DNA of 64,000 nucleotides from Halobiforma lacisalsi AJ5 (GTDB taxonomy: Archaea > Halobacteriota > Halobacteria > Halobacteriales > Natrialbaceae): NCBI RefSeq assembly GCF_000226975.2, contig NZ_CP019285.1, forward strand, positions 1,302,001 through 1,366,000, read 5' to 3'. Shown one piece after another: positions 1 to 64,000 of this stretch. A program made the translations under genes and the position numbers. The notes beneath the pieces are model-generated. The model was given only the letters and a program-made list of their open reading frames with translations. It had not been told where the DNA came from and ran no database searches. Within the stretch, counting starts at the first letter, position 1; every line of letters begins with the position of its first letter.

Positions 1-842
1 TGGATCGCTCGATCCTCAACGAACTGGGCGATCCGCTGATGCACCTCATCCGGAACGCGGTCGACCACGGGATCGAGCCCCCCGAGGAGCGCGAGCGGAA
101 GGGCAAACCCCGCGAGGGGACGATCAAGCTGGTCGGCGAACGCGAGCGTGACCGGGTCTCGGTCACCGTCGAGGACGACGGCCGCGGTCTCGACGTCGAC
201 GAACTCCGCGAGAAGGCCGTCGAGCAGGGCGTCAAGACCGAAGAGGAGATCAAAGTGCTCGACGACTCGGAGGTCTACGACCTGATCTTCCACCCCGGCT
301 TCTCGACGACGGAGGAGGTCACCGAGGTCAGCGGCCGCGGCGTCGGGATGGACGTCGTCAACCAGGTCGTCCGCGGGGTCGACGGCTCGATCAACGTCGA
401 GAGCGAACCCGACGAGGGGACCGCGATCACGCTCATGTTGCCGGTCAGCGTCGCCATCGTCCGCGTCCTCTTCGTCACCGTCGGCGACGAGCAGTACGGC
501 GTCCCCATCAAGAACATCGACGAGATCTCCGAACTCGAGGACGTCACCGTCGAGACGGTCGAAGGCCGGCCGACGGTGACTCACGACGACCGCGTCTATC
601 CACTGCTCTCGCTCGGCGACCGGCTAGACGTCCCCGACGCGGAACACGCCGAAGACGACATGGTCGTTCGCATCAAGGACAACGTCCGTCAGGTCTGTCT
701 GCGCTGTTCCGACGTCGTCGGTCAGGAAGAAGTCGTCATCAAGCCGTTCGAGGGTGTCCTCAGCGGCACGCCCGGGATCAGCGGGGCGTCCGTGCTCGGC
801 GAGGGCGAGGTCGTGATGATCCTCGACGTCGAGACGCTCTAG
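1..842 (+). CDS. cheA: Chemotaxis histidine kinase CheA, C-terminal part (cut by window edge)
   Basis: The frame is open from base 3, so the gene begins before the window. The visible part starts in the histidine-kinase ATPase domain: N box ending in RNAVDHGIE, G1 box DDGRGLD and G2 box GRGVGMDVV. A CheW-like regulatory domain follows from about base 430 (VAIVRVLFVTVGDEQYGVP) to the end. CheA is the cytoplasmic kinase that autophosphorylates under receptor control and passes phosphate to CheY. The phosphotransfer and dimerisation domains lie outside the window. cheY and cheC follow on the same strand, 158 bp downstream, as expected for a che operon. Confidence 0.95.
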   Translation, partial: DRSILNELGDPLMHLIRNAVDHGIEPPEERERKGKPREGTIKLVGERERDRVSVTVEDDGRGLDVDELREKAVEQGVKTEEEIKVLDDSEVYDLIFHPGFSTTEEVTEVSGRGVGMDVVNQVVRGVDGSINVESEPDEGTAITLMLPVSVAIVRVLFVTVGDEQYGVPIKNIDEISELEDVTVETVEGRPTVTHDDRVYPLLSLGDRLDVPDAEHAEDDMVVRIKDNVRQVCLRCSDVVGQEEVVIKPFEGVLSGTPGISGASVLGEGEVVMILDVETL

Positions 843-969
843 ATCACACCGTCGTTATTCCGCGCGTAAGGTAGGTTGAATTTTCAGTTCACGTTTGAAT
901 CCAACAGCTGTGGGAACGACCGTTCCGTCGTCCCGTTTGCGACCAACACGACATCGAATCGGTCAACAT

Positions 970-1000
970 CATTAAGTCATCCGGGTGTATTCACTCCTCT
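970..1000 (+). promoter_or_regulatory. Probable leaderless promoter of cheY
   Basis: A TATA-like ATTAAGT at 971-977 lies about 27 bp before the cheY ATG. That is the spacing expected for a haloarchaeal transcript starting at or next to the start codon. No ribosome binding site is evident before cheY. It would let cheY-cheC be transcribed independently of cheA. Confidence 0.45.
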
Positions 1001-1357
1001 ATGGACGTATTGATCACAGACGATTCCGGGTTCATGCGGGATCTTCTTCGTGAAATCCTCGAGGAAGACCACAATATCGTCGGTGAGGCCGAAAACGGCG
1101 TCGAGGCCGTCGAACTCTATCAGGAGGAGGAGCCGGATATCGTCTTTATGGACATCGTGATGCCGATCAAAGACGGAATCGAGGCGACCGACGAGATCAC
1201 GGACATGGATCCCAACGCGAAGGTCGTCATGTGCACCAGCGTCGAGCAGGCCGAGCAGATGAAAGACTCGATCAAGGCCGGCGCTGAAGGCTACATCACC
1301 AAACCGTTCCAGAAGGAAAGCGTGCTCGAAGAACTCAACAGCATCGCTGCCGGGTAA
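1001..1357 (+). CDS. cheY: Chemotaxis response regulator CheY
   Basis: A 118-residue single receiver domain with no output domain. The acidic pair D7/D8 binds the metal ion, D51 in DIVFMDIVMP is the phosphorylation site, T79/S80 and K101 (ITKPF) complete the active site. It is phosphorylated by CheA and, in archaea, acts on the archaellum motor through CheF rather than FliM. Length is normal for the family. It is followed after 6 bp by the CheC phosphatase gene, so the kinase, its target and the enzyme that resets it are adjacent. Confidence 0.95.
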   Translation: MDVLITDDSGFMRDLLREILEEDHNIVGEAENGVEAVELYQEEEPDIVFMDIVMPIKDGIEATDEITDMDPNAKVVMCTSVEQAEQMKDSIKAGAEGYITKPFQKESVLEELNSIAAG

Positions 1358-1363
1358 CTCGCC

Positions 1364-2590
1364 ATGGAGATCGACATCCGCGAACTCGAGAACTACCAGC
1401 AACTCGCCCACGACGGTGCACAGTCGGCCGCCGACTCGCTGTCCCAACTGACCGGTATCAAAACGAACGTTCAGATCACGAACGTCTCGTTGATGTCCTC
1501 CACGGACCTCAAACAGGAGTTCATCGGCAGCGAGTTCGCCGGTGTCAGCGTCGATCTGAACGGCGAAATCTCCGGTGAGGTCGCCCTCGCGTTCGACGAG
1601 AAGGGGCGACGAGCGATCACCGACAAGCTCGTCCCGGCCGACGATCCCGAGAAGAAGAAAAGCAGCATCGAGGAAGTCGGCAACATCATGTCGAGCGGCT
1701 TCGTCGACGGCTGGGCCAACTACCTGAACGCCAGGATCAAGAGTTCGCCGCCGACCTACATCGAGGGAACGGGGACCGACGTCTTGCCCCAGTCCGCGAC
1801 CGACGGTGACGGCCACCTGTTCGTCTTCCGCAGTCGTGTCGAGGCCGGCGACGGCGTCGATAACGCCGTCGACTTCCGAATCCTGCTCGTCCCCGACTCC
1901 ACCTCGCTCGAGCGGACGATGCAACCGAAGACGGCGGGCGGTATCTCCTTCGAGAAACTCGAGGTCTTCACGGATATGACCAAGGAGGGGGCCGAGAAGG
2001 CCGCGACCAACATCACCTCGATGACGGGAATCGACACCGCCGTCAACGTCAGTCGCCTGACGCTGGTGCCGATCGAGGACATCCCGAAGGCCGTCGGCAG
2101 TAAACGCTACGTCGGCACCGTCATGGAGTACGACGGGAAGATCAGCGGCTTCCTCGTGATCCTGTTCGACCAGCCCTCCGGGCGGGCCGTCGTCGACTCG
2201 CTAGTGCCGATGGAAACCGACGAACAGTGGGGCGACGTCGAACAGGAGGCGCTCAAGGAGCTCTCGAACATCATGACTAGCGGCTTCGTCGACGGCTGGG
2301 CCAACGTGTTGAACGCCGAGATCAAACACAAGCCGCCGCAGTTCGTCGCCGACACCGGTGCGTCGGTGATGAATCCGGTTACGGCTCGCATCGGCGACAC
2401 CGACGATCACGCGTTCCTGCTGGACTCGAGCATCGAAACCAACAGCGATCAGGTGTTTACCTGTCAGATGCTCGCTCTGCCGCGGCGCGACGAACTCGAG
2501 CAGGCCCTGGACGACCTGCTGGTCGAGAACTCGGAGAACACGCGGGTCGATCCCGAAGAATTGTTCAAGCAGCAGAAAAACGGCGACTGA
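1364..2590 (+). CDS. cheC: CheY-P phosphatase CheC, two-domain form
   Basis: A 408-residue protein made of two similar halves, each with a CheC phosphatase signature. In the first, E104 and N107 lie in SSIEEVGNIM; in the second, E299 and N302 lie in ALKELSNIM. Each is followed by GFVDGWAN and a conserved proline about 23 residues later. Bacterial CheC is about 200 residues with two active sites, so this is roughly twice that length, as in some haloarchaeal CheC proteins. It probably dephosphorylates the neighbouring CheY. It is the last chemotaxis gene before the IS-rich island. The next che gene, cheF, is about 9 kb away on the other strand. Confidence 0.9.
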   Translation: MEIDIRELENYQQLAHDGAQSAADSLSQLTGIKTNVQITNVSLMSSTDLKQEFIGSEFAGVSVDLNGEISGEVALAFDEKGRRAITDKLVPADDPEKKKSSIEEVGNIMSSGFVDGWANYLNARIKSSPPTYIEGTGTDVLPQSATDGDGHLFVFRSRVEAGDGVDNAVDFRILLVPDSTSLERTMQPKTAGGISFEKLEVFTDMTKEGAEKAATNITSMTGIDTAVNVSRLTLVPIEDIPKAVGSKRYVGTVMEYDGKISGFLVILFDQPSGRAVVDSLVPMETDEQWGDVEQEALKELSNIMTSGFVDGWANVLNAEIKHKPPQFVADTGASVMNPVTARIGDTDDHAFLLDSSIETNSDQVFTCQMLALPRRDELEQALDDLLVENSENTRVDPEELFKQQKNGD

Positions 2591-2642
2591 GTCGGTTCGA
2601 GTTCTCGATTTCCGTTCTGTCCGTTCTCACTGTTCTCGCTAT

Positions 2643-2714
2643 GAGCTAATGGAGATACCTCTATGACAAGCACAGCTTTATTCCAGTGAGAGAGCACCCG
2701 AACCGGATGTTTAG
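2643..2714. repeat. 72-bp repeat, copy A (IS remnant?)
   Basis: This segment matches 6555-6626 in the same orientation at 63 of 72 positions. Both copies begin GAGCTAATGGAGATACCTCT and end GATGTTTAG. Copy A starts 52 bp after the cheC stop, so it marks the left border of the disrupted region. It is probably the end of a lost mobile element, but no transposase is attached to it. Confidence 0.7.
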
Positions 2715-2754
2715 ACCGTATTGTCCGCTACCTGATACTGGTAGGTGACAGATT

Positions 2755-3201
2755 CTAGAAAGAATCGAGGCTTCGTTGGTCGTCCGTGACGCCTTTCCGA
2801 CCGCCGCCACGAATCGACCTTGGATCAACGATCTCCCCAGATTCGAGGCAGCGTTCGATCCACTCGGCACGCTGACCGCCGTCCTCAAGATGATCGTACG
2901 GGTAGTGGGTGTCACCTTCAGTCAACCGATCAGTGACGACGCGAAGGGTTCGACGAAACATATCGTTCGTGTCCTGGTTGAGCAGCGAGGGATCGGCCAG
3001 CACCCAAACATCACCGTTCCACTCGAGATTGCGGCGATCGACATCGACTGACTTGGCGAGGTCGACTATGTCAACGTCGGTCGGTGGGTTCGCGTCTGTC
3101 TCTGGTTGCTCGAGGCCGCCTGCAGCGAGCTGCCGCCAGTCGTCAGTGAACTCGTGACACCACTCGCGTGCACGTGCGTGAAGCGTGCTCGAAGGAGACT
3201 A
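2755..3201 (-). pseudogene. 5'-truncated gene of unknown function
   Basis: An open frame runs leftward from an in-frame stop at 3199-3201 to a stop at 2755. It has no ATG; the first usable start is a GTG at 3003 (82 residues). The upstream 66 codons, including HARAREWCHEFTDDWRQLA, have the same acidic, Trp-rich composition as the rest, so the real start was lost. I see no motif that identifies a family. It lies in the IS-rich island and is probably the 3' remnant of a plasmid- or virus-type gene. Confidence 0.5.
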
Positions 3202-3254
3202 GAACAGCGAATTGCAAGTTCATTCAGTCAAATCCATCATGTAACTTGACCCCG

Positions 3255-3468
3255 TTACCAGTCTGTTCTGGCCTTTCCTTTAGTGTTCAAACCTGATCCT
3301 TCTATTCGTTCAGGTCTATACGTAGATATCCATCCGGTCGGCATCGACTTCTTAGCTTCCCCGATCGCACTGTCGAGAAGTGCTTCATCGATCTCCTCAC
3401 CGCGCTCTTCTTCATGGGCCTACGAGTAATAGATTCGTTTTATCTTCTTCCGATTCTGTGGCTTCCAT
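3255..3468 (-). pseudogene. Small frameshifted gene of unknown function
   Basis: An ATG at 3468 opens a frame reading MEATESEEDKTNLLLVGP and then a stop. A one-base shift near 3413-3420 restores a coding-like frame (HEEERGEEIDEALLDSA...) ending KARTDW at a stop at 3255-3257. The joined product would be about 70 residues, acidic at its N-terminus. No family is recognised. The change of frame rather than a random stop suggests a recent loss of function within the island. Confidence 0.45.
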
Positions 3469-3564
3469 AGACAAATGAGCCCGTCGCCACCGGCTTGAAA
3501 CCACTGCGTACCGGGTCGCATCTTTGCGTTCAATCATTCCTCCCCGCAACTCCAAGTTCAAATA

Positions 3565-3761
3565 ATACGATTCAACGCGAACTGCTAGACTGCGAGTACG
3601 AGCGTGAAACGTGGGGAAATCGCTCGCTCATCGAAGCCTGATTCGGAATCTTCAAATACCGCACCAGACGTTTCTATCATCGATTTCCCTTCCACAGCAC
3701 CGCCAACTCAACCAGATCCTGGCTTACAGCCTTCGCTGCTCTCCACAATGCTACGCTCTAA
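3565..3761 (+). pseudogene. Transposase remnant, C-terminal fragment (first copy)
   Basis: The frame reads LLDCEYERETWGNRSLIEA, a TGA where the second copy's relatives would have a sense codon, then FGIFKYRTRRFYHRFPF and a stop. It closely matches the end of the second decayed copy at 8210-8410. The pattern E-x-x-(F/W)-x-x-x-K-x-R is typical of the last part of a DDE transposase, but the IS family is not settled by what remains. Only the 3' end survives here. Confidence 0.65.
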
Positions 3762-4261
3762 CCTTGACACCCTTCAACTAAGTGTGATTGTGTCGTGAAC
3801 AGATTGTACTTTCCGTCGAATGAAAATATCTGGAACGGTAGTATTTACCGACCGTAGTTCGGCAGTTAAATCTCGTTTATGACAGTCCTCCCATTACCAC
3901 CACTTGTATCGACCATTACACTCGTGTTCGTATCTCCTCCGGTTAGGCCAGTGACTTTGAATCCAAGTCGCTCTGTGGATCCGATGACGGGGGCTACTTG
4001 TTCGAACTTTGCCTCAGAGTAAGCCTCGAACTTGTTGCTATCTTGTTCAGTATCTCGTTCAGTCCACTCCTCGAATGACCAACTGATCGAGGTGGCGGTG
4101 TCATCAACCGCGGATCCATCCGTGACTTCGCCACCCGTCACACTCCATTCGAGGTCGATTTCCACCGCATACTGGCGACCAAAATTCCGCCAGACGGCTT
4201 CGTATGCAGCTTCGTAATCGCCAGATGAAGCTGCTGCTGGGATACTGGCAATTGATAGTCC

Positions 4262-5330
4262 GAGGGTGTCATAGAACTCTTCTCACACCGTGATGATGGT
4301 GCTTCCCGGATTGTCTCCGCGTTCATAGTTGGTGATGGCGACCACGAGGCGCAGACAGAGTGCGAGGAACACCTGCGCTCGTGCGTGGACGCGGCCTCGG
4401 GCGTGCGTTCGCCCGAGGCCGCAGTCCTTGACTGATTCGTTGGTTCGTTCAACCCCCGTACGGCGGTTGTACGTCTCATCCAACGTGGATTGCTTCAGTT
4501 GAACGTCTTCGCTGTGTTCGTCGATGCGGTCTTCGACTCTGTACTCGATATCTTTCGGCTCGTCGGTGTTTCGCGCGTTGTACGGAGCGACTGGCACGAC
4601 CCCTGCGGCCAGCAGGTGGTCGTGCCAGTCGAGCGTGTCGTAGGCGCTGTCTCCAAGCATCCAGATCGGTGTGGAGACGGCGAGCGCGTCACGCGTGACG
4701 CGCATCGCCGTCTCCTCTGGCGCTTGCTTACTCTCTGTGAACTCCGCCGCAATCGGGATCTTTTGTCCGGTCGAGACGATCGTACAGCCGTAGCCGTGGT
4801 AGTACTCGTCGTCGGTTGGATCGTAGCACTTCGACGCGTCTTGATCGGCAGGCATCGCCCTCACGTCAGTTGAATCGATGCAGTAAGTCAAGTCGAGCAG
4901 GCCGCGGCGGGCGGCCTGCTCGACGAGTCGGCCAAAGACCTCGTCAACGACGTGTTCGAGGTCGGTGAGAAAGCGATCGACCGCGTCTCTGGACGGCGGT
5001 CGATCGAACCCACAGCTGAGCCAAACAACCGTGTTCCGAAGCTCTCGCTCAACCGGACGAATCCCGTAGATGTCCTTGTAGTAGCAGTGGAGGAAGCCAC
5101 GCATCAACTCTGGTGGTTCATGCTCTCGTGTTCGCCCCGTCTGCGCCGGGGCGAACACGTCGAACTCTTCGAGAAACTCGAAGGAGAGGTGCTCGAACAA
5201 CGCTAGCGTCTCGGTCTCCGCGACATTGAAGAACGACTCTACCGAAGGATCATCTTGCAGGGTCGCTGAGGCCATACCATCTCAGCATTCACCCTGCTCT
5301 TTGGTGTGGTAATCGTTCTATGACACCCTC
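4262..5330 (-). mobile_element. Complete IS5-type insertion sequence, 1,069 bp
   Basis: The ends are inverted repeats: GAGGGTGTCATAGAAC at 4262-4277 is repeated in inverse at 5315-5330 (16 of 16 identical; 24 of 28 over a longer stretch). The element is flanked by a 12-bp direct repeat, AATTGATAGTCC, at 4250-4261 and 5331-5342. One transposase gene fills it. Perfect ends and a perfect target duplication mean the insertion is recent and the element may still be active. Confidence 0.92.
4283..5275 (-). CDS. IS5-type DDE transposase
   Basis: A 330-residue transposase. The catalytic triad is D134 (CIDSTDVR), D209 (MLGDSAYDT) and E276, the last within the canonical Y-(2)-R-(3)-E-(6)-K signature (Y269, R272, E276, K283). 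It catalyses cut-and-paste movement of the surrounding element. The gene is full length, lies 20 bp inside the left repeat and begins 55 bp inside the right one. Assignment to the IS4/IS5 superfamily is firm; the exact group was not determined. Confidence 0.9.
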   Translation of the reverse strand: MASATLQDDPSVESFFNVAETETLALFEHLSFEFLEEFDVFAPAQTGRTREHEPPELMRGFLHCYYKDIYGIRPVERELRNTVVWLSCGFDRPPSRDAVDRFLTDLEHVVDEVFGRLVEQAARRGLLDLTYCIDSTDVRAMPADQDASKCYDPTDDEYYHGYGCTIVSTGQKIPIAAEFTESKQAPEETAMRVTRDALAVSTPIWMLGDSAYDTLDWHDHLLAAGVVPVAPYNARNTDEPKDIEYRVEDRIDEHSEDVQLKQSTLDETYNRRTGVERTNESVKDCGLGRTHARGRVHARAQVFLALCLRLVVAITNYERGDNPGSTIITV

Positions 5331-5365
5331 AATTGATAGTCCTGCTACTGTACCTCCGATCGTCT

Positions 5366-5695
5366 TTATTGCTTGTCGTCGTTCCATTGGAATCGAGTGA
5401 AGTAGTAGTACGCTGCCAGTGCTGCGATTCCCGGAAGGATGGCTACCAGCAAAATGGCAACGGTCAATGCGACTATTGATGGGTGTTTGAAACCCTGTTT
5501 TTGGGAGTCAAACAGAATCCAGACTGTGGCCACCCCGATGAACGGCACCCAGAGGATAGCTGCCAGCGGACCTATGAAGGTGAATCCGAGCCTCACATAC
5601 AGGAAGACCGCTGCGAATGCAACTATACCCAGTGCGGCAATTCGTCTATATGTGAGGTTTTTGATTTCGAGGGAGGCCAACAGGACTGGATTCAT
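5366..5695 (-). CDS. Small multi-pass membrane protein
   Basis: A 109-residue protein with about four hydrophobic segments: LAALGIVAFAAVFLYV-like region near residue 20, GPLAAILWVPFIGVATVWIL near 43-62, and a long C-terminal stretch IVALTVAILLVAILPGIAAL near 74-95. It ends in a short basic/polar tail. It starts 7 bp after the stop of the upstream Tat-exported protein and overlaps the start of the IS-split Tat-exported protein by 22 bp. The middle gene of this operon could be a membrane partner, immunity or export factor for the two secreted products. No family is recognised and the function is inferred only from position. Confidence 0.65.
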   Translation of the reverse strand: MNPVLLASLEIKNLTYRRIAALGIVAFAAVFLYVRLGFTFIGPLAAILWVPFIGVATVWILFDSQKQGFKHPSIVALTVAILLVAILPGIAALAAYYYFTRFQWNDDKQ

Positions 5696-5702
5696 ATTTG
5701 AG

Positions 5703-6368
5703 TTAAAGTGGTGTATCTTCGTTTATCAATTCGGCGTTTCCGTTAGCCTCACAACGGTGGTTGATGGTGGCAGTTACCGTTCGCCAAGTCGTTCCGACGT
5801 TCAGAGAGAATTCCCCGCGCTCACGTGCGTCGAACCGCTCATCAGTTTGGTTTCTGATCTGTGAACTCACTTCTCCATCGTAGTCGGTAAATGAGTCACC
5901 ATTCCCGTCTTGATCTGTACTTGCGTTTCGCCAAGTGTCACCATTGTACTCCCAACTGAAAGTTTGCTCGAACCGATATCTCACATTGCCAGCAATGGTG
6001 GCACGAGCAGTGTGGGATTCAGGTTGCTCACTCCATTCTGAGTTTGGTTCTACTTCCGAAACCCTCGCAACCTCTGTTTGGTAGTCCCATTCCGGATTGA
6101 GAAGGACATCGATAACCCCCTCTTCCTGATTTTTCGTCAAATCATCCTCCAACTCTTCTGGATGGTCGGAACTATCGTGTGCTTTGATGAACTCGATAAC
6201 TCCTTCCCGGTCATCAGGATCGAAATTAGTTGGATCATCCTTCTGATTCGCTAATACGGTTCCAGGAATTGTGGTGAGGCCCACAGCTGCGACAGCGGAA
6301 CTAGTAGCGAACCGCCGTCGAGATATGGACTCACTGGTCTCCTCCTCTTGAGTTTGGTTTTCCTGCAT
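5703..6368 (-). CDS. Tat-exported protein of unknown function
   Basis: 221 residues. After a polar N-terminus, SRRRFATSSAVAAVGL gives a clear twin-arginine signal peptide, cleaved probably near VLA-NQ. The mature part is acidic, with a helical N-terminal half (REGVIEFIKAHDSSDHPEEL) and a beta-rich C-terminal half ending in NHRCEANGNAELINEDTPL with a single cysteine. First gene of a three-gene operon (secreted, membrane, secreted). I considered a halocin precursor but there is no cysteine-rich C-terminal peptide. GC is lower than in the neighbouring chromosome, in keeping with acquired DNA. Confidence 0.7.
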   Translation of the reverse strand: MQENQTQEEETSESISRRRFATSSAVAAVGLTTIPGTVLANQKDDPTNFDPDDREGVIEFIKAHDSSDHPEELEDDLTKNQEEGVIDVLLNPEWDYQTEVARVSEVEPNSEWSEQPESHTARATIAGNVRYRFEQTFSWEYNGDTWRNASTDQDGNGDSFTDYDGEVSSQIRNQTDERFDARERGEFSLNVGTTWRTVTATINHRCEANGNAELINEDTPL

Positions 6369-6554
6369 TACATTTTACCTTAATGTTCCTTCCAATTTCA
6401 CTTTAATTACTGAATCATCATTCAAATATCGGTGATTGATTCACTTGGTGGGAATCTCCCGTTGGTTTGGGAATCTATTCGGCTTTGTTGAATCGCTGTA
6501 AGGTAGAATACTCTCCAGTAGTGCATACTACACTAACGGTCGTCGCGTTCACTA

Positions 6555-6626
6555 GAGCTAATGGAGATACCTCTATGATAAGCCATGCTTTATTCCAGCG
6601 ATAGAACAACCGAACCAGATGTTTAG
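6555..6626. repeat. 72-bp repeat, copy B (IS remnant?)
   Basis: Second copy of the repeat at 2643-2714, 63 of 72 positions identical and in the same orientation. It lies just upstream of the IS630-type element. The two copies bracket the three-gene secreted-protein operon and the IS5-type element. That arrangement would fit a composite or recombination-generated block. Confidence 0.7.
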
Positions 6627-6691
6627 CGTATAGGAGGCAGTCGAGCAAGGATAAGTTGGGTGTTGAGAAGGCTCGCCAGCAGAAAGTATTT

Positions 6692-7884
6692 TCCCGTGAG
6701 GACACGCCGACGTAGTACTCAAGATAACTTTTGCAAGTCGAGGAACTGCTTGATCCAGTTGCCAGCGAAGCTCACACGAGCAGTCAATCTCTCGAAGACA
6801 GTACTGACGAGAGCGCGGAACTCTTCCGCGCTCTCGACGATTAGCGGAGATATTTCCCACTTCAAACTCTTCCAGACCGATTCGATTGGGTTGAGGTCTG
6901 GCGATCCAACCGGCAAGAATACGAGATCGATACCGAGTTGGGACGCTCGCTTACGCGTGTATTCGCACGTGTGCGAGAAGAGATTGTCCAAGACGAGCAG
7001 AATCCGCTTGCCGGGATTCTGCTCGCGTATCCTTTCGAGACAGTCGCAGATTCGTTCTTTCGTCTGATCTTCCGGGAATGAGACGATGCTCTCGCCGTTG
7101 AGTGCATAGAAGCCGACCGCTGGTTCATCGATTCGAACCAGCGGTCGCTCAATGTGCGGGTTATCGACGTACCACATCCGACGCGAATTATCCCACGGTT
7201 GGGGATGTGAGGCGTCGAAGAACCCAACGACAGTACCCCCATCTGTACAAATATCGTCGTCAAGTTCCCAGCCACCGTCTTCGTCGGCTTCCTGTTTGTT
7301 GTGTGGCTGGTTGTCGTCCTCGGCGAGCGCCTCATCAAGGCGCTCGTCGAGGATCTCTTCAGCATCGTCAGGCCGTGATGGGCGCTTTGTTCGTGGGATT
7401 GAGTACGAAAGCCCTAGTTCACGGAGGAACGTACTCAGATAATCTGGATGGTACTCAACGTCGAATTCCTCGTTGAGGAGATGCTGTATCTCTTGTTGTT
7501 TCCACGGTTGGCCCTCACGCAGGAGTTCGAGAAGTTCTTCTTGTTCATCTTCGCCGAGCTTCGGGGGACGTCCGTCCCCGAAGTTCGGCGTCAGTTGACC
7601 GAGTCCGCCCTCATTCCAGCGCTGTGCCCACCGGCTTCCGGTTGATTCAGATTTCCCCACCCGGTTTGCTGCCTCCTCAAGCGTATCTCCTTCATAGAGA
7701 TTCTTCACGAAGGTAAGGCGGCGGACGACCTTCGGATCGTCCGCCTCGGTCAGAAGTCGATCAAGATCCTCATCGGAAAGATGTCGAACAACGTCCTTTC
7801 GACGATCGCTGCTCACTGTTCATCAACCATCTCACTCCAGCCCCAAAACTTCTCTCACGTACTAAGAACGGCGTGTCCTTGCGG
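6692..7884 (-). mobile_element. IS630-type insertion sequence, about 1.2 kb
   Basis: The transposase at 6719-7816 is bracketed by inverted repeats. AGGACACGCCG at 6699-6709, followed by TAGTAC at 6713-6718, is matched on the other strand by the same blocks at 7859-7879. The outermost bases match less well, so the exact borders (TA targets for this family) are uncertain by about 10 bp. Confidence 0.75.
6719..7816 (-). CDS. IS630-family transposase
   Basis: 365 residues in one uninterrupted frame. The N-terminal third carries two helix-turn-helix regions (TLEEAANRVGKSESTGSRWA and the later WKQQEIQHLLNEEF). The catalytic domain has D201 in VGFFDASH, D277 in LLVLDNLFSH and E312 in SPDLNPIESVWKSLK, the classic IS630 pattern. 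Between about 150 and 190 lies an acidic insert. It mobilises the surrounding element by cut and paste into TA sites. The gene looks intact. Confidence 0.9.
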   Translation of the reverse strand: MSSDRRKDVVRHLSDEDLDRLLTEADDPKVVRRLTFVKNLYEGDTLEEAANRVGKSESTGSRWAQRWNEGGLGQLTPNFGDGRPPKLGEDEQEELLELLREGQPWKQQEIQHLLNEEFDVEYHPDYLSTFLRELGLSYSIPRTKRPSRPDDAEEILDERLDEALAEDDNQPHNKQEADEDGGWELDDDICTDGGTVVGFFDASHPQPWDNSRRMWYVDNPHIERPLVRIDEPAVGFYALNGESIVSFPEDQTKERICDCLERIREQNPGKRILLVLDNLFSHTCEYTRKRASQLGIDLVFLPVGSPDLNPIESVWKSLKWEISPLIVESAEEFRALVSTVFERLTARVSFAGNWIKQFLDLQKLS

Positions 7885-7929
7885 CGTTTTTGTACCATTC
7901 TAGCCTCTCATACCGTCGGATCGAACCGT

Positions 7930-8410
7930 TCGTCGATTGATCCTACGAGGCGATCAGACAGTAGTTTCATCGGCTGAAACACTTCTTGGGGTCGGACTGC
8001 CGAGATCGCCGAGAAGTCACCGTCGATGTGACGAAAGTCGAAATCGGCGGCGACGAGCACTACGTTTGGGCTGCGTCGATTGTGACACACTTGAAGTTTT
8101 TGCCGTTGAGGCCTTTCCCGGTCGATCGAGCCTCGCTGCACTCCTCTTTTTGAAAGACGTTCTCGAACGGTGCCCCGGTCGCCCGCTGGTGCGGGCCGAC
8201 CGTGACTCATAATACGACTGGCCGCTCGAACTCTTAGACTGCGAATACGAGCATGAAACCTGGGGAAATCGGTCGCTCATCAAGGCGAGGTTCGATATCT
8301 TCAAATATCGAATCAGACGCTTCTACCACCGATTTCCCTTTCACTGCACCGCCACCTCAACCAGATCGTGGCTCACAGCCTTCGCCGCTCTCCACAATAC
8401 GACGCTCTAA
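7930..8410 (+). pseudogene. Decayed DDE transposase (second copy)
   Basis: Coding-like pieces run in two frames. TVDVTKVEIGGDEHYVWAAS is in one frame near 8010-8070. The next frame carries LEVFAVEAFPGRSSLAALLF and then PLVRADRDS, a stop at 8210-8212, then YDWPLELLDCEYEHETWGNR and SLIKARFDIFKYRIRRFYHR to a stop at 8408-8410. One frameshift and one in-frame stop therefore inactivate it. The D...D...E spacing and the motif order suit a haloarchaeal IS transposase; the family is not settled. The 3' 200 bp is duplicated at 3565-3761. Confidence 0.7.
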
Positions 8411-8533
8411 CTTTGATATTCTGGCCGTGTTGAATCACTAAACGATGGTGGAACGGTCTACCAAATCAACGAAGAGAAAACGGAAGGGTCTCTAATCCAG
8501 ATCTCCCGCGACGTTTTACACTTCAGGAGGTGT

Positions 8534-9315
8534 TCAGGAGAGTGTTAGCGGTGTACTCTCGGCCTTATGTTTTGAATACCAGTCTCTGGCCCACGTAACT
8601 GCGGCCCTATCCTTAGAATCGATGATACCACGAACAACACCAATATCGTCGTGAATAACGACAAGAACATGTTCGATGGGTTCTGTAATCACGACGACCC
8701 CCATCGGAATTTCACCAGAGTACGAATAAGCGTCGAAATTCCCGGTGTTGATGAGGGTTTTGAATTTGTCACTGAGTTTCGTTTGTATGTGTTCAGTCGC
8801 CTCTCTTCCGAAGACAAACTCAGCATCCAGTCGGTTCACTCTCGTCTGAGTCAAATACGTCTCAACCATAGGCGAGAAAATAGTCGGCACGACACCACTA
8901 ATCTTGGTCGCCTCAGAGACTTGTTCTTCAAGATATTCGTACACAAGGTCTGGTCTCGTTTCCCCGATCACACGTGTCGTTGCATCGCGAGCGACGGACG
9001 GATCAAGAACCGTTCCAATCTCCTGTCTCGTTTCAAGTAATCGCTTCGATTCTGCAAACGTCCGGACGATTTCATCGGTTCGCTCATACTGTGTATAGAC
9101 GACTTCGCCGAACGTTGTCGGTACATACATACCATCCTGTTTTTTGACTAGATCGTGATCTTCGAGTTGTTTGAGCCACGGTAAACCGTCGACTGTGAGG
9201 CGTCTACCTCGTCGACCAGTTGGTTTTGATAAGCCGGGCCATCGATGAGTCGTTTGAATATCGACGACCGTTTGTGGAGGACCATGTAGGCGGCGTGCGC
9301 TTTCTCCGTATCCAT
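8534..9315 (-). pseudogene. Frameshifted HTH transcriptional regulator (FilR1/DUF1724-like)
   Basis: The ATG at 9315 opens MDTEKAHAAYMVLHKRSSIF, followed by a winged-helix segment (LVDEVDASQSTVYRG). One missing base near 9175 then throws the frame off to a stop. Adding one base gives GLKQLEDHDLVKKQDGMYVP, which joins exactly to the long frame ending at 8534. The restored protein is about 260 residues: an N-terminal wHTH and a C-terminal ligand-type domain (FSPMVETYLTQTRVNRLDAE, then GVVVITEPIEHVLVVIHDD). This layout matches haloarchaeal HTH regulators with a FilR1-type domain. The 198-residue C-terminal part could still be translated from 9130 but would lack the DNA-binding domain. Confidence 0.75.
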
Positions 9316-9564
9316 AATTCTATGTATTGTGAAAATTCACTTATAGCTACTGGAGATAACGATAAGAGATAACTAACACAGTGGTATTCAATATGGCATA
9401 GTCAAGCCAGATAACGTACGACATTCGCACTCTGTGTGCATAATCAACAGGTGAAGCGACGGAAAAGAAACCACGTGTTGTCGAATACCCAATCGATAGT
9501 AATGAGTTATACTTTCACTCCGGTAGCGTATACTTTTTATTCGAACTCAGGAAAGTATGGGGTA

Positions 9565-11349
9565 ATGACAAACAGGTTCCCGGAACAAAACACCTCTCTG
9601 TCTACTGAATCCGTCTCTGGTGATGCTGATTCGTGGGAGGAACGGAATCGTAATCTTCTCGGCTCGATTGACCTAGATAACATTTCCCGAGAGCCTGGAG
9701 AAAACCCGTATAATAGTTTCTACTCTGCTGATCCAGTTGATCCAAAACACTCTACCCATCGAGCTGCTCTCATCACCGCCCACGAAATTATCGACGATCT
9801 CAACGATGAGATCGACGTGGCCAATGCCGTGACGAACGCGAATATTCCACTCGAGAAATTCAACGATCCCTACTGGGATGACCACCCAGAAATCTACGAG
9901 TTCGAGGTAATGCGCCGGTCGTTCATCTACGCCGAACTCCGAGGAATCCGTTATCACCAGGATCTCGCGGACTTCCTCGAGCGCAACCCCACGATCGCGT
10001 TCACACTGGGCTTCGAACCGGACTTCGGTGACGAAAACGAGTATCCTGCCCTCAAGGTGTATCACACGCCAGAGACGCCTCATCAGACGACGATCACCCG
10101 GTGTGCGAATCGTCGATTCCTCGCTCGAGTGGAGAAGTTCATCACGGACGTCGCCGACGAGGTCGAAGCCTACTGGCATCGACACACCCACCTCGTCGAG
10201 ATGCATGAGCTGTGGAGCGAGAACGATGACGTGAATCCCGGCGAGTCGGAGGAAAAACTCGACCCAGATGGTCTCACGAAAGAGCAGATCCGCCGGCTCG
10301 TGAACGAGTTGATGCGCCACGTCTGTCCGAATATTAGCTTCCAACGCGGGAAGAGCAAGGAGATCCGCAAAAACCTCTTTCTCGAGGTGATCGCCCACTG
10401 CGGGCTGACGAACTCGAGTGTCTACGGTGGCGGCGACGTCTTCGATATCTACGCTTGCCCCGAGGACGGCGAACTGCCCCACGGCAAGACCTTCTTCGAC
10501 CACATGAAGGGGCTACGTCTCGAGGAGATGCTCGAGATGTTCGACGCCGCAATCGAAAGTATGGTCGGCGGGGCACAGGATATCGGCCTCTACGACCGGC
10601 CCGTCGACATTGCAATCGACGTGACGACCGTCGAGTACACCGGTATCGGGAAGACGTTCAGCTTCGAAACGATCGCCGATCCCGACAACGATGACTGGGG
10701 CGCTCGCGAGCGGTCGGAAGTGAAAGAGGCGATCGAAGAGTGGGACCTCGAGCCGATCGTCGGCGAGGACCCAGCGGACATCAAGCACGCGAACTTCGAC
10801 GACCCAGATAAACGGGCTGCTGCCAAGCGCGTACGGGACTGTGTGCAGTGGGTGAACGGCACGAAAAAGCAAGACGAGGATATCGAATACGGCTTCCAGT
10901 TCGCCGCTGCGGCATTCGCTGAGCATACCTGTCCGATGATCTACGGGGTGGAGCCGATCGACAGTCGGAGTGGAGAGGAGCTAGCCAACCACGTCAGTCA
11001 GTTCGTCGAGCGAGCGCAGGACCTCGTGGTAGTGGATACGGTGTACATGGACGCCGCCTACGGGCGGTGTTCAGAAGTCCACAACCAGTTCCACTACGGC
11101 CACGGGTTCAGGACCGCCGACCGGTTCGACGTCGAGTACGTCGTGAAGATGGAAGAGCGGAAGCGTGTGAAACGGGAAGTACTCGAGGAGCGGTATAAAA
11201 TCGATCACCGATTCGAAGAGGGAGATACGCCGCTGAGCATCGATCGGCTCGCGAAGAAGCGTCTCGGGATGGAGTTCGCTGGTGAGCCGCTCATCAAGTT
11301 CGAGGTGTTCGTGGCCGCCGTAGCGAACTTCATGCGGCCAGTCGACTGA
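9565..11349 (+). CDS. Large DDE-type transposase
   Basis: 594 residues from the ATG at 9565, which has a TATA-like TTTTTAT about 28 bp upstream; an in-frame start at 9436 would add 43 unlikely residues. The central part has AIDVTTVEYTGIGKTFSFET (first catalytic Asp probable) and the later VVVDTVYMDAAYGRCSEVHN (second). An acidic all-alpha N-terminal domain precedes them. No terminal inverted repeats were recognised at either side. This is probably one of the longer haloarchaeal IS transposases; the family name and whether the C-terminus is complete are not certain. Confidence 0.65.
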   Translation: MTNRFPEQNTSLSTESVSGDADSWEERNRNLLGSIDLDNISREPGENPYNSFYSADPVDPKHSTHRAALITAHEIIDDLNDEIDVANAVTNANIPLEKFNDPYWDDHPEIYEFEVMRRSFIYAELRGIRYHQDLADFLERNPTIAFTLGFEPDFGDENEYPALKVYHTPETPHQTTITRCANRRFLARVEKFITDVADEVEAYWHRHTHLVEMHELWSENDDVNPGESEEKLDPDGLTKEQIRRLVNELMRHVCPNISFQRGKSKEIRKNLFLEVIAHCGLTNSSVYGGGDVFDIYACPEDGELPHGKTFFDHMKGLRLEEMLEMFDAAIESMVGGAQDIGLYDRPVDIAIDVTTVEYTGIGKTFSFETIADPDNDDWGARERSEVKEAIEEWDLEPIVGEDPADIKHANFDDPDKRAAAKRVRDCVQWVNGTKKQDEDIEYGFQFAAAAFAEHTCPMIYGVEPIDSRSGEELANHVSQFVERAQDLVVVDTVYMDAAYGRCSEVHNQFHYGHGFRTADRFDVEYVVKMEERKRVKREVLEERYKIDHRFEEGDTPLSIDRLAKKRLGMEFAGEPLIKFEVFVAAVANFMRPVD

Positions 11350-11619
11350 ACTGGCCGCCGTTTCGGGTTCGAAATCCGATAGTGGCGACACTATTCTGTG
11401 ATTCAGTTTTCGCCGTTTTCTTATCAGATTCGACTAGATAGCTGATTCTAGTTTTCTGAGAGGCCATGTTTTCACCCGGATTGGCCCCGATAGAACTTTT
11501 GTTCACTGTTAGCTGTGCTTGGAGGAACCCGTTTCTCGATTAGCTGCGCTATTCTCGCCGTCCTCGTCGCACTCGAGGTTGCCTGCCCGTCGATACGCTC
11601 GGCCCGAATCAGGACTCCA
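11350..11619. other. Non-coding junction between IS island and archaellum cluster
   Basis: I find no gene here. The left half is AT-richer and probably belongs to the transposase element just before it. From about 11560 the composition returns to that of the chromosome. The right border of the island therefore lies near 11500-11560. Confidence 0.4.
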
Positions 11620-12516
11620 TCAGGCGTTGACGTCCTCGATCCGTTCGCTGACGATGATCCGCCCTTTCGGCGTCAAGGAGATCTCGTCGCCGCTCTCGAC
11701 GATCAGGTCCTTGTTTCGCACCGAGTTCAAGACGTTGGTTACGTAGGCCGGATCCCCGTCCAGCATGTTCGTGAAGTCGATATCGCCGCCGGTTGCGTGG
11801 ACGCTGACGAGGACGCGCTTCTCGGGGTCCGAGAGGTCGATGTCGTCGACTTCCTCGCGGAGTTCGTCGAACTCGAGGCGGAGGAATCGTGCGAGCAGGT
11901 TGACGTACTGGCTCTTCGAGGGCGCGATCAGCGACGTCTTGGTCAGTCCGGAGTCGTCGTCGATGTGCTTGACGACGAGGGTCACCCGGTCGTCGCTCTC
12001 GCCGATCTTGTTCCCGCGGTCGATCGACATCACTCGCTCGACGTCGAAACTGAAGTTCCCGCCTTTGGTCTGGACCTCGATCCGTCGGTTCTTGATCCGG
12101 AGTTTTCCCGGGACGACCGGCGTGTCCTTGACGCGGCCGCCGACGCGGGCGGGGTGTTTCACCGCGACCTTCCGCCCGTTCAGCAGGCAACGAAACAGGA
12201 TCGCGACGAACTTCTCGGCGATCTCGCCCTTGCTTTCGATGACCGCGCTCCTGGTCGACCCCTCCTCGTCTCGGTAGCCGATCGTCACCGTATCGTTGAA
12301 GAACTGCTTGACGTGGTTCGGCACGCTCCCCACGTTGACGTCGACGACCCGCGAGAGCGGGATCGTTTCTTTCCCGTCGGACGACGCGAGTACGACCCGC
12401 CGTTTCGTCATGATGATCCGACCGTTCACCGGCTTCCCCCCCGATCCGCCGTCTTCACCGCCTGACTGTCCGAGAAAGAAGTGGCCGGTGAAGTCGGCGA
12501 CGATGTCTTCGTTCAT
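11620..12516 (-). CDS. cheF2: Archaeal chemotaxis adaptor CheF (CheF2-like)
   Basis: 298 residues of the CheF family (formerly DUF439), found only in motile archaea. The N-terminal half has the family pattern GRIIMTKRRVVLASSDGKETIPLSRVVDV, and a C-terminal winged-helix-like region follows (KRVLVSVHATGGDIDFTNML... LTPKGRIIVSERIEDVNA). CheF binds CheY-P and the archaellum complex, so it couples taxis signals to the motor. A second copy is at 27185. This one lies 112 bp downstream of arlI on the same strand, at the end of the arlD-arlH-arlI unit. Naming as CheF2 rests on order relative to the HEAT-linked copy. Confidence 0.88.
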   Translation of the reverse strand: MNEDIVADFTGHFFLGQSGGEDGGSGGKPVNGRIIMTKRRVVLASSDGKETIPLSRVVDVNVGSVPNHVKQFFNDTVTIGYRDEEGSTRSAVIESKGEIAEKFVAILFRCLLNGRKVAVKHPARVGGRVKDTPVVPGKLRIKNRRIEVQTKGGNFSFDVERVMSIDRGNKIGESDDRVTLVVKHIDDDSGLTKTSLIAPSKSQYVNLLARFLRLEFDELREEVDDIDLSDPEKRVLVSVHATGGDIDFTNMLDGDPAYVTNVLNSVRNKDLIVESGDEISLTPKGRIIVSERIEDVNA

Positions 12517-12628
12517 GGTCGGTCGTCCTGAATGCCGTACTGTAGCGGTTTCGTCGTCATATTCGTTTCCATTGACTTATTCGATCGGTGGGACGGGTGC
12601 GAGCGCGCCGCGAAACTCTCGTCAGTCG

Positions 12629-14302
12629 TCAGTCCTGTCGGGTGATGTGGAACGGCAGCCCTTCGACCCCGTCGCGCTGGAACGACTCGATCGCCGAGTT
12701 CACCTCGTGGTACTCGAGAATGTTCTCCTGGATCATTCGCTCGATGATGTCGGCGCGGAACTGCAGGTCGTCGTAGATGTCTCGGGTTTCGGCATACCCC
12801 AGCAGGGTTGCGATCTGTTCCTCGAGGACGTAGGAGTTGTTCATCCCCTGGAAGATGATCTCGTCCTCGACGGGGTCCCAGTAGAACACCTGCCGGGTGA
12901 CGACCCCTTCCATCTCCTCGGAGTAGCCCTCGATCTCCTGGACGCTCGTCACGCGGCGCAGGACGTCGTCGCCCTGTTTGACGCGGTTCTGGAACAGCGC
13001 GACGTCGGCGTTGTCCATGAACGTCTCCGGGACGTTGATCGGGTCCCCCGTAAAGCGCTGGATCATCGAGACGATGTCGCTGGCGTGGAAGGTCAGCATG
13101 ACGGGGTGGCCGGTCTGGGCCGCCTGGAACGCCATCCGACCCTCCTCACCACGGACCTCGCCCACGACGATGTATTCGGGGCGAGAACGCAGCGCGGCCT
13201 CGACCAGGTTGAACATGTCGACGTCGGCGCTGTCGTCGCTGCGACTCTCGCGGGTCAGGAGTTGCTGCCAGGTGTCGTGGGGCGGCAGCACCTCGGCGGT
13301 GTCCTCCGCGGTGTAGATCTTCGAGTCCCGCGGGATGAACGTCATGATGGAGTTCAGCGTCGTCGTCTTCCCCGACGCGGTCTCGCCGACGACGAACACC
13401 GTCCGCTCGTTCTCGAGACAGAGCCAGAGGTAGGCCGCAAGTTGCGGTGAAAGCGTCCCCCAGTTCGTAATCTGGGTCACCGACAGCGGGACCTCGTCGC
13501 CCTGACGGATCGTCAGCGAGGGCCCTTTCACGCTGACGTCGTCGCTGTAGATGACGTTCAGACGCGAGCCGTCCGGCAGCGTCGAGTCGATGATCGGCTC
13601 GGCGTCGGTCATCGGGTTGCCGATCCGTTCGCCCATGTTCGAGAGCCACTGGTCGAACTCCTCGGGGGTCCCGAAGTCGACGGAGGTCTCGACCAGCCCG
13701 AAAACGCCGTGGTCGACGTAACACTCGTTGGGGCCGATCACGTGGATGTCCTCGTTCTCCGGGTCGCGCATGACCGGCTCGAGCGGCCCCAGGCCGACGA
13801 TGTCGCGGTTGAGCCGGTAGCGGATGTTCTCGTAGGTCTCCTCGGGGATCTCCTGGATGCCCGGGTGGAACTTGACCTTCAACCGCTCGATGAGGCTGTC
13901 GAGCTCGTCGTCTTTGATGTGGGTCGTCTCGTTGAGCAGTTCCTCGATACGGTCGTCGTACTCGGCTTCCTTCTCCGGGGCCTTCTTCGTCGCGCTCCGG
14001 CGCAGCAGGGAGTCTTTGATCTTTTCGAAGACCTCCTGCTCCTCCTGGGAGAGCGTCGGCTCCACGGCGAAGTACTGCATCTTCGTCCCGACGTCGCCGT
14101 AGACGTGGCTGTAGATCGGTCCCCCGACGGGGTAGAGCACGTTCGGATGGTTGACCTCGTGTTCGGCCGTCGGCTCGTCGACTAACATCGGGAACTCGCC
14201 GGTGATCTGCCGGAACTTCTTGAGGTGTTCGCGCAGATGCGGTCGGCGAGCTGCAAGCTCCTGAAGCTCGTCCGACGGCTTGGGCGTCCCCATTTCCGTC
14301 AT
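12629..14302 (-). CDS. arlI: Archaellum motor ATPase ArlI (FlaI)
   Basis: 557 residues, the usual length for haloarchaeal ArlI. Walker A GETASGKTT is at 306-314, followed by an Asp box (IYTAEDTAEVL), Walker B region IVVGEVRGEE (378-387) and a His box (GHPVMLTFHASD). It is the secretion-type AAA+ ATPase that first drives filament assembly and then rotation, acting at the cytoplasmic face with ArlJ and ArlH. It begins 15 bp after the arlH stop, so the two are co-transcribed. The stop codon lies in a short CGACTGA heptamer repeat (12622-12631). Confidence 0.95.
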   Translation of the reverse strand: MTEMGTPKPSDELQELAARRPHLREHLKKFRQITGEFPMLVDEPTAEHEVNHPNVLYPVGGPIYSHVYGDVGTKMQYFAVEPTLSQEEQEVFEKIKDSLLRRSATKKAPEKEAEYDDRIEELLNETTHIKDDELDSLIERLKVKFHPGIQEIPEETYENIRYRLNRDIVGLGPLEPVMRDPENEDIHVIGPNECYVDHGVFGLVETSVDFGTPEEFDQWLSNMGERIGNPMTDAEPIIDSTLPDGSRLNVIYSDDVSVKGPSLTIRQGDEVPLSVTQITNWGTLSPQLAAYLWLCLENERTVFVVGETASGKTTTLNSIMTFIPRDSKIYTAEDTAEVLPPHDTWQQLLTRESRSDDSADVDMFNLVEAALRSRPEYIVVGEVRGEEGRMAFQAAQTGHPVMLTFHASDIVSMIQRFTGDPINVPETFMDNADVALFQNRVKQGDDVLRRVTSVQEIEGYSEEMEGVVTRQVFYWDPVEDEIIFQGMNNSYVLEEQIATLLGYAETRDIYDDLQFRADIIERMIQENILEYHEVNSAIESFQRDGVEGLPFHITRQD

Positions 14303-14317
14303 CGAGCAACCACCGCG

Positions 14318-15073
14318 TTAGGCGACGCTCCGGTTCTCGATAACGATACCTGTTCCGGATCGGACCGAGTACCCGATCCGGTCGCCCACCTGTTCGCCCA
14401 TGCCAGCGAAGCGCTTGATGAACAGCTGCCGGCGGATGTCGTTGCCGACCTCGATCATCTCGAGTTCGATGAAGACGTCGGCGATCGACCGGAACGGCCC
14501 GATCGCCTCCTCGCCGACGGTCGAGGGGTCGACGGTCAGGACGACGACTTTCCCCTGCGAGATGATGTCTCGAAGGAACGAGATGATCTCGAGGGCGGCC
14601 TGGCGCTCCTCGTTTTCCCTGACCAGCGCCTCGAACTTCGGATCGTTACGGAGGATGGCGTCGAAGGTGTCGATAATGATGACGTCGGCCGACCAGATCG
14701 TGTCTTCCTCCATCAGGTCCGTCAGGAGGTCCTGGCGCTGTTGTTCCTCGTCGGCGGAGAGAACGCCCCCGCTGTCGAGGTCGCCGTGCAGGAACAGCAT
14801 GTTCTCGAACAGCAGGTGTTCCTCGACGTTGTAGTTCAGCGAATCCATCTGCTCGATGAACCCCTTGACCTCGAGTTCCGTCGAGAGGAACGTAACGGAC
14901 TTGCCGGTTTCACAGAGGCCGTACGCGAACCGCTGGGAGATCGCGCTCTTGCCGGCCCCGTAGTCGCCCTCCATCAGGACGATACTCCCGGTCGGGATCC
15001 CCCCGCCGAGTTCCTTGTTCAGCCGATCCCGGTCGTCCAGTCCGATCGAGAAAATATTATTTAACTTACTCAT
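14318..15073 (-). CDS. arlH: Archaellum ATP-binding protein ArlH (FlaH)
   Basis: 251 residues starting [21 protein letters not shown] longer frame reaches 15205 but its first 44 codons are low-complexity and overlap arlD, so the ATG at 15073 is preferred. RecA-like fold: Walker [10 protein letters not shown] at 36-44 and Walker B VIIIDTFD at 131-138, with no complete catalytic set, as is usual for ArlH. It forms a ring that binds nucleotide and regulates ArlI. It overlaps the end of the arlD-like gene by 8 bp and is followed 15 bp later by arlI. Confidence 0.93.
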
Positions 15074-17582
15074 AGTCGGTCTCGTCGGAGATGAGAATCG
15101 AGTTGATGAACTCGACCTGCCACGGCTCGAGATCCGCACTCTCGTCGGGAACGAGCACTGGCTTGCCGCGGTCGTCTGGGTCCGTGTATCCGTAGTAGTC
15201 GTCACGAATCTCGGTCCCGGACTCGGTCTGGACGACCTCGGGGTCGGCCCAGACCATTCCTCCGGGGTCGCGATCGCGGTTTCGCTCCCGTTCGGTCGCC
15301 TCGGTTTCGGCGATGCCCGACTCGTCGATGACGATCCGCTGGGCGGTGTTCGATTCGTCCTCGTCGCTCGCTTCCGTCCAGCGTTCGCCGACGTCGTTTC
15401 CGTTCTCGCTCGCGGGCTCGGCTACGGTTTCAGTTTCGGCTACGGTCCCGTTCTCACTCGTGGGCTCGGTCTCGATCTCGGTCTCGATCTCGGTCTCGTT
15501 CGCGGTCGACCCCTCGAGCCCGACGTCGTCTTCGTCGTCCGGTTCCGTCTCCGCGACCAGTTCCTCCGGGCTCACCTCGCCGACTTCGGGGCCGTCGTCG
15601 ACTGCCGTGCCACCGGCGTTGCCGGCTGCGGCGACCGGGACGTCGACGGTGTCCTCGTCGACGGTCACGTCTTCCGCGGCGAACTCCTCCGTGATTTCGT
15701 CCGGCTCGTGGCTTTCGACGTCTTCGCCGTTGCTCTCGGCGTCGTCCGCCGGTTCGACTTCCGTGTACGTGAGTTCGGTCCGTTCGTCGTCGGCCTCTCC
15801 GGCTTCTTCCGCATCGTCTTCACCCTCGTCGTCTTCGTCTTCGTCCTCGACCTCGTCTTCGATCTCGAGTTCGGCCTCTCCCTCGAACGACTGCTCGAGG
15901 TCGTCGTCGTCGGCCGGGTCCGAGACGTCGGTCTCGTGGTCTGTGTCCTCGTCAGCCTCTGCGGCCGTCTCGCCGGGCTCCTCCACTTCGATCGTCCGAC
16001 GCGTCGAGATGCCTTCGTCGGCGAGCCACTCGTCGAACGACCGGCGCTTCTTCGCCGGCGTTGCGATCTGGCTGATTCGCCACAGGCTCCGCTTGTGGTC
16101 GACGCCCAGCGAGGACCGCGGTTCGGGGTCCTCGAGGTCCGGGCCGCCCTCGAACCCGTTCAGCATCGTCTGGAGGTAGTCCTCGACCGACGCCGAGATC
16201 CAGCCGATCGTTCCGTAGAAGCGCAGGGTCTGTGCCGCGCCGTTCAGCCCGGCCTGCTCGACGAGGTACTCGAGCCAGTCCATCACGACGTACTCGGTGT
16301 TGTACTCCGAGGGGATCTCGGCAAGGTACGGGCGACCGCCGTCGTCCCACGGAATGGTTTCGTCGACAGCGTCGCCCTCACCCTCGCTCGCGCTCTCAGT
16401 TTCGGTTTCGGGCGCCGATTCCTCGAGCACGGCGTCCCCGTCCTGGCCGGGTTCGGCCTCCGACGTGTCGTCTTCTTCGGACGCCCCGATCCCGAGTTCC
16501 GCCTCGAGTTCGGAGTCGTCCGACTCCTCGGCGACGCCGATCCCCGCCTCCTCGAGTTCGTCGCCGGGGCTCGTCTCCTCGGCCCCTTCGTCGAACTCGT
16601 CGAACGCGAGGTCGTCATCGTCGTCGTTGGCGGCGTCCATCTCCATGTCCGCGGTTTCGTCCGTCGGGCCGTCGGTCTCGGCGCTATCAGCGGCCTCGTC
16701 GGCGTCGGGGTTCTCGTCCCAGTCGGCCTCGCCGGATTCGTACTCGGATTTCAGTTCGTCGAACGAGAGGTCCCCCTCGGAGCCGCCGACGTCGTCGTCA
16801 CCGTCGTCCGTTCCGAGGTCACCGCCGAGGTCATCGCCACCGAGGTCGTCCTCGGCATCGTCGAACCCGTCGTCCATCCCGACGTCGTCGAAGTCGTCGC
16901 CGCCATCGTCGTCCTCGATGATGCTCTCGTCGAGGAACTCCTCGGCTTCGGCGTCCGCGATGTCCTCGTCCATGTCCTCGTCGCCTCCCCCTTCGTCACC
17001 ACCGTCGAAGAGGCTCTGACCGCCGAACTCCCCAGTTCCGGCAGCCATGCCGCCACCGCCACCGCCGTCGAAACTCTCGCTCAGCGAGTCCCCCTCGACG
17101 AAGGGGTTCACCCCCTGGGTCACCATCTCGTAGACCTCGAGCAGTTTCCGGATGTCCTCTTCGATCTCCTCGAGGGAATCGCTGATCTTCTCGTTCTCGC
17201 TCTGGACGGTGTTGACGGTCGAGGACAGCGAGCCGACGTCGTTCTCCATCTCCTCGATGCGGGCCTCGAGCTCGCTCGAGACGCCGCCGTCGTCTTCGAC
17301 CTCGTCGAGGGACATCTCGTCGCCCCCTCCGAGGCCTTCGTCCTCGAGGAAGTCGTCCCCGCCGTCGTCGTCGAGGAAGTCGTCGCCACCCATGTCCATC
17401 CCGCCGGCATCGGAGTCGTCGGTACCGGATGCGGTTCCACCGCCCGCGTCGGGCATCAGCCCCTGGTCACTCGTGCTTCCGGTACCGGAGAGATCGCCGC
17501 CTATCAGGTCGTCGTTCCCGGAGTCTCCGCTACTCCCGTCGTCGTCCTCTCCGAGGATGTTGCCGATTATGGATAGTAACAT
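15066..17582 (-). CDS. arlD: Very long acidic ArlC/D/E-family protein
   Basis: 838 residues from the ATG at 17582 ([15 protein letters not shown]); an upstream extension to 17999 is unlikely because it overlaps a divergent gene. Order: short hydrophobic N-terminus; acidic Gly/Asp linker; coiled coil at about 103-150 of the ArlC type, ending in the motif [12 protein letters not shown]; acidic linker to 410; an ArlD/E domain at about 418-510 ([40 protein letters not shown]); then over 300 further residues of Glu/Asp/Thr repeats and a conserved-looking end [16 protein letters not shown]. ArlC/D/E link the motor to CheF. Typical haloarchaeal members are 350-500 residues, so this one carries an unusually long tail. 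Symbol by position; arlCE paralogue at 20824. Confidence 0.85.
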
Positions 17583-17866
17583 GGTGACGTATCGTTCGAG
17601 TGGCTCCTTCCTCTCACAGCCCCGGCCGGCGACCGCTGTCGCCGGAACCCGCTCTCGTTGCCCATCCGATCGGGGCTGTGACGAGTCGTCATCTGTGAAT
17701 GCTTTGCAATTCGATGTATTAAGTAATTCTGGCCGCGTTCGATCCTCCAATCCGGTCCCGTTCAGCCGGCTGACAGTATATATTCTGCCCGTTTCGAGTT
17801 CCCAACAGGTCCGTTTGAGCGAAGGTTTCTTTTTCCGTGATCCCGAACTACGCGTATCGGTCCGCA

Positions 17867-18622
17867 ATGACAGAACGTAACGAGGACGGGAACCCGAAAG
17901 ACAACGCGGACGTGCCGCCGGTCTTGCCGAGCGAACAGTCCTCCTCGGAGGCCGGGGGCGTCCTCTCGCCCGAGGATCTGGACATCTCCGACAGCCCATA
18001 CGTCAGTGAGATCTCCGAGGGCCGGTACGTCGTGTCGGCGGACAGGTCGCCGCCGAACGCACCCGACAAGAGCGACTCGCTTCCCACGAGGGAGTCGCCA
18101 TCGGCGGGTTCCGGGCCGGACGAGGAGACCGACCTCGAGGCAGGGGGCGGGGGCGGGAGCGGGGGCGCTCGCGGTGGACGGCGTGGTCAGGGTCGAGGCC
18201 AGGGCCAGGGTCAAGGACATCCCTCCACCCACAACGCGCCAACCGAACCCAATGCCGGAGCGTCGTCGCCCCGACGTCAGCACCAACCCGTCCAGAGCCC
18301 CGAGACCGCCCGTTCCATCCTCGCGGACGAACTCGACCGGGTCGACGCCCGCTACGCCGTAGACATCGTCTCCCGGTTCGGCGACGAAACTGTCCGCCAC
18401 CGGATGACCTCCGACGACGTGCTCGATACGTTCAACAGCCTCGTGTTCTGGTACGCCCGGAACGTCGCCCGCGACACCCGCACGGACCGGGCCGCCTCGC
18501 TTCTGTTCGCCAAATCCGACTTCGACGCTCCGCTGTCGGAACCACAACTGCGGGCCGCACTTCGGGAACACGACCTCGACGAATCGAGTTCGATCGGCGA
18601 ACTGCTCGAGGCGCTCGAGTGA
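17867..18622 (+). CDS. Haloarchaeal archaellum-cluster protein (DUF7500-like)
   Basis: 251 residues starting MTERNEDGNPKDNADVPPVL; ATG at 17867, the in-frame GTG/ATG ten codons earlier is less likely. The N-terminal part has LSPEDLDISDSPYVSEISEG, followed by a Gly/Arg/Gln-rich linker of about 60 residues (GGRRGQGRGQGQGQGH). The C-terminal 100 residues form a compact helical domain (ADELDRVDARYAVDIVSRFG to SSIGELLEALE). It is the only plus-strand gene inside the archaellum cluster and is divergent from arlD. Its job is unknown; presence in this cluster suggests a motility-associated regulator or assembly factor. Family name is from memory of such clusters. Confidence 0.7.
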   Translation: MTERNEDGNPKDNADVPPVLPSEQSSSEAGGVLSPEDLDISDSPYVSEISEGRYVVSADRSPPNAPDKSDSLPTRESPSAGSGPDEETDLEAGGGGGSGGARGGRRGQGRGQGQGQGHPSTHNAPTEPNAGASSPRRQHQPVQSPETARSILADELDRVDARYAVDIVSRFGDETVRHRMTSDDVLDTFNSLVFWYARNVARDTRTDRAASLLFAKSDFDAPLSEPQLRAALREHDLDESSSIGELLEALE

Positions 18623-18775
18623 TACGGGTTACTGTCCGTCAGTTCCGGCGCAACCGCCGCCCGGGTCGCGGTTACACCGGTCCGTCGGGACAGCAATCCG
18701 TATGAATCGACGGTCGGATCGGTCGTAATCCACTTCCACTCCACTGACCCTTGCTCTGCCGTCCGGTATCGACGC

Positions 18776-18931
18776 TCAGTGGCCCGTCCCGTTCAGGAAG
18801 ATGACGCCGGCCATGAAAAGCGAGAGGACGATCGTGAAACCGAAAAGCAACAACGCGCTATGGGCCGACGCGATCGCCCGGTCCAGGCGAGGGTGCAAAT
18901 CGGAATCAGCGTCGGTGAACTCGAGCAACAT
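18776..18931 (-). CDS. Small single-pass membrane protein after arlJ
   Basis: 51 residues: MLLEFTDADSDLHPRLDRAI, then a hydrophobic segment ALLLFGFTIVLSLFMAGVIF and a four-residue tail. It starts 65 bp after the arlJ stop on the same strand, so it may be the last gene of the arl operon. The ATG at 18931 was chosen because longer versions add arginine-rich sequence overlapping arlJ. No known family. It could be an accessory subunit of the membrane motor, but that is only positional inference. Confidence 0.55.
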   Translation of the reverse strand: MLLEFTDADSDLHPRLDRAIASAHSALLLFGFTIVLSLFMAGVIFLNGTGH

Positions 18932-18996
18932 CGTGACCGGATGTTGCCGGCCAGGTATTAACGGTTTTACGGCCGCTCGCGTTCGATCGGTCGTCG

Positions 18997-20724
18997 TTAT
19001 AGATCGACCGAGATCAGCATATCGACCAGTCGGTTCGTCACCGCGCCGGTAACGGCACCGAGCCATAGCAACGCGGTGAAGTGGATGTAGGAGTTGCCGA
19101 AGTGTCCGCCGTCGGAGACGCGGATCACCATCGAGGAGATGAACGCGTTGAAGATCAACACGAGGATGAGCAGGTACCGGAGCATGAGCACGTCGTACTG
19201 GTCGGTGTAGATCAGCGAGCCGCCGGCGATTTCCCCGCCCATATCGATGTCGAAACTCGAGAGGAGAACCGCGAGTTCCAGACCGATGAAGAAGGCGAAC
19301 GCCGATGCGGCGGTGATCCCGTAGACGACACCGATGAGCGTCGTCGTCTGCTGTTTTCGCTCCTCTCGCAGGTTGATCATCTCGTTCATGTTCTGGCTGA
19401 TGAGTTCGCCGAGCTTTTTCGGCCCACCCCCCATCTCGCGGCCGATCAGATACATCTCGCTGAACTTCTGAATCAGGAAGGAGCCGGCGTCGCCGGTGAA
19501 GTACCGCCAGGATTTCTCGGTGCTCACCCGCATGTTCAGCCGCCGGTAGAGGTCGTCGACGTTCTCGGTGAGCGCGCCGAAGTTCTTGTCCCGCAACGTT
19601 GCGAGGACTTCCGAGGTCGTGCTCTGTTTGGCGCTCTCGCTGGTCCCGAGCGCCCGGATGAAGTTCGGGAACTGCCTGTCACGATCGAACACCTGTCGTT
19701 CCTGGTGCCAGAAGACGAACCCCGGAATCAGCAACGGCGTCGTCGCGATGGGCATGTACAGCAAGAGCGGGATGGACCTGATCGGCACCTGTCTCGCACC
19801 CGGAACGAGTTTGAAGAAGATCAGCGTCATCACGACGATGAAAAGCAGGCTCAGGCCGAGGCCGACGACCGTCGAACCGAGCAGCAACTTCTTCGTCGTG
19901 GTACGGTACCCCTCCTCGAGGAACCAGATCGGGTCGTCCGGAACGATGGCCCGGATCACGAACAGGAACCCCATCTGGACGCAGATGAACAGCACGATGA
20001 CGAGCGAGACGGTCAGTGTCGGATCGTTCCCGGTCAGCAGGGGTAGGACGATCGCGAACACCAGCCCGAACGTCATCGAGATAATCAGCGAGAGGTAGAG
20101 GTCCTTCAGCACGTCGAGGTTGGTCAGCGACTGCTTGTACACCGTCGCGTACTCGTCGACCAGTACGTCGTGTTCCTGGACGAGGAACTCGTCTAAGTCC
20201 TGACCGGCCCCGAGGGTGTAGGCCATGCGTTCGAAGAGGTCGGCGACCGACTCGCTGGGGACGGATTCGGCTCGCCGGCGACACGCGTCGTCTAAGCTCA
20301 TGTGCCAGACGTCGACGAGGTCGACCACCCGCTGTACTTCGTTCGCGAGTTCGCCGTACTCCTCCTCCCGGGCGAGCTGGCGCAGCACTTCCATTCGGTC
20401 GATGTTCGTCGTCGAGAGGATCGTCATGTGAGTCACGAACAGATGAAACCGGTTCTCCATCTCGACGCGGCGCCTGTCGACGGCCAGGCGGGGGTAGCCG
20501 ATCGCCGACGCGAGAATCAACACCCCGAAGACCGGAATGAGGACCCGAACGAGAAAGAACACGTCGAGTACGACCGCAGCCACGATCGTCCCGACGAAGA
20601 AGAGAAAAGACGGGAACAGGATCCCGAGGACGTACAGCCGCGTCGGGACCTCCATCTCGTCGTACGCACGGATGATGGATCTCCCGGCGTCGGCTGCTGA
20701 TTCCGTGTTCCCAACGACACTCAT
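18997..20724 (-). CDS. arlJ: Archaellum membrane platform ArlJ (FlaJ)
   Basis: 575 residues with paired type II/IV secretion F domains: soluble cytoplasmic blocks near 80-200 (LREE-type motif LARPEEEYGEL region) and near 360-460, alternating with membrane segments at about 28-70, 200-270, 285-345 and four near the C-terminus. It is the polytopic core around which the ArlI ATPase works. It lies 99 bp after arlCE on the same strand. In many archaea arlJ directly follows arlI; here arlH and arlI are in a separate unit about 4 kb away. Confidence 0.92.
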   Translation of the reverse strand: MSVVGNTESAADAGRSIIRAYDEMEVPTRLYVLGILFPSFLFFVGTIVAAVVLDVFFLVRVLIPVFGVLILASAIGYPRLAVDRRRVEMENRFHLFVTHMTILSTTNIDRMEVLRQLAREEEYGELANEVQRVVDLVDVWHMSLDDACRRRAESVPSESVADLFERMAYTLGAGQDLDEFLVQEHDVLVDEYATVYKQSLTNLDVLKDLYLSLIISMTFGLVFAIVLPLLTGNDPTLTVSLVIVLFICVQMGFLFVIRAIVPDDPIWFLEEGYRTTTKKLLLGSTVVGLGLSLLFIVVMTLIFFKLVPGARQVPIRSIPLLLYMPIATTPLLIPGFVFWHQERQVFDRDRQFPNFIRALGTSESAKQSTTSEVLATLRDKNFGALTENVDDLYRRLNMRVSTEKSWRYFTGDAGSFLIQKFSEMYLIGREMGGGPKKLGELISQNMNEMINLREERKQQTTTLIGVVYGITAASAFAFFIGLELAVLLSSFDIDMGGEIAGGSLIYTDQYDVLMLRYLLILVLIFNAFISSMVIRVSDGGHFGNSYIHFTALLWLGAVTGAVTNRLVDMLISVDL

Positions 20725-20823
20725 AGTACGTATCTCCCGGACGACCAGTCCCTCGAGCGGAGCCCGAGCGTACCCGCCACGTAGTTATGCCCGCTATACA
20801 AAGTTTCTGGGCGCGTCACCGGC

Positions 20824-22092
20824 CTACTGCCCCGGGGGAGGGAGGTCGGTTTCGGGTTCGGTTTCGGAGTCAGAGTCGGGTTCGGAGTCGGACTCGGGTT
20901 CGGACTCCGGTTCGTCGGTCGCAGGCCCTCCAAATTCGTCACCGAGCGGCTGTGGCGCACGTTCCGGCGTCGCAATCCACGCGATGTACTGGAGGCTCCG
21001 CTTGTGGTCTTCGGTCCCCAGCACCGATCTCGGCTCGGGTTCTTCGTCCGGGTCGACCGTCGGTTCGTCCGTGAACCCGCGCAACATCGACTGCAGATAG
21101 GTTTCGACCGGTTCCGAGATCCAGCCGATCGACTCGTAGTAGGCGATGGTTCCTGCGGCCCCGTGTGCACCCGCTTCCTCGACGAGAAACTGGAGCCACT
21201 CGAGAGTCACGAGTTCGGCGTCGGTCCGGGACGGGTGCCGGGCCAGGTACGGGGGTTCGTCCAGGTCCCCGTTCTGTGGGAGGGCGTCGACGTTCTCGGC
21301 GGTTTCGGCCTCCCCGCGATCCGTTTCGGGCCCAGGTTCAGGTTCGGCTTCGGCTTCGGTTTCGTCCTCGGGTTCAGGTTCGACGGAGTCGGTGCCGGTC
21401 TCGAGTTCGTCGCCGTCGTCGAACCCGTCCTCCTCGAGCGGATCTGCGAAGTCGTCGTCTGCCTCCAGTTCGTCTTCGCCGTCGTCGAAGTCGTCTTCGA
21501 ACCCGTCCATCCCGTCGTCGAAGTCGTCGTCGACCCCGTCGTCAAGCTCGTCGGCTCCGTCGACCCCTCCGAGCTCGTCATCGAACCCATCGTCGAACTC
21601 GTCTTCGTCTTCGTCCTCGAGGTCATCATCGAGGAACTCGTCGGCTTCGGCTTGCATCAGGTCGTCGTCGATCTCGCCCTCGGGGTCGCTGCCGAGCATG
21701 CCGCTCTGTCCGGTCGCCGACTCGAATGCGCTGCCGATCTCCTGGTCGCCGACGAACGGGTTGATACCCTGGGTGACGATCTCGTACATGTCGACGAGTT
21801 TGTCAACGTTCTGCTCGACCGTCTCGATCGAATCGCTGATCTTCTCGTTCTCCCCGCGGACGGTTTCCACCTTGCTCTCGAGGCCGTCGACTTCCTTCTC
21901 CACTTCGTCGAGGCGATAGGAGAGTTCTTGCTCGTCGTCGTCGCCGTCGTCGCCGTCGTCGAACAGCGAGTCGTCGTTCATCAGGCTGTCTTCCGCGCCG
22001 CCCATGAGGTCGTCCGCGGCGTCGGCGTCGCCGTCGGTGTCTTCGTCGCCGTCGCCGCCGAGTTCGCCGAACAGTTGTATCAGTAGTGTCAT
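20824..22092 (-). CDS. arlCE: ArlCE-family archaellum protein
   Basis: 422 residues. The N-terminus MTLLIQLFGELGG resembles that of the longer paralogue at 15066. A coiled coil at about 57-105 ends in YEIVTQGINPFV (the paralogue has [12 protein letters not shown]). An acidic Asp/Glu linker then leads to an ArlD/E domain near 280-345 (TLEWLQFLVEEAGAHGAAGT, ESIGWISEPVETYLQSMLRG) and a Ser/Glu/Pro tail. It is a cytosolic part of the motor that receives the switch signal through CheF. It starts 2 bp after arlG. Two ArlC/D/E paralogues in one cluster are normal for haloarchaea. Confidence 0.9.
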   Translation of the reverse strand: MTLLIQLFGELGGDGDEDTDGDADAADDLMGGAEDSLMNDDSLFDDGDDGDDDEQELSYRLDEVEKEVDGLESKVETVRGENEKISDSIETVEQNVDKLVDMYEIVTQGINPFVGDQEIGSAFESATGQSGMLGSDPEGEIDDDLMQAEADEFLDDDLEDEDEDEFDDGFDDELGGVDGADELDDGVDDDFDDGMDGFEDDFDDGEDELEADDDFADPLEEDGFDDGDELETGTDSVEPEPEDETEAEAEPEPGPETDRGEAETAENVDALPQNGDLDEPPYLARHPSRTDAELVTLEWLQFLVEEAGAHGAAGTIAYYESIGWISEPVETYLQSMLRGFTDEPTVDPDEEPEPRSVLGTEDHKRSLQYIAWIATPERAPQPLGDEFGGPATDEPESEPESDSEPDSDSETEPETDLPPPGQ

Positions 22093-22094
22093 GA

Positions 22095-22568
22095 TCAGTA
22101 GTAGAAGTCGATCGCGTCTTCGTTCCCGTTGACGATGATCGCCACCTCGGTATCCCCGCTTATCTCCCTGTCCGTGGTGTCGATCTCGATTTCGACGACC
22201 CCGTTCGGCCCCCAGTTTCCGGTGTCGCTGTCGACGCGCTCGACGCGCTGGACGTTCGTATACGACCCGTCCACGAGCGCGTCGACGGCCCCCGGGTAGG
22301 TGTCGACGCTCTCGTCGCCGATGTTCTTCACCAGCACGGTGATCGCGACCACGTTCCCGTCCGCGTCCTCCTCGACCATCGCGTTCGGCTTGGTCTCGTC
22401 GCTGATGATCTCGATTTCGGTGTCGATCTCCTCCGCGACCGCCGATCCGCGGGTCTCGATCGAACTCCCCACTTCCGTCACCTCCATGATGACCGTCCCC
22501 GCCACGGCCGAGGCGACCACGAGGCTCGCGACGAACATGATCAGGTGGGTGGCCGTGACGCTCGACAT
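22095..22568 (-). CDS. arlG: Archaellum stator protein ArlG (FlaG)
   Basis: 157 residues. One N-terminal membrane segment (LIMFVASLVVASAVAGTVIM) and an extracellular beta-sandwich domain (ISDETKPNAMVEEDADGNVV to EVAIIVNGNEDAIDFYY). ArlG with ArlF anchors the motor to the S-layer. It starts directly after the arlF stop with no gap and ends 2 bp before arlCE, which implies translational coupling along the operon. Confidence 0.92.
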   Translation of the reverse strand: MSSVTATHLIMFVASLVVASAVAGTVIMEVTEVGSSIETRGSAVAEEIDTEIEIISDETKPNAMVEEDADGNVVAITVLVKNIGDESVDTYPGAVDALVDGSYTNVQRVERVDSDTGNWGPNGVVEIEIDTTDREISGDTEVAIIVNGNEDAIDFYY

Positions 22569-23063
22569 CTAGCTCCCACCTCCGCCGACCTCGAGTCGGT
22601 CGGCGATCCCGTTCTCGGTCGTGATCCGGACGCTGTCGCCGTCGCCGGTAACCTCGTACTCGGCCTCGAGGTCCGCGTTGTCGATGGTGATCTCGAGGAC
22701 AGTTCCCGGCGTCCAGACGTCGCTGTCGGGACGCTCCTCGCCGTCGCGGATCACCGCCGTCCGGTCGTCGTTGCCTTCCACGTGGTAGTACGCGCCGTTG
22801 ACGACGACGTCGGTCTCGGCGACCGACAGTGCGGTCGCACCGTCGTTGGTGACTCGGACGGTCGAGACGTCCGCGTCGCTATCGTACGTGAACGACTCGA
22901 CGGTGATCGCGGTGTTTTGCTGGTCCCGGAACTGTTCGTTCTGTCCGGAGAACGCGTCACCGGTCGCGGCGGTGACCTCGAAGAGGGTCGGAACGACGGC
23001 GCTGACGGCGATGAGTACGCCGATCAGGATGACCGCGACAGCGCCGCTCGTACTGAACCCCAT
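22569..23063 (-). CDS. arlF: Archaellum stator protein ArlF (FlaF)
   Basis: 164 residues starting MGFSTSGAVAVILIGVLIAV; the frame extends back to 23243 but the extra 60 codons are arginine-rich and not family-like. One membrane segment at the N-terminus, then a beta-rich domain with ALSVAETDVVVNGAYYHVEG. ArlF binds the S-layer on the outside and gives the rotating filament a fixed anchor. It is separated from flgB by 226 bp, so it may have its own promoter. Confidence 0.9.
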   Translation of the reverse strand: MGFSTSGAVAVILIGVLIAVSAVVPTLFEVTAATGDAFSGQNEQFRDQQNTAITVESFTYDSDADVSTVRVTNDGATALSVAETDVVVNGAYYHVEGNDDRTAVIRDGEERPDSDVWTPGTVLEITIDNADLEAEYEVTGDGDSVRITTENGIADRLEVGGGGS

Positions 23064-23289
23064 TGTGTGTTGGGAGGGAGGTAACTTGTAAAAGTGCTCT
23101 GGCCACCCGGATCGCGTCGTGCGAACGTGTCTCGCGGATCGTAAGTCGTGGATCGTGGGTCGTAGGTACCAGTGGTCGGGTGGTCGTTCGGGACGCTCGA
23201 GGGGGTTACTGAGGTGCGTCGCCACTCGAGGGGTCGGACACACCGCGAAAAAATAATCGCTCGAATCGGTTCAGGTCGGTGCGTCTCGC

Positions 23290-23934
23290 TTAGAGACGGA
23301 CCGCTTCGCCGTCCTCACTGAAGAGGTCGGGCGCGGTCAGGTCGACCTGAGTCGTTGCGGACGACGGGGAGACGATGTCCAGCGTGGACTGGTCACCCTC
23401 GCCGAAGTTCTCGCTATCGCCGAACGGCTCGTCTGCAGGGTTGAAGACGAGCGTGAAGTCGTCGTTCTCTTCGTCGAGAACAGCGTCAGATGGTGCGACA
23501 TATTCGTCGTTATCGTTTTCGGCGACGAACGTCCCGTCCAGGTTACTGACCTGGTCGTCGCTATCGAAATCGAATGAACCGGATCCATCCTCGTAGACCA
23601 GGTTCGCTTGGCCATTCGGACCGACCGCTTGAACGATCGTATCCTCTAAGGCAATATCGTCAGCACCGGGTGCTGCAGTGATACCGACACGGATCTCACT
23701 AAGGTTACCCGAGTCCGCATCCTCGACAATACCGACTGCGCTCGTCGCGTCGATTCGCTCGGAGACGAGGTCGGTACTCTCTTCGCCGGTCGCTTCAGCC
23801 TGCGACTGCAGGAGTCCTGCAGTGTTGATCAGGACGCCCGCGGCGATTGCGGCGACCAGTACCATCGCGATGAACACGATGAGCGTACCGATCCCAACCT
23901 GACCACGATCGTCGTTGGTGATAGTTTCGAACAT
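23290..23934 (-). CDS. flgB: Archaellin FlgB-type (minor or second filament subunit)
   Basis: 214 residues with a class III signal peptide: [11 protein letters not shown], cleaved by the PibD/ArlK prepilin peptidase before [14 protein letters not shown]. The first 45 residues match the neighbouring archaellin almost exactly, forming the helical filament core; the rest is an exposed beta domain ending [11 protein letters not shown]. The gene starts 2 bp after the longer archaellin gene, so both are on one transcript. Family certain; order-based naming. Confidence 0.92.
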
Positions 23935-23936
23935 TG

Positions 23937-25325
23937 TTATAGCCTCACCGATTCATCTTCGTTCGTAATTGTCGTCGGAACGCGAAGCTCAGTTTCGGTC
24001 GTCGCACCGGAGTCGGTCGTGAAGATGGCCGACAACCGTTCACCCTCTTCTAAGCGGGTGTAGTCGCCGATCTCGCTGACGACCCTGAACGTCACTTCGG
24101 CCCGGTCGGTACTGTCGGTCAGCACGCCGTCGCTGACGCCCTGAATGTTGACGACATTTTCGCCTTTATCGATAGCCACGGTGTCCGCGCCCTGTTCACC
24201 GATGAACTGGACCGTCGTCTGCTCGAGGTCGATCGCGTTCGAGCCGGGGGCGGTTGCGGTCACGAACTGGATCTCGCTCACGCGGTTTTCGATATTGCCT
24301 GCGACACCGCCCGTAGCATCAACGCCAACGGCGGCTCCGCTGTCTGTCGGTACCGTGAACGACGTCGTTATCGGGTTCCCACTCCCGTCGTGGAGGCCGA
24401 TAATTTCGACGTTGTACTGGCCTGCTCCGTCTCCCGTTCCGTCGGTATTGGTTTCGGTGAGATCACCGAGATCGAACGCAACGATATTGACACCTTCGGT
24501 ATCAATCTCGATCGGGTCGGTACCGGTTGCGGCCGCGGACAAGAAGCCATCGTCGCCGTTGATACTGAAGTCTTCCGTGTTCGCGTCTCCACTGTTAATA
24601 CCGTTGATGTCTTCGACGGTTTCACTAGTGGTAAGCCCGTAACCAGTTCCGATGAATTCGCCCTGTTTACGGTTCTGGTCCGTCAGGCGAACCTTGAGGT
24701 TTTCTTCAGCGGTCTCTTCCGGAATTTCGCTCTGAGGGACCGAAACGAAGACTAGCGTTTCCTGGTCACTCAGGGTTTCATCCACGATATCGCTGTCAAT
24801 AACAACTAAGTTATCGCCAACCGCATCACCGTCGGTGGCGCTGAACGTCTGGGCGTGGAAATTATCTCCGTCTACTGTGATGTCAAAGGTTTCACCTGCC
24901 GGGAGATTCGTTAACGTGTACTCCTTAGTTTCCCCGGCAGCTGGAAGTTCGACCGTTTTCGTGTCTTCGAAGTCAGCACCGGCAGCAGTTGCGACAGAGA
25001 TTGTCACTTTTTCCTCTGCAACTACGTCCGAACTGCCCCCGACTTCGAGAGTGAAGCCGACTTCGCCAGTCGCATCGGACCCGTCGAAGTCAACGTCGAG
25101 CGACGTTGGTGAAACGCTCCCAGACTGGCTCACAATTTCTAGCCTATCACTCACCTGTGACGTTGATTCCTCACCGGTAGCCTCCGCCTGCGTCTGCAGG
25201 AGGCCAGCGGTGTTGATTAGCACACCTGCGGCGATCGCAGCGACCAGCACCATCGCGATGAACACGATGAGGGTGCCGATCCCCACTTGGCCGCGTTCTT
25301 CCTCGTCTGTTACTCGTTCGAACAT
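23937..25325 (-). CDS. flgA: Long archaellin FlgA-type (filament subunit)
   Basis: 462 residues, about twice the size of its downstream paralogue. The N-terminus [20 protein letters not shown] is a class III signal with the same hydrophobic core. The extra length lies between residues of about 60 and 330, with Asp/Thr/Gly-rich sequence ([20 protein letters not shown]) that would form outer domains on the filament surface. The C-terminus [12 protein letters not shown] matches other archaellins. First gene of the arl operon, with a TATA box at 25351 and phased repeats farther upstream. Confidence 0.93.
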
Positions 25326-25346
25326 GATTGGGTTGCCTGCTCCAGC

Positions 25347-25356
25347 AGTCTATAAC
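25347..25356 (-). promoter_or_regulatory. Probable archaellin promoter TATA box
   Basis: On the minus strand GGTTATAGAC is centred about 27 bp before the flgA ATG at 25325. This spacing predicts a leaderless flgA transcript. Two stronger TATATA-like runs (near 25443 and 25535) occur farther upstream and could drive longer transcripts. Confidence 0.45.
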
Positions 25357-25415
25357 CGCCCGAACCGGGGGTTCAGTCGCTGCTGGAACGTATGCCACGA
25401 TTCCGACTACCCAGC

Positions 25416-25521
25416 CTTAAATCTACTCGCCAATCTGACACTATATAAGCCTAATTGCCAACAGGCTATCGACTTAAGCCTTCTTGCCGATCCGAAGATA
25501 TCCCACTTAACTCTACTTGCC
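25416..25521 (-). repeat. Phased direct repeats upstream of the archaellin operon
   Basis: Four copies of a composite element, written on the plus strand as CTTAA then, 10 bp on, CTTGCC. They start at 25416, 25445 (degenerate: ATAAG and ATTGCC), 25473 and 25506. Spacing between copies is 28-33 bp, close to three helical turns, so all sites face the same side of the DNA. The block lies 90-200 bp upstream of flgA. It is a plausible binding array for an activator of archaellum expression; no factor is known to me for this motif. Confidence 0.6.
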
Positions 25522-25715
25522 GAACCCTCCGCTCCTATATACTGTCCCCTCGAGCCACCGTTCGGAAGCGACCCTCGAGCGTCGACGGTCGAACGCTCGA
25601 GTCGGCTCCACTCCCTCGAGAACAGTCAGGTGTGTGCCACTTCTGGAGAACCCCGGAGCCGATCGCCCGCCCGCGGCCGGGACACTTATCCCGTCGCTTT
25701 CCCGAACCCAATAGC

Positions 25716-25925
25716 ATGGAAATCATCGACGGCGACAAGGTAGAGTGTAGCCGCTGTGACGAGCTCCTCTCGCTCGACGATGCAAACGTCCTCGGCAAGA
25801 CCAACAACCGGTCCTACGCGAAGCCGATCTGTGGCGACTGTCTCGAGAAGGTGGGGGTTCCGCAGGGGTACGAACTCGAGCGCGACGTCAGCTACCTCAA
25901 GCAGGATTCGAAGGCGACCGAGTGA
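25716..25925 (+). CDS. Small zinc-ribbon protein
   Basis: 69 residues starting MEIIDGDKVECSRCDELLSL. Two CxxC pairs (CSRC and CGDC, about 27 residues apart) are typical of a zinc ribbon. ATG at 25716 chosen because the upstream in-frame sequence is low complexity and overlaps the flgA promoter region. Small zinc-finger proteins of this kind are common in haloarchaea and several affect motility or biofilm; here the role is unknown. It is divergent from the archaellin operon. Confidence 0.75.
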   Translation: MEIIDGDKVECSRCDELLSLDDANVLGKTNNRSYAKPICGDCLEKVGVPQGYELERDVSYLKQDSKATE

Positions 25926-26039
25926 CCGACGGCGACGGACAGCATCGCAGCGTCCGACCGATTCGTTTCGAGGCACTGCTCTTCTCTCATCGTTCCAGCT
26001 ACTCACCGGCGCTCCGGGCGGTCGAAAACACTGCTCGAG

Positions 26040-26471
26040 TCACACGGATTCTGGGTCGATCCGTTCGACGATACCGTCAAAATCGTCGTCGAAACTCATG
26101 ACGGCGTCAATACCGTGGCGCCGACAAAGTGCAACCGTCGTCGCGTCCGTGAAACTCAACGCCTGGTCGTCGTAGCGTTCGAATAGGTCCACGGCATCGT
26201 CGAATATGACCGCTGATACTCGAACCAGTTCGTATACCTGCGGGTACGGATCGACACCACGAATCTTTTCACCGATCCGTTGTGCCGGTGTGAATGCCTG
26301 ACCCCGTTTGAGCGTGAGCGTAACGACCTCGTCGTAAATATAGTCGCTCACGTACGGTTGGCCGAACTCCCCGTCATAAACTGCCTCGAGTGCATTGCTC
26401 GCTGCGCCGTGTCTCGATGCATCCAGATCGTGATCCGCATACAGAACGCCAGTATCGATACAGATCGTCAT
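26040..26471 (-). CDS. vapC: PIN-domain toxin, VapC-like
   Basis: 143 residues. PIN fold with acidic residues in ICIDTGVLYA (D6), YIYDEVVTLTL, SFTDATTVAL and a final VMSFDDDFDG motif that would bind the metal ion. VapC toxins are RNases that cut tRNA or rRNA. The start overlaps the end of the upstream gene by 4 bp, the normal toxin-antitoxin layout. Confidence 0.87.
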   Translation of the reverse strand: MTICIDTGVLYADHDLDASRHGAASNALEAVYDGEFGQPYVSDYIYDEVVTLTLKRGQAFTPAQRIGEKIRGVDPYPQVYELVRVSAVIFDDAVDLFERYDDQALSFTDATTVALCRRHGIDAVMSFDDDFDGIVERIDPESV

Positions 26472-26743
26472 CCGTAGAGCACGTCGTCAATATCGCTCTC
26501 GTCCGTCTCGACACCGGAGTGGTACCGATCGCGGCGCATGGCCGCTTTTTCCTCTTCCGAGAGCGGTACTGCCGACTTCCGGAATGAATCGATCACCTCG
26601 TCGCGCGATTCGTACGCGTCGTCGATGAGTCGCGTTAACAACTCCTGCTGTGTCACGCTGCGCCCCGTCTGCAGTCGAATCTCCGCCTGGAGTTCCTCGA
26701 GACGGGACTTCGCGTCTTCGTGTACTTTGACCGCCGTCGTCAT
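26468..26743 (-). CDS. vapB: VapB-like antitoxin
   Basis: 91 residues. The N-terminal half is a ribbon-helix-helix-like or coiled segment (VKVHEDAKSRLEELQAEIRL, then VTQQELLTRLIDDA). The C-terminal part is acidic and flexible (SEEEKAAMRRDRYHSGVETD), suited to wrapping the toxin. It precedes the PIN toxin with a 4-bp overlap and a palindrome lies directly in front of its start codon. Confidence 0.82.
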   Translation of the reverse strand: MTTAVKVHEDAKSRLEELQAEIRLQTGRSVTQQELLTRLIDDAYESRDEVIDSFRKSAVPLSEEEKAAMRRDRYHSGVETDESDIDDVLYG

Positions 26744-26750
26744 GTCTTTC

Positions 26751-26766
26751 AGTTACATCCGTAACT
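26751..26766. promoter_or_regulatory. Palindromic operator before vapBC
   Basis: AGTTACATCCGTAACT: a 6-bp inverted repeat with a 4-bp centre, 8-23 bp before the vapB ATG. In toxin-antitoxin operons the antitoxin complex binds such sites to repress its own promoter, so this is a likely autoregulatory site. Confidence 0.6.
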
Positions 26767-27184
26767 GGGTAAACGTTTCTACGAGTAGATGCGGACTGTC
26801 TCAGAACTGGAGATCAGTTATCCCTCGTTTCACACACTCAAAAGTGTTGATGCAACGAAACGACGCATGAGGGTCTGTCTCGACATGGAGCCGAACACTG
26901 ACGCGTTTCACAGTCCTGGCAACGAGATCCGTCGGTTACTGTTGTATCCGTATGAAGGCAGATTGTGATGTTTGAACTGGTCGTTGCAATGATACGACAC
27001 CTGTCATTCGTCGCAGGGGTACGAGCGACTTTGCAGCAGTCACCCGGTGCTCGTTCCTCGGTTCCGGCCCTGTCGGAACGTTCGTCCTTCGCAGGAAGGG
27101 CGGGATTTTCTTACCGATAGAGGAGAGACTAACTGTCTCTCGTCTTCGTTCACGAAGCTGTGGTTCAGATAGAACGACAGACAA
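26767..27184. other. 418-bp gene-free stretch with a partial IS200/605-type end
   Basis: No gene is supported. At 27055-27115 the sequence resembles the left end of the TnpB element near 34730-34790: CCTCGGTTCCG, a CGGAAC partner, then GAAGGGCGGGA followed by a T/C-rich tract. The other arm of the outer hairpin is missing. This is best read as the decayed end of a lost element. Confidence 0.5.
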
Positions 27185-28048
27185 TCACTTGCTATTCATC
27201 GCTTCGCTCGCGATATTCCGTCCACGTGGCTTCAACGCCACTTCCCGACGCACCCGGACTTCTTCCAACACGTCCAGTTCGATCAACCGCTCGTAGATCT
27301 CCTCGACCTCGTCGACGTCCATGTCCAGGAACTCCGGCACCTCGAACGGCGACACACCGGAGTAGATCGCCATCAGCACTTCCTCTTCCTTCCCCGAGAG
27401 TTCGATCTGGGAGGCGTTCTTCTCGGCTCCCCGATCGAGTACCGACTTGAGGATCGCACAGTTCTGTGCGCCCCCCGAGAGGTACGTCTGGACGCTCGAG
27501 CCCTCCTCGGTGTGTTCGGCCTCGATCACGGGCCGTTCCTTCGAGCGGATCGTCCGCTCGTCGCTCTCGACGGTGCCGACGTCGTCGACCTCGATCTGGA
27601 CCAGCGAGCCTGATTCGACCGCGAAGTTCGCGACGCCGTCGTTGATCTTCACGCGGGCCTTCTCCCAGGAACTGTCCTGGACGACGCCGCCTTTCACCGC
27701 GGGGTGTTTGATCAGAACGATCTCGCCGTCCAGGATCGCCTTCTGGATCTGGAGTTCGAACTCCTCGACGTCGCCCATCGAGACGAGGAAGACGTCGGCC
27801 CCGTAGTTGATGCTGATGTAGTCCGAGACCTTCGCGACGGTCTGGTTGACGTCGTACCGCCCGCGGATCGACTGGATCTCCGACAGCGGGATCGTGTGTT
27901 TCCCGTCGTTGCTCGCGATCACGATCCGCTTGTTCGAGAGGATGATCCGGCCGTTGGACCAGTCGGTATCCGACAGCTTCCGGCCATCTCGCATCACCTG
28001 GGTGAACTGCCCGGTGACGTCCGCGAGTTTCTGTTCGGACTTGCTCAT
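27185..28048 (-). CDS. cheF1: Archaeal chemotaxis adaptor CheF (CheF1-like)
   Basis: 287 residues; same family as the protein at 11620, with GRIILSNKRIVIASNDGKHT in place of the paralogue's GRIIMTKRRVVLASSDGKET. A C-terminal winged-helix-like domain carries VLMAIYSGVSPFEVPEFLDM. The start overlaps the stop of the HEAT-repeat gene by 4 bp (ATGA), so the two are translationally coupled. In Halobacterium the HEAT protein and CheF interact with each other, CheY and the archaellum motor; the same pairing is seen here. Confidence 0.9.
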   Translation of the reverse strand: MSKSEQKLADVTGQFTQVMRDGRKLSDTDWSNGRIILSNKRIVIASNDGKHTIPLSEIQSIRGRYDVNQTVAKVSDYISINYGADVFLVSMGDVEEFELQIQKAILDGEIVLIKHPAVKGGVVQDSSWEKARVKINDGVANFAVESGSLVQIEVDDVGTVESDERTIRSKERPVIEAEHTEEGSSVQTYLSGGAQNCAILKSVLDRGAEKNASQIELSGKEEEVLMAIYSGVSPFEVPEFLDMDVDEVEEIYERLIELDVLEEVRVRREVALKPRGRNIASEAMNSK

Positions 28049-29307
28049 GCGAAGTCACCACTCGGCATCCCCGCGCCGCCGAGTTTCGATAGTGCGGAGA
28101 ACCCGCGTTTACGCAGTCGATCGCTCTCCGTCCGATCGACGAACCCCGCGAGCCTGTTGCGGGACGTCTCCGTCCCGATCTTCCCCAGGACGAACAGCGC
28201 CTTCACGCGGGCTTCCTCGTCCCGGGTGTCGTCTTCCACCAGATCGAGCAGCCGTTTCTCGAGGTTGCTCCCGTCCAGAAGGGAGAGGCTGGTCGCGGCG
28301 AACTTCGAGGTCATCTCGTCGTCGTCGGCCAGCGTCTCGATCAACGCCTCCTGGGCCCCGCGTTCGTAGTCGTCGTTGGCGACCCGGCCCAGCAGCCACG
28401 CCGCGTTGCGCCGCTGGGCGGTCTCCGTACTCTGATCGAGGATGTCGATCAGCGGCTGGACGACCTCCGTCTCGGTGACAGCCTCGAGTTCGCCGACGAT
28501 CTTCTCGCGGATCTGGTGGCTGGCGTCGGCCGGTGCTTCCGAGAGCAGTTGCACGAGCGAGAACATCGCCGTCCGGCGGACGGTATCGGACTCGTCCCGC
28601 AGCGCCTCCGCGAGGACTTCCACGGCCTCGATGCTCCCCAGCCTGCCGAGCGCGTCGACGGCGATCCGGCGGAGCCGCTCGTCGTCGGCATCGGCGACGT
28701 CGACCAGTTCCCGCAGGGCGTTGTTCGTCCCGATGTCGGCCAGCGCGTAGGCGACCTCGATGCGGACGCCGTAGCGGTCCTCGTGTAATCGGTTCGTCAG
28801 CGCCGGCACGCACTCGGGCGCGCCGATCCGCCCCAGCGCACGCGCGACTCGTTTTCGAACCCGGGGGTCCGAATCCTCGAGTCGCTCCACGAGGGGTTTC
28901 ATCACGTTGTCCTCGCCGATCCGGCCGAGACCCGTGGCGGCCGCCATCCGGAGTTCGGGTCGGTCGGCGGTCAGTCCCTGGGCCAGCACTTTCGCCTTCT
29001 TCCACTCGGCGACGCCGTCGATCTGCTGCCCGGACTCCTCGCCGATGAACGTCTCGAGGGCTTCCTGTCCGTACTGGTCCAGGGCGTCGATGGCCGCCGC
29101 GCGGACTTCCTCGTCGTCGTCGTCCTGGGAGGCGGCCACGAGGGCGTCGACGACGTCCTCGCGAGGGAAGCGTGTATCGTCGATCTCGCTTTCCAGACTC
29201 CCCAGGATCTCCGCGGCCCGCCGTCGTACGTTCGGATTCGAACTCTCCTCAAGAACCTCGACGAGTCGTTCGAATTCCGCGTTGCGCTCGAGTTCGAAGA
29301 GGGACAT
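28045..29307 (-). CDS. HEAT-repeat (PBS-lyase-like) taxis accessory protein
   Basis: 420 residues made almost wholly of about 12 HEAT-like repeats: VRRRAAEILGSL, LRMAAATGLGRIG, VRKRVARALGRIG, VRIEVAYALADIG, LRRIAVDALGRLG and VRRTAMFSLVQLL recur every 30-35 residues. There are no catalytic residues, so it acts as a scaffold. It is coupled to cheF1 by a 4-bp overlap. The homologue in Halobacterium salinarum is needed for wild-type switching. Last repeat ends ALSKLGGAGMPSGDFA. Confidence 0.87.
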   Translation of the reverse strand: MSLFELERNAEFERLVEVLEESSNPNVRRRAAEILGSLESEIDDTRFPREDVVDALVAASQDDDDEEVRAAAIDALDQYGQEALETFIGEESGQQIDGVAEWKKAKVLAQGLTADRPELRMAAATGLGRIGEDNVMKPLVERLEDSDPRVRKRVARALGRIGAPECVPALTNRLHEDRYGVRIEVAYALADIGTNNALRELVDVADADDERLRRIAVDALGRLGSIEAVEVLAEALRDESDTVRRTAMFSLVQLLSEAPADASHQIREKIVGELEAVTETEVVQPLIDILDQSTETAQRRNAAWLLGRVANDDYERGAQEALIETLADDDEMTSKFAATSLSLLDGSNLEKRLLDLVEDDTRDEEARVKALFVLGKIGTETSRNRLAGFVDRTESDRLRKRGFSALSKLGGAGMPSGDFA

Positions 29308-29560
29308 GTTCTAGATCACCGTTCCCGTCGCCGCATCCATCCCGGTCTTCACCGCAGTTCGGGACGGAAAACAACTCTCGGGGGAGTTGCGGATTCTCGT
29401 CCGTACCGGCTCGGTAGCGACCGCTGAATATTCACTCTTCCTGTCCGGTTTCGTTCCGGCCCGACACGTGGGGCCCGTCTGCCGTTCACCGGTCGCATAT
29501 CGGCAGGTCTTCCCCGGTCCCGAGCGCACGCTGACGGCTTCGTCGGGGCCCGAGCGACGC

Positions 29561-30265
29561 CTACTCGTTCTCGTCGCCGTCGTCACGTTCCTCACCGTCC
29601 TCCGTATCCGTCGTCGGGGCGCTTTCGTTGCCGTCGCCGAGAACGGCCTCGGAGTCGTTGTCACCTCCGTTTTCGGAAGCGCCCCGTTCCTCGCCGTCCT
29701 CGTACACCATCGTCGTGACGATCTGGTTCCAGAGCTGGAGATCGCCGACCTCGTCGTTGAGGTGGCGCTCCGCCCACTGCGAGTTGACGCCCCACCCTTC
29801 GACCTGCCCGTCGAACCGATCCAGTACCTCCGTGTACAGGTGGTTGACGTCCGAGCCACGATCCACGAGCCCTTCGCTGAACACGCGGTAGATCAGTGCG
29901 ACCTCTTCGTCGGATTCCGCCCGGTTCTCGGCGGTCGACTCGTAGAACAGGATCAGATCGTTGTCTTCGGTATCGTGGTACAGTTCGTCGACGACGATGC
30001 CGTTTTTCTCGAGGAGGAAGTAGAACTCTCCGGGGGTCGCTTCGGGATCGTCGCCGGGATCTTCCGGCGATACTTCGACTCGCGTGTCGTCCAGATTCAG
30101 CGCCGAGTCCAGACACCCCGCCGTCGCTCCGACCGAAACGGCTGCGGCAGTGGCGAGCGCACGCCGGCGTGTCAGTCGACCGTCCGGTTCGGTATCCGTC
30201 GGCGAGCGGTTTCCGGGTTCGCCGCCGTCGCTTTCTTCTATCGAGCACCCGCGACCCGTAGTCAT
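29561..30265 (-). CDS. Tat-exported lipoprotein
   Basis: 234 residues. After a 30-residue polar leader comes RLTRRRALATAAAVSVGATAGC, a twin-arginine signal ending in a lipobox, so it should be anchored on the outer face by a lipid at that cysteine. The mature domain (RVEVSPEDPGDDPEATPGEF to LWNQIVTTMVYEDGEERG) is unknown, with a Glu/Asp-rich tail. It is divergent from the large surface protein gene and the 139-bp gap between them contains AT-rich TATA-like runs near 30327-30355. Confidence 0.75.
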   Translation of the reverse strand: MTTGRGCSIEESDGGEPGNRSPTDTEPDGRLTRRRALATAAAVSVGATAGCLDSALNLDDTRVEVSPEDPGDDPEATPGEFYFLLEKNGIVVDELYHDTEDNDLILFYESTAENRAESDEEVALIYRVFSEGLVDRGSDVNHLYTEVLDRFDGQVEGWGVNSQWAERHLNDEVGDLQLWNQIVTTMVYEDGEERGASENGGDNDSEAVLGDGNESAPTTDTEDGEERDDGDENE

Positions 30266-30404
30266 CGTTACGGTATGGTCTCACCAATGGGTGAAAAGCG
30301 CGTCGGCCATCCCCGCAGGTATCAAATATAGAGAATTAAATCGCCCAGAGAGTATATTACGGGCCCCTGCAAACAGTTGCGAACACACGACCGGTGCCGT
30401 CTCG

Positions 30405-33185
30405 ATGAACGGAAACCTCTGTACTGACTCGACTGTCTCTCTCCGAACGGCGGTCGCTCGGACCGTGTTCTCGAGCGTCGTCGCTCGCTCTCTTCTCGCC
30501 GGACTCGGAATAGCAACGGAGCGGACGAACTCCGCGGACGAGGATCGCTGTCGGAATCGGGGCCTGGCGTCTCACGGGGACCGTCGGCGAGGACAACTCC
30601 GTGGCGCGATAGCCGTCCTCTCCCTTTTCGTCGTCGTTACCGCTGTGCTCGCCGGAGGCAGCGTTGTTCTACCCGCCGTCGACGACCGGGCCGATACGGA
30701 CCACGAAGAACCGACGGTGACGGGGTCGTCCCCGGTCGCCGGGTCACCCCTGACGTTCGAAACGACGGCGAACACTTCCGACGTCTACGGCGTCACGAGC
30801 GATCCGGTCAACGCTCCGTCGGGACCACCCGATGACAAACGGGTCGTCGTTCGGTTCGAAGAGGACCACGTCGTCAGCGGCTCCCTCGAGGAGGACCTCC
30901 CGCCGGAGCCGGCGATCGCCGTCAATCGAAGCGACGGGGGATACGAGGACCTCATCGTCGACGAACACGACGACTACGACCTCGAGGTCGTCCAGACGCC
31001 GGACGGCGACGTTGCGAAAGTAAACGGAACCCGACCGGTGTATCGGGTCGACGACGACCCGGATCTGGTCGTCCTCGACGACGAGCAGGAAGTCGTCGTC
31101 GACGAGTTACAAGTGGATCGTGATACCGGACTGGTTCGAACCGTCGATGGTGACGAGGTAGTCGCTGTCAACGGGACGCCGATCGAGTATCCGGAGTACA
31201 ACTACGTCGACCTGGGGATCGAAATCACTGACGTCGAAAACGCCGACGAAGGGGAATCGATCTCCGTTGACGTCGCCATCAACAATTCGCGGTGGGCGGA
31301 CGCGTCCGAAGAGGTGGTGTTCCGACTCCTCGACGACGGAAACCGGAAGTCGCTGGATGAGATCGACGGAAGCCCGACGACGATCGACGTCGAGGGCGAC
31401 GGGGAGACGACCCACACGTTTTCGTACGATACGGAAAGCGGCGACTACGTCTTCGAGGAAGTGAAAGTCGAAGTGAAGGACACGGAGACCGTCGACGGCG
31501 ACTCCGACACTGCGCCCGTCGAGATCGGTGCTGCAGGTGCGGCGGTGTTCATCACGAACAGCACTGCAGCCGTTGCGGGCGATGAATTGAGCGTAACCGC
31601 CGACATCGATCGATACGGCAACGTCCCCGAAGGGTCGCAGCGATATCCGATCAGCCTGTTCATCGACGGCGACGAAGTCGAAACGAAAGTCTACAGTCTG
31701 GCTCCCGGAGACTCGACGACTGCCACGTTCAGGTACGAAACGGATGCCGATGACGTCCCCGAAACCGACGTCGAGGTCTCGAGTCGTACCGATTCGGATT
31801 CGGTCGACATCCCGGTCGTCTCTCGAGAGGAACACAATCGAAGCATCGAAGCGGCGATCACGGGGACGAACGTCGACCAACTCAACCTAACCGGCGAACT
31901 CGAGGTCGACACCGCGTTCGACTACGATGGGGACATTCCCGGAGGCGAGACGGAATTCCAGGCGCATTTCGTGGTCAACGGGGACGTCGAAGACCGGCGA
32001 AACGTGACGCTTGCCGGTTCCGATCCGACGAACGAGACGTTCGTGTTCGCTCGCAACGAAACGCATCCGCCGATCGAGAACATCACGATCGAAACGCCGG
32101 GCGAAGAGGCGTCCGTCGAATTCGACCGTCGGACCGACGTGACGTTTACCGACGTCACCGATCCGGCGGCACGCAACGAGACCCTCGAGGCGACGGTCTC
32201 CGTCGAAGACATCGGTGAAACGCCCGGCCGGGACGTGCTCACGATCGAAACGACGAATCCCGTCGCCGTCGACAACGCGACGCGCGAGCGGACGATCGTT
32301 CTCGAGGGTGGCGAATCGACCACCGAAACCGTGACGTTCGAGCTTACCGAGGACGCTCCACCGACCCTCGAGTTACGAGCCAGCACCGGCGACGCGGTCG
32401 AGACCACGTCGGTCGAGGTCCGCGACGACGTGTCGCGGTTCGTGGTCGAGGAGGTGATCCTCGAGGGGGCGGACGATCCCGACTCCGGACTCGACGTGAC
32501 GGGAACGATCCGCAACGCGGGCGGGGTGTCGGGTGCCCAGACGGTTCGACTCACGCTCGACGGCGAACCGATCCGGACGGAGGAGATCGTCCTCGAGCCG
32601 GACGAGGAGGTGACGCTGTCGGCAGGTGTGCCGACGTCCGACGAGGGGACCTATGCCTTCGGTGCGTCGACGGACGACGACGAGTACAGCGATACGTCGG
32701 TCGCGACCGCGACGGAGACGGAATCCGCGCCCGACGACGAAGGGTCGTCGCTGTCGCTGCCGGTCAGTCCCGCGACGCTCCTCGTGGTGCTCGCATCGAT
32801 CGCAGGCGCGATCGCGGTCGGGGCGGGCGTCATCAAGTACCGCGACGACCCAGCGACCGTCCGCGCGCGAGCGCGCCAGTTACGAAATACGGTCCTCGGT
32901 GCGGTCCCGTTCGGCGACTCGGGGACGGTCATCGTCCAGAACGACCTGCCACGGACGTCGCTGGTCAGAGTACGAGTTCGATCCGAGAACGACGTCGTCT
33001 TCGTGGAGGATTTCGAACTCGCCGAGAACGAGCGGCGCACGTTCGACTGCCTCCCCGACGCCGAGCGGTTCGACGTCGGTGCCGGCGTCGACGACATCAC
33101 CTCTCACGAGGAGACGTTCGGCGAGGGAACGGAGACGGTCGCGATCGTGCTCCGCCCGGAAGGGATCACCATCCGAGAACTATGA
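30405..33185 (+). CDS. Large surface protein with CARDB-like repeats, two membrane segments
   Basis: 926 residues from the ATG at 30405 (MNGNLCTDSTVSLRT). Membrane segment near 65-90 (GAIAVLSLFVVVTAVLAGGS), then about 700 residues of beta-rich, acidic, N-glycosylation-rich repeats (NET, NST, NRS sequons) of the CARDB/NEW3 type such as SVDVAINNSRWADASEEVVF and TIRNAGGVSGAQTVRLTLDG. A second membrane segment PATLLVVLASIAGAIAVGAG lies near 795-815, followed by a 110-residue cytoplasmic domain. Likely an adhesin or envelope-spanning sensor. The stop codon TGA at 33183-33185 lies at the very border of the following TnpB element, so the original C-terminus may have been altered. Confidence 0.75.
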   Translation: MNGNLCTDSTVSLRTAVARTVFSSVVARSLLAGLGIATERTNSADEDRCRNRGLASHGDRRRGQLRGAIAVLSLFVVVTAVLAGGSVVLPAVDDRADTDHEEPTVTGSSPVAGSPLTFETTANTSDVYGVTSDPVNAPSGPPDDKRVVVRFEEDHVVSGSLEEDLPPEPAIAVNRSDGGYEDLIVDEHDDYDLEVVQTPDGDVAKVNGTRPVYRVDDDPDLVVLDDEQEVVVDELQVDRDTGLVRTVDGDEVVAVNGTPIEYPEYNYVDLGIEITDVENADEGESISVDVAINNSRWADASEEVVFRLLDDGNRKSLDEIDGSPTTIDVEGDGETTHTFSYDTESGDYVFEEVKVEVKDTETVDGDSDTAPVEIGAAGAAVFITNSTAAVAGDELSVTADIDRYGNVPEGSQRYPISLFIDGDEVETKVYSLAPGDSTTATFRYETDADDVPETDVEVSSRTDSDSVDIPVVSREEHNRSIEAAITGTNVDQLNLTGELEVDTAFDYDGDIPGGETEFQAHFVVNGDVEDRRNVTLAGSDPTNETFVFARNETHPPIENITIETPGEEASVEFDRRTDVTFTDVTDPAARNETLEATVSVEDIGETPGRDVLTIETTNPVAVDNATRERTIVLEGGESTTETVTFELTEDAPPTLELRASTGDAVETTSVEVRDDVSRFVVEEVILEGADDPDSGLDVTGTIRNAGGVSGAQTVRLTLDGEPIRTEEIVLEPDEEVTLSAGVPTSDEGTYAFGASTDDDEYSDTSVATATETESAPDDEGSSLSLPVSPATLLVVLASIAGAIAVGAGVIKYRDDPATVRARARQLRNTVLGAVPFGDSGTVIVQNDLPRTSLVRVRVRSENDVVFVEDFELAENERRTFDCLPDAERFDVGAGVDDITSHEETFGEGTETVAIVLRPEGITIREL

Positions 33186-33330
33186 CATCCTCCGCGCCGT
33201 AAACGGCGCGGTTTCCTCCATGGGAGTCTCAGTCGGTCTAAGATTCCCCGGAGGCAATATTCCCGTCACGGTGGACGGTACTCGGGTCTGTGCGCTGTTC
33301 GTTGGGACTTTCGTGAGGGTGTGGTGTCCC
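33186..33330 (-). ncRNA. Probable omega RNA / sense-overlapping transcript of tnpB
   Basis: In IS200/605 elements the 3' end of tnpB plus the right end form a guide RNA (omega RNA); in haloarchaea stable sense-overlapping RNAs from this place have been described. The last ~90 bases of tnpB and the end hairpin at 33192-33211 fit. Its guide would be read from DNA beyond 33185, that is the end of the surface-protein gene. Limits are approximate. Confidence 0.45.
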
Positions 33331-34581
33331 CGACCAGTTGTGGTCGTCCCACTGGAACCGCACGGGCCGTGCCATCGGCCTGACTGCTGTCTCCGTCTGC
33401 CGCTCGAGGAACGTTGCTGACGCCGTGAGGTCGGCGTGGCCGTCGAAGCCACACTCACAGGTGAGTGTGTCCTGATGCCGTGTCGTCCGCTCTGTACTGC
33501 CACATTGCGGGCACTCTTGGCTCGTCCACGCTTCCGACCGAACTTCGACCGAGATACCGTACTCCTCAGCAGTACATGCCAGCCGGTCGGTGAACTTCTT
33601 GAACGCCCAGAAGTTGTGTGTCTTGGCGTTGGTTTCGACCGACCAATGTGTCTCGAGGACGTCGGTTAACCCGCCGATATAGACTGTGTCCACGCCCTCT
33701 GCGTACAACCGTTCAATCAGGTCGCGACAAAGGGCTTCTTGGGCGTGGTCGCGACGGCGCGTCCGGCGTCGGTACAGTCGCCGAATCCGGTCGCTACTGT
33801 ATCGACCTTCCTCAAGTTTCGACTGTAGTCGGGCAATCTCTCGCGCCGTCTCACGGAAGCGGTCGAACAACTCGCGGCCCTCGTACAGATATTGCTCGCC
33901 GGTCGTCGTGGTACAGGCGACGAGATTGTTCGCACCGATATCCAGAGCGGCCGTTTCGTCGGCCAGTGGAGTTGCCTGTTCGTCTGAAGAAACAGTCACA
34001 GGCTGTGAAGCTCGGAAGGTGCTGTCAGTCTCGTCGTACCAGAGGTCCAACCGGCCCTGTTTCTCGTACTCGGACCAGTTCGGGTCGCCAACGATTTCTA
34101 ATCGAAGGCGACTTCCCGGACTATTATGGTTGTCTCGTAGGTCATCCCCCACGACAATCTCAAGTCGGGAACGCTCACCCCATTTGATGGAGTATGCATC
34201 GTTGCGAATGACGCCTTTGAGAATACGTCCGTCGTCCTTGTTGCCCCGGAAGCCCGGCGGTTTGGGGTGTTCCGTAACCGAGCTGTTTGACTCGTCGTGG
34301 TGCTGCTCTTTCAGCTGGAAGAACGCTCGCCACGCTTCGCTGTTTTTCGCGATGACTTGTTGGGCGGTAGAGGCCGCGAGAACGCTTTTGTATTTGCCCT
34401 CGAGCCGGCCTGTATCGACGTTCCATACACTGCCCTCAAAGCCATCTTCGTCGTTATACCGCATGAGACGTTGATAGTTGACTTCGTTCCAGAGAGCGGC
34501 AGTAGCGTCCAACAGGTCCCGTAGCACCTGCTCTCCATCGTTAGAGAGTGGTCGCACGGCGAATGTGTTGGTACGCTTCAT
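33238..34581 (-). CDS. tnpB: TnpB (RNA-guided nuclease family, IS1341-type)
   Basis: 447 residues. RuvC-I Asp is D214 in [11 protein letters not shown], RuvC-III Asp is D384 in [11 protein letters not shown], and a zinc ribbon is formed by C357, C360, C375 and C377. At the RuvC-II position, where active TnpB has Glu in an (V/I)-E-D-L context, this protein reads [10 protein letters not shown] (G303), so the glutamate is not visible. TnpB proteins cut DNA matching their omega RNA and help the element to persist. The frame is intact. Haloarchaeal relatives often have GDL or GNL here, so the change may be family-wide. Confidence 0.88.
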
Positions 34582-34880
34582 CTACCAACTACCAGTTCGT
34601 TCCGTAGAAAGGTAAAGACCGCCCAGCCAGAGTGAAAGTGAAAGTGGAGTCGATGTGGTGGAGACTCGCGATCGGCAGGAAGACGACGGTATCTCAGTAG
34701 AGCAGACGCGATTCACGCCCGCCCTGTTCAGTCCTCGGTTCCGACTGTGGTCGGAACACTCGTCCCTCACGAGAAGGGCGGGACTCTCTCGCTGTCAAAG
34801 GTAGGACGTCCTCGAGGGAGACGCCAGTTCCCTCGCCCGTCGGAAACTCGATTTCGTCGGTTCCGGAGAACTACCGGAGT

Positions 34881-35126
34881 CTAGTGCGTCAGCAACAGCA
34901 GTTTTTCGCCGGTCCGGGCGAGACAGAACCGTCGATCCGGCGGCGTCTCGAACGACGTCGTCGGCCGTTCGGTGACGAACAACCGGTCGAACGCCTGCCC
35001 GCACGCCGGACACCCCACGTCGTCGCGGTTCTCGAGGATGCGTTGGTCGCCGCCGTCTTTCAGGAGTTTCAGCTTCGACCGGTAGTCGTGCATACTGAAT
35101 CCGTTCTCGACGGAGATTCGTTCCAT
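34881..35126 (-). CDS. Small archaellum-associated zinc protein (DUF7385-like)
   Basis: 81 residues from the ATG at 35126 (MERISVENGFSMHDYRSKLK); longer versions add a hydrophobic stretch not expected for this family. A CPAC motif and FCLARTGEKLLLLTH near the C-terminus are typical of a haloarchaeal family usually annotated as flagella-cluster protein. A single CxxC could bind zinc in a dimer. It lies about 10 kb from the archaellin genes and next to the PadR regulator. Function unknown. Confidence 0.7.
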   Translation of the reverse strand: MERISVENGFSMHDYRSKLKLLKDGGDQRILENRDDVGCPACGQAFDRLFVTERPTTSFETPPDRRFCLARTGEKLLLLTH

Positions 35127-35557
35127 GGGGGTCCGTCGCCGGGTCGGACGCATAACTGCAACGGCCGTTGGTTCGTTCCGGCGGGTCGCCCCGTTTTCCC
35201 TGCTTACCCCTCTGGAATGATTCGAACTCTGATATGCGGCCAACAGATTATTGTATGTGGTCTGATTCGACCAAATTATGACTGTATGTCCGAGAAATAA
35301 CGACAGAATGTAAAATACTGCTGCCAAACTCACGAAAAACCGAATCACTTACTCGAGTGGCGGCTCGGGGATTATTATATCCAGTCCAACACATTAAAAT
35401 TTCGCGCTGTGATACGTTCAGTTCCCTGTCGTTTAAGATGTATCAGTTCCAGTGATTGAGTAGTCGTGGGTGGCACCCGAACGGGTACCCGTCGGACGGT
35501 GTGGGCCATCGGCAGCCGACCGGGACTCGCCACTCCCACCCCAATCGGTGATCGGTA
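35127..35557. other. 431-bp intergenic region before the PadR gene
   Basis: No gene supported. It is AT-rich at 35220-35410, with TATTATATCC near 35373 and ATTAAAATTTCG near 35395 as possible promoter elements for the plus-strand PadR gene, which would then have a leader of roughly 130-150 bases. The minus-strand gene at 34881 reads away from it. Confidence 0.4.
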
Positions 35558-36115
35558 ATGCAGGAAAACGTAACGAGTACGGAATCCGTCCTCGAGGAGT
35601 TGACTCGGATGACGGCCTCGAGGGACCGGAATCGGGAGGAGAGGGATCGAAAGCGGGAGGGAACGAAATCGGGAGAACTTGGTAGCGACGGCACCCCGTT
35701 GGAGGTCGAGAATGGGACGAACGGGGCGATAGACGACGTTCAGCAGGAACTCGACGAACTGGTAGCCGAGGTCGAAGGGACGCTACCGGTCGAGGACGTG
35801 TCCCTCGACGAGGCGCTGATCAAGGAGAACGTAGAGGAGGTCCTGCTGTTGCTCGTCGCGTTGCGCGGCGAGACCCACGGGAAGGAGTTGCTCTCGGATT
35901 TCTCCCGACTCTTCGACGCGAACCTCAGTCCGGGAACCGTCTACCCCTCCCTTCACGACCTCGAGGAGGAGGACGTGCTGTCGATGCACGCGAAGGTCCA
36001 GACGAAAGAGTACTCGATCGCCGACGACGAGTACGTGCGGGAGACGGTCGAAGAGACGATGCTCCAGCACCTCTCGTTCGGACTGTTGCTGTACGCGTTT
36101 CTGACGCGATACTAG
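35558..36115 (+). CDS. PadR-family winged-helix regulator
   Basis: 185 residues. The N-terminal 60 residues are acidic and charged (RDRNREERDRKREGTKSGEL). The PadR domain follows: ENVEEVLLLLVALRGETHGK, FDANLSPGTVYPSLHDLEEE (recognition helix with the Gly-Thr-Val-Tyr-Pro core) and a wing KVQTKEYSIADDEY. A C-terminal helix LQHLSFGLLLYAFLTRY ends the protein. PadR proteins of this type in haloarchaea often sit beside archaellum genes, and regulation of motility is a reasonable inference. Confidence 0.83.
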   Translation: MQENVTSTESVLEELTRMTASRDRNREERDRKREGTKSGELGSDGTPLEVENGTNGAIDDVQQELDELVAEVEGTLPVEDVSLDEALIKENVEEVLLLLVALRGETHGKELLSDFSRLFDANLSPGTVYPSLHDLEEEDVLSMHAKVQTKEYSIADDEYVRETVEETMLQHLSFGLLLYAFLTRY

Positions 36116-36209
36116 CGGCGGTGGCGTTTCACACTCGAGACTGTTCGGTCGTCACTCGAGACGTGGCTCCGTACAGCCCCTCGAGTCCGGCTTCCGAATC
36201 GACCCCGAA

Positions 36210-36695
36210 CTATCGATCGGCGGGATCGCTCTCGGTTTCGGTTCGGTCTCCGTCCCCGTCTCCGGTAGCCAGCGTTTCGGCGATCTCGCTCAGGCTGTCG
36301 CTCGGGGGTTCGTGGGCGTCGTAATAGGTCGTCTCGCCCGGTTCCCGCAGTCCGTAGAGGAACTCCGGTTCGACGACGTCGACGAGCGCGGAGCCGCCCA
36401 GCGGAACGCCGTGATCGTCGACCCACTCGGACAGTCGGTCGGTCCCACCGCCGGGGTCGCGGGCCAAGTCTGGCGTCTCGTAGACGCCGGGGATCGACAG
36501 CTCGTCGCCGGTCAGTGCTCGCTCGACGCGAGCGAACAACTCGTCGCCGTCCAGGATGACCCGGACGACCTCGTCGGTCGGGAACGCGTCGCGGTCGTCG
36601 GCCGGGATCTCTAGCCGAACGCCGGTTGCCGTTTCGGTACACGTCGAGCGAACCGTCCGAACCGACGGATGGTCGCTCGCTACTCTATCTACCAT
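36210..36695 (-). CDS. Haloarchaeal conserved protein (DUF7112-like)
   Basis: 161 residues: TCTETATGVRLEIPADDRDA, DEVVRVILDGDELFARVERA and EFLYGLREPGETTYYDAHEP are conserved-looking segments; the last 30 residues are acidic. It begins 27 bp after the S6e stop on the same strand, so it is probably in the S6e operon. No enzymatic motif is visible. A DNA- or RNA-binding beta barrel would fit the DDRDAFPTDEVVRVILDGDE segment, but this is a guess. Confidence 0.65.
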   Translation of the reverse strand: MVDRVASDHPSVRTVRSTCTETATGVRLEIPADDRDAFPTDEVVRVILDGDELFARVERALTGDELSIPGVYETPDLARDPGGGTDRLSEWVDDHGVPLGGSALVDVVEPEFLYGLREPGETTYYDAHEPPSDSLSEIAETLATGDGDGDRTETESDPADR

Positions 36696-36722
36696 TGGCT
36701 CGAATCGAATGCAAAACGAGGC

Positions 36723-37118
36723 TTACTCGTCTTCGCCGTCGCCGAGAAGGTCGTCGACGTCGGTACTCCCGCGGTCGACGATCGAGGCGTTGATCTGTGC
36801 GACTGCGCCGGAGACCTCGCGGCCACGGACCGTGATGCGGCGTCGCTCGCCCTCACGACTCGGTCGGTAGCCGGTCTGTCGCTCGCTCATCAGGACTTCC
36901 TTCAGGTTCGCGCCGGCGACGTCCTCGTTGAGGGGACGTCCAGCCTCGTCGGAACCGCCGGTGATCTCGAGGGTGTAACCGTCGAGTCCGACCGCGCCGC
37001 CGTCGACCTCGTCGCCGATCGACTTGCCGATAAAGCGGTTCGCATCCTGTTCTTCGGCCTCGAGCTGGTAGGTCATCCCGGAGTCGGGATCACCGACGAC
37101 GACAGTGAAACTTGCCAT
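36723..37118 (-). CDS. rps6e: 30S ribosomal protein S6e
   Basis: 131 residues starting [20 protein letters not shown]; the extra nine upstream codons to 37145 are not family-like. Conserved [20 protein letters not shown], then the [20 protein letters not shown] stretch, is typical of archaeal S6e. The C-terminus is acidic ([13 protein letters not shown]), a haloarchaeal feature. A housekeeping gene, so this part of the window is core chromosome. Confidence 0.95.
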
Positions 37119-37184
37119 GCCCGACGGAAGACGGTCGTGGCTCAAAAGAACATCGTTTCACAACGAAATTTTACGCTGCGGTCT

Positions 37185-37286
37185 GTCGCGAGCGAGACGT
37201 GATCGTCTCGCTCGCGACGTCCCTCGGTAAAATCTTCAAAAGAGCGCATAGCGCTCTATTGGACATCGCGGGATCTTCGATCCCGC
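37185..37286. repeat. Three consecutive perfect hairpins
   Basis: Stem 1: GTCGCGAGCGAGACG at 37185-37199 with its complement at 37204-37218 (15 bp, loop TGAT). Stem 2: AGAGCGC/GCGCTCT at 37241-37257 (7 bp, loop ATA). Stem 3: GCGGGATC/GATCCCGC at 37268-37286 (8 bp, loop TTC). They lie between divergent genes (S6e minus, 37538 plus), so they are not simple terminators. Confidence 0.7.
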
Positions 37287-37537
37287 TCAGCTTCGACCGA
37301 AAGCCTCCTCCATCCGTTCGCGCTCCCTTCAGTCGTTCGCTCACATCGGTCGTCGGTCCGCTCGCTCGGTTCACTCGCTCGCGGTCAGGTGCTCGCGGTC
37401 AGGTGTTCGGTGATTGCCTGCCCTCCCCCCGGTCGTCCGCCGCTCGCAGTACTCGAGGCGTCCTCCCGGCCATCGAGACTGGCTGTGTTTCGCGTCGGAC
37501 TCGAACAATCAAGTATACTCCCGTTTTACTGCTATGC
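37287..37537. other. Gene-free region before the gene at 37538
   Basis: No gene supported. It contains the near-duplicate GCTCGCGGTCAGGTG at about 37379-37393 and 37391-37405. A TATA-like AAGTATACTCC at 37511-37521 is placed about 27 bp before the GTG at 37538, giving a leaderless start. Confidence 0.4.
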
Positions 37538-37819
37538 GTGTTCATCGATCCCGAACGGCTCGAGGCGCGCTTGGGCGAGGAGTTCGGCGGCAGCGCCGAG
37601 GAGCGGCGGGTGGTCGTCCGGCAGGCCGTCGACCTCGCGGACGCGGGCCGGTATCGGGACGATACGGGGTATACGCTGACGACGGACATCGTCGTCTCTG
37701 AGCTGGCCGACGCACCGGAGGGGACGCCCGCCGACCGGTGGAACTGGTGGATCGGCTCGCTGGAGATCGCGTACGGGGGGTACGGGCGGTTCCGGATCGA
37801 CCGCTATTCGGCGACGTGA
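37538..37819 (+). CDS. Haloarchaeal conserved protein of unknown function
   Basis: 93 residues with a GTG start (VFIDPERLEARLGEEFGG). Conserved-looking features are the helical N-terminal half with AEERRVVVRQAVDLADAGRY and an aromatic C-terminal half DRWNWWIGSLEIAYGGYGRF. Start chosen by TATA spacing and because upstream sequence is repeat-like. No family recognised. It lies 50 bp before the TetR gene on the same strand but the TetR gene has its own promoter. Confidence 0.65.
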   Translation: MFIDPERLEARLGEEFGGSAEERRVVVRQAVDLADAGRYRDDTGYTLTTDIVVSELADAPEGTPADRWNWWIGSLEIAYGGYGRFRIDRYSAT

Positions 37820-37840
37820 CTCGGGGAGAACGAAACGACT

Positions 37841-37869
37841 TTTATGCTCCCTGACCAATTAGTCAGGTA
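37841..37869 (+). promoter_or_regulatory. TetR operator overlapping its promoter
   Basis: CCTGACCAATTAGTCAGG at 37851-37868 is an 18-bp near-perfect palindrome ending one base before the TetR start codon. A TATA-like TTTTATG lies just upstream at 37840-37846. The palindrome covers the expected transcription start, so bound TetR would block initiation of its own gene. Confidence 0.7.
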
Positions 37870-38595
37870 GTGACCGATCCGGACGTTCGCGACGCGATCA
37901 TGACGGCCACCTACGAGGCCCTCTGCGAGCACGGCTACACCGATCTGACGGCACAGGACATCGCCGACCGCACGGACAAGAGCAAATCCCTGTTGTTCTA
38001 CCACTACGACTCCAAGGAGGACCTCGTCGCCGACTTCGTCGACTACCTCGTCGAGCGGTTCGACGAGTGGATCGCGGAGACGCGCGATCTCAGCCCCCCG
38101 GAGCGGCTGGCGACCGTCGTCGACTGGTTCCTCTACGGGTCGGGCGACGACGACGAGCGGCAGTCGTTCCACACCGCGATGCTCGAGATCCGGACGCAGG
38201 CTCCGTACAACGAGCAGTACCGCGAAGAGTTGCGCAAGAGCGACGACCGGCTCCGTGAGATCGCCGAAGAGATCCTCCGGGACGGGATGGAGACGGGCGA
38301 GTTCACCGACCACGACCCCGAGGAGACCGCCGCCCTCCTGATCGCGACCCTCGACGGTGCGCGTATCCGCCAGCTCACGCTCGCCGAGGACGACTACATC
38401 GGGCAGGTTCGGTCGGCGATGGTCGCCCGCATCTTCGACGACATACTCGCCGAGGACGTCTCGTTCCCGGCAGGGCTGCTCCCCGACGAGCTCGATATCG
38501 AGGGCAGCGTCGACGGGACCTCGGAACTGAGCCGCTCGAGCGAGACTCGCCAGCGGGAAGATGAACACGGATCGTCCGAGGACGAGGCGGAGTAA
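37870..38595 (+). CDS. TetR/AcrR-family repressor
   Basis: 241 residues, GTG start (MTDPDVRDAIMTATYEALCE). The HTH is at about 25-50: DLTAQDIADRTDKSKSLLFY with HYDSKEDLV after it, the usual TetR signature. The remainder is an all-alpha ligand domain with a disordered acidic tail (SSETRQREDEHGSSEDEAE). TetR proteins repress genes for exporters or detoxifying enzymes, but no exporter is adjacent here. Autoregulation is likely from the palindrome before it. Confidence 0.88.
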   Translation: MTDPDVRDAIMTATYEALCEHGYTDLTAQDIADRTDKSKSLLFYHYDSKEDLVADFVDYLVERFDEWIAETRDLSPPERLATVVDWFLYGSGDDDERQSFHTAMLEIRTQAPYNEQYREELRKSDDRLREIAEEILRDGMETGEFTDHDPEETAALLIATLDGARIRQLTLAEDDYIGQVRSAMVARIFDDILAEDVSFPAGLLPDELDIEGSVDGTSELSRSSETRQREDEHGSSEDEAE

Positions 38596-38642
38596 CGCCC
38601 GGACACCTGACACCTGACACCTGCGTCCACCACACACCCGTC

Positions 38643-39731
38643 ATGAGCGAACGAACGTACACCGACGACGCGAACGCCACCGCCGAAGCGGCAGCCGGAC
38701 TGGCCTCGCCGATCGGCAGGCTCGTCTCCGTGGCGCTCCCCGCTCGAGAGCGGTCGATCCCCGCGGCACTCTGTACCGTCGCCGGCGAGGTCGCCGCGAT
38801 GGCAGATCGGGGGGTCGATCCCGACGTCTCGCCGGTGCAAGTTACGGAACCGCTGATCGAGGCCGTCGTCTCCCTCGAGGGGTATCTTCGGATCAGACGG
38901 CAGCTAGTCCACGGCGACTCGAGCGCGGGCATGGGCTGTCCTCGTGACGACGATGCCCGGAGGAATCCCGGGAGCGGCCGAAGGATCGGCGACCGCGACG
39001 GCGACCGCGAACGCGAACGGGACGCCGCCGTCCTGGCCAGCGACTACCTCCACGCAGCGGCCTACGCCGCAGCCGGCGAAACGCCCGTTCCGGCCGGACG
39101 CGGGCTCGAGTTGTATCGCGTCCTCGCGTCCGGATCGACGGCGCTTTCTCACGAGTTTCTCGAGCGGAGTCTCGGGACGAGTGACCTGGACGGCGGAGAC
39201 GCCGAGTCGCTGCCGCCGGCAACGGTCGCCGGCGTCGCCGCCGACCTCGGCGCGACGGCACTCGGCGCGACCGAGGAGATACGTGCCGCGCTCGAGACGT
39301 ACAGTCGCTCGCTGGCGGCAGCGGTAGTCGCTCGCTCCGGCGAGACGACCGACACCGACGCATCCGACGAGGTCGGTGCGTCCGCACGACCGATCGGCGT
39401 GGACCTGCGGCGGACGGTCGTTCGAGTCCTCTCGGCTACCGACGGGATTCGCCTTCCAGCGGAGCAAAGCACCAGTACCGTCGTGCCCGGGGCCGAGCCG
39501 GCGAACAGCGACGGTGAGTGCCACCTCGAGCGTGCTCGTGAAGCAGTCGCCGCCCTCGAGCGGGCGGTCGACCCCGAGGTCACGGCCGCGTCCACGGCCT
39601 CGGCTTCGGCCTCGGCTTCGGCCTCGGAAGCCCGAGACGATCCCCGGATCAGGGGAGACCTCGAGTCCCCGCTCGTCCGACTCGAGCGGGCAACACGGGT
39701 CCCGTTCGGGACCGGCAACGGCAACCCATGA
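38643..39731 (+). CDS. Haloarchaeal protein, polyprenyl-synthase-like (DUF7114-like)
   Basis: 362 residues. Helical segments such as LASDYLHAAAYAAAGETPVP and LELYRVLASGSTALSHEFLE recall the all-alpha polyprenyl-synthase fold, but the catalytic DDxxD motifs are absent. A Gly/Asp/Arg-rich insert lies at about 95-125 and an (AS) repeat near 320. It overlaps the next gene by 4 bp. Family assignment is from general resemblance only. Confidence 0.6.
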   Translation: MSERTYTDDANATAEAAAGLASPIGRLVSVALPARERSIPAALCTVAGEVAAMADRGVDPDVSPVQVTEPLIEAVVSLEGYLRIRRQLVHGDSSAGMGCPRDDDARRNPGSGRRIGDRDGDRERERDAAVLASDYLHAAAYAAAGETPVPAGRGLELYRVLASGSTALSHEFLERSLGTSDLDGGDAESLPPATVAGVAADLGATALGATEEIRAALETYSRSLAAAVVARSGETTDTDASDEVGASARPIGVDLRRTVVRVLSATDGIRLPAEQSTSTVVPGAEPANSDGECHLERAREAVAALERAVDPEVTAASTASASASASASEARDDPRIRGDLESPLVRLERATRVPFGTGNGNP

Positions 39732-40072
39732 ACCCGAGTTCGTTCCCACGACCGATCTGGCCTGCCTACCCGCTCTCGGTGCTCGTCGCCGGGCTGGGTC
39801 ACTGCTACCTGGGTCGGTTGAAACGCGGCGCGAGCTGGTTCCTGCTGTACGTGCTCGCGCTTGTGTTCCTGAGCGCGCGAACGATCTCCGGCGCGCTCGA
39901 GCCGGGCGAGCCGTTCGTCCTCACGGCGTTGCAGTTCGAACGCGTCGCCTTTACGGACGTCGCGGTACCGCTTGCCGTCCTGATCGTCTGCCTGCTGGAC
40001 GTGTACCTGATCGGGCTGGCCGAACGCACGGGTGCGTCGCCGGCGACGGAACCACGGTCGAACGGATCCTGA
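39728..40072 (+). CDS. Small membrane protein
   Basis: 114 residues with three hydrophobic segments: AYPLSVLVAGLGHCYLG (13-29), ASWFLLYVLALVFLSA (35-50) and VAVPLAVLIVCLLDVYLIGL (77-96). The GLGHCYLGRLKRG motif is seen in TM2-type and related small membrane proteins. The start overlaps the stop of the upstream gene by 4 bp, so expression is coupled. Function unknown. Confidence 0.7.
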   Translation: MNPSSFPRPIWPAYPLSVLVAGLGHCYLGRLKRGASWFLLYVLALVFLSARTISGALEPGEPFVLTALQFERVAFTDVAVPLAVLIVCLLDVYLIGLAERTGASPATEPRSNGS

Positions 40073-40158
40073 GGTTCCGGTCGCCGCTCTTTCCCGTCGT
40101 ACTGATTGGAAAGTTGACTCATCGCGCCGCTTTTGTGTGTGCCCGTCGAACGCCCCGT

Positions 40159-40578
40159 ATGGACCGTCTCGGCACGCTTCTGGTGAAAGGGCTCGGCGTG
40201 TTCGTCCTCGCGCTCGTCGTCCTGGGCGTCGTCGCGACGATCGTCGGCATCGTGTTCTCGATCGTCGCGACCGTCTTCTCGATCGTCGTCACCCTCGCCG
40301 TGCTGGGGATTCTCGTGCTGGCGCTCGTCGGGCTGACGTCGCTGCTCCGCGGGGGGTCGTCTGATAGTCGAACGGCGATCGAGGCCGATCGGAGCCTCGA
40401 GACGGACGCCACCTCTCGCGGTCGCGATCCGGAAGATCGGCTTCGCGAGCGGTACGTTTCGGGCGAACTGAGCGAAGCGGAGTTCGAGCGGGAACTGGAT
40501 CGGGTACTCGACGAGGACCCGACCCGACGCGACGTCGACACCGATCGCTCGCGCGAGTTCGATCGAACGAGGCGGTGA
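40159..40578 (+). CDS. SHOCT-domain membrane protein
   Basis: 139 residues from the ATG at 40159 (MDRLGTLLVKGLGVFVLALV). Two membrane segments fill residues 10-60. The C-terminal part has LRERYVSGELSEAEFERELD, a clear short C-terminal (SHOCT) motif, then an Arg/Asp tail. SHOCT proteins are often involved in oligomerisation. A longer in-frame version from 39376 is rejected because it overlaps two genes. Confidence 0.75.
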   Translation: MDRLGTLLVKGLGVFVLALVVLGVVATIVGIVFSIVATVFSIVVTLAVLGILVLALVGLTSLLRGGSSDSRTAIEADRSLETDATSRGRDPEDRLRERYVSGELSEAEFERELDRVLDEDPTRRDVDTDRSREFDRTRR

Positions 40579-40649
40579 GCGGCCACGGCCCGGGCGATGG
40601 AGCGGCCGGAACCGACGCAGGCAAACGCCTCGAGTCACAACCGAACGGT

Positions 40650-41882
40650 ATGGAGGTCGAGTTTCTCGGCGGCGCCCGCGAGATCGGTCGCAGCGCCGTT
40701 CTCGTGGACGACTCTCTTCTGCTCGATTTCGGGATGTTGACCGACACTCCCCCACAGTTTCCGCTCGAGACACCGGACCCCGACGCGGTCGTGGTTTCGC
40801 ACGGGCATCTCGATCACGTCGGCACGATACCGGCCCTGCTTTCCGGCGAAGCACGGCCGCCGATTCATTGGACGCCGCCGACGCACGAGCTGGCGCTGAC
40901 GCTCGCACGGGACACACTCAAACTGCACGGGGGCTCGTACAACTGTCCGTTCACTGCGACCGATCTCAAGCGCGTCACACAGGTCTCGAGAACGCATGGG
41001 TATCGGGACCCATTCGAAGCAGCCGGATACGAGGTGACGTTCTACAATGCAGGTCACATTCCAGGAAGCGCTCACGTACTCGTCGACGATGGAGAGACGC
41101 GACTTCTCTATACGGGTGATTTCCATACCGACGACCAGCGCCTGGTTTCGGGGACTACTTCGCGACCCGATGCCGACGTCGTCATCTGCGAGAGTACCTA
41201 CTCCGACGTCGAGCACGAGGAACGGTCCGTAGTGGAGGAGCGATTCGTCGAGAGCGTCGAGACGACGCTCTGGGAGGGAGGAACGGTCGTCGTCCCTGCG
41301 TTCGCAATCGGACGGACACAGGAGATGATGCTCATCTGTGATGCCTACGACATCCCCTGTTACGTCGACGGGATGGGGAAGCAGGTGACCGAGATGCTTC
41401 AGCAGTATCCCGAGTTCGTTCGCGACCCGGACGCGTTTCGACGAGCGAAATCCCACGCACGGTTCGTCACCGGTCGAAACGGCCAGCGAAAGCGAATCAC
41501 CGACCAGCACGCAGCGATCATCACCACCAGTGGTATGCTGTCCGGTGGCCCTGCCATGACCTACGTTCCCGAAATTCGGGCGAATCCGACGAACAAGATC
41601 ACCATGACTGGCTATCAGGTCGAAGGGACACCCGGTCGCGACCTACTCGAGACAGGTCGTGCCGAGATCGACGGCCGGGTGATGCCCGTCAGCGCACAGG
41701 TGGAACAGTACGACTTTTCAGCACACGCCGACCGGGATGGCCTTCTTGCGTTCCTCGAGTCGTACGAGAATACCCCCGTTCTGGTGAATCACGGGGATCG
41801 GTGTGATCGATTCGCTTCGACACTCCGAAAGGACGGGTTCGAGGCGACGGCACCGCAGCTCGGCTCCGTACATAACGTCTAA
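40650..41882 (+). CDS. Beta-CASP metallo-beta-lactamase nuclease (CPSF-like, no KH domain)
   Basis: 410 residues from the ATG at 40650 (MEVEFLGGAREIGRSAVLVD). Metal-binding motifs: SHGHLDH at 50-56, later GHIPGSAH, GDFHTDD and the beta-CASP motifs CESTYSD, PAFAIGRTQE and SAHADRDG. Archaeal proteins of this group (aCPSF2/RNase J-like) process or degrade RNA. Archaeal CPSF1 has two N-terminal KH domains that are absent here. A GTG at 40575 would add 25 low-complexity residues overlapping the upstream gene. Confidence 0.9.
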   Translation: MEVEFLGGAREIGRSAVLVDDSLLLDFGMLTDTPPQFPLETPDPDAVVVSHGHLDHVGTIPALLSGEARPPIHWTPPTHELALTLARDTLKLHGGSYNCPFTATDLKRVTQVSRTHGYRDPFEAAGYEVTFYNAGHIPGSAHVLVDDGETRLLYTGDFHTDDQRLVSGTTSRPDADVVICESTYSDVEHEERSVVEERFVESVETTLWEGGTVVVPAFAIGRTQEMMLICDAYDIPCYVDGMGKQVTEMLQQYPEFVRDPDAFRRAKSHARFVTGRNGQRKRITDQHAAIITTSGMLSGGPAMTYVPEIRANPTNKITMTGYQVEGTPGRDLLETGRAEIDGRVMPVSAQVEQYDFSAHADRDGLLAFLESYENTPVLVNHGDRCDRFASTLRKDGFEATAPQLGSVHNV

Positions 41883-41981
41883 CTGATCACACTAGTAGGG
41901 TATCGGCTCGCGTGGGTACTTTCGTCGGCGGGAACCGCATCGGGATCGGGTGACCGGACTCCGACGAGTGCAGGGCAGCGG

Positions 41982-42830
41982 TCACGGGGAACTGGATGCT
42001 GGCCGCTCCCCAGGGAACAGCTGTTTGAGTTTGTTCGCGTTGTTCTTCCGGAGGAACCGTGCGACCTCGAGCAGCGTGGGTGCGGTGCGATAGGTTCCCA
42101 GCGTGTCCGGGGCAGCCGGTTCGAACCCGGGATCGTTCAGGTTCCGGACGCCGTCGACCAGTACCGTGCCCGTGGCGGGATCCCGCTGGCGGTGCTTGAC
42201 GTCCTGGTACGTGTCGGTGTCCTCGATCGGAACCTGCTCGAGCGCGACGATGCGGCCGCCATCGATGCGGTCGGTGAGTTGTTGAAGCGTGACGCCGGCT
42301 TTCGAGTCGTCGGCGATGAACTCCCACAGGCCGCCGATCCGCCCGCGGTAGTCTCGGATGTCGCTGTAGTGAAACGAAAGTACACCGTACTCGGGGGCCT
42401 CCAGGATCCGACCGGTGAGGAGGCCGAAACCGAAGCGGATCACGACGTCGGTTTCGGCGGCGAGCCTGTCGACGATCGGATCCGGCAGCGTCGCCCACAG
42501 TTCGTCCCTCCGGTTCGGGGTGCAGCCGACGACGTCCGCCCCGGCGAACGCATCGACCGTAGAGACGTGCCGCGGTTCGTCGTACGCGGGTCGGCCCCGG
42601 ATGGATCGCAGCAGTTCGGTTCCCTTCCAGACGGGGAGCCACGCCCCCCAGCTCCAGGCGCGCCGGGCCTGGCGACGCAGCGACCGGTCCCGGATCGAGC
42701 GGGATTCCTCGTTGACGACCACGAGGGAAACGTCCGCCGCCGTCTCGGCGTCCACTTTCTCAAGCGCTGCCGTCTGATACGCGGGCGGATACTCGCCGTC
42801 GAGGAGGACGCCGATGTCCGTACAACTCAT
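41982..42830 (-). CDS. Formyltransferase-like protein
   Basis: 282 residues. VIRFGFGLLTGRILEAPEYG followed by LSFHYSDIRDYRGRIGGLWE matches the formyl-transferase core (the usual H-x-S-x-L-P-x-Y-R-G region), and VTLQQLTDRIDGGRIVALEQ is typical of the substrate loop. The formyl donor would be 10-formyl-tetrahydrofolate. The catalytic Asn-His-Asp set is only partly visible (His in SFHYSD). Substrate unknown; sugar-nucleotide or amino-acid formylation is possible. Confidence 0.75.
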   Translation of the reverse strand: MSCTDIGVLLDGEYPPAYQTAALEKVDAETAADVSLVVVNEESRSIRDRSLRRQARRAWSWGAWLPVWKGTELLRSIRGRPAYDEPRHVSTVDAFAGADVVGCTPNRRDELWATLPDPIVDRLAAETDVVIRFGFGLLTGRILEAPEYGVLSFHYSDIRDYRGRIGGLWEFIADDSKAGVTLQQLTDRIDGGRIVALEQVPIEDTDTYQDVKHRQRDPATGTVLVDGVRNLNDPGFEPAAPDTLGTYRTAPTLLEVARFLRKNNANKLKQLFPGERPASSSP

Positions 42831-43169
42831 TCGCTCCTGTTTTCGGTGACTCCGATACGGCTTTGTTATCTTCTACGTTCCACGCTGTACGCTGACGCGA
42901 CTGTCGGGTCCCGTTCGTAGTAGCCGTATACGCCGAGTTAACAGGATCATTAGACGGAGAGCGAGGAGTTCGACGCGAGCGCCCCCGAACTCGGCGACGT
43001 ACTCGAGGTGTCGCCGTAGCATCCGTCTCTCCCGGTTTCCGGCGGGGTGCCTTGATACTGGTCGGGAACGAACGTCCGGTATGTCCGTTCTCGAGGGGAC
43101 CGTCCGTTCGCACCGTCACCGCCACCGTTACCGTCCGACCCCCCTCCGAGGGTTCCGAGGTGATCTCCC
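42831..43169. other. 339-bp region between divergent genes
   Basis: No gene strongly supported. A minus-strand frame of 73 codons (43171-42950) reads GTPPETGRDGCYGDTSSTSP with Gly/Ser-rich composition; it shares the CATG with the hemG start and has no recognised homology, so it is left out. Promoters for the two divergent genes should lie here. Confidence 0.4.
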
Positions 43170-43709
43170 ATGACGCGGGTTCTCGTCGCCTACGGCTCGA
43201 GCGAGGGCCAGACCGCAGCGGTCGCCGAACGAATCGCCGACGTGCTCGAGTCCGACGGCCACGAACCGACGCTGGTCGACCTGGGCCACTCCTCGGCCGA
43301 CCTCGAGTCGGCGGAGTACGACGGTGCCATCGTCGGTGCGTCGATCCACGCCGGGGCTCACCAGCGGTACGTCGCGGAGTTCGTGCGGGACCACCGCGAA
43401 ACGCTGAACCGACTGCCGTCGGCGTTTTACTCGGTCAGTCTTTCGGCCGCCTCCGAGGACGAGGAGAGCCAAGCGGCGGCCGAGGAGTTGCTCGAGGGGT
43501 TCCTCGAGGAGACAGGATGGGACCCGGACGGGACGCTGTCGGTCGCCGGGGCGCTCAGGTACAGCGAGTACGGGCTGCTCAAGCGGTTCATGATGCGTCG
43601 GATCGCCAGCGAGGAGAGCGGTGACACCGACACCTCGCGGGACTACGAGTACACCGACTGGGGGGACGTCGAGTCGTTCGCCCGGGAGTTCTCGACGCTG
43701 GTAACCTGA
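43170..43709 (+). CDS. hemG: Flavodoxin-type protoporphyrinogen oxidase, HemG-like
   Basis: 179 residues. FMN-binding phosphate loop VAYGSSEGQTAAVAERIADV at the N-terminus, then GAIVGASIHAGAHQRYVAEF and PSAFYSVSLSAASEDEESQA, the flavodoxin pattern of HemG. The YSEYGLLKRFMMRRIASEES stretch is the family's C-terminal insert. It oxidises protoporphyrinogen IX to protoporphyrin IX in haem synthesis, passing electrons to menaquinone. It could instead be a general flavodoxin. Confidence 0.85.
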   Translation: MTRVLVAYGSSEGQTAAVAERIADVLESDGHEPTLVDLGHSSADLESAEYDGAIVGASIHAGAHQRYVAEFVRDHRETLNRLPSAFYSVSLSAASEDEESQAAAEELLEGFLEETGWDPDGTLSVAGALRYSEYGLLKRFMMRRIASEESGDTDTSRDYEYTDWGDVESFAREFSTLVT

Positions 43710-43797
43710 CGGCCCGGAATCGAGGAGCATCGAAGCCGAAAGCGGCAGCGGTTGCCGGCCTGGCAACGGTTTTTGAGCCGTTCGTGGTCCGAGGGGT

Positions 43798-44310
43798 ATG
43801 ACGAGCGATCCCGACTCCGACGCTGACTCGGACGTGGCCGACGGCGACGATCTCGAGTTGAGCGAGGCCGAGGAGCAGGCGCTCCACGGGATGCAACTCG
43901 GGATCGAGTATCTCTACCGTGCGTACGGCTCGTTGCTCGAGTTCCATCATCACGTCGGACGCGCGATGAACCGGATGGCCGACGCGGAAGACGACCTCCG
44001 CGAGGCCGGCCACGAGGAGTGGGCGGACCGACTCCGGGACGAGCACTTGCCCGCGGGGGCGATCGACGACCGGTGGACGTTCGAACTCGTCGACGAGTTT
44101 TCCGCGGAGTTCCTCGAGGAGATGGACGACTTCGAGGCCTCGGTCAGGGAGGAGCTGGCCGACGGACTCCCCCACGTCTCCGAACGTCGGCACAAGCAAC
44201 ACCTGCGCGAGCGAGCCGATTCGGACGAGTATGGGGGAGGCGAGGCCGAGAGAGGCGCTGGACGCGGAACCGAGAACGACGGTGAGGACGGAACCGAGGA
44301 CGATGGGTGA
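43798..44310 (+). CDS. Haloarchaeal conserved protein of unknown function
   Basis: 170 residues, very acidic. The central region ALHGMQLGIEYLYRAYGSLL, then HHHVGRAMNRMADAEDDLRE and ELVDEFSAEFLEEMDDFEAS, forms a four-helix-like domain with a His cluster that could bind metal. The ends are disordered. No family recognised. It lies 88 bp after hemG on the same strand. Confidence 0.7.
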   Translation: MTSDPDSDADSDVADGDDLELSEAEEQALHGMQLGIEYLYRAYGSLLEFHHHVGRAMNRMADAEDDLREAGHEEWADRLRDEHLPAGAIDDRWTFELVDEFSAEFLEEMDDFEASVREELADGLPHVSERRHKQHLRERADSDEYGGGEAERGAGRGTENDGEDGTEDDG

Positions 44311-44418
44311 TCCGTAGGGGACGATTCCTCGAGGACTACCCCCTCGGCGAGGGGCGCGAGCGGCGGACGGGACCGCGGAGTGAGAAGAATTTTCGCGCCT
44401 CTCGCCGTACGTCCCCGC

Positions 44419-45546
44419 ATGACCGACCGGTACGACGTCATCGTTCTGGGAGTCGGCGGCATGGGCAGTGCCGCCGTCGCTCACCTTGCCGACCGCGGCG
44501 CTGACGTCCTCGGCCTCGAGCGGTACGACATCCCCCACGGCTACGGCTCCTCGCACGGCCGGACGCGGATCTTCCGGCTCGCCTACGGCGAGGATCCCGC
44601 GTACGTTCCGTTGCTCCGTCGAGCCGAGGAACTGTGGGAAGACCTCGAGGCCGACCACGACGGCCGACTGCTGTACCGGACCGGATCGATCGACGCCGGC
44701 CCGACCGACTCCGACTTCGTCGCGACCTCGGAGCGATCCTGCGAGGAACACGACCTCGAGTACGAACGGCTCTCGAGCGAGGAACTGTCGGACCGCCACC
44801 CGGGGTACGACCTCCCGGCGGACTACGAGGCGATCTACCAGCCCGACGGCGGGTTCCTGGTCCCCGAGGAGTGTATCGTGGCCCACGTCGAGCGCGCCCA
44901 TCGCGAGGGGGCGACGGTCCGGGCCCGCGAACGGGTCGTCGACTGGTCGCCGATCGCCGACGGCGTCCGCGTCGAGACCGACTACGACGCCTACGAGGCC
45001 GACTCGCTCGTGATCGCCGCGGGCGCGTGGGCCTCCCGTTTCGTGGACGCCCTCGAGGGCGTCGTCGTCCCCGAGCGACAGGTCGTGACCTGGCTCCAGC
45101 CCGACCGGCCCGAACAGTTCGGGCCCGATCGGTTCCCCGTCTGGAACCTCGAGACGCCCGACGGACGGTTCTACGGCTTCCCCGTCCACGACCTGCCGGG
45201 GTTCAAGTTCGGCCGATACCACCACCGCGAGGAGACCGTCGATCCCGACGCCTTCGAGCGGGAGCCGACCCAGGCAGACGAACGGCTCCTGCGGGAGTTC
45301 GCCGAGGAGTACTTCCCGGCCGGTGCGGGGCCGACGATGCGCATGGAGACCTGCCTGTTCTCGAATACGCCGGACGAAGACTTCGTACTCGACACGCTAC
45401 CTGACCACCCGCAGGTCACCGTCGGTGCTGGCTTCTCCGGACACGGGTTCAAGTTCGCCAGCGTCGTCGGCGAGATCCTCGCCGATCTCGCGCTCGAGGG
45501 TGAGACCGACCACGACATCGGAATGTTTACGCTGGACCGGTTCTAG
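44419..45546 (+). CDS. solA: N-methyl amino acid oxidase (monomeric sarcosine oxidase/SolA family)
   Basis: 375 residues from the ATG at 44419. FAD-binding Rossmann motif VIVLGVGGMGSAAVAHLADR at the N-terminus. The family motif GSSHGRTRIFR follows, and C-terminally METCLFSNTPDEDFVLDTLP contains the cysteine that binds FAD covalently in monomeric sarcosine oxidase. GAGFSGHGFKFA completes the FAD site. It oxidises N-methyl amino acids to give formaldehyde and hydrogen peroxide. Its stop codon overlaps the stop of the convergent gene by 4 bp (CTAG at 45543-45546). Confidence 0.88.
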   Translation: MTDRYDVIVLGVGGMGSAAVAHLADRGADVLGLERYDIPHGYGSSHGRTRIFRLAYGEDPAYVPLLRRAEELWEDLEADHDGRLLYRTGSIDAGPTDSDFVATSERSCEEHDLEYERLSSEELSDRHPGYDLPADYEAIYQPDGGFLVPEECIVAHVERAHREGATVRARERVVDWSPIADGVRVETDYDAYEADSLVIAAGAWASRFVDALEGVVVPERQVVTWLQPDRPEQFGPDRFPVWNLETPDGRFYGFPVHDLPGFKFGRYHHREETVDPDAFEREPTQADERLLREFAEEYFPAGAGPTMRMETCLFSNTPDEDFVLDTLPDHPQVTVGAGFSGHGFKFASVVGEILADLALEGETDHDIGMFTLDRF

Positions 45547-47147
45547 CCGTCGACTTTCGCTTCGCTCTCGTCGCGGTTTTCACCGTCTAGATCGTCGGCA
45601 TCAGCCTCGAGGACGCCCCCGGACGCTTCCGCCTCACCGGCTGTGAGTTTCGAATCGAGCAGCGCTCGGAGACGGTCGGCGTACTCCCGAATCGCGCTCC
45701 GTTGGTCGGCCGCCTCTTCGTCCGCGTCCGTTCGTCCGTCGTCCCCGTTTCCGCCGCCGGTCGCTCGAGCGAAGACGAGTTCGGGATCCTCGGTGAGGTC
45801 CTCGGCAGCCTCCGAATCGGCCTCGTCGCCGACTTCCTCGGTGTCCATCGGCGGGTTCTCTCCTCGTTCTTGATCCTGTTCCCCCTCTTCTTTCCCTTCG
45901 CTCCCGACGTCGCTGCCCACCGCCTCGAGCGACGGCGGCTCGAAAACGTAGGTCGTCCCCCGGTTGCGGACGAGGTACCGTTCGCTCCGCCGGTCGAAAA
46001 CGACGGCGGCCCCGACGTCGATCCCGAGTTGTGCGAGTTCCGCGAGGCTCTCGACCGTCGCGTACCCGGGTGCTGGTTCGTCGCCCGCGGAGCGGTGGTC
46101 GTCGGCCCCCCGTTCGACGAACTCGAACCCGGAGTCGGGGTTCGGGTCCGGGTCGTCCGCGGCTCCGTCCCCGCTCTCGCCCGTCCGGGCGGAGTCGAAC
46201 TCGAGTTCCGAGGGCGGAAGCCGGACCCTGGTGACGACCGCCGCGAACCGCTCGCGATCCTCGTGGTAGGCCAGCCACTCCCGCTCGGTCGGTGTCGGCT
46301 CCGGGTATTGCCACGAGGCGAGCGCCAGGCCGGCGAGCCCTACCGATCCGAGGACCAGCAACAGTGGTCCGCCGACCGTCCGCGTCGGCCCGACGGTCGC
46401 CGGGACGACCACCGTCTCGTACTCCTCGCCGTGGTCCTCCTGGTACCCCACTTCGTCGTCGACCGAGTACGTGCTACCGTCGTACTCGATGTCGACCGCG
46501 TAGCCGTCGCTCGCGGCCCGGTACTCGCCCTCGATTTCGCCTTCGATCTCCCGGTCGATCGCGAGGTAGATCTCCGTCGTACCGGGGCTGGCCCCGAGGT
46601 CGCTCTCGATCTCGTCGATCTCGGCCGCGACCTCGGGCACGTCGACGGCGAACGCGGCGGTGACGTCCTCGCCCGGCGCGACGTCGGGTTCGCTCGCCGA
46701 CGCGAGTTCCTCCCGCTGGCTCCAGTAGACCGTCTCGGTCTCGGGATCGACGGCCCGGTAGACGAGGTCGATCGTCACGTTGACTTCCACGTTCCGGGCG
46801 CTGTCGGCCTCGTATCCCCCGACGAACTCACCCTCGAGTTCCGGGGTGATCGCCGTATAGTACAGCGGTTCGTTCTCGAGGACGGTTCCGTTCGCGTGGA
46901 CGGGCGTCGACTCGGTTACGGTCGCCCCGTGGGAGAGCTCCCCCGTGGCGGTCCAGGCGGGCTCGAGTCGCTGCTCCGTCTTCTCGTCCGGAGCGGCGTA
47001 CGCACCGTAGGTCACCCACGCGCCGATCAGAACGAGCGCGACGGCGACGACGATGAGAGCCGTCCGGTACTCCGCGAGCAGCGCGCGGAACTTCAATCGC
47101 CTGGCGGTCCCCTCCGTCGGTGTCGCGTCGTCGGTGTCCGTCTGCAT
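45543..47147 (-). CDS. DUF5305-family membrane protein of the fibre locus
   Basis: 534 residues from the ATG at 47147 (MQTDTDDATPTEGTARRLKF). One membrane segment near 28-50 (TALIVVAVALVLIGAWVTYG), an extracellular domain to about 265 (GELSHGATVTESTPVHANGT, LYYTAITPELEGEFVGGYEA), a second membrane segment (GGPLLLVLGSVGLAGLALAS) and a cytoplasmic acidic part of about 240 residues. DUF5305 proteins in archaea commonly accompany a signal peptidase and DUF1102 proteins, as here: the signal peptidase ends 2 bp before this start. Confidence 0.83.
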   Translation of the reverse strand: MQTDTDDATPTEGTARRLKFRALLAEYRTALIVVAVALVLIGAWVTYGAYAAPDEKTEQRLEPAWTATGELSHGATVTESTPVHANGTVLENEPLYYTAITPELEGEFVGGYEADSARNVEVNVTIDLVYRAVDPETETVYWSQREELASASEPDVAPGEDVTAAFAVDVPEVAAEIDEIESDLGASPGTTEIYLAIDREIEGEIEGEYRAASDGYAVDIEYDGSTYSVDDEVGYQEDHGEEYETVVVPATVGPTRTVGGPLLLVLGSVGLAGLALASWQYPEPTPTEREWLAYHEDRERFAAVVTRVRLPPSELEFDSARTGESGDGAADDPDPNPDSGFEFVERGADDHRSAGDEPAPGYATVESLAELAQLGIDVGAAVVFDRRSERYLVRNRGTTYVFEPPSLEAVGSDVGSEGKEEGEQDQERGENPPMDTEEVGDEADSEAAEDLTEDPELVFARATGGGNGDDGRTDADEEAADQRSAIREYADRLRALLDSKLTAGEAEASGGVLEADADDLDGENRDESEAKVDG

Positions 47148-47149
47148 GG

Positions 47150-48358
47150 TCAGGTGTTCTCCCGCGGTGTCCGCGAGTACGTCGTATCGGTTCCTCGCCG
47201 ATGCTGCCGCCGATCCGTCGCCCGTCGCCGTCGCGTCCGCTCCCGGCGGGCTCGCGGGTCGCCGGGCCCCAGCAGGGCGTGCCCGAGGAGGTAGACGCCG
47301 CCCCCGAGCAGAGAGACGACGGCGACGAACGGGAGCCAGGGGTGGAGGGCGTACAGTGCGTCGAGCACCGGCAGCGGGAGGACGTACAGGTAGCGGTGTT
47401 CGGTGACGTAGGTCGGGTAGTAGCCGGTCTCGTCGGGTGCCGTGATCGAAACGGTCGTTTCGGCGGTCTCCCTGGGCCCGACGACCGTCGGCCCCCGCTC
47501 GGTGTCGACCCCCTGCCCGCCGGGCTCGAGATAGGTGACGACCGGGACGAACCCGCCGTTTCCGATCGCGTACGGGATCTCGGCGGTCGTCCCGCGTTCG
47601 ATCACCAGCGGCCGATCGGAGTCGAACTCCGCGCTGACGACGTCGTAGGAGTGGGTGCCGGCGGGCGCGACCATCGCCGCCGTGGCGGCGACGACGATCA
47701 GCAGGGCGAACGCCCCCGCGAGCAGCCGTGGATCGACGCCCACCTCCTCGCCACGGCCGCGGGATCGGTCCGGTGAGGAGCCGGAATCGGGGCGGCGTCG
47801 CTCCCGGATCGTCTCGACGGCATAGAGGACGAGCGACACGACCAGCAGCATGTACGCGAGCCCCGTCGTCCCGAGGAACGCCCGGAGGCCGAACGTGACC
47901 GCGAGCCACCGCTGGACGCGCTCGAGGGCCTCGCCGATCCCCATCACGGCGGTCCCGAGGCTCGGGATCGTGACCACGTCGCCGTTCACCTGGAGGGCGG
48001 TGGCGACGATCTGGCCGTCCTGGACGAGCGGCTCGCCGCTGTCCTGGTCGGTAAACGGGTTCGCGTCCCCGCGGGTGACGTACCCCCGGTCGGTCGCCTC
48101 GACGATCCGGTGAGTCGTCAGTCCGCCCCCCTCGATCTCTTCGGCCTCGAAGACGACGACGTCGCCGACCTCCGGTTCGCCCGCCAGTTCGCTGGGCACC
48201 GCGACGAACCCGTCGCCGGTCTCGATCGTCGGCTCCATGCTCCCGGTCTCGACGAACCCGAGCAGGATCGGCTGGCCGAGCAACTGGCCGGCCAGCAACG
48301 CGACGAGCACGATGGCTACGAGTCCCTGGCCCCCACGACTCACCCCCCGTCGGATCAT
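47150..48358 (-). CDS. Signal peptidase I of the archaeal/SipW type, extended
   Basis: 402 residues. The peptidase domain is in the first 140: catalytic Ser40 in VETGSMEPT, His83 in TTHRIV and Asp98 in TRGDAN, which replace the Ser-Lys pair of bacterial enzymes. The remaining 260 residues add two or three membrane segments (LAYMLLVVSLVLYAV, LLAGAFALLIVVAATAAM, WLPFVAVVSLLGGGVYLL) and an extracellular domain (GTTAEIPYAIGNGGFVPVVT). Housekeeping haloarchaeal signal peptidases are shorter and lack these. It probably processes the neighbouring secreted DUF1102 proteins, as SipW does for TasA. Confidence 0.88.
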   Translation of the reverse strand: MIRRGVSRGGQGLVAIVLVALLAGQLLGQPILLGFVETGSMEPTIETGDGFVAVPSELAGEPEVGDVVVFEAEEIEGGGLTTHRIVEATDRGYVTRGDANPFTDQDSGEPLVQDGQIVATALQVNGDVVTIPSLGTAVMGIGEALERVQRWLAVTFGLRAFLGTTGLAYMLLVVSLVLYAVETIRERRRPDSGSSPDRSRGRGEEVGVDPRLLAGAFALLIVVAATAAMVAPAGTHSYDVVSAEFDSDRPLVIERGTTAEIPYAIGNGGFVPVVTYLEPGGQGVDTERGPTVVGPRETAETTVSITAPDETGYYPTYVTEHRYLYVLPLPVLDALYALHPWLPFVAVVSLLGGGVYLLGHALLGPGDPRARRERTRRRRATDRRQHRRGTDTTYSRTPRENT

Positions 48359-48428
48359 TCCCAGATCGGATCAATCACGTTGTGTCATTTGAATTTTAGG
48401 GTATCTGATCTGTATTGCCTCCGATAGC

Positions 48429-49697
48429 TCACGCCCGCGTTCGAACGAAGCGGACGCCGAGCAAGGCAACGATGAACCCGAGACCGACGGCACCCAGCGC
48501 CAGGAGGGGCATCCCGTCGGCCGGTCCGGACTCCTCGCGGTCCTCGTTTGATTTGTCGGATCCGTCTCCGTCTGGGCCCCGGTCATCGGGGTCGTCCCCG
48601 AGAGTCGTCTCGCCGAGATCCGATTTCTCCCCCTCGAGTGCGACGACGTACTCCGCGGTCGGGTCCGCGGGGATCACGTACTCGAGCGTCGACTCGGTCC
48701 CGGCGACCTGCTCGATCTCGCCGTCGGTCCAGGTCTTCCCGTCGGCTCGCCAAACGGTGACCCCGGTTCCGTCGGTTCCCTTGCGATCGAGCCGCGACCG
48801 GTCGACGACGAGGCGGTAGGAAACGTCCTCGAGAGTGCCGTCCGGCGCGCCTTCGAGGGCGACGGCACCGACCGGTTCGACGCCGTGTTCGCTCCGGAGG
48901 CGTTCGAACCGTGCGTCCTCGAGCCGTTTCTCGGTCGCGACCGTGAACGAAGCCTCGTCGCCCGCGAGCGTGACGTCGAAGCGGGCGAGGGAAACGCCGT
49001 CGCCGAGGGTCAACCCGTGCAGGTCGATCGATTCGGGCCCGCAGCCGTCGGCGTCCGCGATCGAAATCGCTCGCGTCGTCTTGTCCGAGCCCTCGACGGT
49101 TACGCTCGGTCCCGTCGGACAGGCGACCGTCGTGTCGGACTCGGCGTCGGAGTCGGTCTCGTCGTCCTCGTCCTCGTCCCCGTCGGGTACTTTCCCGTGA
49201 ATCGCGATTTCGCGTATCAAAACGTCCGTCGCCTCCTGGCCGTGCGAGTCCACGGTGAACCCGACGTCGATCGACTCGTAGGGCTCGAGCGTCGCGTTGT
49301 TTTCCATCCCTTCGATCGAACTCGAGCCCGGGCCGTCGCCGTCCGAGCGATAGAAGGTGACGTTGGCCGACTCGTGCTCGAGCCACACGTGCGCGTAGTC
49401 GTCTCCTGTATAGTTGAGCGTGAACACGTCGTCTACTCCGGTGATCGCGTCGGCCGGGACGCCGTCGCCCTCGACGGCGTCGTTGCCCGCGGTCAGGTCG
49501 ACCACGAGTTGCTCCTCGTCGTCCAGGTGAGCGTACGCGCCGTTCGGGCCGTCGTGCGGTTCGGCGGTGATCCGCTCACCGATGTCGTCGTAGCCGCCGG
49601 TCCCGGGTCCGCTCCCGCCGGTGGTGGCGACGACGAGCGCGAGGAGACAGAGGACGGCGATTCCGGCGGCGGCCCGTCGGGTCATGGGTACGGCCAC
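48429..49697 (-). CDS. DUF1102-family secreted protein with C-terminal membrane anchor
   Basis: 422 residues. N-terminal signal (MTRRAAAGIAVLCLLALVVA), then a DUF1102-type domain (PNGAYAHLDDEEQLVVDLTA, FYRSDGDGPGSSSIEGMENN). A second beta domain spans 200-355, an acidic linker follows, and a C-terminal membrane segment with a basic tail (LLALGAVGLGFIVALLGVRF VRTRA). It could be the anchored base of a surface fibre. It ends 70 bp before the signal-peptidase gene. The first ATG at 49697 or the one at 49685 may be the start. Confidence 0.78.
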   Translation of the reverse strand: MAVPMTRRAAAGIAVLCLLALVVATTGGSGPGTGGYDDIGERITAEPHDGPNGAYAHLDDEEQLVVDLTAGNDAVEGDGVPADAITGVDDVFTLNYTGDDYAHVWLEHESANVTFYRSDGDGPGSSSIEGMENNATLEPYESIDVGFTVDSHGQEATDVLIREIAIHGKVPDGDEDEDDETDSDAESDTTVACPTGPSVTVEGSDKTTRAISIADADGCGPESIDLHGLTLGDGVSLARFDVTLAGDEASFTVATEKRLEDARFERLRSEHGVEPVGAVALEGAPDGTLEDVSYRLVVDRSRLDRKGTDGTGVTVWRADGKTWTDGEIEQVAGTESTLEYVIPADPTAEYVVALEGEKSDLGETTLGDDPDDRGPDGDGSDKSNEDREESGPADGMPLLALGAVGLGFIVALLGVRFVRTRA

Positions 49698-50331
49698 CTC
49701 GCGCGGGAGTCAGTATCGGCGTCCATGTCGGCGTCGGAGTCTCGAGTCGGCATTGGCGATCGTGATCGTGTTCTCGTATCGGAACCGGTATCGGCGGGCC
49801 TCCGTCGGGACCGGCGCGGAACGCCGCGCAGTGTCGTCGACGTGGTGGGATGCGTGGTGTGTCGATCGTGACTGCGTTCACCGGACCGCGTGTCGCTCGA
49901 CACGTTCGGGTTCGGTGACCGAGCCGGCTCGCGCCGTCTCCCGGCGCGAGCCGTCCCGGCGCTGTGCAGGCCCCCACTCCCCCAATCCCTGGCGGATGTA
50001 GTGGGGTTCGGCGGCGATCGGTCGCCGCCGGGGAACGCGACGGGGTTCGACCGTGGTGGTGGACACATCGGAGCGAGCGCCGCGACGCGGCCGCGAACGT
50101 GGCGGGTGAGTGAACGGGTGATCGATCGCGGCCGCGTCGGGAACCGCCTCGAGGAGCCCCCTCCGCTCGAGGCGGGCGGCGTTCGTACCGTCGCGTTCCC
50201 GCTCGAGGGAAGATCGGCTAGCGCTATTGTAATACGGGTGTTGACTGGGTTTCAACGGGAGTCAACGAGGGTATCGATGGTAGTATATTGGAAATTGAAA
50301 CGAGATTTCTGAGGGACAAATAGAAAGTGTA
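49698..50331. other. 634-bp region with conserved promoter motif
   Basis: No convincing gene. The 12-mer TATTGTAATACG at 50225-50236 is identical to the copy at 51695. If it drives the operon that begins at 49697, the leader would be over 500 bases. This is longer than the other two leaders (about 115 bases), so an undetected small gene or a regulatory leader is possible. Confidence 0.45.
50225..50236 (-). promoter_or_regulatory. Fibre-locus promoter motif, copy 1
   Basis: TATTGTAATACG (plus strand). Two of three copies are identical and the third differs by one base. It lies upstream of the 49697/signal peptidase/DUF5305 unit. Confidence 0.55.
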
Positions 50332-50910
50332 CTAAGAACTGCTCTTGTCACTTGGAAATACATCAGGATACTTTTCAGAATCCTCAGATACTGCGATGAT
50401 GGTAAATTCAGTACTGATTTTTTGCAGTGGGACATCTCCAATCTGGATTCGTAATCCGAGGTCGATTGCTGCCCCTGGAGACTTAATTACAGTCGAAGGA
50501 TTGGATTCCGTAAGAGCCGACTTTCTGCCTTTCTCAATTAGTTCTATTTCCTTTAGATCAGACCCATCATATTCGCCAAACATGACAATATCATCGGACC
50601 CTCTATTCCTTGCTTGGAATAAGTCCGTGAACTCGTAGATGGTGTTCGGGCTAACCCCATCACCGGTATCTTCGAACGTTCCATTTGGGGGAGTTACCTC
50701 CTCGTCAAAACGGAAGTGCAATAATCCTCCCTCAGTCTTTGTGAAGTTGTTAGATATATCGTCTAACTCCAAATATGCGTACTGATCACTTTCGATCTCG
50801 AATGTAACCCCACGGTTTGCTTCCACTGAACTGAAGGCACTACTACCTACGACTATTGACCCCCCCAATGAGATTGCTGCAGCGCCAGTAATGAAGCGTC
50901 TTCTCTTCAT
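50332..50910 (-). CDS. DUF1102-family Tat-exported protein (fibre-subunit-like)
   Basis: 192 residues. Starts MKRRRFITGAAAISLGGSIV, a twin-arginine signal, then SSAFSSVEANRGVTFEIESD, where the F-S-S-V-E-A-(D/N)-R motif seen in three proteins of this locus begins the mature fold. The rest is beta-rich (YAYLELDDISNNFTKTEGGL) and ends SEDSEKYPDVFPSDKSSS; the SEKYPD motif recurs in the next protein. GC is clearly lower than the neighbours, suggesting acquisition or relaxed selection. It begins 27 bp after the stop of the gene upstream. TasA-like donor-strand fibres are the nearest functional model. Confidence 0.75.
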   Translation of the reverse strand: MKRRRFITGAAAISLGGSIVVGSSAFSSVEANRGVTFEIESDQYAYLELDDISNNFTKTEGGLLHFRFDEEVTPPNGTFEDTGDGVSPNTIYEFTDLFQARNRGSDDIVMFGEYDGSDLKEIELIEKGRKSALTESNPSTVIKSPGAAIDLGLRIQIGDVPLQKISTEFTIIAVSEDSEKYPDVFPSDKSSS

Positions 50911-50937
50911 AAAAACAGGTTTGGTTTATTTCACTCC

Positions 50938-51576
50938 CTAGTTATCTGAGCTAATCGTGGGGACATGAGAGCCCGCAGTAGACGGCCCTGCGTCAGGGTA
51001 CTTTTCGCTGTCATCCGTCACTGCGTAAATTGTGATGTTGGCGTCGCCGATGTCTTCGCCGATATCGTCTTCGCTCACATTACGGAAAAGCCCGGACACC
51101 TTTACGCTGGCCCCCGATTCCAGAATCACACCTTGATTACCGCCTTCTCGAGGCCCACTATTTTGTTTTAGAGTCGCATTCTTCCCTACGTCTTGAGAGT
51201 GGAGGAAAAAACTCAGTGATCCATCACCACTGAGAGCGGTGTCAACTTCCGATACGTCCATCGTGATCAGGATTTCCTTGGTACCCTGGTTCTTATATAT
51301 GAGCTCTGGCCCAAACCCAGTGTCCGCATTGGCATTAAGACCAGTTCCAGAGGCATCAGAGGTATTGTCGAAGTTCAGTTCGACGACTCCACCGCTCGTT
51401 TGTGCGAAGGTTGCATCGGGGGTAGGTTCCATCCCGAAGTATGCGTTCTCGTCGCTAGCAACATTCAGTGAAACCGTTCGATCAGCTTCTACACTCGAGA
51501 ACGCGCCCGTACCGACGGCCGCAGCTGCTCCCGATGCCAGTGCTCCCATTCCGATGACGAATTTGCGTCGTTGCAT
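50938..51576 (-). CDS. DUF1102-family Tat-exported protein (fibre-subunit-like)
   Basis: 212 residues from the ATG at 51576 (MQRRKFVIGMGALASGAAAA), a twin-arginine signal. The mature part begins TGAFSSVEADRTVSLNVASD, with a beta-sandwich-like body and a C-terminal AVTDDSEKYPDAGPSTAGSH. A start at 51612 would add 12 residues before the signal. It is the first gene of a two-gene unit with 50332 and has the conserved promoter and hairpin about 115 bp upstream. Predicted to be a major subunit, by analogy with TasA/AbpA. Confidence 0.78.
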   Translation of the reverse strand: MQRRKFVIGMGALASGAAAAVGTGAFSSVEADRTVSLNVASDENAYFGMEPTPDATFAQTSGGVVELNFDNTSDASGTGLNANADTGFGPELIYKNQGTKEILITMDVSEVDTALSGDGSLSFFLHSQDVGKNATLKQNSGPREGGNQGVILESGASVKVSGLFRNVSEDDIGEDIGDANITIYAVTDDSEKYPDAGPSTAGSHVPTISSDN

Positions 51577-51649
51577 GGTTGGATTCTCCGTTGTGTGTTC
51601 GCGGGCGGCCACACCTCCACACCGACCGACTCGAGCTCGTCGTCCGCCC

Positions 51650-51668
51650 GATCCCCACCGCGGGGATC
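51650..51668 (-). promoter_or_regulatory. 5'-leader hairpin of the DUF1102 gene
   Basis: GATCCCC-ACCGC-GGGGATC, 7-bp stem and 5-base loop, 75-90 bases before the start codon. The same hairpin, flanked by GGGATCACA, occurs at 55592-55608 before the fibre-locus gene at 54463. Location inside the predicted transcript suggests an RNA role, for example stability. Confidence 0.55.
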
Positions 51669-51694
51669 ACATCTCGTCCGTCCCCGGCAAGGGA

Positions 51695-51706
51695 TATTGT
51701 AATACG
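51695..51706 (-). promoter_or_regulatory. Fibre-locus promoter motif, copy 2
   Basis: TATTGTAATACG (plus strand), 119 bp before the ATG at 51576. Identical to copy 1. A further shared block, GTCAACACGTTACTGACC-like, lies about 40 bp farther upstream (near 51737-51754), and a similar one occurs near copy 3. Confidence 0.6.
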
Positions 51707-52086
51707 GTCGTGGAGTTAATTTCAAGAACAGGTAGCGACAGTCAACACGTTACTGACCGAATCGAACCGGAGGTCCGCGACCCGTTGACCCCTCGAGGAC
51801 CGAACTCAACGACCGGTGTCCGACCCTCCGACTTCGGTTGACTTCAGTTCAACCGCCTCGAGAACGACGGCCACAAAACGTATCAGGGAGTTTGAACCGC
51901 TCTCAAGTCGGCCTTGAACGACCGGTACACCCGGCTCACGTCGGAGAATTCTCCTTTTGCTCGAGTAGTCCGTCGTTCGCTATGGAGCGCGAGCCGAGAA
52001 CAGTATCACTCTTCGGACTGGTTAGTTTCAACGAACTGTTGACTGCATAACTATTTTATCGGGGAACGTGATACGGCTTATCTGAT

Positions 52087-52782
52087 ATGGGGGTAACGCA
52101 AGCAGGCTCGACCGGGGAGACGGACGCATCGGAGCGGGACGCGGCCGATGGGGTGGCCGACGACGGACTCTCGTCTTCGTCTTCGACCGACTCTCCCGCC
52201 GTTGCAGACCCGTCCGAGGAAACGCTCACCGAGGACGAACTCTTCGAGATCCTCTCGAATCGGCGACGACGACACGTCCTCCACGAACTCATGCAGGAGG
52301 ACGGCGGCATCGACATTGGAACGCTCTCGGAGGAGATCGCCGCCTACGAGGACGGCCTCGAGCTCCACGAGGTCTCGAGCAGCGATCGCAAGCGCGTGTA
52401 TACGGCCCTCCACCAGTCCCATCTCCCGAAGATGGACGAGGCCGGCGTCCTCGAGTTCAACAAGGACCGGGGGACCGTCGAACCGACGCCGGCGCTCGAG
52501 GACGTCGAGATCTACATGGACGTCGTGCGCGGACGCGAGATCCCATGGAGCGACTACTACATCGGACTGACGGCGCTGTCCGGGATTCTGCTCGGGGTGA
52601 CCGCGCTGGGGCCCGGCCCGCTCGCCGCACTGACGCCGTACGCCTGGGGGGTGTTCGTCCTCGTCTCGTTCGGCGTCTCGGCGATGGCCCACCGGTACTA
52701 CGCCCGTCGGAACCGGCTCGGGATCGCGGACGATCCGCCGGACGTCGCGCTCGAGTATCAGGGCCCTGATACGGAGGGGTAA
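52087..52782 (+). CDS. Membrane-anchored winged-helix regulator (DUF7344-like)
   Basis: 231 residues. Acidic N-terminal 45 residues, then a wHTH: LTEDELFEILSNRRRRHVLH, ISTLSEEIA-like helix and KRVYTALHQSHLPKMDEAGV with the conserved H-L-P-K-(L/M)-(D/E) wing. Two membrane segments follow (YYIGLTALSGILLGVTALGP and YAWGVFVLVSFGVSAMAHRY). This architecture is common in haloarchaea. It is the only regulator in the fibre locus and is divergent from the main DUF1102 genes, so it may bind the shared promoter motif. Confidence 0.83.
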   Translation: MGVTQAGSTGETDASERDAADGVADDGLSSSSSTDSPAVADPSEETLTEDELFEILSNRRRRHVLHELMQEDGGIDIGTLSEEIAAYEDGLELHEVSSSDRKRVYTALHQSHLPKMDEAGVLEFNKDRGTVEPTPALEDVEIYMDVVRGREIPWSDYYIGLTALSGILLGVTALGPGPLAALTPYAWGVFVLVSFGVSAMAHRYYARRNRLGIADDPPDVALEYQGPDTEG

Positions 52783-52889
52783 CTCGTGGCCGCTGACGAC
52801 CGACGCATCTCGCGAGTAGCTCGGCCGATCTCCCGTTCGACGGTCGTCGGGATCGCGATGGAACGACCGGACGGTAATCGAACGATCCC

Positions 52890-53945
52890 ATGAGACGGAA
52901 CCGAAAGAAAACGAGGACGAGACGCGCCACGCTGGCGATGCTCGCCGGTTCGAGCGGACTGTTAGCCGTCGATACGCTCGGCTTCTCGAGCGTCGAGGCC
53001 GGGCGGGACGTCGAAATCGACGTCGTCGCCGACGCGGACGCGTATCTGGGGCTGGTCGAGACCGGCGAATCCGACGACGGCGTGGAGACGAGTGACCTCC
53101 TGTTCGGCGACGACTACGAGCGATTGCCGCTCGCGACGTTCGACGTAGTCAACCAGCTCACCGAGGAGGTCGCGGTCGAACTGGTACTCGGGGACGATCG
53201 GCTCAGGTTCCGGAGCGAGGACGGTACCGTAACCGGTGACGGCCGCCTCGTGCAGAATCTGGCCGTCGGTCAGTCCGTCGACGCTGGCATCGGTCTGGAT
53301 CTCCACTGTGACTGGGCGATCGTCGACGAGCCGATCACGACGTCGCTCGAGATCGAAGCCGACGGGGATTCGACATACATCACGGCCGAGCGGACGCTTA
53401 CCCTCCTTCCCGGGGTGTTGGCCGTGGCTCGCTTCAGTTCACCTCCCTTCCTGGATGGCTTGTTGATCGTCCGGAAACGGCGAAAGGGGGATACCGTTTG
53501 GATACTCGTCGAATGGATCTCCTGTTCGGACGGCAAACGGACTACCGTGGCCGAAATAGAAATATCGGACGACCTATTACCAAAGCTCCGCCTGAAATTC
53601 CCCCAAGAACACCACGGAAATAGCGGAGCTAATGCGAGAAGCGATACCGATACCAATACCAATTCCGGGTCCGGGTCCAAGTCCAATAGAGTATCCAAGT
53701 TGAACTCCGGCACGTCGTTCAAACCGGACCTCGCAACTGCAGACGACGTCGATGCCGAGTTCGACTTCGAGTCGCCGGAAACAGCTACCACAAACGAGTC
53801 TAACGGTGACAGAGCCCCCTCGAGTGAGGCAGCCAACACGTTCGTCCCCGTCCTCGAGATCAACCCGGATACATCGGCTCGAGGTTCGACGATACGAGAG
53901 ATCGAGACGATCGAGATCCGCAAGTCGGATCTCGAGGGCGAGTGA
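52890..53945 (+). CDS. DUF1102-family exported protein, long form
   Basis: 351 residues. Basic N-terminus with RTRRATLAMLAGSSGLLAVD, a twin-arginine-like signal, then LGFSSVEAGRDVEIDVVADA, the DUF1102 start seen in two neighbours. The DUF1102 body runs to about 190. The C-terminal 160 residues are a Ser/Asn/Asp/Lys-rich linker (TDTNTNSGSGSKSNRVSKLN) without clear homology. It is 107 bp after the regulator on the same strand, possibly co-transcribed. Confidence 0.75.
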   Translation: MRRNRKKTRTRRATLAMLAGSSGLLAVDTLGFSSVEAGRDVEIDVVADADAYLGLVETGESDDGVETSDLLFGDDYERLPLATFDVVNQLTEEVAVELVLGDDRLRFRSEDGTVTGDGRLVQNLAVGQSVDAGIGLDLHCDWAIVDEPITTSLEIEADGDSTYITAERTLTLLPGVLAVARFSSPPFLDGLLIVRKRRKGDTVWILVEWISCSDGKRTTVAEIEISDDLLPKLRLKFPQEHHGNSGANARSDTDTNTNSGSGSKSNRVSKLNSGTSFKPDLATADDVDAEFDFESPETATTNESNGDRAPSSEAANTFVPVLEINPDTSARGSTIREIETIEIRKSDLEGE

Positions 53946-54062
53946 GTTCTATTCCTGAACCCGACGGCGGTTTTACTCGGATTCTGTGTTTTCCACTCCG
54001 ACAGGCGTGTAGAACACACGCGCTATGTGGTGGTCCAAAAAATGGATCAGCAAGACGTGGAA

Positions 54063-54461
54063 TCAGTCGTCGTCCGTGACGACTTCCCCCGTCACGTTTC
54101 CACCGATGTCGGCCGATGGGTCGGGACCGGGATCGGCTGGCGGGCCGGGTGAGGGGGACGGCGATGGTCCCGGCGATGGACCTGGAGACGGTCGTCGATC
54201 GTCGTCTTCTTTTTCGTCATCTTTCTTCTCGTCCGGATCTTTCTTTTCGTCGTCCGGATCAGGGTCGTCGACTGTATCTTTCCCGTCGTCCTCGTCAGGC
54301 TCTTTCTCTCCATCGTCCGGTTCTCGTTCACCGGAATCCGGTTCCGAATCCGGATCATCTCGAGGCGGATCCGGATTCTCATTCGGTTCCGGTCCTGGAT
54401 CCTCAGACGAGCACCCGGCGAGGAACACGACGAGCCCTGCGAGCAGGGTTCGTCGGTTCAT
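54063..54461 (-). CDS. Asp/Pro-rich lipoprotein
   Basis: 132 residues from the ATG at 54461 (MNRRTLLAGLVVFLAGCSSE): a signal with RR and a lipobox (LAGC). The mature part is nearly all Asp, Glu, Pro, Lys and Ser (DDEKKDPDEKKDDEKEDDDR, then PSPGPSPGPSPSPSPGPPAD), ending DIGGNVTGEVVTDDD. A long extended spacer, suited to anchoring something outside the S-layer. It starts 1 bp after the stop of the upstream gene. Confidence 0.75.
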   Translation of the reverse strand: MNRRTLLAGLVVFLAGCSSEDPGPEPNENPDPPRDDPDSEPDSGEREPDDGEKEPDEDDGKDTVDDPDPDDEKKDPDEKKDDEKEDDDRRPSPGPSPGPSPSPSPGPPADPGPDPSADIGGNVTGEVVTDDD

Positions 54462-54462
54462 T

Positions 54463-55521
54463 TCACTCCACGTTGTAGTAGACGGTGCCGGTCGATCCGC
54501 CACGACCGTTACCACCGTCGCCACCGAACGCCTCGAGGTTCACCTCATCTGGCGTTCCAGGGTTGGCGAGGCCCGACGGGAGCTCGTCGAGCGCGCTCCA
54601 GTCGACCGTGAACGTGTACGTGTGCTGATCGTCACTCTCTTCGGCGGTGAAGCCGGTCACGTTCTCACCATCTACGGTGCTACGGTCGGGGTTGTCGGCC
54701 GATCCCTGATTGTACTTGATGTAGCCTTCCGACACGTTCGTATCGTCGACACCGCCAGGGCCGTGGAACCCGAAGCGGTAGTCGTCGCCCGGATCTTCGT
54801 TTGCACCGTAGTCGACGACGACTTCTTGGAAGTACTCGTCCGGATTGTCCGGCCATCCGGCGTAGACCTCTTCGTCGAGTTCGATCTTGAAGTGAGTCGT
54901 CTCACCGAAGTCTGCGTAGAGCGTAATCCAGCCGTCGTCGTTGCTGGCGATCTTCTCGTAGGTGACGACTTCGCCGTCGACGTCTCCACCAGAGTCGGCT
55001 TCTGAGTCGATGTTGTTCATGACGACCTCGAGCGTGTCTTCAGTCGAGCCAGTCACCTCGTTGTCTGCCGAGGTCGTAACGATCACTTCGAGCTTGACGG
55101 TGACGTCTTTCTCCGTCTGACTACCGTCATCGGTTGCTTCGAAGTCTGCTGCCTCGAGCTCCGAGTGATCGAGGACGTCTCCCTCGAGCGTCTCGCCGAG
55201 CTCGATATCACTCTGACTCTGACCGCTGACGTCACTCCGGGTTGCGGAGTCGATTGCTTCCGTTACGCCATCGTATTCGATCTGGAGTTCGACCGTGGCC
55301 TCCGTCGCAGGGTTCTCGAGACCCTCGTAGGAGAACGTGACGTTCGTTGCTTCGATCTCGATTGCATCGAGGGTACCGTCATCGCTTTCCCCGTTGATTT
55401 CCGATGCGTTGAGGGTGTGGCTTCCGACTTCTGCGACTGCGCCTTGCGACAGGACCGCTGCTCCGCCGATAGTTGCTGCGCCGATGCTCCCTGCGCCGAT
55501 GAGGAAGTTACGTCGATCCAT
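54463..55521 (-). CDS. Tat-exported beta-rich protein of the fibre locus
   Basis: 352 residues from the ATG at 55521 (MDRRNFLIGAGSIGAATIGG), a twin-arginine signal. Two regions follow: SHTLNASEINGESDDGTLDA to LEVIVTTSADNEVTGSTEDT (beta-sandwich, Thr/Glu-rich) and a C-terminal domain NDDGWITLYADFGETTHFKI to STGTVYYNVE with an aromatic-rich end. It does not show the DUF1102 F-S-S-V-E motif but shares the promoter and leader hairpin with the DUF1102 gene at 50938. Possibly another fibre or matrix component. Confidence 0.75.
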   Translation of the reverse strand: MDRRNFLIGAGSIGAATIGGAAVLSQGAVAEVGSHTLNASEINGESDDGTLDAIEIEATNVTFSYEGLENPATEATVELQIEYDGVTEAIDSATRSDVSGQSQSDIELGETLEGDVLDHSELEAADFEATDDGSQTEKDVTVKLEVIVTTSADNEVTGSTEDTLEVVMNNIDSEADSGGDVDGEVVTYEKIASNDDGWITLYADFGETTHFKIELDEEVYAGWPDNPDEYFQEVVVDYGANEDPGDDYRFGFHGPGGVDDTNVSEGYIKYNQGSADNPDRSTVDGENVTGFTAEESDDQHTYTFTVDWSALDELPSGLANPGTPDEVNLEAFGGDGGNGRGGSTGTVYYNVE

Positions 55522-55591
55522 GGTAGTTCCTAACGTCGTTTTGTGTCTGAGGAGAACGACCACCCGTTAGTCCAGATCGTCGTTCACCCGA

Positions 55592-55608
55592 ATCCCCGCC
55601 ACGGGGAT
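55592..55608 (-). promoter_or_regulatory. 5'-leader hairpin, second copy
   Basis: ATCCCCG-CCA-CGGGGAT, 7-bp stem, 70-90 bases before the ATG at 55521. Its flanks (GGGGATCACA on the plus strand) match those of the hairpin at 51650-51668, which lies at the same distance from its gene. Confidence 0.55.
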
Positions 55609-55635
55609 CACAGGTCATCGGTGGACGGAACGGAG

Positions 55636-55647
55636 TATTGTAGTACG
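55636..55647 (-). promoter_or_regulatory. Fibre-locus promoter motif, copy 3
   Basis: TATTGTAGTACG (plus strand), 11 of 12 identical to the other two copies, 115 bp before the ATG at 55521. GATACGTTATTGACC near 55718-55732 resembles the extra upstream block seen near copy 2. Confidence 0.55.
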
Positions 55648-55842
55648 CTCGTTGACGGGAATTCAGGATCCAGTGGTGTGTCCTCTGCTCCAGATTGAAC
55701 GAAGTAGAAAGAAGTCGATACGTTATTGACCCGGGCTCGATCGGAGTCAACCGACGATATCTACGCTTCTAGATCCGCTTTTGATCAGTCAACCGACACA
55801 CTACGATACGTATCGAAGGGGTTGAACGCCACTATCCTCGAG

Positions 55843-56784
55843 TCACGCGTCCATTATTTCCTCGGCGAACCGCCTCATCGCCGTCTCCGAATCCTCGTTC
55901 TCGAGCGAGACGATCACGTGATCCACGCCGTACGCCTCGAGCCGGTCGAAGTAGTCCCGGAACCACTCGAGGCTGGCCCGATACCCCAAATGAAGTGGCT
56001 CCGGCTCCGCCTCCGTCTCGGGGTCGTCGGCCAGTTCGACGCGCACCGCCATCGCGTAGGGCTTGTCATCGGCATCGGCGCGCCACTGCTCTACGTAGTC
56101 CTCGAGCGTCCGTTCGGGCAGGTAGTAGAACAGCCAGCCGTCCCCGTGTTCGGCGATCCACTCCCGCGACTGCCGGGCGTTCCCCGTGGGCAGCATCGGA
56201 ATCGTGTCGGTCGTCGGCTTCGGGACGACGTCGAGGTCGCCCTCGAGGCGGCCCCATTCGCCCTCGAGTTCGGGGTACTCCTCGCGCCACAGTGTCCGCA
56301 CAGCCTCGAACCGGTCCCGGAACAGGTCGCCCCGGTCCTCGCGGTCGACGTCGAAAGCCGGGAACTCGGGGTCCCGGTCGCCCGAGGCGACGCCGAGCAC
56401 GAGCCGACCGTCCGACAGCCGGTCGACGGTGGCCGCCGATTTCGCGACGTGGATCGGGTGTCGCAGCGTGAGGACGATGCTCGCGGTCCCGAGGGCGATC
56501 TCCTCGGTCCCGGCCGCGACGTGGGAGAGCCAGGGCCAGGGGTCGAACGTCTGGCCCGCGTCGCCGAACTTCGGCCAGTCGGTGGGGACGTCCCGGGCCC
56601 AGAGGCCGGCGAACCCGAGCGATTCCGCGAGACGCGCGAGTTTCAGTTCCGCCTCGATATCGGGCGTCGAGCGGTTCGTTCCCGTCAGGGGGAACCCGGT
56701 CCCGAAGGTCAGCCCGTCGCGTTCGAAGAGGCGTCGATAGCCTGCGTTCCGGCAATCGGTCGCGGTCCCGTTCGCGGTCGACAT
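55843..56784 (-). CDS. Luciferase-like monooxygenase (F420- or flavin-dependent)
   Basis: 313 residues of the bacterial luciferase-like (LLM) fold: LARLAESLGFAGLWARDVPT, EEIALGTASIVLTLRHPIHV, VDRLSDGRLVLGVASGDRDP and WIAEHGDGWLFYYLPERTLE are typical barrel strands and loops. In haloarchaea many such enzymes use coenzyme F420. The TIGR03571-type length fits. Substrate unknown. Gene is outside the fibre locus by orientation and spacing (about 200 bp). Confidence 0.85.
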   Translation of the reverse strand: MSTANGTATDCRNAGYRRLFERDGLTFGTGFPLTGTNRSTPDIEAELKLARLAESLGFAGLWARDVPTDWPKFGDAGQTFDPWPWLSHVAAGTEEIALGTASIVLTLRHPIHVAKSAATVDRLSDGRLVLGVASGDRDPEFPAFDVDREDRGDLFRDRFEAVRTLWREEYPELEGEWGRLEGDLDVVPKPTTDTIPMLPTGNARQSREWIAEHGDGWLFYYLPERTLEDYVEQWRADADDKPYAMAVRVELADDPETEAEPEPLHLGYRASLEWFRDYFDRLEAYGVDHVIVSLENEDSETAMRRFAEEIMDA

Positions 56785-56942
56785 TCGCTCGAGCTATCGG
56801 CTACGATTGTATGACGGTGACGGTCCCGGAACCGGCGGCCGGGGTCATGAGTCGACGCCGAACGCGAGAGAGAAAAGCGAACGGAAACTGCAAACCGCGG
56901 AAAACGGCCGAATCGTCGGTGCGACGGTTCGGCAGCTAGTTA

Positions 56943-56969
56943 GTCGTCAGTCGTCAGTCGTCAGTCGTC
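56943..56969. repeat. Heptamer tandem repeat at the aconitase stop codon
   Basis: Three full copies of GTCGTCA plus six bases of a fourth (plus strand). On the coding strand this is CGACTGA repeated, so TGA occurs every 7 bp and falls in each reading frame in turn. The first TGA is the aconitase stop. Two such heptamers also surround the arlI stop at 12622-12631. Confidence 0.8.
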
Positions 56970-58934
56970 GGCGGGCGCAGCGCCGCTGCCGCTCTCCTCG
57001 GCCTGTTCCTTCGTCCAGGCGAGCTTGCCGCCGGCTGCGAGGATGTCACGTTCGCGCTCGGAGGCGTCGAGCGTGGCGGTGTACTCCTCGTCGCCGACAC
57101 GAACCGTGAACTCCTCCTGCCCGGAGGTGACGGCGTCGTAGACGTCGTCGACGATCTCGACCTCGTCGCCCTGGTCGATATCCTCGTAGGTCTCCTCGTC
57201 GATCGTCAGGGGGACGATGCCGAAGTTGAAGAGGTTCGCGCGGTGGATCCGGGCGAAGCTCTGGGCGAGGACGGCCTCGATGCCGAGGTACATCGGACAC
57301 ATCGCGGCGTGTTCACGGGAGGATCCCTGGCCGTAGTTCTCGCCGGCCACGAGGACGCCGCCGTCGGCCTCCTTGGCGCGTTCGGCGAACGTGTCGTCGA
57401 CGCGGGAGAGGGTAAACTCGGAGAGCTTCTCGATGTTCGACCGGTACATCAGGATGTCCTGGGTCGCAGGGATGATGTGGTCGGTCGTGATGTTGTCCTC
57501 CATCTTGAGGAGGGCTTCACCCGCGATGTCCGAGCCGAGTTCGTCACGCAGCGGAACGTCGCCGATGTTGGGGCCCTTGACGAGTTCGTCGTCGGGGGCC
57601 TCGTCGGGCGTGATGAGGTCCGTCTTCGAGCCGTCGTACTCGTCGGGGAGCTCGATGCCGGGTGCCTCGAGGTCGCCGAGTTCGTCGGCCAGGTCGCGCG
57701 GGTCGACGATCTCGCCCTTGATCGCCGCAGCGGCGGCGACCTCCGGCGAGCAGAGGAAGACGTTGTCGTCCTCGATGCCGGAGCGACCCTCGAAGTTGCG
57801 GTTGAAGGTCCGCAGCGAGACGGAGTCGGAGGCGGGGACGTGACCGATGCCGATACACGCCCCGCAGGTCGCCTCGGAGAAGTTGACGCCGGCGGCCATC
57901 ATCTCCGCGACCCAGCCCTCGCGGGCGAGCATCTCGGAGGCCTGCTTGGAGCCGGGCGCGACGATCATCTCGGTGGTCGGGTTGACCTCGCGGCCCTCGA
58001 GCATCTTCGCGGCGGGGAGGATGTCCTCGTAGCCGCCGTTGGTACAGGAACCGACGATGACCTGGTCGACGTCCTGGCCAGCGACCTCGCTGACGGGGAC
58101 GACGTTGTCGGGCATCGACGGCTGGGCGATCAGCGGCTCCAGGTCGGAGAGGTCGACGACGATCTCGTCGTCGTACTCGGCGTCCTCGTCGGGCTGGAGT
58201 TCGGTGTACTCGTCGCCGCGGTCGAGGCGCTCGAGGTAGTCTTTGGTCTGCTCGTCGGTCGGGAAGATCGAGGAGGTCGCGCCGAGCTCGGTGCCCATGT
58301 TGGTGATGGTCATGCGCTCGGGCGCGGTGAGGCTCTCGACGCCGGGGCCGGTGTACTCGAGGATCTTGCCGACGCCGCCCTTCACGGACAGCCGGCGGAG
58401 AAGCTCGAGGATGACGTCCTTCGCGGTGGCCCACTCGGGGAGTTCGCCCTCGAGTCGGACGTTGACGATCTCGGGCATCTCGATGTAGTAGGGCGCGCCG
58501 CCCATGGCGACGGTGACGTCGATCCCGCCGGCACCGATCGCGAGCTGGCCGAGGCCGCCGGGCGTGGGTGTGTGAGAGTCCGAACCGAGCAGCGTCTTGC
58601 CGGGCGCCGCGAAGTTTTCGCGGTGGACGTTGTGACAGATGCCGTTGCCCGGACGAGAGAAGTATGCACCGTATTTGCCGGCCGCAGAACGCAGGAAGCG
58701 GTGGTCGTCCGTGTTCTTGAAGTCGAACTGGTAGGTCTGGTGGTCACAGTACTGGGCGGCGATTTCGGTCTGGACTTCGTCCAGTCCCATCGCCTCGAAC
58801 TGCAGCCACACCATCGTACCCGTCGTGTCCTGAGTGAGGACCTGGTCGATCTCGATACCGATTTCCTCGCCGGTCTCGAGTTCGCCGTCGACGAGGTGGT
58901 CGTCGAGAACCTTTTCGGTGAGAGTTTGTCCCAT
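56961..58934 (-). CDS. acnA: Aconitate hydratase
   Basis: 657 residues, the compact archaeal/AcnA-related form. Iron-sulfur ligands are in VGSCTNGGYED and ATCGACIGIGHVP. Substrate motifs include LGSDSHTPTPGGLGQ in the first third and GENYGQGSSREHAAM in the C-terminal swivelling domain. It isomerises citrate to isocitrate in the TCA cycle. Full length; monocistronic by spacing, and divergent from the dCTP deaminase/dUTPase gene downstream of 59177. Confidence 0.94.
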   Translation of the reverse strand: MGQTLTEKVLDDHLVDGELETGEEIGIEIDQVLTQDTTGTMVWLQFEAMGLDEVQTEIAAQYCDHQTYQFDFKNTDDHRFLRSAAGKYGAYFSRPGNGICHNVHRENFAAPGKTLLGSDSHTPTPGGLGQLAIGAGGIDVTVAMGGAPYYIEMPEIVNVRLEGELPEWATAKDVILELLRRLSVKGGVGKILEYTGPGVESLTAPERMTITNMGTELGATSSIFPTDEQTKDYLERLDRGDEYTELQPDEDAEYDDEIVVDLSDLEPLIAQPSMPDNVVPVSEVAGQDVDQVIVGSCTNGGYEDILPAAKMLEGREVNPTTEMIVAPGSKQASEMLAREGWVAEMMAAGVNFSEATCGACIGIGHVPASDSVSLRTFNRNFEGRSGIEDDNVFLCSPEVAAAAAIKGEIVDPRDLADELGDLEAPGIELPDEYDGSKTDLITPDEAPDDELVKGPNIGDVPLRDELGSDIAGEALLKMEDNITTDHIIPATQDILMYRSNIEKLSEFTLSRVDDTFAERAKEADGGVLVAGENYGQGSSREHAAMCPMYLGIEAVLAQSFARIHRANLFNFGIVPLTIDEETYEDIDQGDEVEIVDDVYDAVTSGQEEFTVRVGDEEYTATLDASERERDILAAGGKLAWTKEQAEESGSGAAPADD

Positions 58935-59176
58935 AGCACCCGAATCTGGGCCGTCCGTCCTGATAAAACCAGCGTGTTTCCATGAGGAACGACCGTGTTA
59001 ATTCCGACCATTGGCCAAGCCTTCCCGTAATTTTTGCCGAGTCGGTCGACGTTCGTGAACCGACACCCGCTCCGGCGGGTCGGTGCTCGAGCGGCCATCG
59101 GCCTCGCCGTGGTTCGCGGTGTCGTTCCGGCGCAGAACGGATACGCTTTTTTCGTTCCCCCTGAGAGAACACCCAC

Positions 59177-59668
59177 ATGTTCAGGTCCGGTACGTTCGTC
59201 GCCGAGCACGTCTCGCCGACGACCGACGAGCAGGTCCAGCCCAACGGCGTCGATCTCACCCTGGACGTCGTCTTCGAACAGCTCGAGCCGGGGCGGATCG
59301 GTCGCGACGGCAAGCAGATCGGCGACCGGGTCGCCCGTTCGATGGAGGAACTCGAGGAGAAGGATCCGGACACCTACTACCTCCCGGAGGGCGCCTACGT
59401 CGCCCGCTACGGCGAGCGGATCGAGATTCCGGACGGGCACATCGGCTTCGTCTACCCGCGCTCGTCGCTGATGCGCAACTCCTGTATGCTCAATACGGCC
59501 GTCTGGGACGCCGGCTACGAGGGTCGCGGCGAGGGCCTGTTGCAGGTCCACCACGACGTCGAGATCGAACGCGGCGCCCGGATCGCACAACTGGTGTTCG
59601 CCGAGGCCGACCACGACGACGTCTACGACGGGAGTTACCAGGGCGAGAACCTCTCGGGTGGCGAGTGA
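59177..59668 (+). CDS. dCTP deaminase / dUTPase family protein
   Basis: 163 residues. PNGVDLTLDVVFEQLEPGRI, GFVYPRSSLMRNSCMLNTAV and WDAGYEGRGEGLLQVHHDVE are the core motifs (PRSS and AGYEG) of trimeric dUTPase/dCTP deaminase. It lowers dUTP and supplies dUMP. Haloarchaeal members of this length are usually annotated as dUTPases. A TATA-like ACGCTTTTTTCG lies about 30 bp before the ATG. Confidence 0.88.
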   Translation: MFRSGTFVAEHVSPTTDEQVQPNGVDLTLDVVFEQLEPGRIGRDGKQIGDRVARSMEELEEKDPDTYYLPEGAYVARYGERIEIPDGHIGFVYPRSSLMRNSCMLNTAVWDAGYEGRGEGLLQVHHDVEIERGARIAQLVFAEADHDDVYDGSYQGENLSGGE

Positions 59669-59753
59669 GACCCGACCGATCGTGGTCGGTCCCTCGAGGA
59701 TACCGTTTTTGCGTTCGGGGACGTAGGCTGGTTATGATCGGTGACCGGAACCG

Positions 59754-60293
59754 ATGATGGCGACGACGCACGTCTTCGTCGCGCTGGTCGCCGTCGCCCC
59801 GTTCGCGGTGGTCGCGCCCGAGTTCGCCCTTCCCCTGTCGATCGGGGCGGTGCTGGGCGGTCTCGCCCCCGACTTCGACGTCCTGTTCGACCATCGGCGG
59901 ACGCTTCACTTCCCCGTTGCAGGGTTCCCGAGCGCACTCGTTGCGGGTGCGATCGCGCTCGAGATCCGCTCGCCGACGGCCGTCGGCCTCGCCGCGTTCG
60001 TCCTCGGGGCCTGGCTCCACGCCGGCAGCGACGCGATCGGTGCCGGTCCCGAACTGGATCCGTGGAACAACTCGAGCGACCGTGCCGTGTACGATCACGT
60101 GCGCGGGCGATGGATCCGGCCACGGCGGTGGATCCGCTACGACGGCGCGCCGGAAGACGCCGGCCTCGCGGTCTCGCTCGGGGTCGCGTCACTGTTCGTC
60201 TTCGACGGCTGGATGACGCCGGTCGTCCTCGTCGGCGTGGCGATCTCGCTGTGTTACGCGCTGTTCCGCCGGCGGATCGCCGAGTGGGCGTAG
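59754..60293 (+). CDS. Membrane-bound metal-dependent hydrolase, YdjM/DUF457-like
   Basis: 179 residues with four hydrophobic segments. THVFVALVAVAPFAVVAPEF begins with the conserved Thr-His of the family, followed by GGLAPDFDVLFDHRRTLHFP (Pro-Asp-x-Asp and His-His region) and AWLHAGSDAIG. Such proteins are membrane hydrolases of unknown substrate. First or second ATG (59754 or 59757) may start. Confidence 0.8.
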   Translation: MMATTHVFVALVAVAPFAVVAPEFALPLSIGAVLGGLAPDFDVLFDHRRTLHFPVAGFPSALVAGAIALEIRSPTAVGLAAFVLGAWLHAGSDAIGAGPELDPWNNSSDRAVYDHVRGRWIRPRRWIRYDGAPEDAGLAVSLGVASLFVFDGWMTPVVLVGVAISLCYALFRRRIAEWA

Positions 60294-60360
60294 AATACCC
60301 GGAAATCGATCCCGATGGTCCGCATGCTTCACTCGCTTGCTCTTGCTATCTTCAAACAGC

Positions 60361-60751
60361 GAGAGAATCCCGCCCTTCAGGGCGGGCGTGAATCGCGTCA
60401 CTTGACTACGAAACCCACCGCTCGATAGCAGGCCGGATATTCGACGCTAATCCGAGCCATTAAGTAGGGTTCGACGTGCGAGTTGGTGGCCAACGCGGAT
60501 TGCAACGGGGAAGATAACTCCGAGTCCTCACGGCGAGGATAGGAGTAACGGCTGTGTGGTGGTTCGAGAGACCGGTGGTCTCTCGTCATCACGAAAGGCG
60601 CACAGCGCCTTTCGAACGACACAGCCATCGACATACTTGTTCGACCGCGAGAGCGGGACGTTCAACACGAGAGAACAGGTCGTGTCGTAGACCGACAAGT
60701 ATCCCACCTGCGGTACGGGAAGCCTCGCCGTTTGCGGCGAGGAGAATGTCA
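60361..60751 (+). mobile_element. Non-autonomous IS200/605-type element, about 0.4 kb
   Basis: Left end: GCGAGAGAATCCCGCCCTTC with hairpin CCCGCCCT/AGGGCGGG at 60369-60386. Right end: hairpin CCTCGCCG-TTTG-CGGCGAGG at 60723-60742 ending AATGTCA. Both match the ends of the TnpB element at 33186-34797 in the same order, but no tnpB is left. The middle holds a three-way-junction palindrome (60550-60626). Such elements are called PATEs in haloarchaea and are moved by a TnpA in trans. Confidence 0.75.
60550..60626. repeat. Three-stem nested palindrome
   Basis: Outer stem GGCTGTGT (60550-60557) pairs with ACACAGCC (60619-60626). Inside lie CGAGAGACC/GGTCTCTCG (60565-60585, 9 bp) and CGAAAGGCGC/GCGCCTTTCG (60592-60614, 10 bp). 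All stems are perfect, giving a cloverleaf-like three-way junction on either strand. Confidence 0.75.
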
Positions 60752-60802
60752 CAGCCGACCGCAAGTCGGAACGCTGATACCATCCGTGTCCAACGCAACG
60801 GT

Positions 60803-61267
60803 ATGGTCGACGAATTTATCGCACAGGCGATTCACCTCACGTTCGCCTCGATCTGGGCGGGCAGCGTCTTCTACGTCGCGTTCGTCGTGTTGCCACTGGC
60901 TCGAGACGGCGAGTTCAACACCACGTCGCCGCTCGAGACGATCTCGGGCAAACTGACGACGATTTCGCGAACGAGCGCACTGGTGTTGTTGCTGACGGGC
61001 GGCCACCTGGCGGGGAACCGGTACACGTCGGAGTCGCTGTTTAGTTCGACGAACGGACAGCTCGTGTTGCTGATGGTCGTGCTCTGGCTGGCGCTTACCG
61101 GGCTCGTCGAGGTCGGTTCGAAGCGGTTCGAGTCCGGGCTCAACGGGAAGAAACTGCGCGAACCGGCCCGCGACGCGCTAGGCCTGTATCGTGCCGCTGC
61201 GGTCGTCGCGATCGCGTTGCTCCTCGTCGCAGGGGCGATCACGACGAACGTTGCGGCCTTCCTCTAA
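60803..61267 (+). CDS. CopD-like membrane protein
   Basis: 154 residues from the ATG at 60803 (MVDEFIAQAIHLTFASIWAG). Four hydrophobic segments: HLTFASIWAGSVFYVAFVVL, TSALVLLLTGGHLAG, LVLLMVVLWLALTGLVEVGS and AAAVVAIALLLVAGAITTNV. The early His and Trp-Ala-Gly pattern resembles the CopD/PcoD domain. The mobile element ends about 50 bp before it and may have displaced its promoter. Confidence 0.75.
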   Translation: MVDEFIAQAIHLTFASIWAGSVFYVAFVVLPLARDGEFNTTSPLETISGKLTTISRTSALVLLLTGGHLAGNRYTSESLFSSTNGQLVLLMVVLWLALTGLVEVGSKRFESGLNGKKLREPARDALGLYRAAAVVAIALLLVAGAITTNVAAFL

Positions 61268-61363
61268 CCCGACGGTCCGGGGTTTCCTACCGGTTCTACC
61301 GGTTCGATATGTGACGAAAGTTCTTACAAAAGATACTTAGTCGATTGCTGTAAGGTACACCTC

Positions 61364-61807
61364 ATGATGGCTAGGGGGAAAGACATGGTACTCTCGCTGC
61401 TCGCCGTCGGGGCGGCCGCGGCCGCCGGCTATGTACTCAGCTCACGCGGGGACGGTGGCGCCGACACCGGCTCGCGGTCGAAGGCCAACCTCGGCGCGCG
61501 CATCGTCGATCGCTCCGAGATTCCCGACGGGGCGACGATCGTCGACGCCTCGTCCGATCGATTCTCCGAGATTCCGGGGGCACGACGCGCGATCCGTCGC
61601 GCCGTTCGCAACGACGCTCGCGAGGAGTGGGCACACGTCACGCTCGACCGGGACGGTGCCTGGTCCATCGTCGACGCGGTCAGGAGTTCGCTCCCCTACT
61701 ACGACGGTAGCGACGCCGAGTACAACGGGGTCTACGTCCGCCATGGCGACCGGATCGTCCTGCTGGACGCGATCGGTTGGGCGCGCCTCGAGCGGCCCCG
61801 ACACTGA
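61364..61807 (+). CDS. Small exported or membrane-anchored protein of unknown function
   Basis: 147 residues. Short N-terminal hydrophobic segment (MVLSLLAVGAAAAAGYVLSS), then a soluble domain IVDRSEIPDGATIVDASSDR to YNGVYVRHGDRIVLLDAIGW. No family recognised. A second ATG follows the first directly; the first (61364) has a TATA-like TACTTAG about 28 bp upstream. Confidence 0.68.
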   Translation: MMARGKDMVLSLLAVGAAAAAGYVLSSRGDGGADTGSRSKANLGARIVDRSEIPDGATIVDASSDRFSEIPGARRAIRRAVRNDAREEWAHVTLDRDGAWSIVDAVRSSLPYYDGSDAEYNGVYVRHGDRIVLLDAIGWARLERPRH

Positions 61808-61991
61808 AGGTTCGTTCTCGTTTTCGTTCTCGTTCCTGTCCCCGCTCCGACTTCGACGTCGTCGTCTTCGCTCGTTCGTCTCGTTCCTCTCGATCCCGGT
61901 TTCCGGGCGTCGGTTCGTCGCCGTCTCTCCTCACCTGCCGGCACGGCGCGGAATCACAACCACTACCTCGGTCCCCCGCGGAGCTACCGCC

Positions 61992-62897
61992 ATGCAACTT
62001 GGCGTCATCGGACTCGGACGCATGGGCCGGATCGTCGTCGATCGACTCCTCGCGGCGGATCACGACGTCGTCGCCTTCGATATCGACGACGACGCGGTCG
62101 ACGCGGCTGCGGACGCCGGTGCGGAGCCGGCCGACTCGATCCCGAATCTCGCGACGCGACTGGACGACGGCGGAAACCACAAGCGCATCTGGCTCATGGT
62201 CCCCGCCGGTGACCCCGTCGACGCCGCCCTCGAGGAACTCGAGCCCCACCTGGAGCCCGAGGACGTGGTCGTCGACGGCGGCAACTCCTACTTCGAGGAC
62301 TCCGTTCGGCGTGCGGAGTCCTGTCCGGCGGCGTACCTCGACTGTGGGACCTCCGGCGGCCCCGCGGGCGCCGAACTGGGCTTCTCGCTGATGATCGGCG
62401 GTCCCGAGGACGCCTACGCGGACCTCGAGCCCGCTTTCGACGCCGTCGCCACCGGTCCCGATGGCCACGAGCGGATGGGGCCCTCGGGCTCGGGTCACTA
62501 CGTGAAGATGATACACAACGGCGTCGAGTACGCGCTGATGCAGGCCTACGGCGAGGGCTTCGAGTTACTCCACGAGGGCCGGTACGACCTGGACCTCGAG
62601 TCGGTCGCCTCCGTCTGGAACAACGGCGCGGTGATCCGCTCGTGGCTGTTGGAACTCTGCGAGGAGGCGTTCCGCGAGGAGGGCAACGACCTCGGCGACG
62701 TCGCCGACCGGGTCGAGGGCGGTTCGACGGGTACCTGGACGGTCCAGGAGGGCTTGGAGCAAGAGGTACCGCTGCCGTTGATCTACACGGCCCTGGGCGA
62801 ACGGTTCGGTTCCCGGGCGGAGGACGGGCGGTTCTCCCGTCGGCTCGCCAGCCGGCTCCGGTACGGGTTCGGTCGCCACGACGTCCCGCGGCGGTAA
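61992..62897 (+). CDS. gnd: 6-phosphogluconate dehydrogenase, NAD-type
   Basis: 301 residues, the short (YqeC-like) form. Rossmann motif GVIGLGRMGRIVVDRL at 4-19. Substrate motifs: GGNSYFEDSVRRAE, DCGTSGGPAGAELG and GHYVKMIHNGVEYALMQAYG with the catalytic Lys. It oxidises 6-phosphogluconate to ribulose 5-phosphate in the oxidative pentose phosphate pathway used by haloarchaea. Sequence between 61808 and 61991 is low-complexity and the start is the ATG at 61992. Confidence 0.93.
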   Translation: MQLGVIGLGRMGRIVVDRLLAADHDVVAFDIDDDAVDAAADAGAEPADSIPNLATRLDDGGNHKRIWLMVPAGDPVDAALEELEPHLEPEDVVVDGGNSYFEDSVRRAESCPAAYLDCGTSGGPAGAELGFSLMIGGPEDAYADLEPAFDAVATGPDGHERMGPSGSGHYVKMIHNGVEYALMQAYGEGFELLHEGRYDLDLESVASVWNNGAVIRSWLLELCEEAFREEGNDLGDVADRVEGGSTGTWTVQEGLEQEVPLPLIYTALGERFGSRAEDGRFSRRLASRLRYGFGRHDVPRR

Positions 62898-63112
62898 TTC
62901 GTCTCTCACGAAAGATTTCCGCTCGGGGGAGACCCGACGAATTCCGAAACGGCTAAACCAACTCTCGTATTATCCTTCCTAAGGACGCTCTGTGACGCTA
63001 TATCACGGTGGCTTCCCGAACTGTCACGAAACTCTGAGGGTAATTCGATCGATACAGTTCGGCTCGGAATTTTGAGGAACATACTTTACTGGTGCTGCCG
63101 TGAGCAGTAGTT

Positions 63113-63427
63113 ATGAACTCTCCCTCTCCCCAGTCCGCGGCGACGGTAGCGGTCGACGGCGACCGACGACCGAGTATGGCCATCGTCGAACTCGTCGCGC
63201 GGGAAACCGGTACCGACGTCGTCGAACTCGCGCCGCTCTACGACGCCATCGATCCCGACGTACTCGACTCGCTTCTTCGATCGGACGGCTTCTCCTCCCT
63301 CGAGTTCCGCTACGAGGGGCGAACAGTCGTTCTAGAGGACGCCAGTGACGAGGTTCGAATTTCGCTGCAAAACGACGCCACCGCGGACGCCAGCGGAGAC
63401 GTCGTCGATACCGAGTCCTCGATTTAA
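63113..63427 (+). CDS. HalOD1-domain protein
   Basis: 104 residues. SMAIVELVARETGTDVVELA, then PLYDAIDPDVLDSLL and SSLEFRYEGRTVVLEDASDE, is the HalOD1 (halobacterial output domain 1) pattern. Stand-alone HalOD1 proteins are abundant in haloarchaea and have an output role in two-component signalling. Start ATG at 63113 is preferred, with GC-poor sequence upstream. Confidence 0.85.
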   Translation: MNSPSPQSAATVAVDGDRRPSMAIVELVARETGTDVVELAPLYDAIDPDVLDSLLRSDGFSSLEFRYEGRTVVLEDASDEVRISLQNDATADASGDVVDTESSI

Positions 63428-63476
63428 GCACGCGCGATTTTTCCGGACGCTTCGATCGGTTTACCAGCGACGGTGC

Positions 63477-64000
63477 TCACACCGGCTCGCGGAGCGCCCA
63501 GACGTCTTCGGTCGGCTCGAGGTCGCTGGGCTCGCTGCCCCGCTCGGTCAGTATTCCTGTGTGGTACAGCATCGCCTTCAACTGGAAGACGGTCGGCGAG
63601 TGATAGATCTCGCCCCGCTCGAGAGGTCCTCGCCGGAGGTTGCCGTCCTCGGTGAGTACCCGTCGGCGGACGTCGTCGTCGCCCCGGACGAACAGTTCGA
63701 CGGCGAAGGCGGGGAACTGCTCGTGGAGCCACTCGACGACGTCGACGAGCGACGGCTCCGTGATCCCGTGGTCGTGCATGGCCTGGAGTTCCCCCACGAG
63801 CAGTTCCGTCGCCTCGTAGTCGAACACCACGCGGCGGGCCAGCCTGCCCCACGCCGGGGCCAGGTCGACGAACCGCTTCGGCGAGCCGTGCCACGCCGCG
63901 AACTCCTCGAGGGCGGACTCGACGCCACCGTGCCGGGACTTCGCGAACCGAATCACTTCCGCGCCCAGCGACGTGGGTTCGATCCGTGGGCCGTCCTCGA
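63477..64000 (-). CDS. Haloarchaeal conserved protein, N-terminus outside the window
   Basis: The open frame runs to the window edge without a stop, with EDGPRIEPTSLGA before the GTG at 63956, so the start lies outside. The visible part (about 173 residues) has GTAR-like acidic sequence, AWHGSPKRFVDLAPAWGRLA, VFDYEATELLVGELQAMHDH, LVDVVEWLHEQFPAFAVELF and VYHSPTVFQLKAMLYHTGIL-like ends. Probably a regulator or sensor with a C-terminal winged-helix-like region (EIYHSPTVFQLKAMLYHTGI). Not recognised with confidence. Confidence 0.6.
   Translation of the reverse strand, partial: EDGPRIEPTSLGAEVIRFAKSRHGGVESALEEFAAWHGSPKRFVDLAPAWGRLARRVVFDYEATELLVGELQAMHDHGITEPSLVDVVEWLHEQFPAFAVELFVRGDDDVRRRVLTEDGNLRRGPLERGEIYHSPTVFQLKAMLYHTGILTERGSEPSDLEPTEDVWALREPV

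Follow-up and report, generated by a model that had tools for sequence, protein, structure and literature searches.

Gene content and organization of the locus

The locus lies in a stretch of 64,000 nucleotides of the Halobiforma lacisalsi AJ5 genome (NZ_CP019285.1, forward-strand positions 1,302,001 to 1,366,000), referred to below as the window, in whose numbering all coordinates are given. It comprises nine genes, found at the positions reported in an earlier note on this DNA, and a number of short elements:

45543..47147, minus strand: DUF5305 membrane protein (PF17231, 2.2e-46), last gene of the D1-peptidase-DUF5305 operon
47150..48358, minus strand: extended SipW-like signal peptidase I (TIGR02228, 55.4 bits)
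48429..49697, minus strand: D1, TafF-like subunit with a pilin-type domain, an N-terminal signal and a C-terminal transmembrane anchor
50221..50235, minus strand: box GTATTACAATA upstream of D1, without a hairpin
50241..50255, no strand: TTGA-N7-TCAA dyad upstream of D1
50332..50910, minus strand: D2, second Tat-exported pilin (TafE, 37 bits; 9p0a pilin, E 2.7e-4)
50938..51576, minus strand: D3, first Tat-exported pilin (TafE, 63.5 bits; TafA, 37.2 bits; match to 9p0a)
51650..51668, minus strand: hairpin GATCCCC-GCGGT-GGGGATC in the D3 leader
51691..51705, minus strand: promoter-like box GTATTACAATATCCC of D3, at a fixed spacing to the hairpin
51838..51852, no strand: dyad TTGACTTCAGTTCAA, candidate operator
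51892..51906, no strand: dyad TTGAACCGCTCTCAA, candidate operator
52087..52782, plus strand: DUF7344 winged-helix-type regulator (PF24035, 7.5e-28) with C-terminal transmembrane segments
52890..53945, plus strand: D4, TafC-like Tat-exported subunit whose N-terminal domain is of the pilin type and whose C-terminal part is non-lectin
54063..54461, minus strand: Tat-type lipoprotein (MNRRTLLAGLVVFLAGC; LPAM_1, E 0.009), 1 nt after tat
54463..55521, minus strand: tat, Tat-exported two-domain beta-rich protein, candidate fimbrial accessory
55592..55612, minus strand: second leader hairpin, upstream of tat
55632..55646, minus strand: second promoter-like box GTACTACAATACTCC, upstream of tat

The regulator gene is divergent from the pilin genes. 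Positions 47147 and 54461 are the starts of the DUF5305 and lipoprotein genes, respectively; in both cases the longer open reading frame is an upstream over-extension.

Secreted subunits

The twin-arginine signals MQRRKF, MKRRRF and RTRRAT can be read directly from the subunit sequences. As the earlier note had observed, three proteins carry an FSS motif after the Tat signal; it follows directly as FSSVEANR in D2, FSSVEADR in D3 and FSSVEAGR in D4. Residues R3 and R4 of the signal are kept across the family pilins, and in the mature N-terminus F1 and R8 are invariant (90 pilins). The assignment of the subunits to DUF1102 holds weakly: D1 and D2, at 18.4 and 19.0 bits, fall short of the gathering score of 22.2, while D3 and D4 are unmatched, yet 16 of the 37 family pilins do match this model. 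TafE and TafA are both matched by all 37.

Within the locus D3 and D2 match the TafE and TafA models and D4 the TafC model, all of them below the NCBIfam equivalog cut-offs (best scores of 63.5 against 155 bits for TafE, 37.2 against 190 for TafA and 41.6 against 410 for TafC), while no match of D1 to the TafF model was reported in the same search. The proteins are therefore not filed here as TafA, TafC, TafE or TafF equivalogs. Profile comparison with hhalign relates D1 to the TafF family (E 4e-16) and D4 to the TafC family (E 2.8e-14), and places a pilin-type domain in each of them by alignment with the pilins (E 2.5e-19 for D1 and 7.7e-14 for D4). The Laminin_G_3 domain of canonical TafC was not found in D4 by a domain-model search. 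The C-terminus of D1 is a transmembrane segment (alignment A4), which suggests that D1 is the cell-anchoring subunit, a role that its sequence makes probable. D3 is the probable major subunit; neither D3 nor D2 is clearly the TafA pilin.

By sequence (E 3e-13) and by profile (E 2.9e-29) D3 has a single significant match in the PDB, 9p0a, an entry entitled 'Structure of Natrinema sp. J7-2 Tafi pilus', whose pilin gene sits in a regulator-pilin-D1-peptidase-DUF5305 cluster (locus L104). A fold comparison, set beforehand as a check, led to the same solved Tafi pilus: with the predicted model of D3, which is of moderate confidence (pLDDT 73.5), Foldseek ranked 9p0a first (E 1.4e-4, TM 0.44) and as the sole match below 0.001. 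The low TM-score may possibly come from the absent partner strand in the isolated chain. The N-terminal 20 residues of the model have a pLDDT of 53-56, which, together with the invariant F1 and R8, is as expected of a strand placed in the neighbouring subunit. The 9p0a sequence has 215 residues, of which 188 are modelled and 27 are missing; judging from these lengths, if all the missing residues are N-terminal, the first residue of the structure would be the phenylalanine that opens FSSVEADR, given that the precursor's initiator methionine corresponds to residue 3 in the 9p0a chain. The missing segment would then end at GTGA, which fits the proposed cleavage site.

The earlier note had compared the locus with the bacterial TasA-SipW system and with the archaeal bundling pili built of AbpA. 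What stands of this comparison is a secreted-pilin locus with a SipW-like logic; the nearest system is the haloarchaeal Tat-fimbriae, not TasA or AbpA. The Bacillus TasA-TapA-SipW system resembles the locus in that a secreted subunit of the beta-sandwich type goes with a SipW-type peptidase of its own, but the signals of TasA are of the Sec type, whereas those of the locus are twin-arginine, and none of the nine locus proteins matches the TasA/camelysin model PF12389. The Pyrobaculum AbpA bundling pilus appears in the Foldseek search with the D3 model (7ueg_A, rank 16, E 0.06, prob 0.77, TM 0.39), a weak and sub-significant similarity of fold, and no sequence match of AbpA to D3 was found in the profile search against the PDB. 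That the locus truly belongs to the TasA/camelysin or AbpA family and not to the Taf clusters, a reading to which the SipW-like peptidase and the 7ueg_A match lend something, is very improbable in view of the far stronger Taf matches in both sequence and fold.

A probable divergent Tat-fimbria cluster

Each core gene of the canonical taf cluster has a counterpart in the locus: the Tat-signal pilins D3 and D2, the TafC-like D4, the TafF-like membrane-anchored D1, the putative SipW-like signal peptidase, the DUF5305 membrane protein and the DUF7344 membrane regulator. The genome has two signal peptidase I matches, of which this peptidase is one. It scores above the cut-off of the archaeal signal peptidase I model TIGR02228 (51.85 bits), in agreement with its earlier description as an extended archaeal enzyme, and below that of the SipW model NF046067 (34.5 against 190 bits); its GSMEP and TTHR motifs point to a Ser/His dyad. 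The DUF5305 protein, recognized already in the earlier note, is encoded by a single-copy gene in this genome and is present in canonical taf clusters as well. The membrane-anchored regulator proposed there is confirmed by the DUF7344 match, and the canonical taf cluster has a regulator of the same family.

Taken together, the locus can very probably be considered a divergent Tat-fimbria (Taf, 'tafi') cluster of H. lacisalsi AJ5, known here from its genes. Homology, synteny, a shared cis-element and the fold match of D3 to the solved Tafi pilin form the basis of this assignment. With the Taf clusters it shares twin-arginine pilins with a conserved FSSV-type mature start, TafC-like and TafF-like subunits, and a SipW-like peptidase, DUF5305 and a DUF7344 regulator in one cluster. 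It is regarded as a divergent variant because its NCBIfam Taf scores are far under the curated cut-offs and D4 has no lectin-like domain of the canonical TafC type. Unlike Taf, its pilins are nearer to TafE than to TafA, and it has two tandem pilins after one promoter, the tat-lipoprotein pair, a hairpin leader and dyad sites.

It is very improbable that the pilin-like proteins are secreted, non-polymerizing monomers, such as proteins of the surface or of a biofilm matrix. Haloarchaea commonly have beta-sandwich proteins that are exported by Tat, and the formation of fibres by the H. lacisalsi locus is something that we infer; both the homology to the solved pilus 9p0a and the conserved content of the cluster, with anchor and peptidase included, nevertheless argue for polymerizing pilins.

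The fimbrial type was named in 2025. As a system Tat-fimbriae are thus not new here, being described in PMC12687288 as Tat-exported thin filaments with the core subunit TafA; that paper cites Galeva et al., iScience 2025. No description of the divergent variant, the control element or the tat-lipoprotein unit was found in the literature covered, the original tafi paper lying outside it. Two features appear to be new: the box and hairpin at a fixed spacing, and the TTGA-N7-TCAA dyads between the regulator and pilin genes.

Distribution of the cluster

Relatives of D3 are present in 107 of the 125 family genomes. Of 25 family loci, all have the peptidase, 24 the regulator, 24 DUF5305, 21 a TafC-like gene and 11 a D1-type gene; pilins are also present in all 25, by construction, since a match to a pilin or to the element was what qualified a locus for this set. 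In the class as a whole, 61 of 72 named loci have the regulator, 51 the peptidase and 50 DUF5305, with some of the loci truncated at contig ends. The co-occurrence of these families across haloarchaea, the absence of which the earlier note had named as a ground for rejecting its proposal, was therefore found. Of 393 genomes in the phylum, 94 have a DUF5305 match above the cut-off, and of 392 genomes in the order, 22 have such a match to TafA. The clusters retrieved around TafA genes of this kind contain a SipW-like peptidase, TafC, a DUF7344 regulator, TafA, TafE, TafF and DUF5305; in one representative canonical cluster (L189), TafA, TafC, TafE and TafF all pass their cut-offs.

Promoter-like boxes, leader hairpins and dyads

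The shared promoter supposed in the earlier note is borne out by the box GTAYTACAATA, which occurs four times in the 4.38-Mb genome, once each upstream of D3, D1 and tat, with no control matches. The fourth copy is far away from these, and the reverse strand of its region reads, by inspection, as tryptophan synthase genes. The hairpin TGATCCCCG-N4-GGGGAT occurs twice in the genome at zero mismatches, upstream of D3 and tat; for GATCCCC-N5-GGGGATC the chance expectation is 0.04 in the window. Box and hairpin are combined at just two places in the genome, one upstream of D3 and the other upstream of tat-lipoprotein. Among the 125 family genomes the composite pattern is present in 18, at 20 listed places, with a 21-nt spacer in all of them and none in the controls; at every listed place except the tat copy it precedes a twin-arginine pilin gene.

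The position and pairing of the repeat favour a hairpin at the start of the mRNA. All 77 pair cells of the stem are standard over 11 sequences, and where the stem varies, it is mostly by G-U on the transcribed strand, a change that preserves pairing in RNA and breaks the symmetry in DNA; moreover, if the box is the TATA element, the constant distance of the repeat downstream of it would put the repeat close to the mRNA 5' end. It is rather unlikely that GATCCCC-N5-GGGGATC is a DNA operator instead of an RNA leader hairpin, although the element is palindromic in DNA by construction and covariation in the hairpin is not above that of shuffles (149/500). As for the RNA leaders, the tat leader is more stable than its shuffles (z -4.05), while the whole 5' leader of D3 is not (z 0.47), so that the claim is confined to the short hairpin and does not extend to a leader fold. 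No Rfam family matched within 45000-57000.

The dyad TTGA-N7-TCAA is found 20 times in 8.9 kb between the regulator and pilin genes of 20 distinct loci, against 4 times in 392 kb elsewhere, an enrichment of about 220-fold that refers to dyads which are not independent events, the 20 loci sharing ancestry, and to a motif picked after inspection of the same sequences in which it was counted. Single TTGAC half-sites are only mildly enriched in the regions upstream of D3 and D1, and the N7 dyad was therefore used instead.

The tat-lipoprotein pair

The inclusion of the tat protein and the lipoprotein in the module, also proposed in the earlier note, holds in part: the pair is found in 2 of the 25 family loci and stands outside the conserved core, and it has the promoter element common to the pilins. 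Since the box and hairpin occur together at D3 and at this pair only, tat-lipoprotein is probably a co-regulated fimbrial accessory unit. An orthologue of tat, 58% identical, adjoins a fimbrial locus in another genus (L196) with the same leader element; there tat and the lipoprotein gene occupy the same position, are likewise 1 nt apart and have their own copy of the element. The C-domain of tat recurs in a protein from a Halorubrum megaplasmid, and this protein also matches PF12389, the camelysin/TasA model. These findings count against a second reading, a real though lesser possibility, in which the pair is an unrelated neighbour that gained the pilin promoter by local duplication and has no functional link to the fimbriae; that reading draws on the scarcity of the pair among the family loci and on the different upstream regions of the other tat homologues. 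A single-sequence fold of tat (pLDDT 39.6) was left unused. Searches of plasmids gave little yield.

Proposed working of the system

In the Tat-fimbria reading, D3, D2 and D4 would fold in the cytoplasm and leave the cell via the Tat pathway, after which the SipW-like peptidase would cut the signal at GTGA/FSSVEADR. The freed N-terminal strand would complete the beta-sandwich of the next subunit, and in this way the pilins would polymerize. D1, with its pilin-type domain and C-terminal membrane anchor, would hold the base of the fibre, DUF5305 may aid assembly in the membrane, and D4 may be a minor subunit or one at the tip. Control of the pilin, D1 and tat-lipoprotein operons would fall to the DUF7344 membrane regulator, possibly via the TTGA-N7-TCAA sites; the D3 and tat mRNAs would both start with the conserved hairpin, and the tat-lipoprotein operon would contribute an accessory surface protein and a lipoprotein. 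More tentatively, and with somewhat less than an even chance, a Taf regulon of the family can be envisaged, in which DUF7344 reads TTGA-N7-TCAA operators and drives hairpin-first mRNAs, and which includes tat-lipoprotein as an interchangeable fimbrial adhesin or anchor.

As a route of fibre building in which the subunits are exported already folded, Tat-fimbriae have been named only recently. Their divergent form is widespread in one haloarchaeal family, and every component of it is mapped here. The locus also provides a control element that can be tested and a candidate for an accessory unit, and the paired copies of the promoter make membership in the fimbrial regulon directly testable.

L043 is the only locus among the 25 fimbrial loci of the family that lacks, among its fimbrial genes, a DUF7344 gene for the membrane-anchored winged-helix-type regulator. 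Within one Natrinema locus (L040:7884-9335) each of the two pilin genes is preceded by a separate copy of the box-hairpin element, and in Halorubrum a single locus, L117, holds nine genes of the pilin type together with two regulators of the DUF7344 family.

Homologues of the N-domain of the tat protein, the Tat-exported two-domain protein of the window, are encoded in other genera at L090, L093, L094, L096, and L097; they have in common a conserved 5' region, CACTCACACGCAA ... GACGAGTGGC ... CCAGCGCCGGGCGTCGTACGGCGT, that is unlike that of the window. The C-domain of the tat protein is found on a megaplasmid of Halorubrum ezzemoulense (NZ_CP034941.1, L203:6098-7441), in one protein that also matches the camelysin/TasA model and has two vWA proteins and a further SipW-dependent-type protein close by.

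A Haloarcula rara plasmid, NZ_CP119786.1, carries pilin pairs at two sites, L146 and L148, equal in length and score; the pilin locus is apparently present in duplicate on this plasmid.
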